A stretch of 64,000 nucleotides of DNA. Source: Hexactinellida sp. DTS-2022 (lineage: Eukaryota; Porifera; Hexactinellida). Both the position numbers and the translations under genes were made by a program. Shown piece by piece: positions 1-64,000 of this stretch. Positions within the stretch are counted from its first letter, which is position 1, and every line of letters begins with the position of its first letter. The notes beneath the pieces were generated by a model, which did not search any database, was not told the origin of the DNA, and was given only the letters and a program-made list of their open reading frames with translations. The stretch is from assembly GCA_028753945.1 (NCBI GenBank), contig JAPNXP010000007.1:310001-374000 (forward strand), read 5' to 3'.

Positions 1-347
1 ACTTTTCTAGGCACACGAAATTCGAGAGATGCTCCCATAGACTTATTATAAAATTAGTAATTTTGGCTTATGTGAGCGATCTCAAACTCACTCTAAGCAC
101 GCATAAAATTTTGATAGAATGATAAGCTGATTAGGGTTAAAAAATAGCTTTCAGAGTCCCCAGAATGTCTTTGGCAAGAATTTGTTTTGAATTTTATTTC
201 TCGATGATGGATTTTGACAAGTTGGCCATTGTATTCGAAACGAAAAGATAGGGTCACAAAGGAAAAAGTTTGAATACCCTGGCAGTATAGCATAGCAACC
301 ATATGGTATATAGGAATGCCTTAGGATTAACTAGATTAGTACAGTAC
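1..347 (-). other. TLN: Talin intron, incomplete
   Basis: The stretch directly downstream of the last visible talin donor (GTACTG at 347). It shows no open frame resembling the talin C-terminal bundle, so it is read as the start of an intron that continues past the left edge. Confidence 0.7.
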
Positions 348-3300
348 CTGTACTAGCTCTGAGATACTATGAGCAACATCATGTGATAAAGTTCTAAGCA
401 TCATTTGAGAATCCTTTTTCCCTGTCCCTGTCTTTACAAACTCCAGTAGAGCTGTGTAGTGTACAGCAGCGTCTCTACCGCTCTGCTGACACCTCAGCTT
501 AAGATCCGCATTCTCTATATCCTGTGCCACAGACTTAACAATAGGTAGGAGACTCGTAACTGCATTACGACCGTCATTAGCCGCTGCTGTTAATTCCTCC
601 TGCTTCTGGGATCCTAGAGGATAGGGGTAATGGTATTAGGTGTTTGTTTGTGTTTGTTAGGTTGTTTGTTGGTTGGTTGTTGTTTGGTTGTTTGTTGTTT
701 GTGTGCCTCTTTGTTTGTTTGTGTGCCTCTTTGTTTGTTAGTTTGTTTGTTTGGTTGTTTGTTTATTTGTTTGTTTATTTGTTTGTTTATTTGTTTGTTT
801 ATTTGTTTGTTTATTTGTTTGTTTGTTTGTTTGGTTGTTTGGTTGTGTGCCTGTTTGGTTGCTTGCTTGTTTATCTATTTGCTTGTTCATTTGTTCATTC
901 ATTTGTTCATTCATTTGTTTGTTTGTGTATGTTTGGCCATTCATTTGTTTGTCTGTGTATGTTTGTTTGTTTGTTTGTTTGTTTGTTTGTTTATTTATTT
1001 GTATCGGTAAATGTCTGTCTGTTTGATTGTATTTATATCCAGATGTTGTTGTTGTTGTTGTTGTTGTTGTTTACTAACCAGGCAGCACTGCTCTAGCTGT
1101 CCTCGCGGTTGCCTTTGTCAGTTCCTTGGAACAGTTCAGCATTTCCTCGGGGGACCCCCTCTTATTAGACGGGGCCCTAGACTCATACTCTATCATACAT
1201 TGGTTGATAGCTTCAATAGCGGTCTCCAGCGCTCTCTGGCTGCGGCCTGCTTCGTCCTCAACACTTGTTATTGTCTTCATTAGTGACGTCACACTCGTGA
1301 CCATGCTCTTAGCGGCATCCTAAGGGGAATGTACTAGTCAGGTCTGCTTATGTGAACAGTTATTCGTCTGCTAATGTGAACTTTTGTATTATGAACAAGA
1401 CCATCGTTTTACTACAGTCAACTCTCGTTATAACGAAGAGCTTGGGATCTGTAAATTCCTTCGTTATATGCGGATAGTAATTAATGCATTTAGTGCTCTG
1501 GGGGGAAATTTCCATTTCGTTCTAACCGACTTCGTTATATCCGATTTGGTTATAACGGGATTTTACTGTATTATGCATTCAACTCAAGGATGTATTCTGG
1601 AGCGCGAGAAGCTCCTTTTGGAGTATGATTTTCTGGAAAAACTTTAATTAGAGCGGAAAATTTGTAATCTTCTCCTATACCGCAATTATTAGGCGTATTA
1701 AATTGCATCAGAGCAGGATTAGGAGCGTATATACAAATGGCTGTATAATACACTACATTCTACTATCGTTATAACGTGAGTTCACTGTACATAGGACATA
1801 GCACTCTACAGTACCTTTAGCTTTAGCATCTGTGTATCGGTCCTACTCCTCCCGCTTGCGTTCTTGGTTGCCTCTAGGAGGGTCCCCATTGCGATGGCCA
1901 CGTCCTTAACCGCATTAAGCAGTAGCACCTGCGCCTCGGGATCGTCCTCTGTTAGGGCAGCCGCCGCCAGCTTAGCGTTCTCAGACAGCTGCTGCACGTG
2001 CGTCTCACAGCTAACCGCAGTCTTGGAGAGCTCGTCCTAGGGTGTTAGTATGTGATTAATCGCATGTGTATACAGGTAGTGGGATACTCTGATTTGTACG
2101 TAGAATTTGGTAATAAACAATATTATATCCGGTTTATACTAACGAGAGTACTTTGGAATTTAGATAGGTGTTAAAATATGATTAATCGCAAATTTAAAGA
2201 TAGTTGACCTTTGATTGTTTAGTATGATCATATAATTTGTACGAGTCTTTGAACTGAAACTATGGTTCAAACATCATTCGTGTTATAGCAACAAAGTGTA
2301 TTAAAAAGGTGTAAAATATGATTAACCATACTACAAATAAGTCAGTATGATGGTCTAATTCGTACAAACACGTGGAACAGAAAGGTGTGACAATATGGAA
2401 CTAACCTGAGTAGCCTGTACAGAGGACACGAGTCGCTTAGTTTCCTCAACTAATTTCTGACAGCTGCCCAATAACCCCTCTTTATGCTTAGCAAAGGATT
2501 CCTTGCTTTCAGGATTAAGAGTCCTGGCATTTGCAAACATTACGGTGGTCTCGAGATCTCCTACCACAGCTTGTATTACGGAAATAGCGTTAATGCAGGC
2601 CTGGGTACCTTTTGAGCCAGCCTGCAACGCGGTCATTACAAGGTTAACCTAAGGAGAGTATGTACGGTAGAACCTCGTTAGTATAGTATAGTATAGTATA
2701 GTATACAGTAGAACCTCGTTAGTATAGTATAGTACGTATATACAGTATACAGTAGAACATCGTTAGTATGAATAGTATATATTAGAATCTCGTTTGTATG
2801 AACACCAGGGGACCGTAAAATGTGTATTCGTTATCGGAATTCGTACTAACCAATGTCATTTGTATTGAAAAGGCTTTGAAGAGAACTGAAATAGTGTTCG
2901 TATTAACCGGAATTTCGTATAAAACGTGTTCGAACCAAGATTTTGTGGGTTTATGGAACAAGAATTAAAAGTAACTCTGTTAAAAGGAACACCAGGGGAC
3001 CGTCTTAATATGTTCGTATTTTCCGGAATTTGTATTAACCGGAGTCACTTGCATGCATTTGTATAGGCTAGGGGAATTAACCTTGTACTTGTAAATCTTG
3101 TTTCCCTTATCCGTGTTCCTATTAACGAGAGTCTACTATGTCAATCAACGTACAGGATTTGCCATGATAAAAGTTCCGGTTATATCAGGTAGAAAATTCA
3201 GGTGGAAAATTGTATCAAATTTAAAGATTTAATGGTATATTTGTTATGCGTATATGTATTTATATATTGTATATTAAAACCATGAGGGAATAACATGAAG

Positions 3301-6300
3301 AATAATCATGAATAGGAATATTAGATACCAAACAAATACATATTTTCTATTTATGTTCTAAATATCGTGACTCCGCTTAATTAGGTCACTTTATTTTGAC
3401 CTGTATTGTTTGAATAAGCGTCGGGTCAATAATATGGCATTCGTTTGGTAAAAGTAAACACATTAGTTGATCACTGTAATTACATTTATTCTAGCAATTA
3501 CAGTATAGTAGAACCTCGTTAATACGAACACCAACGGAAGGTTAAAATTTGTTCGCTTTATCTGGAGTTCGTATTAACCGGAGTAATACCCATTGAATAG
3601 CCATTGTAGGGACCTGATTTTGTGCAACTGTTTGTTCGTTTTATCCGGAAATTCGTATTAACCGTGTTCGTACTATAACGAGGTGAGGTAGTTCCTGAAA
3701 ATAACCCAATTAACCAGAGTTACTGTATTTATAACACCTTTTAATACCAATTCGGAAAAGGGGTACATATTTGACGGTCCCCTGGTGTCCCTACGAATGA
3801 GATTAAAAACAAACAGAACAAACAAACTTACCTTTTCGATTACTCCTTTAACAGACTTAGTATGTGATTTCCTAGCCTGTGCATCATTAGGCAGATTAGT
3901 ATAAATACTAGCATTCTTAACAAACTCAATACATTCACTCCCTAGTTTAGCCACAGATCTCTTTATACGAAGTGAGACTTCTTCTGTTTCGGCTAATTTT
4001 ATCGCTTTTCGGGAACTGTCACTCATACTAGTGTAGGTAGAAGAAAGCTCTGTTACGATTCGTATCATCTCAGATTGATCACCTCCAGTCTTGCCTACAT
4101 AGAAAGAAATAACTTATGTGTAGACCGTCTATTTCTAGACCAGGTTTTCTTAAATATACATTAGTATTACCCAGTTAAAATTACGGTGAACAAAATACAG
4201 TAGAACCTCGTTAGTGGACACAGTTAATACAATACAAACACTATTTTAGTCCCCTTCAAAGCCTTTTCAATACAAATGATATTTGTTAATATGAATTCCG
4301 GATAAGGCGAATACTATTTCAGTCCCCTTCAAAGCCTTTTCAATACAAATGACTCCGGTTAATATACGAATTCCGGATAAGGAGTACACATTTGACGGTC
4401 CCTTGGTGTTCCTACTAACGAGGTTCTACTGTAGTTGGAAAATAGATAAGTTAAACAAACCTAAGCTTTCTTGTGCCAGCTTAGCAACCGCTTTGGCACC
4501 TTGGAATATCTCATCTTGACACCTAATGAAATCATCATCTTCCAATTCCCCATGTATCCCTACATCCAGCTTGTCAACTGCTTTATAAATATTATCAGTG
4601 GCATTATAATAAGGGTCAGATGGCTTTTGTACTGTCAGTATCAGTTCCTTGATAGCTTGTTGCATCGAGTCACCAGATTGATCGATTTCAGAATGCGCTC
4701 CTTTAACAGATTTCTTGCCCCCAACCTCTTTGGCTTCTGTTATTAGTTGTAAGGCGGCTTCCGTTAGTGTTTTAGATTGTTCTAGAATAGCCTGTTGGTC
4801 CGCTGAAGAACTCACACGGGATGCCATGCCGATTGCAAAGTTAGCGAAACTCGTAAAATGGCTTGTCTAGAGGGTGTAATAGTCATGAAATTATGGCTCT
4901 AGTAAATTAGTGCTTAAAATATTAAAATTGGCGTTAAAATACTAAAATTTGGTGCTCAAAATATAAAATTTGGGGTTTACAAAAAATAGCCGCTTAAATC
5001 TTATAAATACTTACTAAATACATAAAATGAGGTTAAAAATTTCAAGTTTGGCGCTAAAATAATACAAATTGGCGTTAAAATATTTAAATTGGCGCTCAAA
5101 ACATTAAATTGGCGCTTACAATATAAAAATTGCCACAGAAAATATTAAAATTGGCGCTTAATATTGTTATTACCTACTAAAAAATATTAATTTGAGGTTG
5201 AAAGCATTACATTTGGCGCTCACATACTAACTGCTAGCCAATTAACTGGCTAGCTCGCTTACCAGATTGGTGACTGAGTGTCCCAGGTTTTCGGTCTCGC
5301 CTTTTGCCGCCACCGCGACCGGATCGATCAGCTGTGAGATCTCCTCGATAGTGTTCAACAGCTGATCTCTGAAACCGGCCAATGAGTGCTCCTGCTTTGG
5401 AGGCAGATTCTGCTGCATTCCTTCCAGAGTCGCTCTGTCGATATCTCCAATAGCTCTGTTTAGAACACCTAGGTAAACAACAGGTAAACAACAGGTAAAC
5501 AACAGGTAAACAACAAGTAAACAACAGGTAAACAACAGGTAAACAACAGGTAAACAACAAGTAAATAGACAGGTAAACAAACATATAAACACACGTGTAA
5601 ACAAAGTGACAAACAGGTTAACAAACAAGTAAAACAAATAAACAAAGAAGTAGACAACTTTTGAATAAGTGAAGTGTAATTACAATGATTTAGACAATTT
5701 CAGAAGCAATAGAATCCACCTAAATATTATAACCCAGATTTTCAAAAAATTGGGGATAAATTTGACCCACAAAAAAACAAAATGTACCGAAGTGCTTATT
5801 TGGGGAAATACGGTATAAACAGTACTTACCCGCTGCTTTCTGACATTCCTTTTGCCCAGGAGAGTTGCTACGAATGGCATGAACTAGACTCCTAATAGAA
5901 TCGGTTAACGATTTGGAGTGCTGAGCTAACAATTGCCACAAATTCTGATCATCAGGATGCAATACTAACGTCTTAGAGGTGCTAATTAGACTGTTTGAGT
6001 TCGATACCATGTTCTTACCAGACATAAGTATTGGGGTCATTGCATCATGAGCCTATAGGATGGAAATTGGAACTATAGAGCCAGTTGGTTCCAATTTGTT
6101 TAGCATTTAAAGGAACTGACAATCTTTTGTTCATATTAAGTAACTGTTGTAATCGGAACAAAATGCACTAATATGCACACCCAAAGTTTTAGATTTGTAC
6201 GAATGCTTAATTAACCACAAGCATTAGAAATGCCGTTATAACGAACTATAGTAGACTCTGTTAATAGGACACGGATAAGGGAATATCGGTTAAGGAGTAC

Positions 6301-6776
6301 AAGGATTAATTCCCCTAGCCTATACAAATGCATGCAAGTGACTCCGGTTAATACGAATTCCGGATAATATGAACATATTAAGACGGTCCCCTGGTGTTCC
6401 TATTAACAAGGTCTATTATATAAACAAATGATTTGTTGTTATTGTTGTTATTGTCATTGTTATTGTAGTTGTTGTTATTATTATTGTTGTGTTGTGTTGT
6501 GTTGTGTTGTGTTGTTTTATTTTATTTTATTTTGTTGTTGTTGTTGGTGGTGGTGGTGGTGGTGGTGTTGTTGTTGTTGTTGTTGTTGTTGTTTACCTGC
6601 GGGCTGATCCTAGCAGGCACGCTAGCAAACTCGGCAGAAGAAGCAAAGGTAGCGAGTGCCTCGACAGCCTCCAACAAAGGTTTTGTAGATTGGGAACAAG
6701 CCTCTCTATTCTCCGGAGTAAGATTTGAACTGAGATCCTTAATCTTCTTAACTAGGTTCCCTGTAGAGTTAGCTAC
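348..6776 (-). CDS. TLN: Talin late rod (exons 18-26)
   Basis: Exons 6776-6597, 6052-5830, 5468-5263, 4866-4461, 4094-3832, 2648-2406, 2036-1815, 1319-1079 and 613-348 encode residues 1539-2288, roughly R9 to R12. Exon 20 must use the GTAAGC donor at 5262, because reading on through the GCTAGC stretch hits a stop; that choice keeps phase 0 with exon 21. Exon 23 has TALQAGSKGTQACINA, exon 24 has AVKDVAIAMG and exon 25 has SVEDEAG, all talin hallmarks. The longest intron here is 3831-2649, about 1.2 kb of MITE-derived sequence. No further exon is visible in bases 1-347. Confidence 0.93.
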
Positions 6777-9700
6777 CTACAAACATACGGATATAGTATA
6801 ATACTACTGGAAATACAGTCGACTCCGCTTAATAGAGTCACCTCGGGACCAGGTTGCTTTGACCCCATTAAGCGGAGAAATCTATTAACCGAAAATATTT
6901 TAAGCCAAACTGTAATTCCGTCCTATAAATCCTGTGAAATTTTGACTGATTAAGCGGAGAAATCTATAATTATAATCGGTGGATCCATTAAGCGGAGTCG
7001 ATTATATGTAGTATTTTACTGATTTATATATTAATAAGCAAATAGCTTAGCTGTTAGGAAATGATCGGAAAATGGCAAATTTGGCAAAAACCGAAAGTTG
7101 GAATTTTATTGGTCAGTAAAAGCTGACAATAAATAGATTTGATTGGCCCTTTAACTTTCTTAATAATACAATCTTATTGGTCCTTGTTTTCTTAAAACTA
7201 CACAAATTGATTGGTCGTTTACATAGCATTATAAATACGAATTGATTGGTCCTTTAACTGGGCTCAAAATACAAATTAATTGGCCTATTAACTGGGCTTA
7301 AAATACAAATTGATTGGCCTATTAACTGGGCTTTAAATACAAATTGATTGGCCAATTAACTGGGCTTAAAATACGAATTGATTGGCCTATTAACAGGGCA
7401 TAAAAATACAAATTGATTGGTCCTTTAACAGGGCTTAAAAATACTAATTGATTGGCCTATTAACAGGGCATAAATATACAAATTGATTGGCCTATTAATT
7501 GGGCTTAAAATACAAATTGATTGGCCTATTAACTGAACATAAAAATACAAATTGATTGGCCTATTAACTGGACTTAAACTACAAATTGATTGGCCTATTA
7601 ACTGGGATAAAAATACAAATTGATTGGCCTATTAACAGACTTTAAAAACAAAAATGATTGGTCGTCTAACTGCCTAAAAAATACAAATTGATTGGTAGAT
7701 ATAACTCACATCTTTAGCACTGTTCATAAAGTGCTTTTTAGCCACGGGATTAGTAGTATTATTCGACGCACTCTTACACACAGTGCACAGTTGACTCGTA
7801 TGTTTAGCTATTGTAGTTGCACTAGCTAGCACTTGCTGTTGGCTACACGCTGGGTTAAGCAGAGTTTGACAAGCGAGGGAAATAGAATGCTGAGCTCTGG
7901 CGAACTGCCCTTGGTCCACAAGCCCAGGTACGGCCGGATCAGATCTCGGATCGGACACACCGACTAAATAGGCCGCGTGAGCTGAATACTCAGCTAATGC
8001 GGTGACACAAGAAGATACGCTCCTTATACTATCACAGAATTTCTCGTGATTTCCCTCCCGAGTGCTTGTTGAAATGTCTGAAACGGCCTCGTTAAGAATA
8101 GCACTCTTCTCTAGAACCGTGTCCAGACACTCGAAAAAGCTTGCGTCATTCACAGGCTCCTAATACAATAGGAACTAACTAATACACAGTACCAGTTTAT
8201 ATATACTATACTAGTGTTAATTAAATATGGTTTTATAACTAACAATAAGAGAACCTGAATGTATTCGTGATTCCTGTATAAAATGTTAGTTGTTTGTTTG
8301 TTTGTTTGTTGTTTGTCTGTCTGTTTGTCTGTCTGTTTGTTTGTTTGTCTGTCTATTAGTTTGTTCGTCTGTTTATTTGTCTGTTTGTTTGTTTGTTTTG
8401 TTTGTTTGTCTGTTTGTTTGTATATTTGTTTGTCTGTTTGTCTGTCTGTTTGTTTGTTTGTCTGTTTATTTGTGTATAGGGAGGGGGCTAATTAATAGGC
8501 ACAAATCGTACCTTTGGATCATCCAATACAGAGGCCACCATCTGTATATTCCTCAGGGCGGTGTCACATTCCTTTTGCCCAGGAGCGGAACTAGTGCAGA
8601 CGTTAATCAGAGTATTTATACTGTCCGTAACTAGTCGAGCCGCGGCAGCCAATTGGTTCTTAGCGTTTGGAGCGTTCGGGTCTGCTGCTAGTGCCTTTGC
8701 TGCTAGCAGTAACTTCGTACTATAAATAGATTCGTGGTAATTGGAACTATAAATAGATTGGTGTGGTAATTGGAACTATTAATAGATTGTGGTACAGTCG
8801 AAACCGGTTTTTTCTAACCAATTCTTTGCATGGAAATAAAGTACGTAAGAAAAATCCGATAGTTAGAATAAACCGATTGAAAATAACACAAAATTGGAAT
8901 TTCTTACACATTTAGAATAAATAGTTAGTTAGAAAAAACCGGTTTCGACTGTAATTGAAACTATAGGTATTAGGTATACTCTGTTAATAGGAACACCAGG
9001 GGACCGTCTTAATATGTTGGTATTATCCGGGATTCGTATTAACCGGAGTCACTTGCATGCATTTGTATAGGCTTTATATTAACTAATATCAATTGGATTG
9101 AAAAGGCTTTGAAGGTTACTAAAATAATGTTCGTATTAACAGGAATTTCGTATCAACTGTGTTTCTACTAACGAGGTTTTTCTGTACTTTATTTATTTTT
9201 TAGTTTGTTGAAAAATCTAAAATTACAGCTGTGCCAAGTTGCCAACAAATGACCCTATTTAACGGAGTATACTGTACTAATATATTCCAACACTGTGGTT
9301 ACCTGAATATGGATATGGTCTTTAGGTATCCTAGCAATAAAATTTTTAATTTTTCAAATGTCAAATTTTTTCAAATGACAATGTCAAATTTTGACCCCAT
9401 TAAGCGAAGAAATCTATTAACCGGTGGCTCTATTAAGCGGAGTATACTGTAATTCCTATACTCCAGTCAATGTTGTATTTATTTTTTAGTTATGTTGTAT
9501 GCTGTAATTATTTTTTAGTTTATTAAAAAATCTAAAATTACAGCTGTGCCGACACATTAAGCGGAGTATACAGTACCAATATATCCTAACCATGTGTTTA
9601 CCTGGATATGGATATGGTCTTTAGGTATCCTAGCATTTCCTGTTGACTCTCTGCGTCAGAGCTGCAACTAGCTAGCTGCAGACCGGATATCAGCAGTTCC

Positions 9701-12700
9701 TCGTATCTCTTGCTTATAAGCGTAGCTGAGGCAGCAAGCTCCTCGGATGAACCTATAGGCACAGGGGACAGTGAAGTACAGGAGTGTACACCAATGGAAA
9801 TACAACGTTGCGACAGTGTATGTTTTTGAAATAGTATTAGTTAGTTTGAAATATAGTTAGTTGAGCCAAGTAAAATCTAAATTTGTCCAAATTAACCAAA
9901 TTTTGATCCGTTTAATTAACCAGTTACCCAATTAAGCGAAGTCGACTTTACATGAAAACTACAGTACGTACAGTACACCCTCGTAAATCCGAAAAATCTA
10001 TCTCTAATAAAAGTGGGAAAAATCTTCAACAAGCTGTATAACTAATATGTCCAAACAAGTATTTTAAGTAGTACACTAGATAATTTGTTCGGATTTAAAA
10101 GATGCGAATAACTTTGGTTAATTAAACACCACTGTTCGGATTAGCTAGGTTCTACTGTACACCAAATAGAACTATGGAGTGTACAGGGTACATGAACCCC
10201 TAGTACAGTACATAAATTAACACCTTTTGAGGATCTCATTTTATAGACTATTTTATAGATCATTTTATAGATCATTTTATAGACTATTTTATAGATCATT
10301 TTATAGACTATTTTATAGATCATTTTATAGACTATTTTATAGATCATTTTATAGACTATTTTATCTCGTTTTATAGAACTAAGCAGTGTAGTACAGTCAT
10401 AAGTTATCACCTTTTGATGATGCCACCAGTTGCGAGGCCGCTGCATTAAGATTAGCCGCTGCCTGACTCATATTATTCTGTAGCGTCTGATAGGACTGAT
10501 CTTGTTTCTGTCCAAATATAGAGTTCTTAGGGTCGATCTGTTGACTGGCCCTAGCAATATCCTTGAGGGCCTGATCTACGTGTTTGGGACCAGGAAGACA
10601 GGACACTACTTGGTTAAGAGCCTGGGATACGCCGCGAGCTGCCTGAGCTAACTTGCTCTGCTTATTAGGCATATTGGGATTGTTAACCGCAGCCTTTGCT
10701 TCCACTATAGAGATACTACTTGTTAATACTGTGTTAGTTAGGTTGTTGTTTGTTTGTATGTTTGTTTGTTTGTTTGTTAGTTTGTTTGTTTGTTAGTTAG
10801 TTAGTTTGTTTGGTTGGTTGGCTGTTCCTAAATCTGTTTGTCAGTTTATTTGTTAGTTAGTTAGTTAGTTAGTTAGTTGGTTTGTTTGATTAGTTAGTTA
10901 GTTTGTTAGTTAGTTAGTTAGTAAGTTAGTAAGTTAGTAAGTTAGTAAGTTAGTAAGTTAGTTTGTTTGTTTGTTAGTTATTTGATTAGTTTGTTTGTTT
11001 GTTAGTTATTTGATTAGTTAGTTCGTTTGTTCGTTCGTTTGTGTATTGAAGAAATGGTCAATCCTAAATCACCAAAAGGTGTTACAATATGAATAACCTT
11101 CTCTTCTACCGTATAACCCACACATAAACTTACCAATAAGAACTACACTCTGGTCCATAACATTCTTCGCAGCATACAGTATCTCATCTTGATGCTGTTT
11201 ATCCATGGTTCCGGCTGCTACCCCCCTCACGCTAGAAGCTAGCACTCTAAGTGCATTAGCCGTGTCTCTTGATGCTATTCCAGTGTAGGACTCGTTGCCT
11301 TGGTTAGCTGCGGTTAATAACTGAGCCATGCTGGCTCCCACAGTCTTGCTAGTAGCTCCTAATTCCTCGGCACATTCCTTAGCGGACTCCCCTGGCAACG
11401 GGAGGAGCTTTCCCGCTGATGCTATTTTCTGTGCTTCCACTAAATCCTAAAATAGTAAACGGATATGTAAATAGGTAAACAAGTAAACAGATATGTAAAT
11501 AGATATACAAGTAAACAGATATGTAAATAGATATACAAGTAAACAGATATGTAAATAGATATACAAGTAAACAGATATGTAAATAGATATACAAGTAAAC
11601 AGATATGTAAATAGGTAAACAAGTAAACGGATATGTAAATAGGTAAACAAGTAAACAACTTAACTAATTATGAAGTTAACATATAATAAATGTACAAACA
11701 ACAACAATAACTACATACACAAGTAAATAAAATAAGCGAGCATTAAGGGATAAATAAAAGACAAAAAATCTAAAATTACAGCTGTGCCGACAGAATTTTC
11801 TTTTGGAGGCACTACCAACCAGTACCTCCAATGGACATGCTGTCGGTACAGCTGTAATTTTTGTATTTTTGTTAATTTGTTTGTTTTTTTGTTCTAAAAT
11901 TACAGCTGTGCCGACAGCATGTCCATTGGAGGCACTATAATTTGGTGGTTGGTTGTGCCTCCAATAGAAAATTCTGTCGGCACAGCTGTAATTTTAGATT
12001 TTTTGTCTCTTGTTTGTTCTTTAACAAACTAACAAACTAACAAACAAACAAACAAACAAGCAAACTAACAAACAAACAAACAAACTAACAAACAAATAAA
12101 CAAACAAACAAACAAACAAACAAACAAATAAACAAACTAACAAACAAACAAACTAACTAACTAACAACTAACTAACAACTAACTAACTACTAACCTTTCC
12201 CAGTCCCTTTACAACATCCAGAGCTGAATCTATTTCTAAGGACCCACAAGCCTCTGCAGCTTTACCCACTGCTATTCTCAGATCGTGTATGGCAGCTGCT
12301 GTTGACTTAGCGAAGTTACCCAATTGCATTGCGGCCGCCTGATCTCCAATAGTAGGCACTGCGGCTTTTGCTGCAGCCACCATCTTACCGGCGGGCTGTA
12401 GCATAGACTGACTCGCGTTAATTAGGCCTAGCAATTAGTTACAGTATCAATCCCGAAACTCAATGGGCATAGGTGCAAACTTCAATTTTTCTTTTGTAAA
12501 ATGTGACTGTATATTTACATACTAATTGCAGTGGTTCCCAACTTGGGTCTATGATCTCAAATTTGTATTACGGTCAATGGGACGGTTGAAAAGGTTGGGA
12601 ATCACTGGTCTATGGGCATGGGAGGAAACTTCTATTTTTCGAAGTCGCCCCAACAGTCAAGGTTTGGGTATAATATTACCTCCATAATAAAGTGCCGCCA

Positions 12701-13730
12701 AAAAAATCCTGTAAAATACCCTATTGTGGACCCCAGGTTGGGAACCACTGAAATACACCTGAATGAACAGACCAATAAGAACTTACCTAGTTGCGCCGAG
12801 GGACTATCCGGATTAGACATTGTAGTCTTAACTGCCTGTACAAGTCTAGCTATATTATCCGCCACCACTTTACAGTTAGCTATCAACTGCTGCTGGCTAG
12901 CCGTGTTTCTATTGGTCGCCTCGGCGCCCTGGGCAGCTGCTATACATTGTGTGCAAACCGCAGCTGTCTGTTTAGCTGCCACTTCGAGCTTGCGGATAAC
13001 CTTGCGTTTGATGGCCTAGAGAGGTGTTAAGTGGCATGGGACACAATTTGACATATGGATAAACGTTAAGTTACGTAAAATTCGAAAAATTAGACGTTTT
13101 GTAAATATAAAAAAGATGGTTTGTCAATTATTGGTTAAAAAAGCTGAACTCTTTTAAGTTACCCTTTTTCAATGAATAAGCGTTTGTCAATATAAATACA
13201 CTACACTTCACAAATTGCCTAATCAATATTGTAATTACACTTCAGTTATCGACTAATGGGCATTAATTCTATCATACAAATACCTACCATATATTCATAA
13301 ATTGACACAGCGCTTATTCGGGGAAATACAGTATTTATATCACATGGATAAGGGACGTTCATACATTACGCAACATAAATTCCCGAAAATTCAACAATTT
13401 GAAATACAAGGGTTTGTCACACATTGGTTATTTGAGCTCTGATAAGTATATATCTCCTATAATACTATTCCCATACCGTATGTATGTAACTACAGTGCTT
13501 ACCTGTGAGGCTACGGTTGTAGTGATACTCCTCAAATCCTCTGCTGCCTTCTTGAGAGCCTCCTGAGCATTCGGATCCTTCAGATTGCGGGCCGAATCGG
13601 AGCCAGCTGAGACCATCTTAGCGGTGGCGGCTGCCAGCTGTTTAGCCGCGTCCAGCAGCCTCTGGCTGGCCGAGGCGTCGCTCTGCTTAGACGCGTCCGT
13701 CTGTGACAACAACAAGTAAATAACAACAAG

Positions 13731-13793
<63 letters not shown>

Positions 13794-16700
13794 TCAACAA
13801 CATACGTACTATATTACAACAACATCAACTACACATACAACCAACAACAACACATACAACAGCAAATATAACTACAACTATTTTACTTTGCAACAACAAC
13901 AACACAACAGCTATAACTATAACTATAATTACAATACAGTATATCTAATCCTATCTAATCTGACACCCTTTGGGATAAGGTAAAAAGTCGGATTACCAAA
14001 TTGTCGGATTATGCAGGCTCTAATGCATAGTCCGACGCTCATTGGGATAAGGGGAAAGTGTCAGTTCTGCTGAATTCTGGATTATAAAGGGGGGGGGGGG
14101 TGTTGTTGTTGTTGTTGTACCACAACAACAACAACAACACAACAGAATGAAAATCAAGCGTCTTATAAACACAAGATTATAACTATTCACAAAACATACA
14201 TATTTGTGCCAGCACATTTAGCAAGTATACTCAAAGATTACAAATTATAAATATTTGCTGATGAAAAAGACTACAAGTTAAGCCTTAAGGAGGTCCATAG
14301 CAACCAGTATGATGCAATGGAATCTCATATTACAGCAGTATAAGAGAGAATGATTCTATTGGCTAACATTATTCCATTCATGGCTACTAATAAATCACCA
14401 GAAAAACTACCTTGGGACATAATGTCACATTTTGATCATATAACCTGTTTAATTCACCAAACTTATGACCCATTGATTGAGAGATTAATGGCACGAAGGG
14501 ACAATCTTTTGGAAGAGATTTCACAAAAGAGGGACGAATATTATAGCAGGGAAAACGAGCGAAAAAAGGCTTTATGTGATTCTGATAAGTTGGAAAGAGG
14601 ATTAATGGAACCGTGTATAAAATCAAACCTACTTGTACCGATTCGAGAAAGAACAAGTCAGGTTTTGGAACAAGAACTAGAAGAGTTGAGAATTGAAACA
14701 AACTTGCCTGTTTTGTTATTCCAATGTCGGACATTTAAACAGGTAAATGAACTAATTAATAGTTTCGGTAAACTTGTTACAGTTCCAAAATACAGCGAAA
14801 AAGGTATCCCATTCGTAAAAGTAGGCAAGAAAGGAAATGCTTTGGGAGAATTTTACGAACCACGAGGTTTAACTATCGATGAGGTCAATCAACGAATTTA
14901 TATAGCCGATTCAGGAAACCATCGGATACAAATATTTAATTTTGAGGGCGACTATATTTCACATTTCGGAGAACAACACCTTAAAAATCCATATGGTATT
15001 GCTATCAACAAAAAGTATATTTATATAACAGATAACTCCCAACATGTATTATTCCAATTCACAAAAGATACTTTACAATTCCACAATAGAAGTGGAAGTG
15101 ATGGTAAAAAGGTGCAATTAAAATCCCCTCAAGGCATATGTATAGACGGAAAAGGTGATGTATTAATAGCAGACATGCTTAACCATAGAATAGCCGTATT
15201 AACCAGAGGATTACATTATATGGTTAGTATAGGAACTGGGAAATTACAATATCCGAGAGATTTAGTACTAAAAGAAGACTCAATAATAGTTTTAGATGAT
15301 AGCCCGAAATGCGTTCATTTTTTCTCGAGAAATGGTGATTTTCAAAAGTCATGTATAACACAGGGAAATGATATATTAAAATCGGTTAGGGGCCCAAAAT
15401 TCTTCTGTTTGGACACAAATGGAAAATTAATTATCAGCGACTGGGGTAACCATAGAATATCGATTGTAACAAGTTTCGAAAAACCATTTCAATCGATTGG
15501 GCATAAAACTGATTCAGAAGGGCAACTTAATTATCCAAGTGGAATTGCTGTTTCTGAAAATGGCATTATATTTGTAATGTCGCACAATAGGAACTATATG
15601 CTACAGTGCTTTTAGTGTTGTTGTATTTATGAGTAATTAAGTATATGCAAATATATATCGTCTTTATAACGTGTATCTAATAAGTAAACAACAACAACAA
15701 GAATAATACCAACAAATTAATTGTCAAAGCGCTTTCGAATGCTTTAATCAAAATTCCATTTGTTAACTTGGTATAAGTGACTAAACAACAACAAAATCAA
15801 CAACTCAACAATCAATTGGCGGAACAATCAACTACCATGTTTTTGTTAAACTTTCTATAAGTAAACTAACAACAACAACAACACAAATCAACAATACAAC
15901 AATCAATTGGCGGATCAATAAACTACCATGCTTTTGTAAACTTGATATATAAGTACGTAAACAACACAACAACAACAACAACAACACAACATACCTGTAG
16001 AGCCTTAATAAGCTCGCTTGTAGCCTGAGCTAATCCCTGTGCCTGTTTTACCATTTGCCCGGGATTCCCAACGGAAGAAAAGAAGTTATCATGTGCCGCT
16101 AGAATGGCCTCACACACCTCATCATATTGCCCTCCCCCCTGTCCCATTCCCTGGCTAATATAGTCTATGAGCTCCTTAAGAGCTGTGCTGACATTGCCAG
16201 CTGATTTCCCTAAGGACCCTAGGGCCGCTTCATCCTGTGTACACCCCTTCTGGGCTAGCTCTACTAGCTTATCTACTGTGTAGGCAACCGCCTTACAAGC
16301 CTCTATTAACTGGTCCTATATAGGGGAGGGAGAGAGAGAGAGAGAGATAGTAAGGGTAGTTGTTAGTTTGTTTGTTTGTTTGTTTGTTTGTTTGGTAGTT
16401 TGTTTGTTTGTTTGTTTGTTTGTCTACTTGTCTGTCTGTTTGTGTGGTTGTGTGATTGTTAGATTATTTGTCAGTTTGTTATATTTGTTTAAGTGTTTGT
16501 CTAATCGTCTGTTTATTTGTTTATTTTTATATTTTTTGTCTAATTGTCTGTTTATTTGTTTTGTTAATTGTCTAACTGTCTGTTTATATGTGTGTTTATT
16601 TGTTTTGTTGATTGTCTAATTGTCTGTTTATTTGTTTTGTTCTTTGTCTGTTTGTCTGTTTGTCTGTTTGTCTGTTTGTCTATTTGTCTGTTTACCCATT

Positions 16701-19700
16701 TGTTTACTTGTTACTACTAACCTGACAGAGAGGGCTGTCAATACACGGCACTAACACCTTAGTGCAAGTAACAAGCTGCTGAGTGGCACTCGCCGTATCT
16801 TTAGCCCCTTGTACAACCAAAGCAGTTAAACTAGGGTCATCACACTTTGTAGCAACATTCTTAGCTTGACCAATAAGCTCTGTAGTTGATTGCCCTACTT
16901 GTTTAGCTAGTGCTATTATTCTCTCCTGGGTACTGGGGTCCACTTCGGACTCTCCCACCTGTTTAAGGAGGTTCCCCCCGCGGTTCCCAACGTCCCCTGC
17001 CGTGTCCAGTAGGGGCTTGTGGTGCCCTGTGAAGGGGGGCCGCGCCTAGAGGTGTTAACAAGTGGAACTAAGTTATTGTGCTAAAAATTGGCGTTTAAAC
17101 GTTACGTAACTCAAAATTCTTGAAAATTAATGTTACATTTTTTGTCGGCACAGCTATAATTTTAGATTTTTACATAAATACTATTACCCATAGAAAGTAG
17201 GGGCTTGTGGTGCCCTGTGAAGGGGGGCCGCGCCTAGAGGTGTTAACAAGTGGAACTAAGTTAAGGCAGGACTTTAATTTGGTATTTTTTTAATGTCAAA
17301 TTTGTGGCGGTACAGCTGTATTTTTAGGTTTTTTACCTAAATTTTTCAAAAATGGGCGTTTAAACGTTACATAATTCAAAATTCTTGAAAATTAATGTCA
17401 GATTATTTGTCGGTACTACAGCTGTAATTTTAGATTTTCTATAACTAAATTTAAAAAATTGCCGTCTAAACGTTACGTAACTCAAAATTCTTGAAAATTA
17501 ATGTTACCTTTTTGTCGGCACAGCTGTAATTTTAGATTTTACATAAATACTATTACCCATAGACGACAGGGGCTTTTGTTCTAGATAATTTACAGACGGT
17601 CTACATGTTTTGCTTATTTGTACGGACTTTTTATGGACTGTCTACCAGTGCTCGACAAAATGAAATTTTGATGGTGGCTAATTAAGCCACCACCTCACTT
17701 TTTCCGGTGGCTAAAGAATAAACAACGTCCGATTTAACAAACCACTGATGACTTAACAAAGTTGTAATGCCGTAAAACAACACTCATATTAATAACAAAT
17801 AATGCAACGATAATTATAATCCACACCACGTCAAATAATCCACAATTCATGGTAGATTAGTTAAGCCACCAAAGGCAATATTTGGTGGCTTAAATAAGAT
17901 TTTTGGTGGCTAACGCCACCAAACCACCTAATTTGTCGAGCACTGCTGTCTACATATAAAGTAGCTCTTATAATTTGTGTTAACCTATAATTTACGTATA
18001 AAACGTGTAATTTGCGTTACACTGTAAATTCATACAACTAATCAGTTAATTGTGTTTATAAACCGTCTACATATAAGGAAGCTCTTCAACATTACCCATT
18101 ATAAACGTATGATGTCCCTAACAACGCTTACCTGCTGTAGGAATTTCCCAGTGGCACTAGCTAGATCTTGCGCAGCCTTGAGTAGATTGGCTCCGTCCTG
18201 TCCCTCATTGGCCATCAGAGCCGCTATCATCCTACCGCTCTTACTCAACTCAGTCAGGTTACTGGTTATGGTAGTGACAGCTGAGCCCACGGCCGTGTAG
18301 TCTACCTCTGACACCTCTCGTGTCATGGTGAGCACGGAGGCAGTGGCAGCTATAGGGGGCAGGTATAGTGGCACAAGTGGCACAAGTGGCATAAGTGGCA
18401 TAAATTTTATGAAAATCACAAATTACAGTAGAATCTCGTTAGTACGAACACTATTTCAGTCCCCTTCAAAGCTTTTTCAATACAAACGAGCCCTTCGGTC
18501 TAGGTCGCTTCGCGACCTTTGTTCGTTCGTATCAGACTCCTCAAAAAATCACTCATAAATATGTTAAACTTTAGACTTCTAATTACAAGTAATAATTAAT
18601 TCAGCCTGCTCTCCTCTAATAACTATTCATAATAAGTCAATTGTAGCGCGAACAAATGATTGGTTAGATGAATTTACTTTCACGCAATCAAATTGCAGCC
18701 TCAGAATCAATAGATGGTTTAATGTTAAACTAAGTTAACTATAGTTACCTAGCATAGCAGCCAGCTGTGAGTTTACATTCTGTTTGGAGACATCCATGGT
18801 GTTCTGCTTCCAAATAATAGAAGCGGAGTCTCGTCCCAAAGCTGGAAGATCACTGGCTGTCTTCAGACTGTCTGATACCTGAAAAGTATAAATAGAAAAA
18901 ATTTATCATTATTATTATTCAGTACACCCTCGCTAATCCGAACAGGAGATCCCAAAAATATTTTTCGTATAAAAGTTGGAAAAATCAAAAATGTTTGTAG
19001 TATATTACATTGGAATTAGACAAAAATAAGACTTAAGACAAGTATTTAGGTCAGGTGTGTCAAACTCGATTGGAATAGTGGGCCAAATTCATAGCCCCAG
19101 CCCTTTACCCGGGCCATATTCCATATATTTTAATGGATCTTGGGCCAAATCTAAGCAACCGGAGGGCCACAAATGGCCCGCGGGCCACCAGTTTGACACG
19201 CCTGATTTAGGTAGTATACTTTATGTTTTGTTTGGATTAAAAGGTTTGGACAAGTTTGGTTCGAATTATCAGGGGTCTGGTTTTATAGAGATCCATAGAA
19301 AATGTATTACTTCACTAATCCGAACGAATTCACTAATCAGAACACCTCTGTTCGGATTATCGAGGGTGTACTGTACATACAAAAAAAACATATATTTTTA
19401 CTCCCCTGCCTATTAATACAGTATACAGTCTAACACAATACCTGTGCCAGCTTATCTATGGCTCTGTCTATATTAGCAATGAGAGCTTGCTGCGCCTGGG
19501 TCAGGGCCCCTGGGTCGGCGCCCCCTGGAGCCAGGTGTCCGTGTCCCGCTACGCTCCCCATCTGAGAGTGCTGAGCCCCGTCCATGTGTCCCCTGGTGGG
19601 GTCTGCGCCTATCCTAGCGAGGCCAGTGACTCCCACGTTAGGTAGCATCCTCTGGTCAACGTCGTGTCGAGCCTATTAAGAATATAGGATAATTATAGGT

Positions 19701-22700
19701 AGTGCAATAGTAGTACAGGAATAGGAATATAGGTACTGATATAAACTATGGATAATTAGTAGACAAACAACAAACAAACAAACAAACAAACAAACAAACA
19801 AACAAACAAACAAACAAACAAACAAACAAACAAACAAACAAACAAACAAACAAACAAACAAACAAACAAACAAACAAACAAACAAACAAACAAACAAACA
19901 AACAAACAAACCAACAAACAAACAAACAAACAAACAAACAAACAAACAAACAAACAAACAAACAAACAAACAAACAAACAAACAAACAAATAGACAAACA
20001 AATAAATAGACAATAAATTTGCTACAATACCTGTTCAATAAGTTGCATTTGCGTAGCGTGTCTCGGAGCAATATTATCCTCAATCATTGTAACCTCGTCA
20101 TCTACATCATGTATAAACTTTTCGGAAGCTTTTTTCTTTTTCAGAATAATATCGATATATCCAGCTATAAGTTGTGAAATCGTCTCCCCTTCGGACGTTT
20201 GTACGGAGTAGAAGGAATCGTGATAATCTCCGAAATCGAGTGTGAATGAATTGGGAGAGGCAGCCCATCTCTTGACTGTTGTTAGTGGCCAAGTTGTCAT
20301 CACGTCTTTTGTGATCTCGTCAACCCGCATTATGCTGTCACGAGTTATACCTATAGGGTATAAGGAATTATAAATAAATGTCAGGCCTTAAATTGGGCGT
20401 GCTAAAAATGGGCGTTTAAACGTTAAGTAAGTCAACATATTGTTGGCACAGCTGTAATTTTAGATTTTTACTTAAAACTATTACCATATATGGCAGAGGC
20501 TTTTGGTCTACAAAATTTATAGACGGTCTACACATATTTTGCGTATTTGCATGGGCTTTTATTCCTTCGTTTTCCACATTACCCATTTGAAAAATGGATG
20601 GAGACTGTATATACATATTTTCACACTTCAGGGGTAGTTTAATGGGTTGGTATGGAAATTAATTAACTCATAGTTCAATTGCATTGGTCAAATCTTAAGT
20701 ACTATAACTAATTTGATTGGCTGATAATCCCAACTAACCTAGCAATCTGGGAACCAATCGGTTTCTAGCTTTCATCTTCTCTTTGACAAGAAAGAAAGTA
20801 ACTCCATAAGTCTTGAGAGCTCTGCAAAGCTGAATAAACCGGAATTTCGCATCCATTTCTTTCAGGCCGTAATAATGTTTCCATTCCTGGGCGATTAACC
20901 TTTCTATAGCCCGAGCTTTGGAATATTCTTTCGGAAGAGTGAAGGAGAGATTCTTTATAATATTTGCTGGTTTGTGTTTCTCCTCATCGTAATCCCCACT
21001 CATTATCTACACAATAAGTTAGTTCCTATTTATAGACACCAGGGAATGTTTATAGGGGCAAATTGGAACCAAAGTCTCAATATTGACACCAAGAAATTAT
21101 CAGTTAATGGGGCAGAACTGAAACTAACTATAAGTATACTCTCATTAATAGGAACACCAGGGGACCGTCTTAATATGTTCGTATTATCCGGAATTCGTAT
21201 TAACCGGAGTCACTTGCATGCATTTGTATAGGCTAGGGGAATTAACCTTGTACTCCTTAACAGATATTTCCCTTATCCGTGTTCCTATTAACGAGAGTCT
21301 ATTGTAGTCTCAATTACGTATTGTCCATAGTCCACTTGTATTATACAGTAGAATCTCGTTAGTAGGAACACCAGGGGACCGTCAAAATACGTTCGCCTTA
21401 TCCGGAATTCATTTATATTGAGAAGGCTTTGAAGGGGACTGAAATAGTGTTCGTATGAACCGTGTTCCTACTAACGAGATTCTACTGTATAAAACAATTA
21501 ATATCCATAGTCCAGTTGTATTATAAACAATGAATATCCATAGTCCACAAACCTGTAATTGTAAAGCAGCGAATTTAACTGCCTCATCTTTGGTGCATGG
21601 ATGTGTTCCTTCTACAATATCCTTCTGACTTTGTACGTACAGCAAACCTAACTGTATAGGGTCATTCCCGTCCACATTCTTATCAGTGAAATAGTAACGC
21701 TTTCGTAACACAACAACTTCTTTCTCGTCAACACCTTGGTCCCTCAAACTTTTATCGGAACTCAACCATTTGAGTTCATCGTCTGTGTGAAGATTCTTTT
21801 TCATTTGAGCCATTTTTTTGGCATTTCGCATTGAAGGGCGCTCCTTATTGAATTTGCCTTCTTCATCCTAAAAGAAATGGAATTTGTTATTCTATGTTTC
21901 ATCTAGGCGCGTGATATTAAAGGAATATTTTATAGGCGCGCGCGAAAATCGAGATATATAATATTTTAAATAAATCAGATCAGATCAAATAAATTTTGGC
22001 GCATAAATATTTGGCGCTCAAACGTTACGTGTTGCTAATTTAAAGATATTTATACACCCTCCAAATGTGTTTTATCATTTTGTAATTCTAAAAGGATGGT
22101 CTGTCACACATTATTTAACCCCACCTTTGTAAGGAGTTACGTAACGTTTGAAATCCCTTAAGACATTACGTAACGCTTCCAAGGGAGGAATAAATAATGT
22201 GTGACAGACCATCTTTTAGTAATATTTATTATGGGTGATTATTGAATCTGATAATTCTAAAATTACCCTGTAACCAGTCAACTCTCGTTATAAAGAAGTG
22301 CTTGGGACCTGTAAATCCCTTCGTTATATCCGGATATTCGTTATAAGCGGATAATAATTAATGCATTTAGTGCTCTGGGGGTAAATATCCATTTCATTGT
22401 AAGCGGTTATTTCGTTATATCCGACTTCGATATAACGGGAGTTCACTAGAAATTACAAAATGGTCGAAAAAAACTTGACATAAGGAGGGGTGTATAATTC
22501 CTATAATTTGCGTTACGTAACGTTTATAAAGCCTTACTGCATACCTTCACAATGAATGAGAACTCTTCAGGATTATTCAAACCATATCTTGCACATACTG
22601 TTTTCACCAAATCCTTTACATTCAAACTATCGTCAACAATGACAGTCCTTATTGTCATATCCAAAGTTTCAACGCGCAAAGGTCGTTTCTTCGTTCGGTA

Positions 22701-22955
22701 ATCAAGAACTGCATTATTTTCCAACTGATAAAATTCCAAATTTCTCGCAGATTCAAGCCAAGTTCCAAACCTCGGATCTAATTCATCAAGTTTCAATAGA
22801 CCGTAGTCGTTTACACTTTCTCCTGGTTCAATTGAATCTGGGACTTTTTCACGGATTTGCCGACAAACGTCGAAAATTGTCATTTGGGAATCGAATTCCT
22901 GTTTGGTTACTTTGCTACTACGAGCAATGTTGATTTTGAGCGTGATTTTACCCAT
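348..22955 (-). CDS. TLN: Talin, 26 exons, 3' end outside the window
   Basis: Talin links integrin tails to actin at adhesions. Exons, 5' to 3' on the minus strand: 22955-22545, 21867-21553, 21006-20739, 20350-20031, 19672-19442, 18878-18749, 18349-18132, 17045-16722, 16315-15995, 13700-13503, 13015-12787, 12427-12195, 11446-11134, 10704-10411, 9752-9602, 8719-8512, 8159-7710, 6776-6597, 6052-5830, 5468-5263, 4866-4461, 4094-3832, 2648-2406, 2036-1815, 1319-1079, 613-348. Every junction is GT-AG and the phases agree, giving 2288 codons without a stop. The order matches animal talin from F0 to late rod bundle R12; vertebrate talin has about 2540 residues, so the R13 actin-binding bundle and dimerisation helix should lie left of base 1. 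Diagnostic segments are KRWAASPNSFTLDFGDY in F3, YLVGVSDP in the rod and SVEDEA in R12. Introns are packed with MITEs and simple repeats. Exon edges were placed by eye and a few could be off by a codon. Confidence 0.95.
640..1010 (+). repeat. TTTG/TTTATTTG microsatellite in talin intron
   Basis: Irregular GTTTGTTT and ATTTGTTT units between talin exons 25 and 26. Open frames across it are an artefact of the repeat. Confidence 0.95.
1415..1568. mobile_element. CAGTCAACTCTCGTTATAAC MITE
   Basis: Inverted-repeat ends with internal TTCGTTATATCCG and GCATTTAGTGCTCTGGGG. Further copies at 22275-22448 and 27845-27999 and a truncated one at 49845-49915. Confidence 0.85.
3501..3684. mobile_element. 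CAGTAGAACCTCGTTA MITE (pogo/Tigger-like ends)
   Basis: Ends TAGTAGAACCTCGTTAATAC and the inverse. Internally GGAGTAATACCCATTGAATA, shared with 27525-27695. Ends of this type occur in Tc1/pogo-derived elements. Confidence 0.85.
4198..4431. mobile_element. CAGTAGAACCTCGTTA MITE, copy in talin intron
   Basis: Ends CAGTAGAACCTCGTTAG and CTAACGAGGTTCTACTG. The internal part is partly duplicated (two CTATTTCAGTCCCCTTCAAA blocks). Confidence 0.85.
5465..5650 (+). repeat. 11-bp AACAGGTAAAC tandem repeat
   Basis: About ten copies abut the acceptor of talin exon 20; on the gene strand the unit reads GTTTACCTGTT, which gives a pyrimidine-rich tract. Confidence 0.9.
6248..6418. mobile_element. GACTCTGTTAATAGGAACAC MITE
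   Basis: Inverted ends around CCCCTAGCCTATACAAATGC and GGTCCCCTGGTGTTCC. Relatives at about 2982-3140, 8966-9185, 21128-21306, 47861-48016, 56831-56990 and 63791-63952. Confidence 0.8.
6485..6592 (+). repeat. GTT/GGT microsatellite
   Basis: GTTGT, TTTTA and GGT runs beside the donor of talin exon 18. Confidence 0.9.
6816..7003. mobile_element. CAGTCGACTCCGCTTAATAG MITE
   Basis: Inverted ends with GAGTCACCTCGGGACCAGGT inside. Copies also at 23111-23313 and 62267-62430. Confidence 0.85.
7085..7700 (-). repeat. ~34-bp minisatellite with ATTGG in each unit
   Basis: About 15 imperfect copies of ATTGATTGGCCTATTAACTG plus GGCTTAAAATACAA in the intron after talin exon 17, ending at its donor. Each unit contains ATTGG, the CCAAT-box core in reverse. 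Confidence 0.9.
7710..13700 (-). CDS. TLN: Talin middle rod (exons 10-17)
   Basis: Exons 13700-13503, 13015-12787, 12427-12195, 11446-11134, 10704-10411, 9752-9602, 8719-8512 and 8159-7710 encode residues 847-1538, roughly bundles R4 to R8/R9. Recognisable segments include KMVAAAKAAVPTIGDQA (exon 12), GKLLPLPGES (exon 13), NQVVSCLPGP (exon 14), SSAPGQKECDTAL (exon 16) and AHAAYLVGVSDP with KHTSQLC (exon 17). Exon 17 is the longest at 450 nt. The 3' edge and donor of exon 15 are copied at 9296-9336 in the downstream intron. Alternating Ala-rich amphipathic helices match the rod fold. Confidence 0.93.
8284..8475 (+). repeat. TTTGTCTG microsatellite
   Basis: Between talin exons 16 and 17. Confidence 0.9.
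8794..8951. mobile_element. CAGTCGAAACCGGTTTTTTC MITE
   Basis: Perfect inverted ends CAGTCGAAACCGGTTTTTTC. Related copies at 24130-24282 and 31474-31658. Confidence 0.9.
9971..10157. mobile_element. CAGTACACCCTCG MITE, second copy
   Basis: Left end CAGTACACCCTCGTAAATCC. The right end has decayed to GGATTAGCTAGGTTCTACTG. Confidence 0.75.
10231..10375 (+). repeat. TTTTATAGAYYA tandem repeat
   Basis: Alternating TTTTATAGACTA and TTTTATAGATCA units (12/24-bp period), in the intron after talin exon 14. Confidence 0.9.
10735..11045 (+). repeat. GTTAGTTTGTTT microsatellite
   Basis: Irregular GTTA/GTTT repeat between talin exons 13 and 14. Confidence 0.9.
11453..11655 (+). repeat. 30-bp AAGTAAACAGATATGTAAAT repeat
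   Basis: About seven units of roughly 30 bp just upstream, in gene sense, of the talin exon 13 acceptor. Confidence 0.9.
11765..12003. mobile_element. Two CTAAAATTACAGCTGTGCCG MITEs in head-to-head inversion
   Basis: Elements at 11765-11866 and 11895-12003 share ends TCTAAAATTACAGCTGTGCC and a GGAGGCACTA core, in opposite orientation, so together they form a ~240-bp palindrome. Single ends of this family recur at 9211, 9526, 17145, 17515, 20450, 47793 and 63730. Confidence 0.85.
12018..12190 (+). repeat. AACAAACTAAC microsatellite
   Basis: Directly downstream, in gene sense, of the talin exon 12 donor. Confidence 0.9.
12529..12750. mobile_element. hAT-like non-autonomous element
   Basis: Ends CAGTGGTTCCCAACTTGGG and, inverted, CCAGGTTGGGAACCACTG, the classic hAT-type termini. 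No clear 8-bp target duplication. Lies in a talin intron. Confidence 0.75.
13728..13805 (+). repeat. (CAA)n microsatellite
   Basis: About 20 CAA triplets upstream of the talin exon 10 acceptor. Confidence 0.9.
14380..15615 (+). CDS. Coiled-coil/NHL-repeat protein nested in a talin intron
   Basis: A single-exon gene inside the 2.3-kb intron between talin exons 9 and 10, on the opposite strand. Two in-frame ATGs exist, at 14350 and 14380. The second is favoured because its context (tcATGG) is better and the N-terminus MATNKSPEKLPWD is more ordinary; the protein is then 411 residues. The first ~130 residues are charged and helical (RRDNLLEEISQKRDEY), resembling the coiled coil of TRIM-NHL proteins without RING or B-box. 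From about residue 150 there are NHL-type propeller blades, for example PRGLTIDEVNQRIYIADSGN followed by HRIQIF, then PQGICIDGKGDVLIAD and GKLIISDWGNHRISIV. No signal peptide or membrane segment. TRIM-NHL relatives bind RNA or ubiquitin-pathway partners; without a RING no ligase activity can be claimed. It is a separate lineage from the three NHL-like paralogues further right. Confidence 0.85.
   Translation: MATNKSPEKLPWDIMSHFDHITCLIHQTYDPLIERLMARRDNLLEEISQKRDEYYSRENERKKALCDSDKLERGLMEPCIKSNLLVPIRERTSQVLEQELEELRIETNLPVLLFQCRTFKQVNELINSFGKLVTVPKYSEKGIPFVKVGKKGNALGEFYEPRGLTIDEVNQRIYIADSGNHRIQIFNFEGDYISHFGEQHLKNPYGIAINKKYIYITDNSQHVLFQFTKDTLQFHNRSGSDGKKVQLKSPQGICIDGKGDVLIADMLNHRIAVLTRGLHYMVSIGTGKLQYPRDLVLKEDSIIVLDDSPKCVHFFSRNGDFQKSCITQGNDILKSVRGPKFFCLDTNGKLIISDWGNHRISIVTSFEKPFQSIGHKTDSEGQLNYPSGIAVSENGIIFVMSHNRNYMLQCF
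15995..19672 (-). CDS. TLN: Talin neck and first rod bundles (exons 5-9)
   Basis: Exons 19672-19442, 18878-18749, 18349-18132, 17045-16722 and 16315-15995 encode residues 439-846. Exon 5 is the low-complexity Gly/His/Met-rich linker, ending in a helix (TQAQQALIANIDRAID). Exons 6-7 correspond to bundle R1, with EVDYTAVGSAVTTITSNLTE, one of the most conserved stretches of talin. Exons 8-9 continue through R2 and R3. The 5' edge of exon 8, with its acceptor, is duplicated at 17196-17263 in the upstream intron. The intron between exons 6 and 7 is 399 bp; the one between exons 7 and 8 is about 1.09 kb and holds a hAT-like MITE with a clean target duplication. Confidence 0.93.
16362..16715 (+). repeat. 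TTTG/TCTG microsatellite
   Basis: Fills the intron between talin exons 8 and 9. Confidence 0.9.
17646..17945. mobile_element. 300-bp hAT-type MITE with target duplication
   Basis: Inverted ends CAGTGCTCGACAAA and TTTGTCGAGCACTG, internal GGTGGCTTAA motifs. Flanked by a perfect 8-bp duplication, CTGTCTAC, at 17638-17645 and 17946-17953. Confidence 0.9.
18920..19373. mobile_element. CAGTACACCCTCG MITE, host of a nested insertion
   Basis: Ends CAGTACACCCTCGCTAATCC and, inverted, GGATTATCGAGGGTGTACTG. Interrupted by the hAT MITE at 19052. Confidence 0.85.
19052..19204. mobile_element. 153-bp hAT-type MITE nested in another MITE
   Basis: Ends CAGGTGTGTCAAACT and GTTTGACACGCCTG, with GGCCCGCGGGCCAC inside. 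A perfect 8-bp duplication, ATTTAGGT, stands at 19044-19051 and 19205-19212. Confidence 0.9.
19766..19990 (+). repeat. Long, nearly pure (CAAA)n tract
   Basis: More than 50 tetranucleotides with a single CCAA interruption near 19911, ending about 40 bp from the talin exon 4 donor. The purity suggests recent expansion. Confidence 0.95.
20031..22955 (-). CDS. TLN: Talin FERM head (exons 1-4)
   Basis: These four exons encode residues 1-438: F0 and F1 (exon 1 and start of exon 2), F2 (exons 2-3) and the PTB-like F3 (exon 4). The start is the ATG at 22955, which opens with MGKITLKINIA, equivalent to the F0 start of other talins. Exon 2 carries the HTDDELKWL and QGVDEKE motifs. Exon 3 ends in KARNRLVPRLLG, the F2/F3 boundary. 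Exon 4 has the integrin-binding F3 strand and SQLIAGYIDIILKKKK, the basic helix typical of talin F3. Exon 3 ends in phase 1 and exon 4 completes the glycine codon. A (CAAA)n tract of about 250 bp begins only about 20 bp downstream of the exon 4 donor. Confidence 0.95.
21128..21306. mobile_element. ACTCTCATTAATAGGAACAC MITE
   Basis: Well-preserved member of the family at 6248-6418, just downstream of a talin exon in the + direction. Confidence 0.8.
21346..21487. mobile_element. CAGTAGAATCTCGTTA MITE
   Basis: Ends CAGTAGAATCTCGTTAGTAG and CTACTAACGAGATTCTACTG. Internally deleted relative of 4198-4431. Confidence 0.85.
22275..22448. mobile_element. CAGTCAACTCTCGTTATAAC-type MITE, copy 2
   Basis: Same family as 1415-1568. 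Lies in talin intron 1. Confidence 0.85.
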
Positions 22956-23110
22956 GACAACCGCTCGTCACTCTTGGAATGTTGTTAGTCAATAGATAAA
23001 CTAGTTATGGCGCGTAAATATAATAAATAGGAATTATAGCATAGAGATACTTAGGGGTAATTATTTATATAATTATATAACTAAAGAATTATATATTTGA
23101 TATATATATA

Positions 23111-23313
23111 CAGTCGACTCCGCTTAATAGAGTCACCTCGGGACCAGGTTAGTTTTGAAATCTATTAACCGAAAATATTTTAAGCCAAACTGTAATTTCG
23201 TCCTATAAATCCTATGAAATTTTGACCCAATTAAGCGGAGAAATCTATTAACCGGTGGCTCTATTAAGCGGAGAAATCTATTAACCGGTGGCTCTATTAA
23301 GCGGAGTCGACTG
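23111..23313. mobile_element. CAGTCGACTCCGCTTAATAG MITE, copy 2
   Basis: Perfect ends CAGTCGACTCCGCTTAATAG and CTATTAAGCGGAGTCGACTG. The 3' half contains a short tandem duplication. Confidence 0.9.
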
Positions 23314-23857
23314 TATATAATTATATAACCCATGGGGTAAAGTAATGCTTTTTATCATGAATTATCATGAATAGGGACAATTAATGTGAAACCATTTTTA
23401 TCAATCAGGAACTAAGGATTTATGGCGCGTAAAATTTGAACTGTTGATAATAATTAGGAGAATTTTACTCGTAGAAAGCCCCTAATGTTATTTGAAAGCA
23501 AAAAGTAAATTGTTTCGAATTTACGGACAATTTATAACGTAACAACAGAAGAGGATTGAAGGAATGTGTATAAATAGGAATCTGAAGGAAGGAAAGTAAA
23601 AATCAGGTTAGTAAGGACATTTGATATTCTGCTTATTTGTCAAATACAAATATTTGCAATTTAACCTCATTAGTATTAGGTTATTATACATTACATAGAA
23701 TTAGCAAAAAATATCGATAAAATATGCACCATTGACTTATCCATATATAAAAAACAATTTTGGTGCTAAAAATGAGCTTTCAAGTGCCATAAAATTTCAT
23801 CAGAAAAGGTTTTGCCGATATACAAATGTCATTTTATGACCAGTATCCATAAATAAG

Positions 23858-23952
23858 GTAAATAAATAAATAAACAAATAAATAAACAAATAAACAAACA
23901 AATAAATAAATAAATAAATAAACAAACAAATAAACAAACAAATAAACAAACT
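23858..23952 (+). repeat. AAATAAAC microsatellite
   Basis: Intergenic tract between talin and the PDZ-LRR gene. Confidence 0.9.
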
Positions 23953-24129
23953 ATTACAAGAGTGAAACAAACCTGAAAAGAAGGAACAAATATATGTCAA
24001 ACAAACTGAAAACAATTCACTCAGATAAGACTATTTATTTGATTGAATGATTGACGTCAATAAACACAATCAATAAACAAGAATCAATACATAAATGTAC
24101 CAGGAATATTCATTGAACATATTTATATA

Positions 24130-24282
24130 ATCGAAACAGGTTTTTTCTAACTACATATGTATTTATTCTAAATGTGTAAGAAATTCCAATTTTGTTTTAT
24201 TTTCATTCGGTTTATTCTAACTATCGGATTTTCTTACTTTATTTCCATGCAAAGAATTGGTTAGAAAAACAGGTTTCGACTG
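24130..24282. mobile_element. CAGTCGAAACCGG-type MITE, copy 2
   Basis: Inverted relative to 8794-8951; left end slightly truncated. Confidence 0.85.
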
Positions 24283-24892
24283 TAGTAGCATTTGTTAGGC
24301 GCGTAAAATTCGAAATTCCCAATAATAATTCCTTGTTTGTAATATAAAAAGGTTGGTTTGTCACACATTGGTTGGCGAAACGTAACGTTTGAACGGCCCT
24401 TAGTTATAAAGGGTGATTTAATTAATAGTGGCATAAATCTAAAATAATTATAATCATGGTTTCATTTCAGGTGTTAACTGAAATCCTCCTACGAATTTTG
24501 TACCCTAAAATTCGAATTATCGATCGGTGTTCCTAAATTACGCGAGTAAATTTACAGCATTTATGCTTGTAACAAACCTACTTAGTTACTCACAAACAAA
24601 CAAAAACAACTAACACCTCAAAACAAATTCATACAAATCCTAACTAAATAACGAACAAACAGAATATTAATTATTTGCCTATTTTGTGTGCTTATTGTAG
24701 GCTTCAAATTCCTTATATATTTTGGAGATTTAACGAGAATACAATTGAACTGGGCTTCGTATTATTCCACTAATGGACATATTACACATTCCTTTGTTGC
24801 TATGGAAGCCAGTAAGGAATGCAGATTAATCATTAATGGGAATAAACAGTATTATAGATAGATAGTTTATAAACTGTAATGTATAAGATACA

Positions 24893-25062
24893 GTCAAGTT
24901 ATTGTATTATGAACATTCAAGGGACCAAAATTTGTGTTCATATTAGAGACTTAATAATATTAAGCGAACTCAACTTAATACAAACCCTATGTAAGTTGTT
25001 AAATTGGGACCATAGGGCTTGTTCATAATAGAAATATCTTCATATTTTAACACAATAATACA
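24893..25062. mobile_element. CAGTCAAGTTATTGTATTATG MITE fragment
   Basis: AACATTCAAGGGACCAAAA and ACCATAGGGCTTGTTCATAA shared with 37075-37222. Confidence 0.65.
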
Positions 25063-25264
25063 AACCTATAAATACGAATATCTTATATAAGGGGACAAAT
25101 TTCGACGGTCCCCTGGTGTTCCAACTAAAATTCAATTTGTTACATATCAAATTCCATTCAGATTGTCACACAAAAATATATAAAATTAAAATAACCCAAA
25201 AATGTACACAAAAATATATAAAATAAAAACCCAAAAAGTACACAAACTAACAAACAAATTATTT

Positions 25265-26902
25265 CTATTTATGGTGTAAAGAAATTAGGTCAGAATTGTC
25301 CCTTTTCATAGATGAGAGCCTTGGCAACCGACTTGCCATTAAGGTATGCTGGTATTCTTCATAGGGATTACCTTGTATACAAATAGCTTGGAATTCCTCC
25401 TGTCTAATTGCGTGAGATGCAAAGTCAATATCGTTATTAGCAATTGAAAGTCTTGTTAGATTTGGTAGCGTAGAAAGGTCAGTGTCAATCGATTTAAGTT
25501 GATTATTGTCCAGACATAAAAGTTGTAAATTAGTTAGTTTAGAAATATCGGTTGGTAAATATGATATTTTATTGTTTACAAGCGATAACACTTCAATGTT
25601 TGTTAGTTTAAATATAGATTCAGGAACAGCTGATAAGTTATTTGATCCCAAATATAGTTTTGTGATTGAATAAAGAAATGCAAGGGATGTAGTAGAATCC
25701 AATGAATCTTGTGTAAGTTTGTTATAAGTCAAGTTTAACGATTCAAGTTTAGAAAGTTTAATCAAGTCAAATAGTTTGGAAAGATTTGCAAGTTGGCATT
25801 TTGAAATAACAAGTGTTTTAAGTCCGGTTAAAATTCCAATTTCAATTTGCAAATGCGGGAGAGAAAGATTCACATTCATAATTTCAAGAGTTTGTAGGAA
25901 ACGCTTCAAACTCCATAAATACATAAGCGAAAACAAATTACTCCCGTTAATACGAACAGAATTACACATCCGATATTTAGCCGGTATATAAGATATTTTA
26001 GTTTTCAACTTTTCATGCAGGAGAGATAGCAGTTTCTGATGAGTCATGTTATGAATCGATTCGTCATCAATAGCAAGAATTTGGTCACCTTCTGCCAAAC
26101 CTGCTATCTGGGATATACTGGCTCTACTCACCTTCTTAATAACTGATATCAGTATTGTGTCACCGTCGTTATATTGAGCCTATAGGGTATAGTAATGATA
26201 TGTTATTGTTTGTTTAGTTGTTTGTTTGTTTGTTGGTTCGTTTGTTTGTTTGTTTGTTTGTTTATTTGCTTTGTTTGTATGTTGTATGTTTGTTTGTTTG
26301 TTTGTTTGTTTGTTTATTTGCTTTGTTTGTATGTTGTATGTTTGTTGTTTTGGTTGTTTGTTTGTTTGGTTGTTTGTTTGTTTGTTGTATGTTTGTTTGT
26401 TTGTTTTTTGGTTGTTTGTTTGTTTTTTTGGTTGGTAGTTTGTTTGTTGGTTGGTTGTTTGTTTGTTGGTTTGATTTTTGTTTGTTGGTTTGTTTGCTTG
26501 TTTGTTTGTTTGTTTGTTGTTTGTTTGTTGTTTGTTTGGTTGTTGGTTTGTTTGTTGGTTTGTTTGTTGGTTTGTTTGTTTGTTGTTTGTTTGTTTGTTT
26601 GTTGTATGTTTGTTTGTTTTTGGTTTGTTGTTTGTTTGTTGGATAATACGTACTAATTTCTCTCTCCCGAGGGGGTACGTATAACCGACTTCTACTATAT
26701 CCTATACACATATTAGCACCTGTATATTCCTAAGAGAGAACCCCCACTTAGCATCAGTACCAGTATCGCTCCTATCTAACTCTACACTCCTTATTCTCAA
26801 CAGGAGCGGGAGTCTACCATAGTCGGGGAGACTGAAGAATGATCTCCTGTCTGCTGTGGGAGATAGGAGATTATTAGTGGGATCGTCATTCATTCTACGC
26901 AC
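25265..26902 (-). CDS. PDZ and leucine-rich-repeat protein
   Basis: Two clear exons, 26902-26720 and 26179-25265, joined in phase 0 across a GT-AG intron almost wholly made of (TTTG)n. The join rebuilds a PDZ domain: KWGFSLRN (carboxylate-binding loop) at the end of the first exon, then AQYNDGDTILISVIKK and GLAEGDQILAIDDESI. After it come about seven leucine-rich repeats (LESLNLTYNKL, ITKLYLGSNNLSAVP, IEVLSLVNNKISYLP, LQLLCLDNNQLKSI, LTRLSIANND), then a short tail ending SLHHK. Such proteins act as submembrane scaffolds. The first exon is preceded by a good acceptor (aacttag) and its first ATG is at 26893, so an upstream exon is likely. Domain calls are firm; the exact family is not recognised. 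Confidence 0.82.
26200..26642 (+). repeat. TTTG microsatellite in the PDZ-LRR intron
   Basis: Irregular GTTTGTTT/GGTTGTTT units occupy nearly the whole 540-bp intron that splits the PDZ domain. Confidence 0.92.
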
Positions 26903-26929
26903 CTAAGTTGTTAATACGTTAAATAGGGT

Positions 26930-27172
26930 GACCATTGTCCAATTTTTAGCCTGGGCAGTCCAGGTTTTTTACAATTATTTTGCGATGTCCAGTAATTTTC
27001 TAAATTGTCCAGGTTATTTAACAGTTATTTTTTATTATCATCCAATTGTCTCCGATTCGTTCACATTAACCTAATAGTGTCCAGTTTTTTATAGCCTGTC
27101 CAGGATTTTTGTCGAAATTTTGAGAAATGTCCAGGTTTTGGCCCAAAATCCTCTGGTCACCCTAACGTAAAG
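26930..27172. repeat. TGTCCAGTTTTT inverted element
   Basis: GGGTGACCATTGTCCAATTT at the left and CAAAATCCTCTGGTCACCCT at the right form inverted ends. Partial copy at 47365-47485 in SPHK intron 1. Confidence 0.75.
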
Positions 27173-27444
27173 CCAATGTATTATGCAGCCATTTGTAAAT
27201 ACGCATTAAAGTACAGTCAGGTCTGCTTATTATGAACAAGATTTCGTCTGTTAATGTGAAGAACCTGACTGTATAACTAAAAAACTAAGGTTGTCATATT
27301 CTGAAAGACTTAATTGGAAGAGAGGGAATTACATTACTTTAGCAATAAATATGTTAGCTGTCACAATATACGTACCTATTATGCATAATATAACACCATT
27401 TATATATTATTTTCTTCAAATTCATAAATAACTTAGCTACGAAC

Positions 27445-27510
27445 CATCCTATTCTGCTTTGTAGAGAAGGAATCTGATTGGGTTACTCCTCTACCTCGAT
27501 TGAAAGACAT
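27445..27510 (-). CDS. Possible first exon of the PDZ-LRR gene
   Basis: An ATG at 27510 opens 22 codons beginning MSFNRGRGVTQSDSF and ending before GTTCGT. Spliced in phase 0 to the acceptor at 26903 it would extend the PDZ-LRR protein in frame. The donor is weak and no homology supports it, so this is only a candidate. Confidence 0.3.
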
Positions 27511-27524
27511 CCAATTGCTAATTA

Positions 27525-27695
27525 CAGTAGAACCTCGTTAATAGAACACCAACGGACGGTAAAAATGTGTTCGCTTTATCCGGAGTTCGATTAACCGGAG
27601 TAATAGCCATTGTAGGGACCTGATTTTGTGGAACTGTTTGTTCGTCTTATCCGGAAATTCGTATTAACCGTGTTCGTACTAACGAGGTTCTACTG
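27525..27695. mobile_element. CAGTAGAACCTCGTTA MITE beside the PDZ-LRR gene
   Basis: Ends CAGTAGAACCTCGTTAATAG and CTAACGAGGTTCTACTG, closest to 3501-3684. Confidence 0.85.
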
Positions 27696-27844
27696 TATAT
27701 AGTAATTAAATATTATTACGTACGTAGTTTTAATTGTAGATACAATTTTAGTGTAAATTTAGGCATCAAATCAAAAGTCAACTTCGTGATAACACGAATT
27801 ATGGGTCATTATTGAATCTAATAATTCTAAAATTACCCTGTAAC

Positions 27845-27999
27845 CAGTCAACCTCGTATAGCGAAGTGCTTGGGACCTGTAAATCCCTTCGTTATATCCG
27901 GATAATAATTAATGCATTTAGTGCTCTGGGGAAAATCTCCATTTCATTATAAGCTGATATTTCGTTATATCCGACTTCGTTATAACGGGAGTTCATTGT
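27845..27999. mobile_element. CAGTCAACTCTCGTTATAAC-type MITE, copy 3
   Basis: Same family as 1415-1568, with slightly decayed ends. Confidence 0.85.
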
Positions 28000-28710
28000 A
28001 TAATGACTGGATAACACCTCCTATAGGGAGATCTTAATTGTTCTTTATGGATTGGCTAATTATTGCGCCATATCAGGTATGGCGCTTAAAATTATATATT
28101 ATACACTGGAAATGGCGCCTAATTTACTACAAATATAATTTGAAATTCCAATTGCAACTATAGTTGTATTTATAAGCGCATACATTTAATTATAATAGCA
28201 AGTGTATGTTCTATTCCTTATAAGCATTTGCTAACTGATTATAGGTTAATATCAACCAAGTTATTATGATCTCCATTAGAATAGCATTACTGTACAAGTC
28301 ATATATGATACTTTAACTATATTGTATGATACTTAGTAAAATATAAATGAATAGTCGAATTTGGTATAGCTATGAATTGGGTTAATTAATTGGTCTCAAA
28401 TTTGTAGTAAGGAATGGAAAATAATGCTTTTTATTCGAATTTAACCGATCTCTGATTCTGAATCAATTAAGGGGGAGTACACATAACAATATTGTAAGCC
28501 AAAATGTAATTCTTTACCGTAAATCCTGTAAAATGTTAAGTGGAGTATAATGACTACATATTTGTGTGCAATAGCGTATCCAAGGTACTGTACGTATAAA
28601 GATAAATGCATTTTTATCTGAAATTAGTTCTAAATTAAACTTTTTATAGAAAAAGTACATCTTACAGACCATTTGTCATTGAACTAATAAAGAAATTTGA
28701 ACAACTAAAC

Positions 28711-31423
28711 CTAAAATTTGAGCCAATCTTTCAAATACAAACAACTATTAGGGGAAATATTGCCAATATCTTGACACCTATCAATTAATTGGCACATCAC
28801 ACAAGGGGAAAATGATAATCCAGCAGGAATTTGTTTCGTCAAATTAATCTCTTTAGCTCGATATTTATACACTTTTATAACACTCCCATTTTCATCTGGT
28901 AACTCCATAAAATCTGAATCTAATTTCCCTTCATCGTATAAGGCTTGTAATACCAAATCAAGTTTAACCTTACCAACAGTAAAGGTCAATGTAATGTGCT
29001 CTGTTTTCATAGCTAAAATATCTTCACTTGAATAAAACCTTTTCCTACTTGATTCCCTTTCCCTTAATAGAAGTTTGTGAATGTGTTGAAAAAACTGATC
29101 AAGTTCATCGACTGACAAAAGTCTTTCTCTGTTAATAAGTGAAGCATCTGGTTCGTAAACTGACAGAAGAAATACTTTAGATTTGACTCCTGTCAAATCT
29201 GGAAGTTTAACCGTTTGGACTAATCCTTGCGACTCTAAATGCTTGAGTATTTTCGTAACCTATAAATAGAAAAGGTATTAGTTCCTCTATAGAGACACCT
29301 ATTATTGTGTCTGTACATAGAGATTCTAACAGGAATCAGTTCCTCTATAGAGACACCTATTATTGTGTCTGTACATAGAGATTATAACAGGAATCAGTTC
29401 CTCTATAGAGACACCTATTATTGTGTCTGTACATAGAGATTCTAAGGAGAATCAGTTCCTCTATAGAGACACCTATTATTGTGTCTGTACATAGAGATTC
29501 TAACAGGAATCAGTTCCTCTATAGAGACACTTATTATTGTGTCTGTACATAGAGATTCTAAAGAGAATCAGTTCCTCTATAGAGACACCTATTATTGTGT
29601 CTGTACATAGAGATTCTAACAAGAATCAGTTCCTCTATAGAGACACCTATTATTGTGTCTGTACATAGAGATTCTAACAAGAATCAGTTCCTCTATAGAG
29701 ACACCTATTATTGTGTCTGTACATAGAGATTATAACAGGAATCAGTTCCTCTATAGAGACACCTATTATTGTGTCTGTACATAGAGATTCTAACAGGAAT
29801 CAGTTCCTCTATAGAGACACCTATTATTGTGTCTGTACATAGAGATTCTAACAGGAATCAGTTCCTCTATAGAGACACCTATTATTGTGTCTGTACATAG
29901 AGATTCTAACAGGAATCAGTTCCTCTATAGAGACACCTATTATTGTGTCTGTACATAGAGATTCTAACAAGAATCAGTTCCTCTATAGAGACACCTATTA
30001 TTGTGTCTGTACATAGAGATTCTAACAGGAATCAGTTCCTCTATAGAGACACCTATTATTGTGTCTGTACATAGAGATTCTAACAAGAATCAGTTCCTCT
30101 ATAGAGACACCTATTATTGTGTCTGTACATAGAGATTCTAACAGGAATCAGTTCCTCTATAGAGACACCTATTATTGTGTCTGTACATAGAGATTCTAAC
30201 AGGAATCAGTTCCTCTATAGAGACACCTATTATTGTGTCTGTACATAGAGATTCTAACAGGAATCAGTTCCTCTATAGAGACACCTATTATTGTGTCTGT
30301 ACATAGAGATTCTAACAGGAATCAGTTCCTCTATAGAGACACCTATTATTGTGTCTGTACATAGAGATTCTAACAGGAATCAGTTCCTCTATAGAGACAC
30401 TTATTATTGTGTCTATACATAGAGATTCTAACAGGAATCAGTTCCTCTATAGAGACACATATTATTGTGTCTGTACATAGAGATTCTAACAGGAATCAGT
30501 TCCTCTATAGAGACACCTATTATTGTGTCTCTACATAGAGATCATAACAGGAATCAGTTCCCTATAGAGACACCTAATTACCTGGACTTGGGGTAAACTT
30601 GTCTTTTTCCTGACATCAGTACTAATTAATCCTTTCCCCTTTATAGATTCTAGAGTTCTGTAAACTAACAATTGTTCTTCGTTTAATGAACGTAGCTCTG
30701 AACTCAATTCTGAGTTTAGTTCTATCAATTCTTTCAATCTAAAATATAAATACAGTAGAACCTCGTTAGTAGGAACACGGGTAATACGAAATTCCGGTTA
30801 TTACGAACACAATTTCAGTCCCCTTCAAAGCCTTTTAAATATAGGAATTTAGGCATTTTGACGGATTTTGACGGGCCCCTGGCCTGGTGTTCTTACTAAC
30901 ATTAAATTCCCGTTATATAATGAAATACCCGCTTATAACGAAGTTATAAATATATTTCCAAGAAGGATAAAGTACAATAGAACCTCGTTTTTGTTCGCTT
31001 TGATTTTGTGAAACTGTTTGTTCGTCTTATCCGGAAATTCGTGTAAACCGTGTTCGTACTAACGAGGTTCTACTGACTACTGTAGTTGATTTTATTTCGT
31101 TTATAATGAAGGAAATGAAAAGTTTCCTCTAAATTTACGCGCCTGAATGACAGACAACATTATATATTTATTTACCTGTAAACAAGTGTTGATCCTTGTT
31201 TACATAACTCAAGTTTACCACTTGCTAGCAGTTTATTTATAACTTTCATTCTAATATTTGGTGACAATTCAGGATGAGCCTCCTTTATATGTCGCTCTGT
31301 AATTCCTTTCACATTTTCGTGGCATAATTCCAAAACCCGTTTTTCTAGCATAGAAAGTATTTCTGGATCATCTGACTTTTCAGAGTTTATTTCGTTCTTG
31401 ATTGCTACTTGGACTATTGCCAT
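28711..31423 (-). CDS. POLR3F: RNA polymerase III subunit RPC6
   Basis: Three exons, 31423-31176, 30738-30582 and 29259-28711, with consistent phases and GT-AG borders, give 317 residues; human POLR3F has about 316. The protein is the RPC39/RPC6 subunit of the Pol III RPC3-RPC6-RPC7 subcomplex, which opens promoters and contacts TFIIIB. Exons 1 and 2 encode the tandem winged helices (VLELCHENVKGITERHIKEA; LISTDVRKKTSLPQVQ). Exon 3 starts VTKILKHLESQGLVQTVK and ends with the cysteine cluster CVMC...RC...NSCLYL, the conserved Fe-S-type site, then LKDWLKF. Intron 1 contains MITE fragments; intron 2 (1.3 kb) is essentially one 58-bp minisatellite array. Start is the ATG at 31423. Confidence 0.95.
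29270..30570 (-). repeat. 58-bp minisatellite in POLR3F intron 2, about 22 copies
   Basis: Head-to-tail 58-bp unit containing CTCTATAGAG and the stem AGACAC/GTGTCT around CTATTATT. Copies differ by only one to three bases. The array fills the intron almost wall to wall. Read on the transcribed strand each unit carries TCTCTATAG, which resembles the acceptors used throughout this window. Confidence 0.95.
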
Positions 31424-31473
31424 TCCCTAGCTACAGTAAGGTTATAATGGAATGTGTAAGTATATACAAGTTA

Positions 31474-31658
31474 CAGTCGAAACCGGTATTTTCGAACACC
31501 AAGTTTTTCCTACTAATCGGTTTTTTCTAACTAACTATTTATTCTAAATGTGTAAGAATTCCAATTTTGTTTTATTTTCAATCGGTTTATTCTAACTATC
31601 AGATTTTCTTACTTTATTTCCATGCAAAGAATTGGTTAGAAAAAACCGGTTTCAACTG
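31474..31658. mobile_element. CAGTCGAAACCGG-type MITE, copy 3
   Basis: Upstream of POLR3F. The left end carries a ~25-bp insertion-like change (TTTTCGAACACCAAG). Confidence 0.85.
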
Positions 31659-32169
31659 TACTAATCTATTCTAAGAAACAATAGAACCAACTTTTACAGC
31701 TTTTCGGTAAGTGATAAAAGTTTCCGAAAAAATGTCTCTATTAGAATTTGTCTAGTCTCAACAATAGAATATTGGAAATATAATTAGAACTATAATTGTA
31801 ACTATAATTAGAAATGTAATTGTAACAAGTAAAACCTGACACGAACAAACCAATAGATAACCTAACTCTATTTGTGGTCAATAAACACAATAATTTGTTT
31901 TGAATAGAACACATTGAATGATTAGTTCTCAAAAGAAAAACAATTAATTTCTAACAAACAAGAGGCCCTAAATAAATACTCACAAAGGATTCCCTAATTA
32001 CCAATAAATATAAATAGGCTAATCAATCTTCAAACTCCATATACATAAACTAACACCCTGAACTTTTCAACCCAATTCAAACTATACTATTTTATTAACT
32101 ACCCATAATAGACAGTATAACTTCTAACTAGTAAATTACATAGCGAGTCGAATAATTCAATTGAAAGAA

Positions 32170-32547
32170 ATGCCGCCTAAACAAGTCAGAATTGATGCGA
32201 AAAAACGAAGCAAAGCTATTTCCAAATCACTTCGTTCAGGCCTACAATTTCCGGTCGGACGAGTTCACCGACATTTGAAGAAACATTCCTCAACCGGTCG
32301 CCGAGTCGCCGCAACCGCTGCGGTTTATTCAGCCGCGATTCTCGAATATCTAACCGCCGAAGTTCTAGAACTAGCCGGAAATGCATCGAAAGACTTGAAA
32401 ATGAAACGAATAACCCCGCGGCATTTACAGCTAGCGATTAGAGGCGACGAGGAATTAGATTCGCTTATAAAAGCTACGATCGCGGGGGGCGGAGTAATGC
32501 CACACATCCACAAAAGCCTTTTCCAGTCCAGCAAAAAACATAAATAA
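32170..32547 (+). CDS. H2AZ: Histone variant H2A.Z, intronless and divergent
   Basis: The first ATG of this frame is at 32170, giving 125 residues. The histone fold is clear: [53 protein letters not shown]. The C-terminal half is H2A.Z rather than canonical H2[21 protein letters not shown] then [10 protein letters not shown]. The acidic patch residues are kept. Oddities: the N-terminal tail lacks the usual Gly-Lys acetylation repeats; the L1 loop has an altered [11 protein letters not shown]; the C-terminal tail (FQSSKKHK) is unusual. Animal H2A.Z genes normally have introns, so a retrocopy or lineage-specific variant is possible. The reading frame is intact and strongly constrained in the fold. 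Local GC is higher than in the flanks. Confidence 0.93.
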
Positions 32548-34491
32548 TAGGCGACATTATTACAGAGATGATAACAACACTCATAACTAATCTATAATCA
32601 ACTCTAGCTTTTATATATATAAACTACTTTGTTAGCTACCTTTAGTCGCACCTACACTAATAAATAGAGTTATATATTTGTGCTTATATATGGGCTAATA
32701 GTTAGGGGACGTTCAAACGTTACATAACGCAAAATTCTCGAAAATTAGACCACCCTTCTACTATATGTCACGCTTTTTTGACCAGTTTGATGCAAAAGGG
32801 ATTTGTCACACATTGGTTGACCCCCCCTCCTAAGAGTGTATTATACAGCCATTTGTAAATGCGTCCTAATCCTGGTCTGATCCAATTTCCATACGCCTAA
32901 ATCACAAAATGTTACGGTATATGAGATTTCAAATATAGTAGAACTCGGATATAACGTACCCCTCGGGAAGGAGAAATTAGTAGTATTATCCAAGTGTTCG
33001 TACTAACCGAGTTGTCACGACATTTAAATTGACAAACTTTGTTTATACAGTTAGTACGTAATAAGCCGAAATACGTACTAACCATTACTGTATAAGCGCT
33101 CCTAATTAATAGTTTTCCAAAAGGAGCGTCTCGCGCTCCTGGATAATTCCTTGCTACCTTTCCTTGGAAGCGTTACGTAACGTTGAAATGCCCTTATGTT
33201 GAATGGACGGCAATTTACCATTGGCTTTATTACCCATTGAAACTTCGATATACCATAAGTGTTTGTAAGGACGAACATTTGTAAATGTTACTACAGTGAT
33301 CACTACATTACAGTTACTACAGTGGTGTTCGCGTTATATCATACTCTATTGACCTTAGGATAGTTAGGAGTGTTCAATTCTAGTCCTGTCTAATACCCTG
33401 GTTATAATGCACCCGTATTATCCGAGTTTAAGTACAGTGATGCGGTACTATTTGAAGGAGTTAATTAAATCCGGCAACTAAATTAAGTGCCAATTCGGTA
33501 CCTAAATCAAATCACACTGCAAGCACTTTGGCTCAAACAATACGTTTGCAAATGGGAGTGAATTCTTATCAAAATCCTGTGTGAATGAGAATAGAAATCT
33601 AAATGTTAGAATATAATTATATAATAGTATAATTATTAAGCAGGGATTGTTGTCTGTAACATAGCACGTTTGATATGAACAAGTGGTCTTAGTAAGTTGA
33701 ACCGGTGTAAGCGGGTTTTAGGGACCAAAGGTAAGTTGTAATATACCAAAGTAAGTTGAAACCTTTACCAAACGACGTGTAATAGTCGAGAACCTTGACG
33801 TAAATTATAAGATTAAAAAATTCAAACACTTGTGAAAAGTTATAACGTTATTTTACCAACTAATCAAATGATTTGCGGAAATCACGTGACATCTGTCCAA
33901 CAACCAATCAAATGCTTTCGGGACATCAGCCTATTAAATACGGTTTTTTTTTTGTATAAATAGCTATGTAGATATAAATTGACATATAATTAATATTAAT
34001 GTTTGTAAAATTATTTGTTCACTACCGTATTACGGAATCCCAATGATGATTTTCTAATCTTACAAAGGTGACATTATGAATCCTCTGAGCATTATACTGT
34101 AGAGTCGGTTATCAGAACAAAAGTAAAAATACCGATTGGCGAATATGAAGAGCATAGCGACGGGTATGTAAACAGGTATTTATTATTTATCGATTCTTAC
34201 TCACTAATACTGTTAAGTGCAACACATGTATTTCAGCAAACAATACTTGTAAAAGACCTTAGATTAAATCCGAACTATCCATGCTATATGGGTCCATTTT
34301 AGTTGCAATTCCTTTTAAAAATTAGTCATCCGATAACTTATTGCCATAAAAATTGTAAGAAATCCAAACTAAACACTTTAATCAACTGAAAAGAAAGAAA
34401 ACAACAACAACAAGTCACTAGAGGTAAGTTAGATATCTATGTTGTGACACGATAGGATTATACGAGAATAGCTGTACTGAGATATGTCACT
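32548..34491. other. Intergenic, H2A.Z to NHL-like paralogue 1
   Basis: Fragments of several MITE families (32700-32830, 32935-33090). 34380-34491 is the 3' flank shared with the other NHL-like paralogues. No gene seen. Confidence 0.6.
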
Positions 34492-36525
34492 TCAGAGTCT
34501 CTGCAGACAGTTCTCCTCCTTCATGTCACAGACGATGATGAGTCCTGATATTTCTACGAATATTCCAGTCGGATGGAAGATCTGTCCCAACTCAAAGCCC
34601 TTTTCTGAAAACGTTTCTATGAATCGTCCTTCCGTGTCAAACACCTTTATAGCACTGTCCCAAAAGTCCGTTATGTAAATAAACAATTTTCCGGTAACAG
34701 GATTCCAGAACCGGTTGAAGTGATATGCTCCCACTATCTGATGTTCTGTTAGGATGGATCTAATCAGTTCTCCTTCAAATGAGAATTCCTGGAGAGGAGA
34801 GGGAGATCCTGTGAAGAGACAGAAGATGGAATTGTCTGCAGCTTTCATATCTTGTAACCAAGGATATCTGTTCTTGTTGGAGTAGCGAATGGGACTCAGT
34901 GGGTACTCTCGTTTTATTCTGAGAGTATATGTGTCTATGTGAATGAGACTTGGTTTGAGAGTTCCAACAAACAGACCAGAATAACACGAATCTATACAGC
35001 AGATCTGCGTTATTTCAATGGAAATTTCGAATTGAATACGCTGTACATGAAATTCATCATCCCATGACAAGTGATATTTCACGAATTTATTGTTATAGCA
35101 TACGAATAAAGAACCTTTAAAGACAGTTAGAGAAACAGGTGAGTCAGCTGATTCAAGATGATTCCATCCAAGTGCCTCCAGATCTCTATCTCTGTAGCCT
35201 GTGACTAAATGCCCGCATTTGTCTGCTACAAACACAGTCCTATCAAACACAAGGACAGAAGCTGGAGTGACTAACTGCAACCCTTCAGTTGCCCCTCTGT
35301 CTACTCCAGACGCAATCGGAATGTCCCTTTCTGCTTTGGGTGGAGCTACGAATAATGGTTCTCTTATATAATCTATAGCAACAGATGGAATGTTAATCCT
35401 GTTGTCATGGAAGTGACGGATTCGTCTCAGAAGCATTTCGTATATTTGCTTTAACAACGCGTCATCTTGGTTCTTGTTAACCAGGTAATCCAGGGACCTT
35501 CCATCCCTGTGCAAGAGAGGAAGTTCTTCAAATGCAAAGTTAACTTCTTTCTCAATTTCTGCCAAACTATCTTTAATCCATTTCAGTTTGCTTCTAATAA
35601 TATCGCTAACATGCCTTGCTATTAACTTTTCACTAGCTACTATTGATTCCCTTTTCATTCTGTCCATTCTAGAGTCGTATACCTGACGAGTTAGTCCCCC
35701 GGGCAGAATGTCTCGCTCACACAGGATCAGAGGTCTCATGTCCTCCTCTATGCCAGGATGCACGAAGAATACGAACTCTCCTTCGATTAAATGGGTTAAC
35801 CTCTGTCGCATGCAATGTGAGCCCCAAGGCTCCAGTATAGGGTAGGTCCTCAGTTTAAGGATCTCAACTCTCAGTTGTTTGTGCAGAGATTCGTATTTCT
35901 CGATTAAGGCTTGTGCTAATTCCTGTGGGATTGGTAGAGGAAAGTTTTGTATTTTGTGTATTTTCTCCCGAGCAGTGTCCCTCCACATGATTAGGTGCGG
36001 GAGTGAATACAAATGAGGTTCCTCCAGAGTCTTCTCTATCAGGTCAATGCTGTCTGCGACTTCTACATTCAGGAACTGATCCGTAACTTCTTTGTCTAAC
36101 CGCTGGAGTTCTGTTTCTATTTGTATTATTAGGTGCGGACTGTAGTTAATGATTATTAGATTTGACTTTAATTCTTCCACTTCCCGTCTCGCTGTAGTTA
36201 TTCGTCTCTCAAAAGGAGCTACATGTATTTTGTAAATTGGAGCTTTCATTTTTTCTAGCTCTGATATTATTCTATAGCATTTCACAATATCTCTACACTC
36301 TTGTAAAAGAAAGTGATAATGTTCCTTCAGAAATACCCGAATTTCATCCGACATTTTGGATCCCTTCTTACCATCTAGAGCATTCATTTCTACTTCTAAT
36401 TCTCTGATGAATTCATGTAGCCTTTCCAATTGTACATTCAAATCCTCAATACACGTAATATCTACAAATCTCGCTTCGTACCGAGCATATATTCTTTCAG
36501 CTTTGGTGCTTTGTTTGGCTCCCAT
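34492..36525 (-). CDS. Coiled-coil/NHL-like paralogue 1
   Basis: Single-exon gene of 677 residues on the minus strand; ATG at 36525 with a TATA box 68 bp upstream. The N-terminus MGAKQS fits an N-myristoylation signal (Gly2, Ser6). Residues ~10-330 are charged helices. A conserved central block (ILEPWGSHCMRQRLTHL, FVFFVHPGIEEDMRPLILC) follows, then from ~400 a beta-rich region with NHL-like blades, the last ending GQIFHPTGIFV and SGLIIVCDMKEENCLQRL. No RING, B-box or membrane helix. The central block, C-terminus and 3' flank are nearly identical at DNA level to the paralogues at 53574 and 57565, whereas the first ~130 residues differ more. Function unknown; a membrane-tethered propeller scaffold is an inference. 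Confidence 0.85.
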   Translation of the reverse strand: MGAKQSTKAERIYARYEARFVDITCIEDLNVQLERLHEFIRELEVEMNALDGKKGSKMSDEIRVFLKEHYHFLLQECRDIVKCYRIISELEKMKAPIYKIHVAPFERRITTARREVEELKSNLIIINYSPHLIIQIETELQRLDKEVTDQFLNVEVADSIDLIEKTLEEPHLYSLPHLIMWRDTAREKIHKIQNFPLPIPQELAQALIEKYESLHKQLRVEILKLRTYPILEPWGSHCMRQRLTHLIEGEFVFFVHPGIEEDMRPLILCERDILPGGLTRQVYDSRMDRMKRESIVASEKLIARHVSDIIRSKLKWIKDSLAEIEKEVNFAFEELPLLHRDGRSLDYLVNKNQDDALLKQIYEMLLRRIRHFHDNRINIPSVAIDYIREPLFVAPPKAERDIPIASGVDRGATEGLQLVTPASVLVFDRTVFVADKCGHLVTGYRDRDLEALGWNHLESADSPVSLTVFKGSLFVCYNNKFVKYHLSWDDEFHVQRIQFEISIEITQICCIDSCYSGLFVGTLKPSLIHIDTYTLRIKREYPLSPIRYSNKNRYPWLQDMKAADNSIFCLFTGSPSPLQEFSFEGELIRSILTEHQIVGAYHFNRFWNPVTGKLFIYITDFWDSAIKVFDTEGRFIETFSEKGFELGQIFHPTGIFVEISGLIIVCDMKEENCLQRL

Positions 36526-36592
36526 TTCAATTATTTATCAATTCAAAATTTAACTTTTATTAATTGTGTTGATTAACAGATTTAAAACTACT

Positions 36593-36600
36593 TATTTATA
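36593..36600 (-). promoter_or_regulatory. TATA box of NHL-like paralogue 1
   Basis: TATAAATA on the minus strand, 68 bp before the ATG. The same octamer stands before the other two paralogues. Confidence 0.6.
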
Positions 36601-37074
36601 GAGTCAGTATGAGTAAAATATACCATTACATATCTACATAGAGATAGTGTATTGTGTCTCCTCTAATTAGCCACATTACTTCATATGGAAAGCTATTCTA
36701 TTAATATAATCAGAATATACTACTATATTGTGATAGTGAAATAACCTCAAATTATTATTCAAACAATTCATGAGAATTATGATCAACAACAAATGTTAAA
36801 CTATAAACGGATACAATTCGAAAATGAAGGAATTAATAGTTCAATTTTCTATTTCATAGAAAGTAACAAGAAAATAACTATAACGCGGGAGTATCACCAA
36901 GTATGGCTCGACTTGCAAAAGTGGTGAATTGTATGATCACTATGTGTATAAAAAACTTACATTATCGTGCCTAAATTACATAAATAAAAAGGCATTGTAT
37001 ACAGATTTCTTTAACCAGTTTGCAGGTCTGTTGAAAATCAGCAGTGTTATTAGAAATTATTGTATAATTACACT

Positions 37075-37222
37075 TAGGTTCTTTTATTATGAACATTCAA
37101 GGGACCAAAAATTATGTCATAATAGAGAGACTTCATAAAAGCGAACCCAACTTAATACAAACCCTATGTAAGTTGTTAAATTAGGACCATAGGGCTTGTT
37201 CATAATAAGCAGACCTGACTGT
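37075..37222. mobile_element. CAGTCAGGTCTGCTTATTATG-type MITE
   Basis: Inverted copy ending ATAAGCAGACCTGACTG. The matching left end appears alone at 27215. Same family as 24893-25062. Confidence 0.7.
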
Positions 37223-38135
37223 AATTAAATTATCTGAAATTTGTTAGAAAATTATAATCATAAATCTATTCCCATCACCACATTATATATTTTCTGTAAC
37301 TACACTGTTTCTAACATAAAATGTACTATTTATGGGGTAAAACTACTTTATAATACGGAGTCCTATACTGTAGTTGTACAAACAAAATGTTCCATAGGAT
37401 ATTTGTTTTGAGTAGGATGGTCGGTTAATCGGTTAATTAACCGTTGCAAGAAATCGAATCGTACCGTAGCCTCAAACGGTTAACCAACCCCACCCCTTGA
37501 TCATCAAAACGAAAGAATATTCGAATTCGAATTCGTTCGTTACATTTCGAATCTTAGTCCCTAGAATTTGTAACTTTAATTAATTAAGATACTAACTTCA
37601 ATAACTATGAATATAATTTACTTCACTTGAACATATCTCTGTTATGAGTTCACATATCTATTGTCTTAATACAGATTTTCGGTTCGTTGGAACACAAATA
37701 ATTGACCCTTCAAAGGATTTTCAATACAAATGACACCGGTTAACACTGAATTAAGTAATAATATTAGCATGTAATATATGAGACAATCAGCCAATCATTT
37801 CTCTATGGGGGAATAATATTCTGTATTAATATAGGAATAATATTTTGATGAATCGCCTAAAGTTGTCTTTTGAGTTGTGAAACATATAATTGTATGTGTT
37901 TAATTAATTTAATGGTTTGTTTATGTCATCGACTATGGTTTATGTAAACAAATAATACCTCGTAAGAAGATTATCCGAGGTATTGAATTTTACATTATGC
38001 ATGCGACCATGCGAAATAATTAATCTGTTTCTAATCAGTTTGCTATAATTGTACAAATTATAAGAAAGTTGTCTTATGTTGCTAGATCAATGATTAAAGA
38101 ATGTTATGGGTGTTTGAATATGTCAGTCTTGTACT

Positions 38136-38143
38136 ATAATATT
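38136..38143 (+). repeat. Candidate target-site duplication, left copy
   Basis: ATAATATT, identical to 44019-44026 on the other side of the KDZ element. An eight-base duplication is the length I recall for Zisupton-type elements, but the sequence is AT-rich and could match by chance. Confidence 0.5.
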
Positions 38144-38147
38144 CATA

Positions 38148-38202
38148 TATTTAAAAATGAGTAGCGCATGCGCTGCATTTGAGTAGCGCATGCGCTGCAT
38201 TT
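38148..38202 (+). repeat. KDZ left terminal inverted repeat
   Basis: Starts TATTTAAAAATGAGTAGCG and holds two copies of a 22-bp subterminal repeat; a third, degenerate copy follows near 38203. Exact reverse complement of 43960-44014. Confidence 0.88.
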
Positions 38203-38420
38203 CAAGTGACGCATGCGTATCTCGCGATTGTCAGCTGATTGATCATTTGTATAGTAAAAACAAGATAGGCTTGCAATTTTCACCCTATATTAATAGCACA
38301 TTCCTGATCTCTAGGACTGGAAAAAGTAAGACGTTTAAATTGAACTTAATTAACATATATTCCAGAATGTTTCGTTTGTTCTTTTCCTTTCTATACCCTT
38401 GATTAGAATAGTTATATCAT

Positions 38421-40414
38421 ATGCCTAAGATACCTAAGATGACAAAGGCCAATGCTCTAATTGTATTGACGAATACTTTGAAACAGTTTCGTTCTGTTAC
38501 TGGAGAATATGCAGGAGCTGTATTTTCATGGCATGGCAGGCTTGGTTCTTTGGGTCCCGAAAATTTTCAAAAGTTCATTAAGGAGAACAACGATGAGGTT
38601 TCGCGAACTTTGCTGACAAGCAGGATAGTTGAATTAGCTAGTTCAAAACCTGCCCGTGACCATGAACTTCTCAAGCTCTTAGATGGAAATATCTATAGCT
38701 ACAATGTCCAGACACTGAGAAAGCTTGTTTCAGCAATCACGAAAGAGTCAACTGGTAAGTCAAAGGTTGATTACAGATTTTAAGGGTATTTGATTTGACA
38801 GAATCTTGCATTTAGGGAAAGATATGTTTTTTTGGAATGATCCCGCTCTTAAACCGCTTTTTTGGCCCAAACGTGTCCCCTTCGAAAACATAAAAAGGGC
38901 AACTAAGGTTAATTTGCTTAAGATATTGCAGTCCTATAAGGAATTTACTATGAAAGAGCAAGTATCAATTAGCCCCCGATCTCGATCTCCTAAATCTCCA
39001 AGCTCTTCTGAAGTATCGCGAAATACCGACTACCGAGACCGTTCTCCTCTTGCTACCACTACTAAAACAACAGAATTATTACACCAAGAATCTGATGTTG
39101 ATACGAGTAGTGATTCCTTCTTACAAATTTTTCGGCAACCCGAATTCACTTCAGATAAACTTATTCCAGTTCCTCAATCACCTACTCCTAAATCCAGTCT
39201 GGTCTCACTACTCAACATCAAGCCATTGGATCCTATTCATATATTTACACCTTCTATTTCTTCAAATGTAAGACGCTTATCTATCTCAGAATTGTCAAAT
39301 CGGAATACTTTTCTAACAGACACAACCATTAACGCATTTTGTGTGAGTTGAATAAATACTAGCCCTTCGCCTCGGTTAAAAAACCAGCATACATTTTGAA
39401 ATTTCATTAATTTGTTCACCTATTTTTGTAAACAACAACAATAAATATTCATAATAGAATTTATTAATGCAAAATTCGAAATCAGCATACTTGTTTACAT
39501 AGTACATATTCTAACATTTGCAAGCTAGTCCTATCTCAATTATAAGTGTTGTTTCTAGTCCCCTATCAGTTTAATACTACCCGGGTAAACATATCGACAT
39601 ACCTACCTTGGCTACCCACAACAATCAAGTTTAATAATACTATAGATTTAGATACATTCGGTATTTACGGTTATCTTAATAATTATTATTCACAACCATA
39701 CTCTTGTAGACCTTACTGAAGAAAAACTTGCCGCATATACAGGGACTTCAAGACACTATTCTTTCTCAAGTGAGTTCTTGTTTTTGGGTATTAGAGAAAT
39801 AATTAAATTTAGAATTAATTAATGTTTAGAATCGGCAATTCGTCAAAGGACCTCGTCCTAGTATTCAGATACATCATGATGGTGCACTTCACTGGGTCTG
39901 TTCCAGTATTGATGCAGATGGGCACGTAACCCTTTATGATTCGCTAAATATGGGAAGAACCACTGAAGAATTATCTGTTCAGTTAGCCCTTTTGTATGGG
40001 AATGATGCTGAGCTGAAGTTAACTATTGCTTCTATTCAGCAGCAAAGAGGCGGAGCGGATTGCGGTTTATTTGCAGCTGCAGTCTGCCTAACAATAGCAA
40101 CTGGAGGCGACCCTACCCAAGTTTGCTGGAAGCAAGCAAGAATGAGATCTCACCTCTCCGATTGTCTCGACAGCGAAATTTTAACACCCTTTCCTAAGAT
40201 AGAAAGCATAGTATTGCGATCTAGAATCACAACTAATGTAAGGACAGTTTTAAAGATAAAGTTATGGTGTTTATGTCATCTACCCGTCTACGCGTTTCGA
40301 AACATGGTTGAATGCCCCAAATGTTTAAAATGGTTCCACAAACCCTGTGTAGGGCTTGAAGATACTGACAAAGACATCCCTCACTTCTTTTGTAGTCTAT
40401 GTAGTGTCGTATAA
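38421..40414 (+). CDS. Ulp1-like cysteine protease fused to a PHD finger (KDZ element)
   Basis: Four exons, 38421-38754, 38816-39342, 39710-39769 and 39830-40414, join in frame to 501 residues. The N-terminal ~110 residues are helical and unrecognised (KANALIVLTNTLKQF). A Ser/Pro-rich linker follows (PRSRSPKSPSSSE). The third exon supplies LLKKNLPHIQGLQDTILSQ, and the fourth the papain-like core seen in transposon Ulp1 domains: catalytic His in DGALHWVCSS, Asp in TLYDSL, Gln in SIQQQRGG and Cys in ADCGLF. The last ~50 residues are a PHD-type zinc finger (WCLCHLP, VECPKCLKWFHKPC, FFCSLC; Cys4-His-Cys3). The protein probably cleaves SUMO- or ubiquitin-like modifiers and reads chromatin during transposition; that is inference. 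All catalytic residues are present. Confidence 0.85.
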
Positions 40415-40536
40415 TACAATTTCGCATAATCAGTTATTGCGAATTTATTACGATATATATACACGTATAGTTAGAAATTACTGATACAATATGGCTACTA
40501 ATAAAGCTACAATGTTCTAACATGAAGTTCAAATTA

Positions 40537-43500
40537 TTATTTATTCTCGTTAATCTTAGATATATTTTCTTGATTCAAACAAGCTAGAAAGTATCTTGCA
40601 GTAAAGAATACATTATCGATACGCATGTATGCGATCTGTGTTGATATCCTTCTTAGTGAAGAAAATAATTGTTCGCAAATTTGGGAGTTTATTCTTCTCA
40701 TCTCGTCCGTATGAATGGACCTCATAGAATAGGAGGGATTGCACTTGTGGTTTGTAGAATGGAACCGATCGATGAGAAAAGTTGTCTTGCGAAATAATTT
40801 GGGATCTCTAAAATATTAAAATACTAATTACTATCTAATATTTCCGACGACTTTATTTTAAATAATATCAAATGAGTTACATGTACTTACCTTTTCATAC
40901 ATGTTCTATGTAAGTTGCAAGCATTATCGTAGATTATCACTTTAGGCTGTACTTTGAATATTGTCAATAACAAATTATAAATTCCAATTGTAGATTCGTG
41001 TTGTCTGAGAATTTGGAAACCATAGCAAATCCTGTGTTTACAAGCGATTGCTATTAGTCCGGGGGAAAACCTTTTGTGCGTAGGAAATTGTTTGAGACAC
41101 TTTTCAGCTGAATCTTCTTCCCGATTTTCGTATACTGGAATCCTGTAGAAGATAGATGTCAAAAATAGAATGTGTAAAATTTGGCTATATTTGGGGATAA
41201 TCCAGTTTAATTTAAAACAAACTCAAGCTAACTCTCAGAATCTACAACTCAATATTTTTAAAACGAATCTACTCACCTATGCTATCTCAGGGTGAATAGT
41301 TCCCAAAATACTTGTGTATTTTGTAATTTTCAATACGTATATAAAACTCTAAATATTATCACTACGAAATTAACAAATTTGAACTTACTTATAGCTTGTT
41401 GTAAAAGTTGGGAAATAGTTGAAATAGTTGTTGCTTTCTGGAAAAAATTCAACTAATTTTCTTGATGTTTTGCTAAATAGACTTTCAATTTGTGCCAAGA
41501 TGCTTTGCAATAGCGTGGACACTGTCGGGTGTAAAGTGATGAGACCTGTTTTATCTTTTGTAGGTTGGATAGAATTGAATAATATATCCAACGTATACAT
41601 TTTTTGGTAAATTGAAATTAAGGAATCTTCACTAACTGATTTTCCATGGGCAATGAGAGCTATGTCTTTTCGCTCATTCGGTCCCAGTATAGAGAATTGG
41701 AATACTCCGGAAATAGGATCTGTATGACAGAGGAGTTCTATCGCTTTCTTAACATTTCTATGATCTCCACTTATAGTCACTAAATTTTCAGTCCTACTGG
41801 AACTAAATAAAATATAGTTGGCCATTTGTTGGTTAAGAGAATTCAATAGGTCATTGAAAATATCTTTTGCCAAGCCTTCAGAACAATATTTAAGGAGCTG
41901 TTTTCTAATAGAAATGTCCGGGATAAATACACGATCGGAAAAAGGGATCATGGGGTAGAGCTGATCCTGGTCGAAATTTGCAGCCACTTCTGGAACCGCT
42001 TTCATTGTTCCCATCGCTATGCCATCTAAAATTATCACTTCTGGTTGATCTTTACACTTGGGACATGTGTAGTGCTCGGTATAATCTATGTCAACCATTC
42101 TCAGATATGCATTCCATGCTTGATAGAATATGTGATAATGGAATGTATTAGTTCTACCCATTCTGATGAGCTTCCTGTTCTTTGCACTAAATAATAAAAA
42201 TCAAATAGATCGTGTTTAACTCAAGTACATAAGTGAATTCACTAAACATACCTCAAGTAGCCATACAGAGTATTTCGTGACCTAGTCATCAACTCACTGT
42301 AGTCGTATAGTAAGCTGTAATGAACGAAGTATCTGTTGTTGATGTTTAATAGTAAACTGCTATGTCCTTCGAATACTGCCAGGCAATTGCAAGGGCCATT
42401 GCATATTGAACTGTAAACTAGATAAATAATCACATTATTCACTAATAAATCATTGAGTTACGAAGTACAAAGTTGTTTATTCTAAAGTACATTTTCTGAT
42501 GCGAAATTAGCTCTGAAAAAATCCCTCCTAAATAGATGTAGCACACGAAACTTTCCTATATAAACGGGTATAACTAATTACCTTATTATTATAAATATAT
42601 GTACCTTTGTGTTCTTTTAATTCATTGACATCATTTTCCATATAGATAATTATTCCGACCTTTTCCAATTTTAGTTGCTCTTCTTCATTGAATTTGTAAC
42701 CATAGTCACAATAATTCTTTTCAGGATAGATATTTACAGGCAAGTTGATGCCATGTCGAAGTTGGTTGTTGTAAATTGATATTTGGTTCTCATCTAGATT
42801 GAATGGTATTGGAATGGTTGATGTAGTTTTGTATTCAATTTTATTCTGGTTTTTGATTGATGTATCAGATCCAATTTTATCGACAATAATATGGAGTCTG
42901 AAGTGCTGCTTACATTTTGAAGGACAAGAGCTACAAAACCAACGGTCATTATTCAATTGGAAATTGTGAAAAGTACCATCTGCCAACAAGAAATATCTTA
43001 GCATTAGGAAGATAATAAATTATGTTTTCCAGGTTGTTTCCTTCACAAACTTGCAAGGAATCATTTCTTGAACACAGTTCAAATGCTTGATAGTGAAGAC
43101 AAGTTCCACTAGAACAATGGGTGCATATATGGGCGTTTTTTTCAATTAAGATTCTCCTCTTGTTTAGTACAACGGTTCCTATAAATGAAGAATTGTTGTT
43201 ATTATTATTAAGGTCTAATGACTTGAGAGAGAAATTTTGCATCAAAAATTGAAATGCCATTTTATTTACCTTGTTGTGAGTGACCAAAATCAGCAATTAC
43301 CACATATTTACTATCCTCTAACTGATATACACGAGACTTTAATATCAACAGTCTGACATATTGATCAATTGTAGGTATTTCATTAATTTCTAATTCTGAG
43401 AAGCACTGACCTATGGGAAAACGTCATATAAAAATAACAAATATCCTTGAATTGGTAAATTATTACCTGAGCCTGACCAAGTTGATATATCTGATTCTAA

Positions 43501-43641
43501 CAGTGTAAATTGTTCACCTTCTGATAGACATACTTTGTCGATGTCAAATGTCAGGAAGCTGATATCTTCTTTATCAGATATTTTTCGTTTTTTTGGGAAC
43601 ATATTAACCGACTCAGTTGAAGAAGTTAGTTTTTCTGCCAT
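40537..43641 (-). CDS. KDZ-family transposase
   Basis: Eight exons, 43641-43467, 43410-43270, 43178-43047, 42979-42605, 42417-42252, 42186-41389, 41142-40891 and 40807-40537, give 769 residues with matching phases and no internal stop. N-terminal cysteine clusters (ICTHCSSGTCLHYQAFELC; WFCSSCPSKCKQHF) and a second zinc motif (HYTCPKCKDQPEVIILDG) are typical of KDZ transposases. The catalytic core shows KVIIYDNACNLHRTCMKR, TTFLIDRFHSTNHKCNPSYS and NSQICEQLFSSLRRI, which carry the conserved Asp, Asp and Glu candidates. The middle exons encode CNCLAVFEGHSSLLLNINNR and YDYSELMTRSRNTLYGYL. The gene is convergent with the Ulp1-PHD gene, leaving only about 120 bp between stop codons. The second intron (43269-43179) is just 91 bp. 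Confidence 0.9.
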
Positions 43642-43916
43642 TTCCTCAGATAATGATATAACTAATGGTATATCTCTTTAATTTAGAGCATATATGCGTA
43701 AATTAACTAACTACTTGCATTCCAAAGGTAACTTATCAAAATGTGGTGAGCAAGCTTCACTAAATTACATTCCAATCAACGTATTGGTTAACTATGTTTA
43801 ATTATTAGGAAATACACTTAGATATAATATGGCTTATCTCATAGCATTACTATGTAATAATAGTATTACTATGTAGCTACTATGTAGTTATAGCAGCGCA
43901 TGGGATATTATTGAAA

Positions 43917-44014
43917 TGCAGCGCATGCGCCACTTTAAATGCAGCGCATGCGCCACTTTAAATGCAGCGCATGCGCTACTCAAATGCAGCGCATGCGCTA
44001 CTCATTTTTAAATA
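43917..44014 (-). repeat. KDZ right terminal and subterminal repeats
   Basis: Four 22-bp repeats at 43917, 43939, 43961 and 43983, each with CAGCGCATGCGC, plus a degenerate fifth near 43892. The outer 55 bp (43960-44014) mirror the left end exactly. Spacing is constant, as expected for transposase binding sites. Confidence 0.88.
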
Positions 44015-44018
44015 GCTC

Positions 44019-44026
44019 ATAATATT
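44019..44026 (+). repeat. Candidate target-site duplication, right copy
   Basis: ATAATATT, matching 38136-38143. Confidence 0.5.
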
Positions 44027-44070
44027 AGTCAACTACAGTATAGTAAACTTGCAATTTAATTCAGACTGAA

Positions 44071-44116
44071 ACACCTGCAACTTGGTTCTACATTAAGTGC
44101 AGGTGTTTTAACCTGA
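44071..44116. repeat. Short inverted repeat beside the KDZ element
   Basis: AACACCTGCA and TGCAGGTGTT separated by about 20 bases form a perfect 10-bp stem. It sits between the transposon and the hairpin array; no role can be assigned. Confidence 0.6.
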
Positions 44117-44309
44117 AGTGTATGTTATGTACTTACAGGGCTGAACACCTGTTACAGACATGAAAAGTATATATACGCCGGAATAAATAATTATTTTACT
44201 CTTCAACTTTATATCATGAAGTTATTCACTTGAAATCTCGCTCTTTTCACCTCATTCCATTAGCGTTCAGAGGGTACCAACTTGGGTATTCTCGCGTCCA
44301 TTGGCATTG

Positions 44310-44436
44310 GCTAGTGCTGTTCCTCTCTTCTCAGCTGATTTGGATCCATAAAGTGTAGGGAGCAACTTGCGGAGGTTGCGAACTACGCTTTATGGTGAAA
44401 CTTCAGTTGGGGGGAGGGGGGTCCGTCAGTGCTAGC
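44310..44436 (+). ncRNA. Rod-hairpin repeat, copy A (divergent)
   Basis: Outer stem GCUAGUGCUG (44310-44319) pairs with CAGUGCUAGC (44427-44436). Next stem CAGCUGA (44332-44338) with UCAGUUG (44403-44409). Then CCAUAAAGUGUAG (44346-44358) with CUACGCUUUAUGG (44383-44395). The apex is GCAACUU-GCGG-AGGUUGC (44362-44379). Sequence differs widely from copies B, D and E, but the order of stems and the CUU-GCGG-AGG apex are the same. Strand is assumed; the rod would also fold from the other strand apart from G-U pairs. Confidence 0.6.
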
Positions 44437-44533
44437 GGTTAGGAATTAGAAGGTCAGTGCTTTTCGAGAGTATACTAACTTGAGTATATCTCGAGATATA
44501 CTAACTTGGGTATATCTCACTTGTCATTCCATT

Positions 44534-44664
44534 GGGCTGGTGTTGTCCCCTGCTTTTTCGCTGGCTTTTGAACCTCAATAAGTGGCAATCGGCTTGCGGA
44601 GGCTGAGCGTTGCTTGTTGGGGGGAGATTCCAGTGATGAGTAGGGGGTCCGCCGGCACCGGCCC
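44534..44664 (+). ncRNA. Rod-hairpin repeat, copy B
   Basis: Whole unit folds as one rod: GGGCUGGUG with CACCGGCCC, UCCCCUGCU with AGUAGGGGG, CGCUGG (44559-44564) with CCAGUG (44630-44635), CCUCAAUAA with UUGUUGGGG, and apex UCGGCUU-GCGG-AGGCUGA. It is followed by four tandem copies of CGGCCCTTCGTTTG or a shortened form. No Sm site, box A/B promoter or known RNA family is recognised. Confidence 0.62.
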
Positions 44665-44876
44665 TTCGTTTGTACCGGCCCTTCGTTTGCAGGCCCTTCG
44701 TTTGTACCGGCCCTTCGTTTGAATCTTGAACGACAACTAGCAGTAAACCACTAACCTATTACATGGACACATCAGATCAGATCAAATTGTAAGCTAGCTT
44801 GTAATTTAATTCCCGTTGTATATATTTTTACGTTTCCTCCAATAGTTATCTTGAAGTCTCTCTCTCTCTCACGAAT

Positions 44877-45027
44877 GGAATGCTGTGATTAGTGCAGTCC
44901 CTTGCTACTCAGCTGTCTTCTGCGCTCAGCGACTTGAGATCGGCCTTGGGGCGGGTCGTGACCGACGATTTGGGTGCGGATTTCAGTTGCGAGTGAGGGT
45001 GCTCCCTGTGCCATGATCAGTAGCTCC
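44877..45027 (+). ncRNA. Rod-hairpin repeat, copy C (most divergent)
   Basis: The outer stem is long but bulged (GGA, GCUGU and GAUUA on the 5' side against GAUC, AGUAGC and UCC on the 3' side). CCCUUGCU pairs with AGUGAGGG and CAGCUG with CAGUUG, at the same relative positions as in A and B. The apical region has changed beyond simple alignment. It is preceded by a ~100-bp segment (from about 44770) that also precedes copy D. Confidence 0.5.
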
Positions 45028-45187
45028 ATTCGTATACTCAGATCAGATCAAACTCAGATACTCAGATCAGATCAAATTGTAAGCTAGCTTGTAATTTAAT
45101 TTCCGTTGTATATATTTTTACGGCTCCCTCCAATAGTTATCTTGACGTCTCTCACCAGATCTCACCAGATCCACTTGTGATTCCATT

Positions 45188-45318
45188 GGGCTGGTGTAGT
45201 CCCCTGCTTTTTCGCTGGCTTTTGAACCTCAATGAGTAACAATCGGCTTGCGGAGGCCGAGCGTTGCTTGTTGGGGGGAGATTCCAGTGATGAGTAGGGG
45301 GTCCGCCTACACCGGCCC
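45188..45318 (+). ncRNA. Rod-hairpin repeat, copy D
   Basis: Near-identical to B, but almost every difference keeps pairing: GGGCUGGUGUAG pairs with CUACACCGGCCC, where B has U-G pairs; GAGUAAC replaces AAGUGGC opposite the unchanged GUUGCUU; the apex AGGCCGA turns a G-U of B into G-C. The 5' flank (45060-45187) repeats that of copy C. Confidence 0.62.
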
Positions 45319-45336
45319 TTCGTTTGTCATTCCATC

Positions 45337-45466
45337 GGGCTGGTGTTGTCCCCTGCTTTTTCAGTGGTGTTTGAACCTCAATAAGTGGCAATCGGCTTGC
45401 GGAGGCTGAGCGTTGCTTGTTGGGGGGATTTCCAGTGCGGAGTAGGGGGTCCGCCGGCACCGGCCC
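45337..45466 (+). ncRNA. Rod-hairpin repeat, copy E
   Basis: Begins 18 bp after copy D and closely matches B, with the same outer stem and apex. One mid-stem position (CAGUGG against CCAGUG) has a mismatch, so this copy may be relaxing. Confidence 0.6.
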
Positions 45467-46532
45467 TTGGTTTGCAACTTGAACACTTACTGAAGCTCAA
45501 CTACCTTATGGTGAGTTATTTTGTAACATTTCAATTGTTTGTTGGATCTATTTTTACCCTGTCCTCTCTAGTTGAATCGCTTCCCACCCCAGCCCAACTC
45601 GAAACTCAGACCAAACTACTTATCAAACTCAGACCAAACTCAGATCAAACTCAGACCAAACTACTCAACAGACCAAACTCAGAAGTTCAAACTAATCAAA
45701 CTTCTCAGCTGGGGTGGAAAGGTACAGAGTGTGCCCCAAGTGCATTCACAGCTCAGCTCTAGCTGCAACCCTGAGGGCCCCCAGCCAACTTATATTTGTA
45801 TTAAATTAATATTACTTTCTGTATTGTAATTATTACTTTCTGTATTGTAATTATTATAACATTAAACAGTATACAAATCTCAATCACTAATATACTAACG
45901 GGTTTAATTATAGTTATAGATCTTATAATTTGCGCAATTAATAATTTGAATTTAATAAACGCAATTAATAATATGAATATAATAAACGCAATTAATAATT
46001 CGCAATTAATAATTTGAACTAATTTGAAATTTTAATATAAGATACTATCAGTTATGTCGGTCGTTATTACTGTAATTAATATAATGTGTTAGTTGTAAAT
46101 GAATTTGCGTCTGTTGTTTGCTGTATATTATACCATTACGTATTGCTTAATCCTGTACGTTTACAACTAATCCGTTCGAGGCTCTTTTAATCTTCAGCAA
46201 TTTCTTGTTAGCCATTTATTATTTTATGTTTGTTTTTGTCTCAGTATTCTCTTATACTAAGGAAGATCACTTGATTCACTTCATGTGATTAGGATTTCTT
46301 TTCAAAATAAAATATTTTACTATATTACATGTAACATTGTTGTATGTACTTATATTACATGTTGTATGTACTTTTTAATATATGATTTAGTTACAGATTA
46401 AAAGAATTCTTATAACTTATTAATAGAGTCTTATACAACATAAGCTAACAAACCTAGTCTACAGTTATTTAAATAAATTGTTCATAGAATTAACAATTAG
46501 CTAACTACCAATAATACACATTTGCAATTGAA
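45467..46532. other. Intergenic, array to sphingosine kinase
   Basis: 45590-45720 has an irregular repeat of AAACTCAGACC-like words. 45800-46530 is AT-rich, with short repeats such as CGCAATTAATAAT near 45930-46010. No gene or clear transposon end was seen. Confidence 0.5.
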
Positions 46533-49500
46533 ATGGCTACTGTCGCTCCGCCAATAGATACAGATAATATTCTGAACAACAAAACAACATTTCAGACAAA
46601 CGTTATTCTAGTAACACCTAGCAGAAATGAGATTATAGAGCTAAAGACAAGCGAATTGGGAATAGCATTTGTATCTACAGGAAATGAACAAATTGTGTTA
46701 TGGGTTAATTTCTCTGATATTGTAGGTGTTAAACCTGTTAAAATATACGAAACGAAAGGATTTATTGAATTACAATACAGTGCATTGTGTATTATAAGTT
46801 ATCCGGTGTACAACAGTATATTCCGTGGGAAATACAGGTCCAGGACTGAAACGATTGTGAAAACACCGGTTTCTAGCGAATTGTCGAGTAAAACAGATGA
46901 AAAGGAGATTATTATGGGTTGGAAAGAAAGTATAGAAAACGCCTATCACAAATATCTGCTGGAGAATTATCAGTATTTCGATGTGGATTCTAAAGTTGAG
47001 GTGTTACAACCTTTCAAAGACAGGAAATTATTGATTGTTATAAACCCAGTTTCTGGACAAGGGAATTGCACTAAAATATATAAAGAAGAGGTATTATAGT
47101 TGGACATATAAACTCGGTTATAACGTACCCCCTTTGGGAAAGGAAAATAAGTACGTACTAACCAGTTTATCCTACATATAAATGCATACTGCTTTATAAA
47201 ACAATAGTGGTACGTACTAAGCCGAAGTACGTTATAACCAAGTTCTACTTTAGAATTATTTCACAAACATTAGAACTTGGTTAGTACGAACACTAGGGGA
47301 CCATCAAAAATGCGTTCGCCTTATCCGGAATTCTTATCAACCGGTGTAATTTGTATTGAAAATTTGTATTGAAAAATCCAGTTTTTTTACAATTATTGTG
47401 CGATGTCCAGTAATTTTCTAAATTGTCCAGGATTTTTGTCGAAATTTTGAGAAATGTTCAGGTTTTGCCCAAAATTATCTGATCACTCTAAACAACACCT
47501 GTTTACTCCTCTCTCTATTAATAGCAAACCTCTCTCTATAGGTGTCTCAGGTATTTGAAGATGCCAGCATAAAGCAGGATGTGGTTATAACAGAGTACAA
47601 AGGGCATGCCTGTGACCTTATTAAGAGCTATGATCTGACTACCATACAGTGTATAGTTTGTATGGGAGGCGATGGCACTGTGCATGAAGTAGTGAATGGA
47701 TTAATGAATAGGACAGATTGGAGGAGCGCTATTAAAATGCCTATTTGTCCCATTCCGTGTGGATCAGGTAATTGTTATACAGTAGAATATTAAAAAATCT
47801 AAAATTCCAGCTGTGCCGACAGGATTTTTGTGATGGCACTTTATTAATAGTAATTACAGTAGACTCTCGTTAGTAGGAACACAGATAAGGGAAATATCGG
47901 TTAAGGAGTACAAGGTTTAATTCCCCTAGCCTATACAAATGCATGCAAGTGACTCCAGTTAATACGAATATATTAAGACGGTCCCCTGGTGTTCCTATAA
48001 ACAGAGTATACTATAGTAGATTCGTACTACAAATATCAGGGGACCGTCCAACTTTGTTCGCATTAACGGAGTCTACTGTACTCGAATTAAAAGTCGAACC
48101 GCAAACAAATAAACAACTGTAATAATAATGACCGAAAAGTTTATACGACAAATCATACTAACTTGGGTTACAATTAACTGAGAAGTTATTACTTTGTTGG
48201 TTTCGAATTATTATTATTACTATTTGGTTAGGATTTATTATTACTGTGTGGTTATTATTACTACTATTACTGTGTTGGTTAGGAGATATAATATTATTAC
48301 TGTATTTCTATTACTGTGTTGTATTGGTTAGGAGTTATTACCATTACAATTACTGTATTGGTTAGGAGTTATTACCATTACAATTACTGTATTGGTTAGG
48401 ACTTATTACTATTACCATTACTATGTTGGTTATGACTTATTACTATTACCATTACTATTACTGTGTTGTAGGAAACGCTTTGGCTAAGACAGTATTAGAG
48501 GAGTCAGGAGAGGAGTACAGTACAGTTAACGCAGCTCTGCTGGCTGTGTACGGGGGATATGTGCCCTATGATATCGCTATTGCAGAGAATGAGACAGAGA
48601 AGCTATACTTCTTCATGAGTAAGGAATATCTATAGTATACAGTGGATACCGGTTATAAGAACATCGTCGGGAACTGCATATAATGTTCTTATAACCAGCA
48701 TAATGTATATAGGGTATATGGCAACCGTTTTCCAATACAGTGTTCTTATATCCAGTATATACGGTATCTCATAATACATGAGAAAATATGGTATGTCACA
48801 TAGCTTGCTAGCAAATTAACTCTTGTTATCTGTATAATACCATGGATAACTCAATCAAACATTTGAATATTTTTACGATTTATATTTCACTCTGTACTGC
48901 TACTAAAGGTGTGAAAATGTGAATATATTGTCCCTCTAAAGGTATGAAAATTTAAATATATTGTCCCTCTAGGCTTCAGTTGGGGAATGATCGCAGACTC
49001 GGATATAGAATCTGAGAAATTCCGTTTTCTCGGGATAATGCGGTTTACCTTAGCAGGTGTGATATGCTGTCTCATTAACAAAGTGTATTCTGGGACTCTA
49101 CAATATCTGCCACACAAAGAATACCATGTGCAACCAATGGATGAGCCAATCATTTTGGAGAGTTTTAGAGATATGACCTCACCAGATGAAAGCATACGAA
49201 TGAAACCAATGATTGGTCAGTTCTGAATTTGGTAAAAGATTAAGCTGTTTTTTTGACATTTGTCAGCCAAATTTCGATGTACAGTAGAACCTCGTTCGTT
49301 AGTAGTACGTATAATGATTTGACTATGACAAGTCATAAAATACAATGAATCAATACTAAAAGATCTAACCTATTGAAATCTCACTTATTAATAATTATTA
49401 CTAGTTAGTTTACTATAGTACGGTTAATACGAAATTCCGGTTAATACGAACACTATTTCAGTCCCCTTCAAAGCCTTTCAATGCAAATGACACCGGTTAA

Positions 49501-50178
49501 TACGAATTCCAGATAAGGCGAACGAATTTTGTCCCTTGGTGTTCGTACTAACGACTGTATTTATAAATAAAATTTGTTTACTTTCAAAGGTGCTATTTGT
49601 CCACAACAACAACTCCCTACTACACCCCCTGACAACGCTAAACCCTCCCAGGAATGCAGCATTGAACCTCCACAATCTAGTCTTTTAGAACCGTTTGAAC
49701 AAGAATTATCCAGTGAATGGGTAACATTAGATAGCACATTATTCACTATGTTTAATCCAACTTTGTTACCCAACCTTACTAGCAGTATGAAGATTGCTCC
49801 GGACCACGTTATTGGTGAGTTTGAAATGCAGTAATACAGTCAACTCTCGTTATAACGAAGTGCTTGGGACCTGTAAATCCCTTCATTATATCCGGATATT
49901 CGTTATAAGCGGATATGTATAATTGTTTATTATTATTGTTGTTTACTTAGGAGATATATACTATATACCAAGGAATTATCCAGGAGCGCGAGACGCTCCT
50001 TTTGGAGCATGATTTTTGGAAAATTTGAATTTAGGAGCGAAAAATTTGCAATCCTCTCCTATACCGTAACATTAATTTGTGATTTAGGCGTATGAAATTG
50101 GATTTTACCAGGATTAGGAGCGTATTTACAAATGGCTGTATAATACCCTAATATATATACACCTATATGTATGTATTA

Positions 50179-50210
<32 letters not shown>

Positions 50211-50540
50211 TAGGAGATATATGTACATATGTATTATTGTTGTTGTTTATTAGGAGGTGGCTATATGACACTGGTAATGGCACTAGGTGTCAAACCGCGT
50301 TTGGGAATCCTAAAAGCAATGCATAACTGGGAAAAAGGTATTCAATCACCGGATATGGATATAATAAAGGCCGAAGCTTTTAGATTCAAACCTCAAGACA
50401 GAAGTGGTGTATATTCTATTGACGGGGAAATGTTTCCTGTTCAGAACTTTCAGGCACAAATATTGAAACAGTTGGGTCGTATTATGTGTAAGAAAAGGAA
50501 AGAAAGTATTAGTGGTTTAGCTGTGCATATTCTTTCATAG
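46533..50540 (+). CDS. SPHK: Sphingosine kinase
   Basis: Six exons, 46533-47090, 47542-47767, 48472-48618, 48973-49215, 49590-49814 and 50254-50540, join in frame to 561 residues. The enzyme phosphorylates sphingosine to sphingosine-1-phosphate at membranes. Conserved blocks are in order: LLIVINPVSGQGN (C1), CIVCMGGDGTVHEVVNGLMN (C2, nucleotide-binding GGDG), PCGSGNALAKTV (C3, split by an intron), SFSWGMIADSDIESEKFRFL then GIMRFTLAG (C4), and GGYMTLVMALGV (C5). A Pro/Ser-rich insert of about 60 residues separates C4 and C5, as in animal SPHKs. The N-terminal ~165 residues resemble the extension of metazoan enzymes. C5 has MTL where many relatives have MDL. Introns hold MITE copies and a TTACTATTA-type repeat at 48225-48465. 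Isoform 1 versus 2 cannot be decided. Confidence 0.94.
47861..48016. mobile_element. GACTCTCGTTAGTAGGAACAC-type MITE in an SPHK intron
   Basis: Member of the 6248-6418 family, preceded by an AAAAATCTAAAATTCCAGCTG end at 47793. Confidence 0.75.
48225..48468 (+). repeat. TTATTACTATTAC simple repeat in SPHK intron 2
   Basis: Loose tandem copies of GTTAGGAGTTATTACCATTAC-like units run to within a few bases of the exon 3 acceptor. The tract is T/A-rich and may double as polypyrimidine tract. Confidence 0.7.
48640..48770. mobile_element. CAGTGGATACCGGTTATAAG MITE
   Basis: Starts one base after the SPHK exon 3 intron has run ~20 bp. Relatives at 56152-56272, 60647-60776 and 61645-61815. Confidence 0.75.
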
Positions 50541-51478
50541 GAATTTAACATTTTAACTTATGCGAAATTAGAATATTGTTTTGTTATGGAACTAGTTTTT
50601 TTTTTAATTTTCTACTTTTATTATTAACTAGTAAATATTGTTATTCAGAAAAATCTAAAATTATAGCTGTACAAACAACATATTTTGCAGGTATAATATT
50701 TTAGTAATTGAGTGATAGTGCCTTCATAAGAATTTTTTAGCACAGTTGTAATTTTGTCTGTTTCGGATCGTAATTGTTGGTATTTCAATTGTTATTATAA
50801 TATTTTGTTAGTTTGGACTTAATAATTAATATCTGTTAATTTAGTTTAAAATTAAATTAACAAAATAATACAATAAATTACAATGAGATACAAATAAATA
50901 CAATGAATTAAATTAAATAATAAAATTTACAATTACTTACTAGTAGATGCCAATAAATATCTTGATAGTACAAATAGTAACAACAAATAAGTTGTTCCAA
51001 AGTGAGTACCAAAATATATGTAAATATATCAACAAATGAATTACAATTAGATTATACATATATGTTCTCAATAAATGAATAATATTTATATTAAATACAA
51101 TAATTACTCACCAAGGAATATCTCCAAATTTGTCCCAAAAAGTTTGAGAAAGAGTTAACAAAACAAACGAGTACAATAAATAGTAATTTTATTCTAATAA
51201 ACTCCTTTCTATTTTATATAAACTACCTTCTAAAGTGTGATCACCTGCATACACCTTTTCTAGTCTTATAAGTTAAATTCCAATTCTTTCAATCCAACTA
51301 CTTTGCCATAATTAATATTTATAATTTATTCTTTTGAAGTTAATTTATAGTTAATATGAAATCCGGATATTATAAATACGAACAGATTTCGACGGTCCCT
51401 TGGTGTTCATAGTGAACCTAATTGCTCTTTTTATCAATTTATATATTTTCACACACCTTAGCTACCTTAGCATTTCAA
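50541..51478. other. Intergenic, SPHK to b561 gene
   Basis: AT-rich. An imperfect TCTAAAATTAYAGCTGT element lies at 50650-50760 and a TGGTGTTC-type MITE fragment near 51350-51415. No gene seen. Confidence 0.5.
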
Positions 51479-52162
51479 ATGTCCATCTTAAAATCTCAAA
51501 TACTCCACATCCTATTACAATTCCTATTTACACTCTTCATAATACAAACAATAATATTCCATCTACCAACAATAACAATTCCACTCAACTATTTTCCTTC
51601 ACCACTTGACTTATTTAAAATACACCCATTTTGTATGTGTATCGGTTTAATGCTCTGCTATAATGAATCAATTTGGATTTTCCAACCCATTTATCCTCTA
51701 CCAAAGAAGAGATGGTTTCATTATGGATTTAACATAATCGGTACTACCCTGGCAACCATTGGGGTCATAGCTATTTTGTATAAGAAAGAGACTGATGGTG
51801 TTCCACACTTTATTTCATGGCATGGTACTTTTGGAATTTGTACCTATATACATTGTTTATGTCAGTTTTTAGCTGGTTGGCTTTTGGTATTTCCGGAATT
51901 TAAAATTGTGTCATTTTTCGCCACAAAAAAGACACTAAAATATCTCCATCGTATGAGTGGTTGTTTACTTGTTTGTGAAATATTTGTTGTGTTTGTGACA
52001 TCATGCTACACCAGTTGGTTTCAGAAGATTTCTATTTACCCTAACATGTTCTATGTTAATATTCTATTCTATGCTCTAGTTAATGCTGTCAGTTTCAGTT
52101 TAGTATCACCGAAGTTATTTGTTAAGAAACAATCTGTTGTGAAGATAAGAAAAATATGTTGA
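51479..52162 (+). CDS. Cytochrome b561-domain protein (CYB561D type)
   Basis: The first ATG of the frame is at 51479, giving 227 residues without introns. Six hydrophobic segments are visible. The four heme-ligand histidines expected in b561 proteins are present: KIHPFCMCIG, RWFHYGFN, ISWHGTFG and YLHRMSG. The HPF, HKE-like (LYKKETDG), WHG and H-x-x-SG spacing fits the CYB561D1/D2 group rather than DCYTB. These proteins move electrons across membranes, from ascorbate to ferric iron or monodehydroascorbate, in ER or endosomal membranes. The Lys-rich C-terminus (KKQSVVKIRK) could be a cytosolic retention signal; that is inference. An upstream non-coding exon cannot be excluded. Confidence 0.85.
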   Translation: MSILKSQILHILLQFLFTLFIIQTIIFHLPTITIPLNYFPSPLDLFKIHPFCMCIGLMLCYNESIWIFQPIYPLPKKRWFHYGFNIIGTTLATIGVIAILYKKETDGVPHFISWHGTFGICTYIHCLCQFLAGWLLVFPEFKIVSFFATKKTLKYLHRMSGCLLVCEIFVVFVTSCYTSWFQKISIYPNMFYVNILFYALVNAVSFSLVSPKLFVKKQSVVKIRKIC

Positions 52163-53573
52163 AATAATTAATGATGGCATTTTGATTGATTATTAGTAGC
52201 AATTATTTTGTTTGTAAATAAAGTTAATTTGTTTATTTGTATTTAGTAATTATTGTAAATTATTTGATATTAATATTCTCACTAACAGGAATTAAATCTT
52301 AACTAAATATGTAGTTTATAAATACAGTAGAATCTTGTTAATTAACGGCATCGCCACATGAAACATATTTCAAAATTTGAAATTTTACAGAAATTTTTTT
52401 GGCGTTAAAATATAGGCAAATATTATATCTTTAGCGGCATACCCTCAATTTTACATTTCATCCGCTATACGACATAAATTTTTAGGTTTTAACACCATAT
52501 ATTAATTTTTACATTTATTCAGTAAAATTTCACTATTCAGATCTACTATATTTTACCATAATATTTGGTTTAGAGACTTTCTTATAGTTATTTACGAAGT
52601 TATAATCGTTTCATTACTGAGGCCAAAGTATTTTATTTTGTTTTTAGTATTTCCGGAGGATGAATTATACAGTTATACAAATATAAGAACTGATTTTGTG
52701 TTATATCGACACTCTAATTGCAGCTCTACTAAGCGAAAGTAAAAATCCTCGAACAAATGATTTTGGTCCTAAAACCACTTTGGGGGTCAAAAATCAACAT
52801 TTTCACACCTTGCAATATTTCTAAAGCCAAAAACATTGGAATCAATATTATAATTCCCAAACACTTGGAATAATGGTATCGGTTAAGGAGTACAACATTT
52901 AATTAGCCTATATAAATGCATGCAAGTGACTCCGGTTAATGTGAATCCTGGATAATTCAAACATATTTCCACAGTGCCCTGGTGTTGCCATTATCGAGTC
53001 CCTTATTGTGCAATAATTTGTGAACCCGAGCGTCCATTATACTCACTTTTAACAAACTAAATGAACTTATATAGAGTTTTCCTAGTATTGATATTTTGCA
53101 ACTAGTATAGTAAGCCATCTTTGGTCGTTTATAACAAAGTCTCTTATAGCTAGAACCTTATGATACCCCGTTATTATAATCATGAAAGTTACTCACTGTC
53201 ACTTTCTATGAAATTGAAAATTGAACTAATCATTCTTTCATTTCCGAATTGTATTCGTTATTAGTATTGTTTGTTTCATTTGAGGTTATTTGACTTATTT
53301 CACTTTCACAATATACATATCTGTTATTATAATTATTAGAATAACTTTATATATGAAGTAATGTGGCTAATTAGAGGAGACACTAAATGCACTATTCTAT
53401 ACTGTTACATAATGTTATTTAGGTTAATTAAGAACTTATTTGTTAATGTATCGTAATAGTATTAGTTTTAGTTTTCTTAAATTATTTACACTATTTGTAT
53501 AAATAGTAGTTTAATGCTTGTATAATTAAAAAATCATTGCAATTGTAAAACTTAAATTACAAACGAAAGTAAA
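52163..53573. other. 5' flank of NHL-like paralogue 2
   Basis: From about 52225 this flank is homologous to 56715-57560, including a MITE remnant at 52870-52995. The last ~400 bp also match the 5' side of the inverted paralogue (36600-36860). Confidence 0.65.
53498..53505 (+). promoter_or_regulatory. TATA box of NHL-like paralogue 2
   Basis: TATAAATA 76 bp before the ATG at 53574. Confidence 0.6.
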
Positions 53574-55619
53574 ATGGGAACTTCTCAAAGTAGCAGAGCA
53601 AAGAGTAAGTTTGTTCAGTACAAAGCAAGACTGAGAGAAATTGCGTTAATTTCAGACTATCGAGTAAGGTTGGAAAGGTTAGAAGAATTAATCAGAGCAT
53701 TAAGATCAGAAACGAATGCACTAAACAGTGACGAAGAATCCAAACTATCAAAGGAAACACGCGATTCACTGAAGGATCGCTATAACTTTCTTATACAAGA
53801 GTGTAGGGACATCGTGAGATTCTATGAACTAATAATCGAGTTATCTAAACTGAAAGCTCCTATCTACAAAAGCCATGTAGCTCCTTTCGAAAAACAAATA
53901 ACTACAGCGAGACAGGAATTGAAAGAAATAAAGTCAAATGAATCTATCGATAACCGCCACAAGCGTGACCTAATAGCCAGATTCCAAACAGAACTCCAGC
54001 GGCTAGACAAAGAGGTTACGGATCAGTTCCTGAATGTAGAAGTCGCAGACAGCATTGACCTGATAGAAAAGACTCTGGAGGAACCTCATTTGTATTCACT
54101 CCCGCACCTAATCATGTGGAGGGACACTGCTCGGGAGAAAATACAAAAAATACAAAACTTTCCTCTACCAATCCCACAGGAATTAGCACAAGCCTTAATC
54201 GAGAAATACGAATCTCTGCACAAACAACTGAGAGTTGAAATCCTTAAACTGAGGACCTACCCTATACTGGAGCCTTGGGGCTCACATTGCATGCGACAGA
54301 GGTTAACCCATTTAATCGAAGGAGAGTTCGTATTCTTCGTGCATCCTGGCATAGAGGAGGACATGAGACCTCTGATCCTGTGTGAGCGAGACATTCTGCC
54401 CGGGGGACTAACTCGTCAGGTATACGACTCTAGAATGTACAGAATAAAAAGGGAATCAAGGTTAGCTAGTGAAAAGTCAGAAGTTTTGGATGCATATTGG
54501 ATGAAATGGAATTTGGAATGGATTGAAGGGTTGTTTGCGAAAATTGAGAAAGATGTAGTAAACTTTGCGTTTGAAGAACTTCCTCTCTTGTACAGGGATG
54601 GAAGGTCCCTGGATTACCTGGTTAACAAGAATGAAGATGACGCGTTGTTAAAGCAAATATACGACATTCTTCTGAGACGAATCCTTCACTTCTATGACAA
54701 CAGGATTAACATTCCATCTGTTGCTATAGATTATAGGAACAAACCATTCCTCGTAGCTCCACCCAAATCAGAAAGGGACATACCGATTGCGTCTGGAGTA
54801 GACAGAGGGGCAACTGAAGGGTTGCAGTTAGTCACTCCAGCTTCTGTCCTTGTGTTTGATAGGACTGTGTTTGTAGCAGACAAATGCGGACATTTAGTCA
54901 CAGGCTACAAAGATAGTGATCTGGCGGCACTTGGATGGGATCATCTTGAATCAGCTGATACCCCAGTTTCTCTAACAGTCTTTAAAGGTTCTTTATTCGT
55001 ATGCTATGCCAATGAATTCGTGAAATATAGCTTGTCGTGGGATGATAAATTTAATGTACAGCGTATTCAATTCGAGACTTCCATTGAAATACCTGAAATC
55101 TGCTGTACTTCTTATTCGTTATTGTTTTATACTAGTTTGTATGTTGGAACTCTCAAACCAAGTATCATCCTCATGAACACAGACACTCTCAGAATAATAT
55201 CGGAGTACCCACTGAGTCCTATTCGCTACCCCAACAAGTACAGATATCCCTGGTTACAGGATATGAAAGCCTCATACAATTCCATCTTCTGTCTCTTCAC
55301 AGGATCTCCTTCTCCTTTGCAGGAATTCTCATTTGAAGGAAAACTCTTTAGATCCATCCTAACAGAACATCAGATAGTGGGAGCTTATCATTTTAACCTG
55401 TTCAAGAATCCTGTCACCGGAAAATGGCTTATTTACATAACGGACTTTTGGGACAGTGCTATAAAGGTGTTTGACTTTGCAGGACAATTCATAGAAACGT
55501 TTTCAGAAAAGGGCTTTGAGTTGGGACAGATCTTCCATCCGACTGGAATATTCGTAGAGGAATCAGGACTCATTATCGTCAGTGACATGAAGGAGGAGAA
55601 CTGTCTGCAGAGACTCTGA
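53574..55619 (+). CDS. Coiled-coil/NHL-like paralogue 2
   Basis: Intronless, 681 residues. The N-terminus MGTSQS again fits N-myristoylation (Gly2, Ser6). Helical region ~10-330 includes LSKLKAPIYKSHVAPFEKQI, which is repeated twice in paralogue 3. The central block (PWGSHCMRQ, PGIEEDMRPLILCERDIL) and the C-terminal propeller-like region (SGVDRGATEGLQLVTPASVL to ENCLQRL) are nearly identical to paralogue 1. Changes cluster in the N-terminus, at ~300-330 (linker) and in single blades. It heads a direct tandem duplication of about 4.5 kb that includes both flanks. Function unknown. Confidence 0.85.
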   Translation: MGTSQSSRAKSKFVQYKARLREIALISDYRVRLERLEELIRALRSETNALNSDEESKLSKETRDSLKDRYNFLIQECRDIVRFYELIIELSKLKAPIYKSHVAPFEKQITTARQELKEIKSNESIDNRHKRDLIARFQTELQRLDKEVTDQFLNVEVADSIDLIEKTLEEPHLYSLPHLIMWRDTAREKIQKIQNFPLPIPQELAQALIEKYESLHKQLRVEILKLRTYPILEPWGSHCMRQRLTHLIEGEFVFFVHPGIEEDMRPLILCERDILPGGLTRQVYDSRMYRIKRESRLASEKSEVLDAYWMKWNLEWIEGLFAKIEKDVVNFAFEELPLLYRDGRSLDYLVNKNEDDALLKQIYDILLRRILHFYDNRINIPSVAIDYRNKPFLVAPPKSERDIPIASGVDRGATEGLQLVTPASVLVFDRTVFVADKCGHLVTGYKDSDLAALGWDHLESADTPVSLTVFKGSLFVCYANEFVKYSLSWDDKFNVQRIQFETSIEIPEICCTSYSLLFYTSLYVGTLKPSIILMNTDTLRIISEYPLSPIRYPNKYRYPWLQDMKASYNSIFCLFTGSPSPLQEFSFEGKLFRSILTEHQIVGAYHFNLFKNPVTGKWLIYITDFWDSAIKVFDFAGQFIETFSEKGFELGQIFHPTGIFVEESGLIIVSDMKEENCLQRL

Positions 55620-57564
55620 AGTGGCATATCTCAGTACAGCTATTCTCGTATAATCCTATCGTGTGTCACAACATAGATACTTAACTTACCCCCAGTGACT
55701 TGTTGTTGTTGTTTTTCTTTCTTTTCAGTTGATTAAAGTGTTTAGTTTGCATTTCTTACAATTTTCTATGGCAATAAGATATGCGATGACTAATTTTTTA
55801 ATACCTGAAGTTGTATTCAGCAAAAATTTTAATCCACTGTGCATCGTTTCGAGGATTAGAATTCTGGGTCTAGTAGAAAACTATAATTTCTGTGTATGGT
55901 AATATAAATATATATTTAATAAACTACTTACTCAACCGATTATCATTATTTGGTTGAATAACTGTTCGCTTAAATTGGTAACATTTTGAAACGGTTTCAA
56001 CACTTTGCATATTCTTCATTTGTTTCAGTTAAAAAACGATTTCAACTAAAAAAATCAAGAATTAGAGGCCTGATAAATGCTGTATGAAGTTAAGTAGAAC
56101 TTGCAACATTTTTGCTTCAATCATATTCACATTTCAAGCAACATGCTATTACAGTGGATGCCGGTTATAAGAACATCGTCGGCAACTGCATACAATGTTC
56201 TTGTAACCAGCATAAATTATACAGGGGCATATGGCAACCGTTTTCCAGTATAATGTTCTTATATCCGGCATCTATTTACCAGTTGTAACTTACCAGATCA
56301 ACAACAATACTCTTACTTGCATGTTCTATAAGCAACTGTTCGCTAATTCCAACAGACTATAGCAAACAAGTGGATTCACTTTCCCATAAACTTAGGCAGT
56401 TTCCCATATAATCACGCTAACAATATCTATAGAATATACAATGTCAAATAACATTAAATGCATACCATTACTCCTTCAGGTTGTGTAGAAGTTGTTGAGC
56501 AGAATAACTGAGGGAAATAAGTGCTTAAAATATCAAACAGAAGCTATTAACTAATAGCACATAGAGTATTCCTAGTATTATATACGTACTGTTGTGACTA
56601 TTGTCTGTTAAAACTTCTGACATTCAGTTAAGCGCTTTCCGAACGCGCCTTACAATACATAGCTTGTCACCAATTCGTATCCATGCAATGATAGGACAGT
56701 TATTTTAAATATAGTTTAATTGTTTATTTGTGTTTACTAATTATTGTAAATTATTTGATATTGATATTCTCACTACTTAACAGGAATTAAATCTTAATAA
56801 TTAAATATTTAGTTTTATTTTATAACAACAGTAGACTCTCGTTAAGGAATATCGGTTAAGGTGTACAAGGTTTAATTCCCTAGCCTATACAAATACATGT
56901 AAGTGACTCCAGTTAATACGAATTCCGGATAATACAACCAGATTTCGATTGTCCCCTGGTATTCCTATTATTAACGAGTCTCCTGATCCCGAGTGTCCAT
57001 CATTATACTCACATTTAACAAACAAAATACACTTGTATAGATACTTTTCCTAGTACGTATTGGTATTTTCTCTTTGCAACTAGATTTGTATAGCAAGCCA
57101 TTTTGGGTAGTTTAATTAAGTCTCTTATAACTTGTGATTTTCCCTCTATTTAATCTAATCATGAAAGTTATTCTTACTTTCTATGAAATTGAAAATTGAA
57201 CTACTAGTATTAATTCTTTCATTTTCGAATTGTTTATTATTTGTTGTCATTTATATAAGTTATCTCTCATGAGTGTTTACATGATCATTTGAAGTTATTT
57301 CACTTTCACAATATACTCTCCTACAATTAATAGAATAACTTTCTATATTATCAAATGACTAATATGGCTAATTAGGGAGACACTAAAACACAATTGTATA
57401 TTCTTCTTACATAATGTTATTCAGAAATGGTTGAAATATAATAATTGAGTAAGACGATAGTAGAGTTAGATTTTGGCTTAGAATATTCCTAAGAATTAAT
57501 TATCCTAATATACTAGCTGTATAAATAGACAGTATCTTACAATCATTTATTTTGTAAATTTGTA
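55620..57564. other. Intergenic between tandem NHL-like genes
   Basis: 55620-56700 is the 3' flank that recurs after paralogue 3 (59905-61160). It holds a CAGTGGATGCCGGTTATAAG MITE at 56152-56272. From 56715 on it repeats the 5' flank of paralogue 2, with a GACTCTCGTTA MITE at 56831-56990. Confidence 0.7.
57521..57528 (+). promoter_or_regulatory. TATA box of NHL-like paralogue 3
   Basis: TATAAATA 44 bp before the ATG at 57565. Confidence 0.6.
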
Positions 57565-59904
57565 ATGGCAACCCTACAAAAATATAATGCAAAAAATGAG
57601 GATAAGTTGATTGTTCAGTACAACAAGAGACTGAGAGAGATTAAATCGATCGAAGTTAACAGGGAATCTACCCGGAAGATAGAGGAACTGTGTGATGAGT
57701 TAGAATCAGAAATCAAGAAGGCTACAATACAAATACTGAGTCGAACAAAACGCGATTTTCTGATGCGCATACGACATCATAGGAGCTTTGTGGTTAATGA
57801 GTACCCATTCAATGAACTAATAACCAATTTAGCTGAAATTAAAGCTCCTGTGTACAAAGGAGATGAAGCTACGTTTGAAATGCAAATAGCTACAGCGAGA
57901 CAAGAGTTAGAAAGATTGAAGTCGAATCTAATCATTGATAAGTTTGTCCAATACAGTTTAATACTTAAAATCGAAAGCGAACTACAGCGGCTAGGCAAAG
58001 AGGTTGTTGACCAAGTCTTCCCACAAGTGTCTCCTGAAATACGTGCCTCATTAAAGGAGCAGTATATAACGACAATACAGCAATGTAGGGATATCGTGAA
58101 GCACTATAAACTAGTCATAGAGTTATCTAAACTGAAAGCTCCTATCTACAAAAGCCATGTAGCTCCTTTCGAGACACAAATAACTAGAGCGAGACAGGAA
58201 TTGAAAGAATTAAAGTCAAATGAATATATCGACAGTTATCACAAATATAATCTCATAGCCAGATTCCAAACAGAACTCCAGCGGTTAGACAAAGAAGTTA
58301 CGGATCAGTTCCTGAATGTAGAAGTCGCAGACAGCATTGACCTGATAGAGAAGACTCTGGAGGAACCTCATTTGTATTCACTCCCGCACCTAATCATGTG
58401 GAGGAACACTGCTCGGGAGAAAATACACAAAATACAAAACTTTCCTCTACCAATCCCACAGGAATTAGCACAAGCCTTAATCGAGAAATACGAATCTCTG
58501 CACAAACAACTGAGAGCTGAAATCCTTAAATTGAGGACCTATCCTATACTGGAGCCTTGGGGCTCATATTGCATGCGACAGGGATTAACCCATTTGATCA
58601 AAGGAGAGTTCGTATTCTTCGTGCATCCTGGCATAGAGGAGGACATGAGACCTCTGATCCTGTGTGAGCGAGACATTCTGCCTGGGGGACTAACTCGTCA
58701 GGTATACGACTCCCGAATGGACAGATTGAAAAGGGAATCAACAACAGCTAGTGAAAAGATAATATGGTTTGTTAGTGATAGTGAAAGCAAATTGAAATGG
58801 ATTGAAGAGTTGTTTGCAAGAATTGAGAAAGAAGTTAACTTTGCGTTTGAAGAACTTCCTCTCTTGTACAGGGATGGAAGGTCCCTGGATTACCTGGTCA
58901 ACAAGAATGAAGATGACGCGTTGTTGAAGGAAATATACGACATTCTTCTAAGACGAATCCGTCACTTCCATGACAACAGAATAGACATTCCATCTGTTGC
59001 TATAAACTATGCAAAAGAACCAAACTGTATAAGAGAACCAATATTCGTAGCTCCACCCAAAGCAGAAAGGGACATACCGATTGCGTCTGGAGTAGACAGA
59101 GGGGCAACTGAAGGGTTACAGTTAGTCACTCCAGCTTCTGTCCTTGTGGTTGATAAAACTGTGTTTGTAGCAGACAAATGCGGGCATTTAGTCACAGGCT
59201 ACAGAGATGCTGATCTGGTGGCAATTGGATGGAATCATTTTGAAACAGCTGATACCCCAGTTTCTCTAACAGTCTTTAAAGGTACTTTATTCGTGTGCTA
59301 TAACAATGTATTCGTGAAATATAGCTTGCGATGGGATGATAAATTTCATGTACAGCGTATTCAATTCGAAACTTGCATTGAAATACCTGAAATCAGCTGT
59401 ACAGCTTCTAATGGTTATACTTTGTTTGTTGGAACTCTCAAACCAAGTATCATCCTCATGAACACAGACACTCTCAAAATACAACGAGAGTACCCACTGA
59501 GTCCCATTCGCTACTCCAACAAGTACAGATATCCCTGGTTGCAGGATATGAAAGCCGCATACTATTCCATCTTCTGTCTCTTCACAGGATCTCCTTCTCC
59601 TCTGCAGGAATTCTCATTAGAAGGAAAACTCTTTAGATCCATCCTAACAGAACATCAGATAGTGGGAGCATATCACTTTAACCTGTTCAGGAATCCTGTC
59701 ACAAGAAAATGGTTTATTTACATAACGGACTTCTGGGACAGTGCTATAAAGGTGTTTGACATGGAAGGAGGATTCATAGAAACGTTTTCAGAAAAGGGCT
59801 TTGAGTTGGGACAGATCTTCCATCCGACTGGAATATTCGTAGAGGAATCAGGACTCATTATCGTCTGTGACATGAAGGAGGAGAACTGTCTGCAGAGATT
59901 CTGA
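57565..59904 (+). CDS. Coiled-coil/NHL-like paralogue 3, extended coiled coil
   Basis: Intronless, 779 residues, about 100 longer than its sisters. The N-terminus (MATLQKYNAK) lacks the Gly2 myristoylation signal. The extra length is an internal duplication: a block with IKAPVYKGDEATFEMQIATA at ~90-150 and its counterpart LKAPIYKSHVAPFETQITRA at ~188-250, each followed by an ELQRLxKEVxDQ motif. From there it follows paralogues 1 and 2 closely through the central block and NHL-like C-terminus (FHPTGIFV, ENCLQRF). DNA identity over the last ~1.7 kb and the 3' flank is very high. Confidence 0.85.
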   Translation: MATLQKYNAKNEDKLIVQYNKRLREIKSIEVNRESTRKIEELCDELESEIKKATIQILSRTKRDFLMRIRHHRSFVVNEYPFNELITNLAEIKAPVYKGDEATFEMQIATARQELERLKSNLIIDKFVQYSLILKIESELQRLGKEVVDQVFPQVSPEIRASLKEQYITTIQQCRDIVKHYKLVIELSKLKAPIYKSHVAPFETQITRARQELKELKSNEYIDSYHKYNLIARFQTELQRLDKEVTDQFLNVEVADSIDLIEKTLEEPHLYSLPHLIMWRNTAREKIHKIQNFPLPIPQELAQALIEKYESLHKQLRAEILKLRTYPILEPWGSYCMRQGLTHLIKGEFVFFVHPGIEEDMRPLILCERDILPGGLTRQVYDSRMDRLKRESTTASEKIIWFVSDSESKLKWIEELFARIEKEVNFAFEELPLLYRDGRSLDYLVNKNEDDALLKEIYDILLRRIRHFHDNRIDIPSVAINYAKEPNCIREPIFVAPPKAERDIPIASGVDRGATEGLQLVTPASVLVVDKTVFVADKCGHLVTGYRDADLVAIGWNHFETADTPVSLTVFKGTLFVCYNNVFVKYSLRWDDKFHVQRIQFETCIEIPEISCTASNGYTLFVGTLKPSIILMNTDTLKIQREYPLSPIRYSNKYRYPWLQDMKAAYYSIFCLFTGSPSPLQEFSLEGKLFRSILTEHQIVGAYHFNLFRNPVTRKWFIYITDFWDSAIKVFDMEGGFIETFSEKGFELGQIFHPTGIFVEESGLIIVCDMKEENCLQRF

Positions 59905-61843
59905 AGTGACATATCTCAGTACAGCTATTCTCGTATAATCCTATCGTGTGTCACAACATAGATATCTAACCTACCCCCAGTGACTTGTTGTTGTTGTTTT
60001 TCTTTCTTTTCAGTTGATTAAAGTGTTTAGTTTGCATTTCTTACAATTTTCTTTCGCAATAAGTTATGCGATGACTAATTTTTTAATACCTGAAGTTGTA
60101 TTGGAACAAAAAATTTAATCCACTGTGTATCGTTTCGAGGATTAGAATTTGGGTCTCTAGTACAAAACTATAATTCCTGTGTATGGTAATCTAAATGCTT
60201 ATTTGTTTAACTATTACTCAACCGATTACCATTATTTGGTTGAACAACTGTTCACTTAAATTGGTAACTTTTTGAAACGGTTTCAATCTTGCATGTTTCA
60301 GTAACATAAGCTATTTATAATTATAACTACACCCTTATTGAGTTTACATTGTTATATAGGATGTAAAAAATTGAATCTGTCTAAGGTGAAAATATATGTT
60401 TCCATTTGCTTTATTGTAAAATATGTAAATTTCAACTGTCTATGAATATCTGAATGGGCATCCTTCGAGGGTTTGTAATTCCAGATAATAAACACTATTG
60501 AAAAATCACTATATTACTTTGGGATCTAATTTTTGACTCTTGTAGTTCAAATTGTTTTTTAAGGCCTGATAATTGCTGATGAAGTTAAGTAGAACTTGCA
60601 ACATTTTTGCTTCAATCATATTCACATTTCAAGCAACATGCTATTACAGTGGATGCCGGTTATAAGAACATCGTCGGCAACTGCATACGATGTTCTTATA
60701 ACCGGCATAAATTATATAGGGGCATATGGCAACCGTTTTTCCAGTATAATGTTCTTATATCCGGATTCCGGCATCTATTTACCAGTTGTAACTTACCAGA
60801 TCAACAACAATACTTTTACTTGCATCTTCTATATTCAATTATTTCGCTAATTCCAACAGACTATGGGAAACAAGTGGATTCACTTTCCCAAAAACTTAGG
60901 CAGTTTTCCATATAATCACACTAACAATACCTATATAGAATATACAATGTCAAATAACATTAAATGCATACCATTACTCCTTCAGGTTGTGTAGCAGTTG
61001 AGCAGAATAACTGAGGGAAATAAGTGCTTAAAATATCAAACAGAAGCTATTAACTAATAGCACATAGAGTATATTCCTAGTTTATATACGTACTGTTGTG
61101 ACTACTGTCTGTTAAAACTTCTGACATTCATTACGATCGCGCCTTACAATAACAATAGCATATGTAATGATGTAATTGCAATGATATTAGAAACGATCAT
61201 TACTTTTGTTTGTTTGAATAGTTGGGAGTAATTTCGCTGCACTCATATGGAATATTCTCGCTCTTTTTACTGTGCGACTATACTATAGTATAGTGGCCCA
61301 GTTCTAATCTTACTGCCTTGGTTATTATTAATCTCAAAACCAAGATAGGACAGTATTCAGTCATTTGCATATACCTAATCGAAGTTTAATTAATTTCCCT
61401 ATTTTATACAAATCATGCATGTAACTCCGGTTATTACAAATTTCCGGATAATAGGAACATATTTCGACGCTCTCTTGGTGTATCGATATTATTGTCTAAC
61501 GGGACAAAAAGTATATGATTGTTGCAATACCATTTATGACTTCATTGAATTGATCTTAACAGTTGTGTTAATTAAATAGAACCTCGTTATTAGTATAGAA
61601 CACGGTTAATTAATGATACGAATTGACGATTTCCTTACACTGTACAGTAGATGTCGGATATAAGCACACCGGTTATAAGAACATATCGGATATAAGCACA
61701 CTATGTTGGAAAACGGTTGCCATATACCCTGTATAATTTATGTCGGTTATAAGAACATGTCGGTTATAAGCACATTAAGTGCAGTTCCCGACGATGTGCT
61801 TATAACCGGCATCCACTCTATTAGCTAATTAGCTATAACTAGC
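59905..61843. other. 3' flank of paralogue 3 and MITE-rich spacer
   Basis: 59905-61160 repeats 55620-56700, including the MITE at 60647-60776. 61420-61480 has a TCCGGTTATTAC-type fragment. 61645-61815 is a larger, palindromic relative of the CCGGTTATAAG MITE, just before the next gene. Confidence 0.65.
61645..61815. mobile_element. Long CCGGTTATAAG palindromic MITE
   Basis: Inverted arms GTCGGATATAAGCACAC and ATGTGCTTATAACCGGCAT, ending ~30 bp before the PAM2-gene ATG, so it could supply promoter or 5'UTR sequence. Confidence 0.75.
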
Positions 61844-63696
61844 ATGGCTCAAAATACAGAAAGGAAATTTCTCAACCCAGAAGCAACCGAATTCCTGCCT
61901 CAGAACCTTCCCATAACAAACCCCCCCACATTCCTACCTGCCCCTCCCGTTCTACAGGATATAGTAACGCAGCTAAACAGAACTATTGAGTCACCACAAC
62001 TGCAACAACTGATTGAGACCTACAAGGGAGTTCTGACTTTCATAGCTTCCAATCCGGAGACTTTCGATCAGCAAGCAGAGTGTCTCAAAAGTGAAATATT
62101 TATGGTAAGGCATTTGTTCTCGAATGTTCTATAGAAAGGTGTAATATTTATGGTAAGGAATACCGGGATATAGGGCAAAATGAAATTTGATGGTGGTTAA
62201 TTAAAATAATTGTCTGAGACTTATTAGTTAGCTCCATAGCAAGCATTTGTTCTCGAATGTTCTATAGAAAAGACTCCGCTTAATAGAGCCACCGGTTTTT
62301 TTCACAGGATTTATAGGACTGAATTACAAATTTGGCAATTAAAATATTTTCGGTTAATAGATTTCTCTGCTTAATCGGGTCAAAGCAACCTGGTTCCGAG
62401 GTGACTCTATTAAGCGGTATTGACTATATTAGTGTTGTTTTACGGCATCAGAAGTTTGTTAAGCAGACCTGACTATATATTTATTTCCTACATTTAGCTG
62501 CCCGAAGAAGAGGTAATAACAAAGCCTATAAAAGAGGCTTTGGTTCGGATGAACATAGAATTAGCAATTGTGGAGCCAGAGTATAGAAGTCAGTCTGCAA
62601 GAGTTTGTCTCTGTATAGACTCATTCTTTGAGGAGTATTATGCTATAGAGGGATACCAGGAATATCAGGAGTTAAGTATGGACTATCTTAAGACAAGGTA
62701 AATCCCGAAATTATTTAATTATTAATTTTTTTTAGGTTTTTGTAAATTGTCACACATTGGTTAACCTTTTTAACTTTTGAACTGTCATTGGAAGCCTTTT
62801 TAACTTTTGAACTGTCATTTGTAACTGTTTTTAATCTTAGTTATAATCTCTATTTCAGACACAATAATAGGTGTCTCTATAGAGGAACTGATTCTTGTTA
62901 TAATCTCTATTTCAGACACAATAATAGGTGTCTCTATAGAGGAACTGATTCTTGTTATAATCTCTATTTCAGACACAATAATAGGTGTCTCTATAGAGGA
63001 ACTGATTCTTGTTAGAATCTCTATGTACAGACACAATAATAGGTGTCTCTATAGAGGAACTGATTCCTGTTAGAATCTCTATTTCAGACACAATAATAGG
63101 TGTCTCTATAGAGGAACTGATTCTTGTTAGAATCTCTATGTACAGACACAATAATAGGTGTCTCTATAGAGGAACTGATTCCTGTTAGAATCTCTATGTA
63201 CTGACACAATAATAGGTGTCTCTATAGAGGAACTGATTCCTGTTAGAATCTCTATGTACAGACACAATAATAGGTGTCTCTATAGAGGAACTGATTCCTG
63301 TTAGAATCTCTATGTACTGACACAATAATAGGTGTCTCTATAGAGGAACTGATTCCTGTTAGAATCTCTATGTACAGACACAATAATAGGTGTCTCTATA
63401 GAGGAACTGATTCTTGTTAGAATCTCTATGTACAGACACAATAATAGGTGCCTCTATAGAGGAACTGATTCCTGTTAGAATCTCTATGTATAGACACAAT
63501 ATTAGGTGTCTCTATAGAGGAACTGAGGGTGTTATAATCTATTTATAGATACTTATCATTCGGTGACAAAATAGACGCCAATCCACCAGAATTACTAGAA
63601 GAATTAGTGGGCTATGCTGCTACAATGGCTGACTATTTAACTCGACTCCAGAATCAAGATAAATCTGTGGAACAACTAGGGATAGCAATGATCGAG
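61844..63696 (+). CDS. PAM2-motif protein, 3' end outside the window
   Basis: Three exons, 61844-62104, 62498-62697 and 63549-63696, join in frame to 203 residues; the last ends in phase 0 before GTTAAT. Near the N-terminus FLNPEATEFLPQNLP fits the PAM2 motif (LNxxAxEFxP), which binds the MLLE domain of poly(A)-binding protein. A Pro-rich stretch follows, then helices (QLNRTIESPQLQQLIETYKG; IKEALVRMNIELAIVEPEYR; LLEELVGYAATMADYLTRLQ) suggesting an alpha-helical repeat fold such as MIF4G/HEAT; this is a guess from helix pattern. A PAIP1-like translation factor is possible, but I do not recognise the family. Intron 2 contains a 58-bp minisatellite shared with POLR3F; the donor edge of exon 1 is duplicated in intron 1. 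Confidence 0.7.
62267..62430. mobile_element. GACTCCGCTTAATAGAG MITE, copy 3
   Basis: Inverted relative to 6816-7003, in intron 1 of the PAM2 gene. Ends decayed. Confidence 0.8.
62850..63530 (+). repeat. 58-bp minisatellite in PAM2-gene intron 2, about 11-12 copies
   Basis: Same unit as at 29270-30570, in the opposite orientation on the + strand but the same orientation relative to its host gene. The first copies have CTCTATTTCAG, a strong acceptor-like string, in place of CTCTATGTACAG. Confidence 0.95.
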
Positions 63697-64000
63697 GTTA
63701 ATAGAATGTTAAGATTTGTTTATTGAAAGATCTAAAATTCAAGCTGTGCCGACAGTATTTTCTTTGGTGGCACTTTATTAAAAGCAATTACAGTATACTC
63801 TCGTTATTAGGAACACGGATAAGGGAATATCAAGGTTAATTCCCCTAGCCTATACAAATGCATGTAAGTGACTCCGGAAAATACGAATTCCGATTTATAT
63901 GAACAAATTTTGACGGTCCCCTGGTGTTCCTATTAACAGAACCTACTGTAATTATAGTATCAAATAAATTTTGTATTAAGTTGAGTTCGCTTATTATGAA
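63697..64000. other. Intron start with MITEs
   Basis: Downstream of the last visible exon of the PAM2 gene: an AAATTCAAGCTGTGCCGACAG end at 63730 and a TACTCTCGTTATTAGGAACAC MITE at 63791-63952. Confidence 0.6.

Follow-up and report, generated by a model that had tools for sequence, protein, structure and literature searches.

A subtelomeric family of tandem rod-like hairpins in a sponge genome: a candidate structured non-coding RNA

A 64,000-nucleotide window of sponge DNA (contig C16:310001-374000) contains an array of five long rod-like hairpins, units A to E of ∼131 nt, that belongs to a family with ten detected loci, all of them close to contig ends. Compensatory changes between two types of unit point to selection on the RNA fold. 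We favour, with a probability of roughly 0.55, a multicopy subtelomeric gene for a structured non-coding RNA of a demosponge, in which the array is the gene body. The family is apparently non-coding, its hairpins are RNA-like, and it looks like an undescribed structured RNA. The features of the window are collected in Table 1.

Table 1. Features in and around the hairpin array (window positions). MFE, minimum free energy; z and the number of shuffles folding as well refer to 200 dinucleotide shuffles.
Feature	Position	Strand	Remarks
KDZ-type DNA transposon	38144..44018		Secondary insertion; not part of the RNA gene
Promoter-like leader	44120..44299	+	TATATATACGCC ∼30 nt upstream of a conserved start-like TCTTCAACT; promoter role suggested by sequence only
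Mini-hairpin before unit A	44270..44293	+	GAGGGTACC-AACTTG-GGTATTCTC; read by eye
Rod hairpin unit A	44310..44436	+	MFE -73.8 kcal/mol, z -9.0, 0/200; 15 copies detected genome-wide
Mini-hairpin before unit B	44493-44518	+	GAGATATACT-AACTTG-GGTATATCTC; same loop as that before A, other stem; by eye and script
Rod hairpin unit B	44534..44664	+	MFE -80.4 kcal/mol, z -7.6, 0/200; B/D/E type, 26 copies detected
Spacer element	44775..44870 (before C); second copy about 45062-45153 (before D)	+	TATA-like stretch; direct repeats
Rod hairpin unit C, diverged	44880..45023	+	MFE -55.2 kcal/mol, z -1.3 alone, 24/200; loop GGGGC, bulge GCTCC; 4 copies; joint alignment
Rod hairpin unit D (B type)	45188..45318	+	MFE -84.3 kcal/mol, z -9.5, 0/200
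Rod hairpin unit E (B type)	45337..45466	+	MFE -73.1 kcal/mol, z -5.8, 0/200
3' module	45708..45900	+	Core bracketed by GCTGGGG...CCCCAGC, then AT-rich tail with ATTAAA

The first-pass annotation had placed five units at 44310-45466 and stated that each folds end to end. The units are there, with the stems and apices that it quoted. When they were folded with up to two extra bases and compared with dinucleotide shuffles, the end-to-end fold held for A, B, D and E (z -5.8 to -9.5) but not for C, whose fold alone is not significant. Units of the A, B/D/E and C types can be aligned with few gaps (MAFFT), and when 34 sequences were folded independently, those of the A and B types fell into a single register, which those of C shared in part. 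From the alignment and the shared register we conclude that units A to E are paralogues of one hairpin. A covariance model (R1) scored the four C copies at 75-82 bits, the C copies being themselves members of the model. In the A and B types the rod consists, from the base outward, of a 10-12-bp base, a 5-nt bulge on the 3' side, a stem region of ∼19 bp, an internal loop of ∼7x7, a stem of 13-14 bp, a small internal loop, a 7-bp apex and a GCGG loop.

Of the 43 distinct units found in the genome, 34 were aligned jointly; in this alignment 94.0% of cells pair, compared with 84.3% in shuffles and 41-51% when the partners were slid. With all 43 distinct units the figure is 94.4% (A 94.9%, B 97.4%, C 74.0%); that is, one structure fits the A and B types, and C less well. 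The same test on the 34 units gave a double change in 21 of 49 pairs (16.7 in shuffles), while the diversity of further pair types did not rise above shuffles (54 against 58.1), which counts against selection. Because the rows of such an alignment are related, the comparison between type consensuses is the cleaner test. Between A and B, whose paired positions differ by 41%, every one of the 24 changed pairs still pairs when counted from A, as do 24 of 25 counted from B, and 14 of the 24 have changed on both sides; shuffles kept a mean of 11.5 (p 5e-5), the independent events being few, namely three unit types in one genome. Compensation was not significant in the consensus tests of B against C (17/30, p 0.14) or A against C (17/28, p 0.09).

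It is thus the comparison of A with B, not of B with D, that provides the strong evidence for the fold and drives its covariation support. The first-pass annotation had built its argument on the latter, citing substitutions that keep pairing and a U-G to A-U double change. This change is real, but it is the sole double change among the 53 pairs of the B/D/E type, and the two positions fail to pair in 7 of 24 sequences. Covariation within the type is weak, with 97.2% pairing against 96.8% in shuffles, and B-to-D variation alone is a poor carrier of the claim, which the A/B compensation nevertheless supports. The pairs also indicate the molecule concerned. G-U occupies 361 of 1639 cells and A-C 10 (459 and 12 of 2072 for all 43 distinct units), from which it follows that it is the plus-strand RNA that is kept and not a DNA palindrome. 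The minus strand folds less strongly, at -59 compared with -92 kcal/mol for the best 170-nt window.

DNA searches of the genome (112.4 Mb, 18 contigs) together with local scans gave at least 45 hairpin units at ten loci, the genome search being a lower bound. The loci on C16, C17 and C4 have five units apiece, that on C7 eight and that on C14 two (A-B), and those on C5, C13 and C6 and the two on C18 have four apiece (A-B, spacer, A-B). All ten are subtelomeric, with the nearest contig end about 22 to 390 kb away, and their orientation is consistent within two classes: arrays of class 1 (C16, C17, C4, C7, C14) read away from the contig end, and those of class 2 (C5, C13, C6, two on C18) towards it. 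The nine contig ends concerned have one common satellite in their terminal kilobase (36/36 pairs match), which left ends carry on one strand and right ends on the other; TTAGGG is absent from these terminal kilobases. We read them as probable chromosome ends that reach subtelomeric satellite. Segmental exchange would explain the clustering, so that the ten positions do not count as independent events. C14 also carries, at 4935.7-4937.0 kb (L012), a tandem array of about nine degenerate copies in which the mini-hairpin region survives but the rod arm is reduced to its first part.

Conservation of the hairpins against their spacers is mixed. Among the five class-2 loci, hairpins differ by 2.3-3.1% and spacers by 5.8-10.2% in nine of the ten comparisons, the tenth, between the two C18 loci (L016 and L017), being reversed (1.9% in hairpins, 0.5% in spacers). 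In class 1, compared for three of the five loci (C16, C17 and C4), substitutions are alike in hairpins and spacers (3.4 and 3.4%, 4.2 and 4.7%, 4.3 and 4.5%), whereas gap columns number 0-2 in hairpins and 162-176 in spacers. Gene conversion among units may blur the contrast.

The A and B consensuses share runs of four or more bases at only two places, the apical loop CTTGCGGAGG and the 3' basal bulge GTCCG. Loop GCGGA and bulge UCCGC are mutually complementary, and at least four contiguous standard pairs are possible in 45 of 45 units. All 26 B-type units allow five Watson–Crick pairs; the 15 A-type units allow four, with a mismatch (nine), a G-U (five) or a U-A (one) in addition; and the four C-type units, with loop GGGGC and bulge GCTCC, allow five including one G-U, with two double changes relative to B. 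Under letter shuffling the complementarity in B has p 0.015 for Watson–Crick pairs and 0.25 when G-U is allowed, and is not significant in A or C alone. Pairing of loop with bulge is therefore suggestive, not proven. The central internal loop is near the middle of the rod: by our count, about 23 positions separate this hinge from the bulge and about 26 from the loop, so that a rod folded on itself could bring the loop to the bulge; we regard such a fold-back and pairing between neighbouring rods as equally possible.

The motif pair TTGCGGAGG..GGGTCCG occurs at 27 places in the genome, all within known units by position (control 0). Near-identical forms in at least 119 stretches of a bacterial and archaeal collection and 116 of a viral one were taken as chance matches, the covariance model giving 0 matches in the 96 loci searched among the 160 listed.

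Rfam comparison of positions 43500-46500 gave seven matches with E values of up to 5, of which none attained the gathering threshold, and the microRNA matches among them, all below the gathering score, lie outside the rods; the earlier statement that no known family is recognizable thus stands for this interval. The 3'-module and transposon loci likewise had no match at threshold, the best being MIR5998 (E 4e-7 in L051, 45.9 of 180 bits).

The main rival to a structured RNA takes the rods for precursors of endo-siRNAs or of microRNAs of the long demosponge form, in effect a pri-miRNA cluster whose arms are the product; we judge this unlikely, if still a serious competitor. Demosponge pre-miRNAs can be long (a window of about 150 bp was used for Amphimedon) and plant-like (PMC6211395); precursors in sponges thus reach rod length, and length is compatible with a microRNA. 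The genome itself provides a comparison. The first 20 bases of miR-2019 (mature sequence from PMC4752309) have ten exact sites and thirteen with 1-2 mismatches genome-wide (control zero), from which we take the genome to be that of a demosponge; the exact miR-2016 20-mer is absent. The three miR-2019 loci examined (C1, C5, C16) all fold into tandem hairpins with a spacing of about 121 bases, and in these it is the mature arm that stays constant and the loop that varies. Like the rods, then, long-form precursors of the miR-2014 to miR-2021 group are long hairpins in tandem copies in the same genome, and the B-type rods, 96% alike per column with their arms included, would also suit a conserved product, although their loop is conserved within the type as well.

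Between A and B the pattern is nevertheless the reverse of that at the three miR-2019 loci: in the miR-2014 to miR-2021 group the loop is free to vary beside a constant arm, whereas in the rods loop and bulge are constant and the arms, despite their divergence, covary. A hairpin fold is found in A, B, D and E and is not significant in C, and an arm of ∼21-22 nt conserved more than the loop is not found between A and B. None of 23 of the 25 distinct mature sponge miRNAs in table 2 of PMC4752309 fits the array region, the closest, which falls on the end of unit B, having four mismatches over 19 positions and the others at least six. A genome search with unit B, itself a lower bound, returned only its 26 copies and no long antisense target. 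The stem of a canonical animal pri-miRNA is also shorter than that of a rod. The first-pass annotation had left pre-miRNA-like precursors and a new structured RNA side by side; the kept loop and bulge and the changed arms favour the second and disfavour the first.

The array is flanked by parts that accompany it elsewhere. The leader, with its TATA-like stretch, has matches at the ten array loci and at three hairpin-less places, C7:574 kb (L038 about 2430-2940), C18:636 kb (L039) and C18:774 kb (L040). In the C7 copy the 3' module comes after the leader with another insert in between, and the adjoining gene matches Pfam Siva. All five class-2 loci carry a second, inverted leader copy that points in the opposite direction; in four of these loci the 3' module comes next with no hairpins between. 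At the fifth, C18:6598 kb (L016 about 4200-4320), a G/C-rich stretch containing inverted repeats of the GGGGGCCCC type takes the place of the module opposite the array. The spacer element has related matches on C5, C13, C6 and C18. The 3' module is whole or partly deleted at the other array loci and is also present at hairpin-less places. Three folds of it were no better than shuffles (z -0.10, -0.29, +0.11), and its consensus fold is weak (-9.2 kcal/mol, 16 distinct copies).

The core of this module recurs in a dispersed transposon family (73 matches, with 40 of 95 candidates scored). A core of ∼40 nt, GGAAAGGTACAGAGTGTGTCCCAAGTGCACTCACAGC then CTGCAACCCTGAGGG, is common to window positions 45708-45786 and to L043 and L045-L050, and is flanked by different stems, GCTGGGG/CCCCAGC in the array genes and GGTTGG/CCAACC in the transposon. 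The transposon family has an OTU-like frame (PF02338, E 2.7e-9 in copy L052, weak in L051), and frames that appear integrase-like by eye have no Pfam match. This shared core, the multicopy nature of the array, the hairpin-less promoter-like copies on C7 and C18 and the degenerate tandem copies on C14 would all suit a non-autonomous mobile element or a satellite with no cellular role, its hairpins either assisting its own copying or being maintained by concerted evolution. We hold this to be rather improbable. All ten hairpin loci are subtelomeric and consistently oriented, and flanking sequence is common to C16, C17 and C4, which makes the spread look segmental; moreover, the covariance model detected none of the units in the 16 loci searched from the transposon family and the hairpin-less and 3'-module places.

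The KDZ transposon beside the array, to which the first-pass annotation had drawn attention, does adjoin it, but the adjacency is incidental. An 8-bp target duplication, ATAATATT, brackets the element on C16 (38136-38143 and 44019-44026). Homology between C16 and C17 (97.8%) runs up to window position 38143 and resumes at 44019, the overlap on C17 being the eight bases ATAATATT, and the flanking sequence on C4 is also continuous across the site, with a small gap and without the element. Since the C17 and C4 loci lack it, the transposon is a later insertion, and the possibility that the array is part of it was rejected, the array lying outside the target duplication. Of its profile matches, PF18758 KDZ (E 2.8e-4) and CxC4 (E 0.012) are below the curated cut-off and PHD (E 1.9e-5) is above it. 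Finally, selection or repair acting on the DNA, with the palindromes extruded as cruciforms or maintained by arm-to-arm gene conversion, is suggested by long inverted repeats near chromosome ends and by signs of concerted evolution, but is very hard to reconcile with the RNA-strand signature of frequent G-U, almost no A-C and a weaker minus-strand fold.

If the loci encode a structured RNA, a Pol II type promoter at about 44165-44200 would drive a plus-strand transcript of roughly 1.6-1.7 kb, comprising the leader, the rod hairpins (five here, two to eight elsewhere) and the 3' module. The loop (GCGGA) and bulge (UCCGC) would be its working parts, most likely through mutual pairing, either inside a single rod that hinges on its central internal loop or from one rod to the next, and these contacts might produce a compact scaffold displaying repeated protein sites. 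A bolder form of this proposal, that about ten subtelomeric genes represent a new class of animal structural RNA whose loop-bulge-locked rods are a scaffold acting at or on chromosome ends, is speculative, and we think it improbable as a whole.

Long non-coding RNAs built on repeated hairpins are known, such as Xist with its A-repeat and roX. Like them, the putative rod transcript would carry several hairpin copies; there is no known homology, the rods are far longer, and they occupy about ten subtelomeric loci rather than one. TERRA and Chironomus CriTER (PMC8508857) share with the rod loci a position near chromosome ends, but the rods are not telomere-repeat RNA and have their own promoter-like part, 3' module and architecture. 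Repetitive hairpin-forming elements have also been described in sponges (PMC2800124); those are mitochondrial, whereas the rods lie on megabase-sized contigs with nuclear genes. A limited literature search found no prior description of the family: the available text of a sponge lncRNA paper (PMC5890393) mentions neither hairpins nor repeats, and the literature that it turned up on tandem-repeat hairpins with kissing loop and bulge in non-coding RNA concerned flavivirus-type RNA only. It would be unusual for an early-branching animal to have an RNA-like family that is supported by covariation yet absent from Rfam. The present family, with its clear and testable loop-bulge hypothesis, has been detected only close to chromosome ends and, if our reading is correct, would represent an early instance among animals of an RNA built on repeated hairpins.

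Elsewhere in the window, 58-bp tandem repeats occupy positions 29273-30576 (22.5 copies) and 62840-63526 (11.9 copies), and their consensus units are mutual reverse complements.
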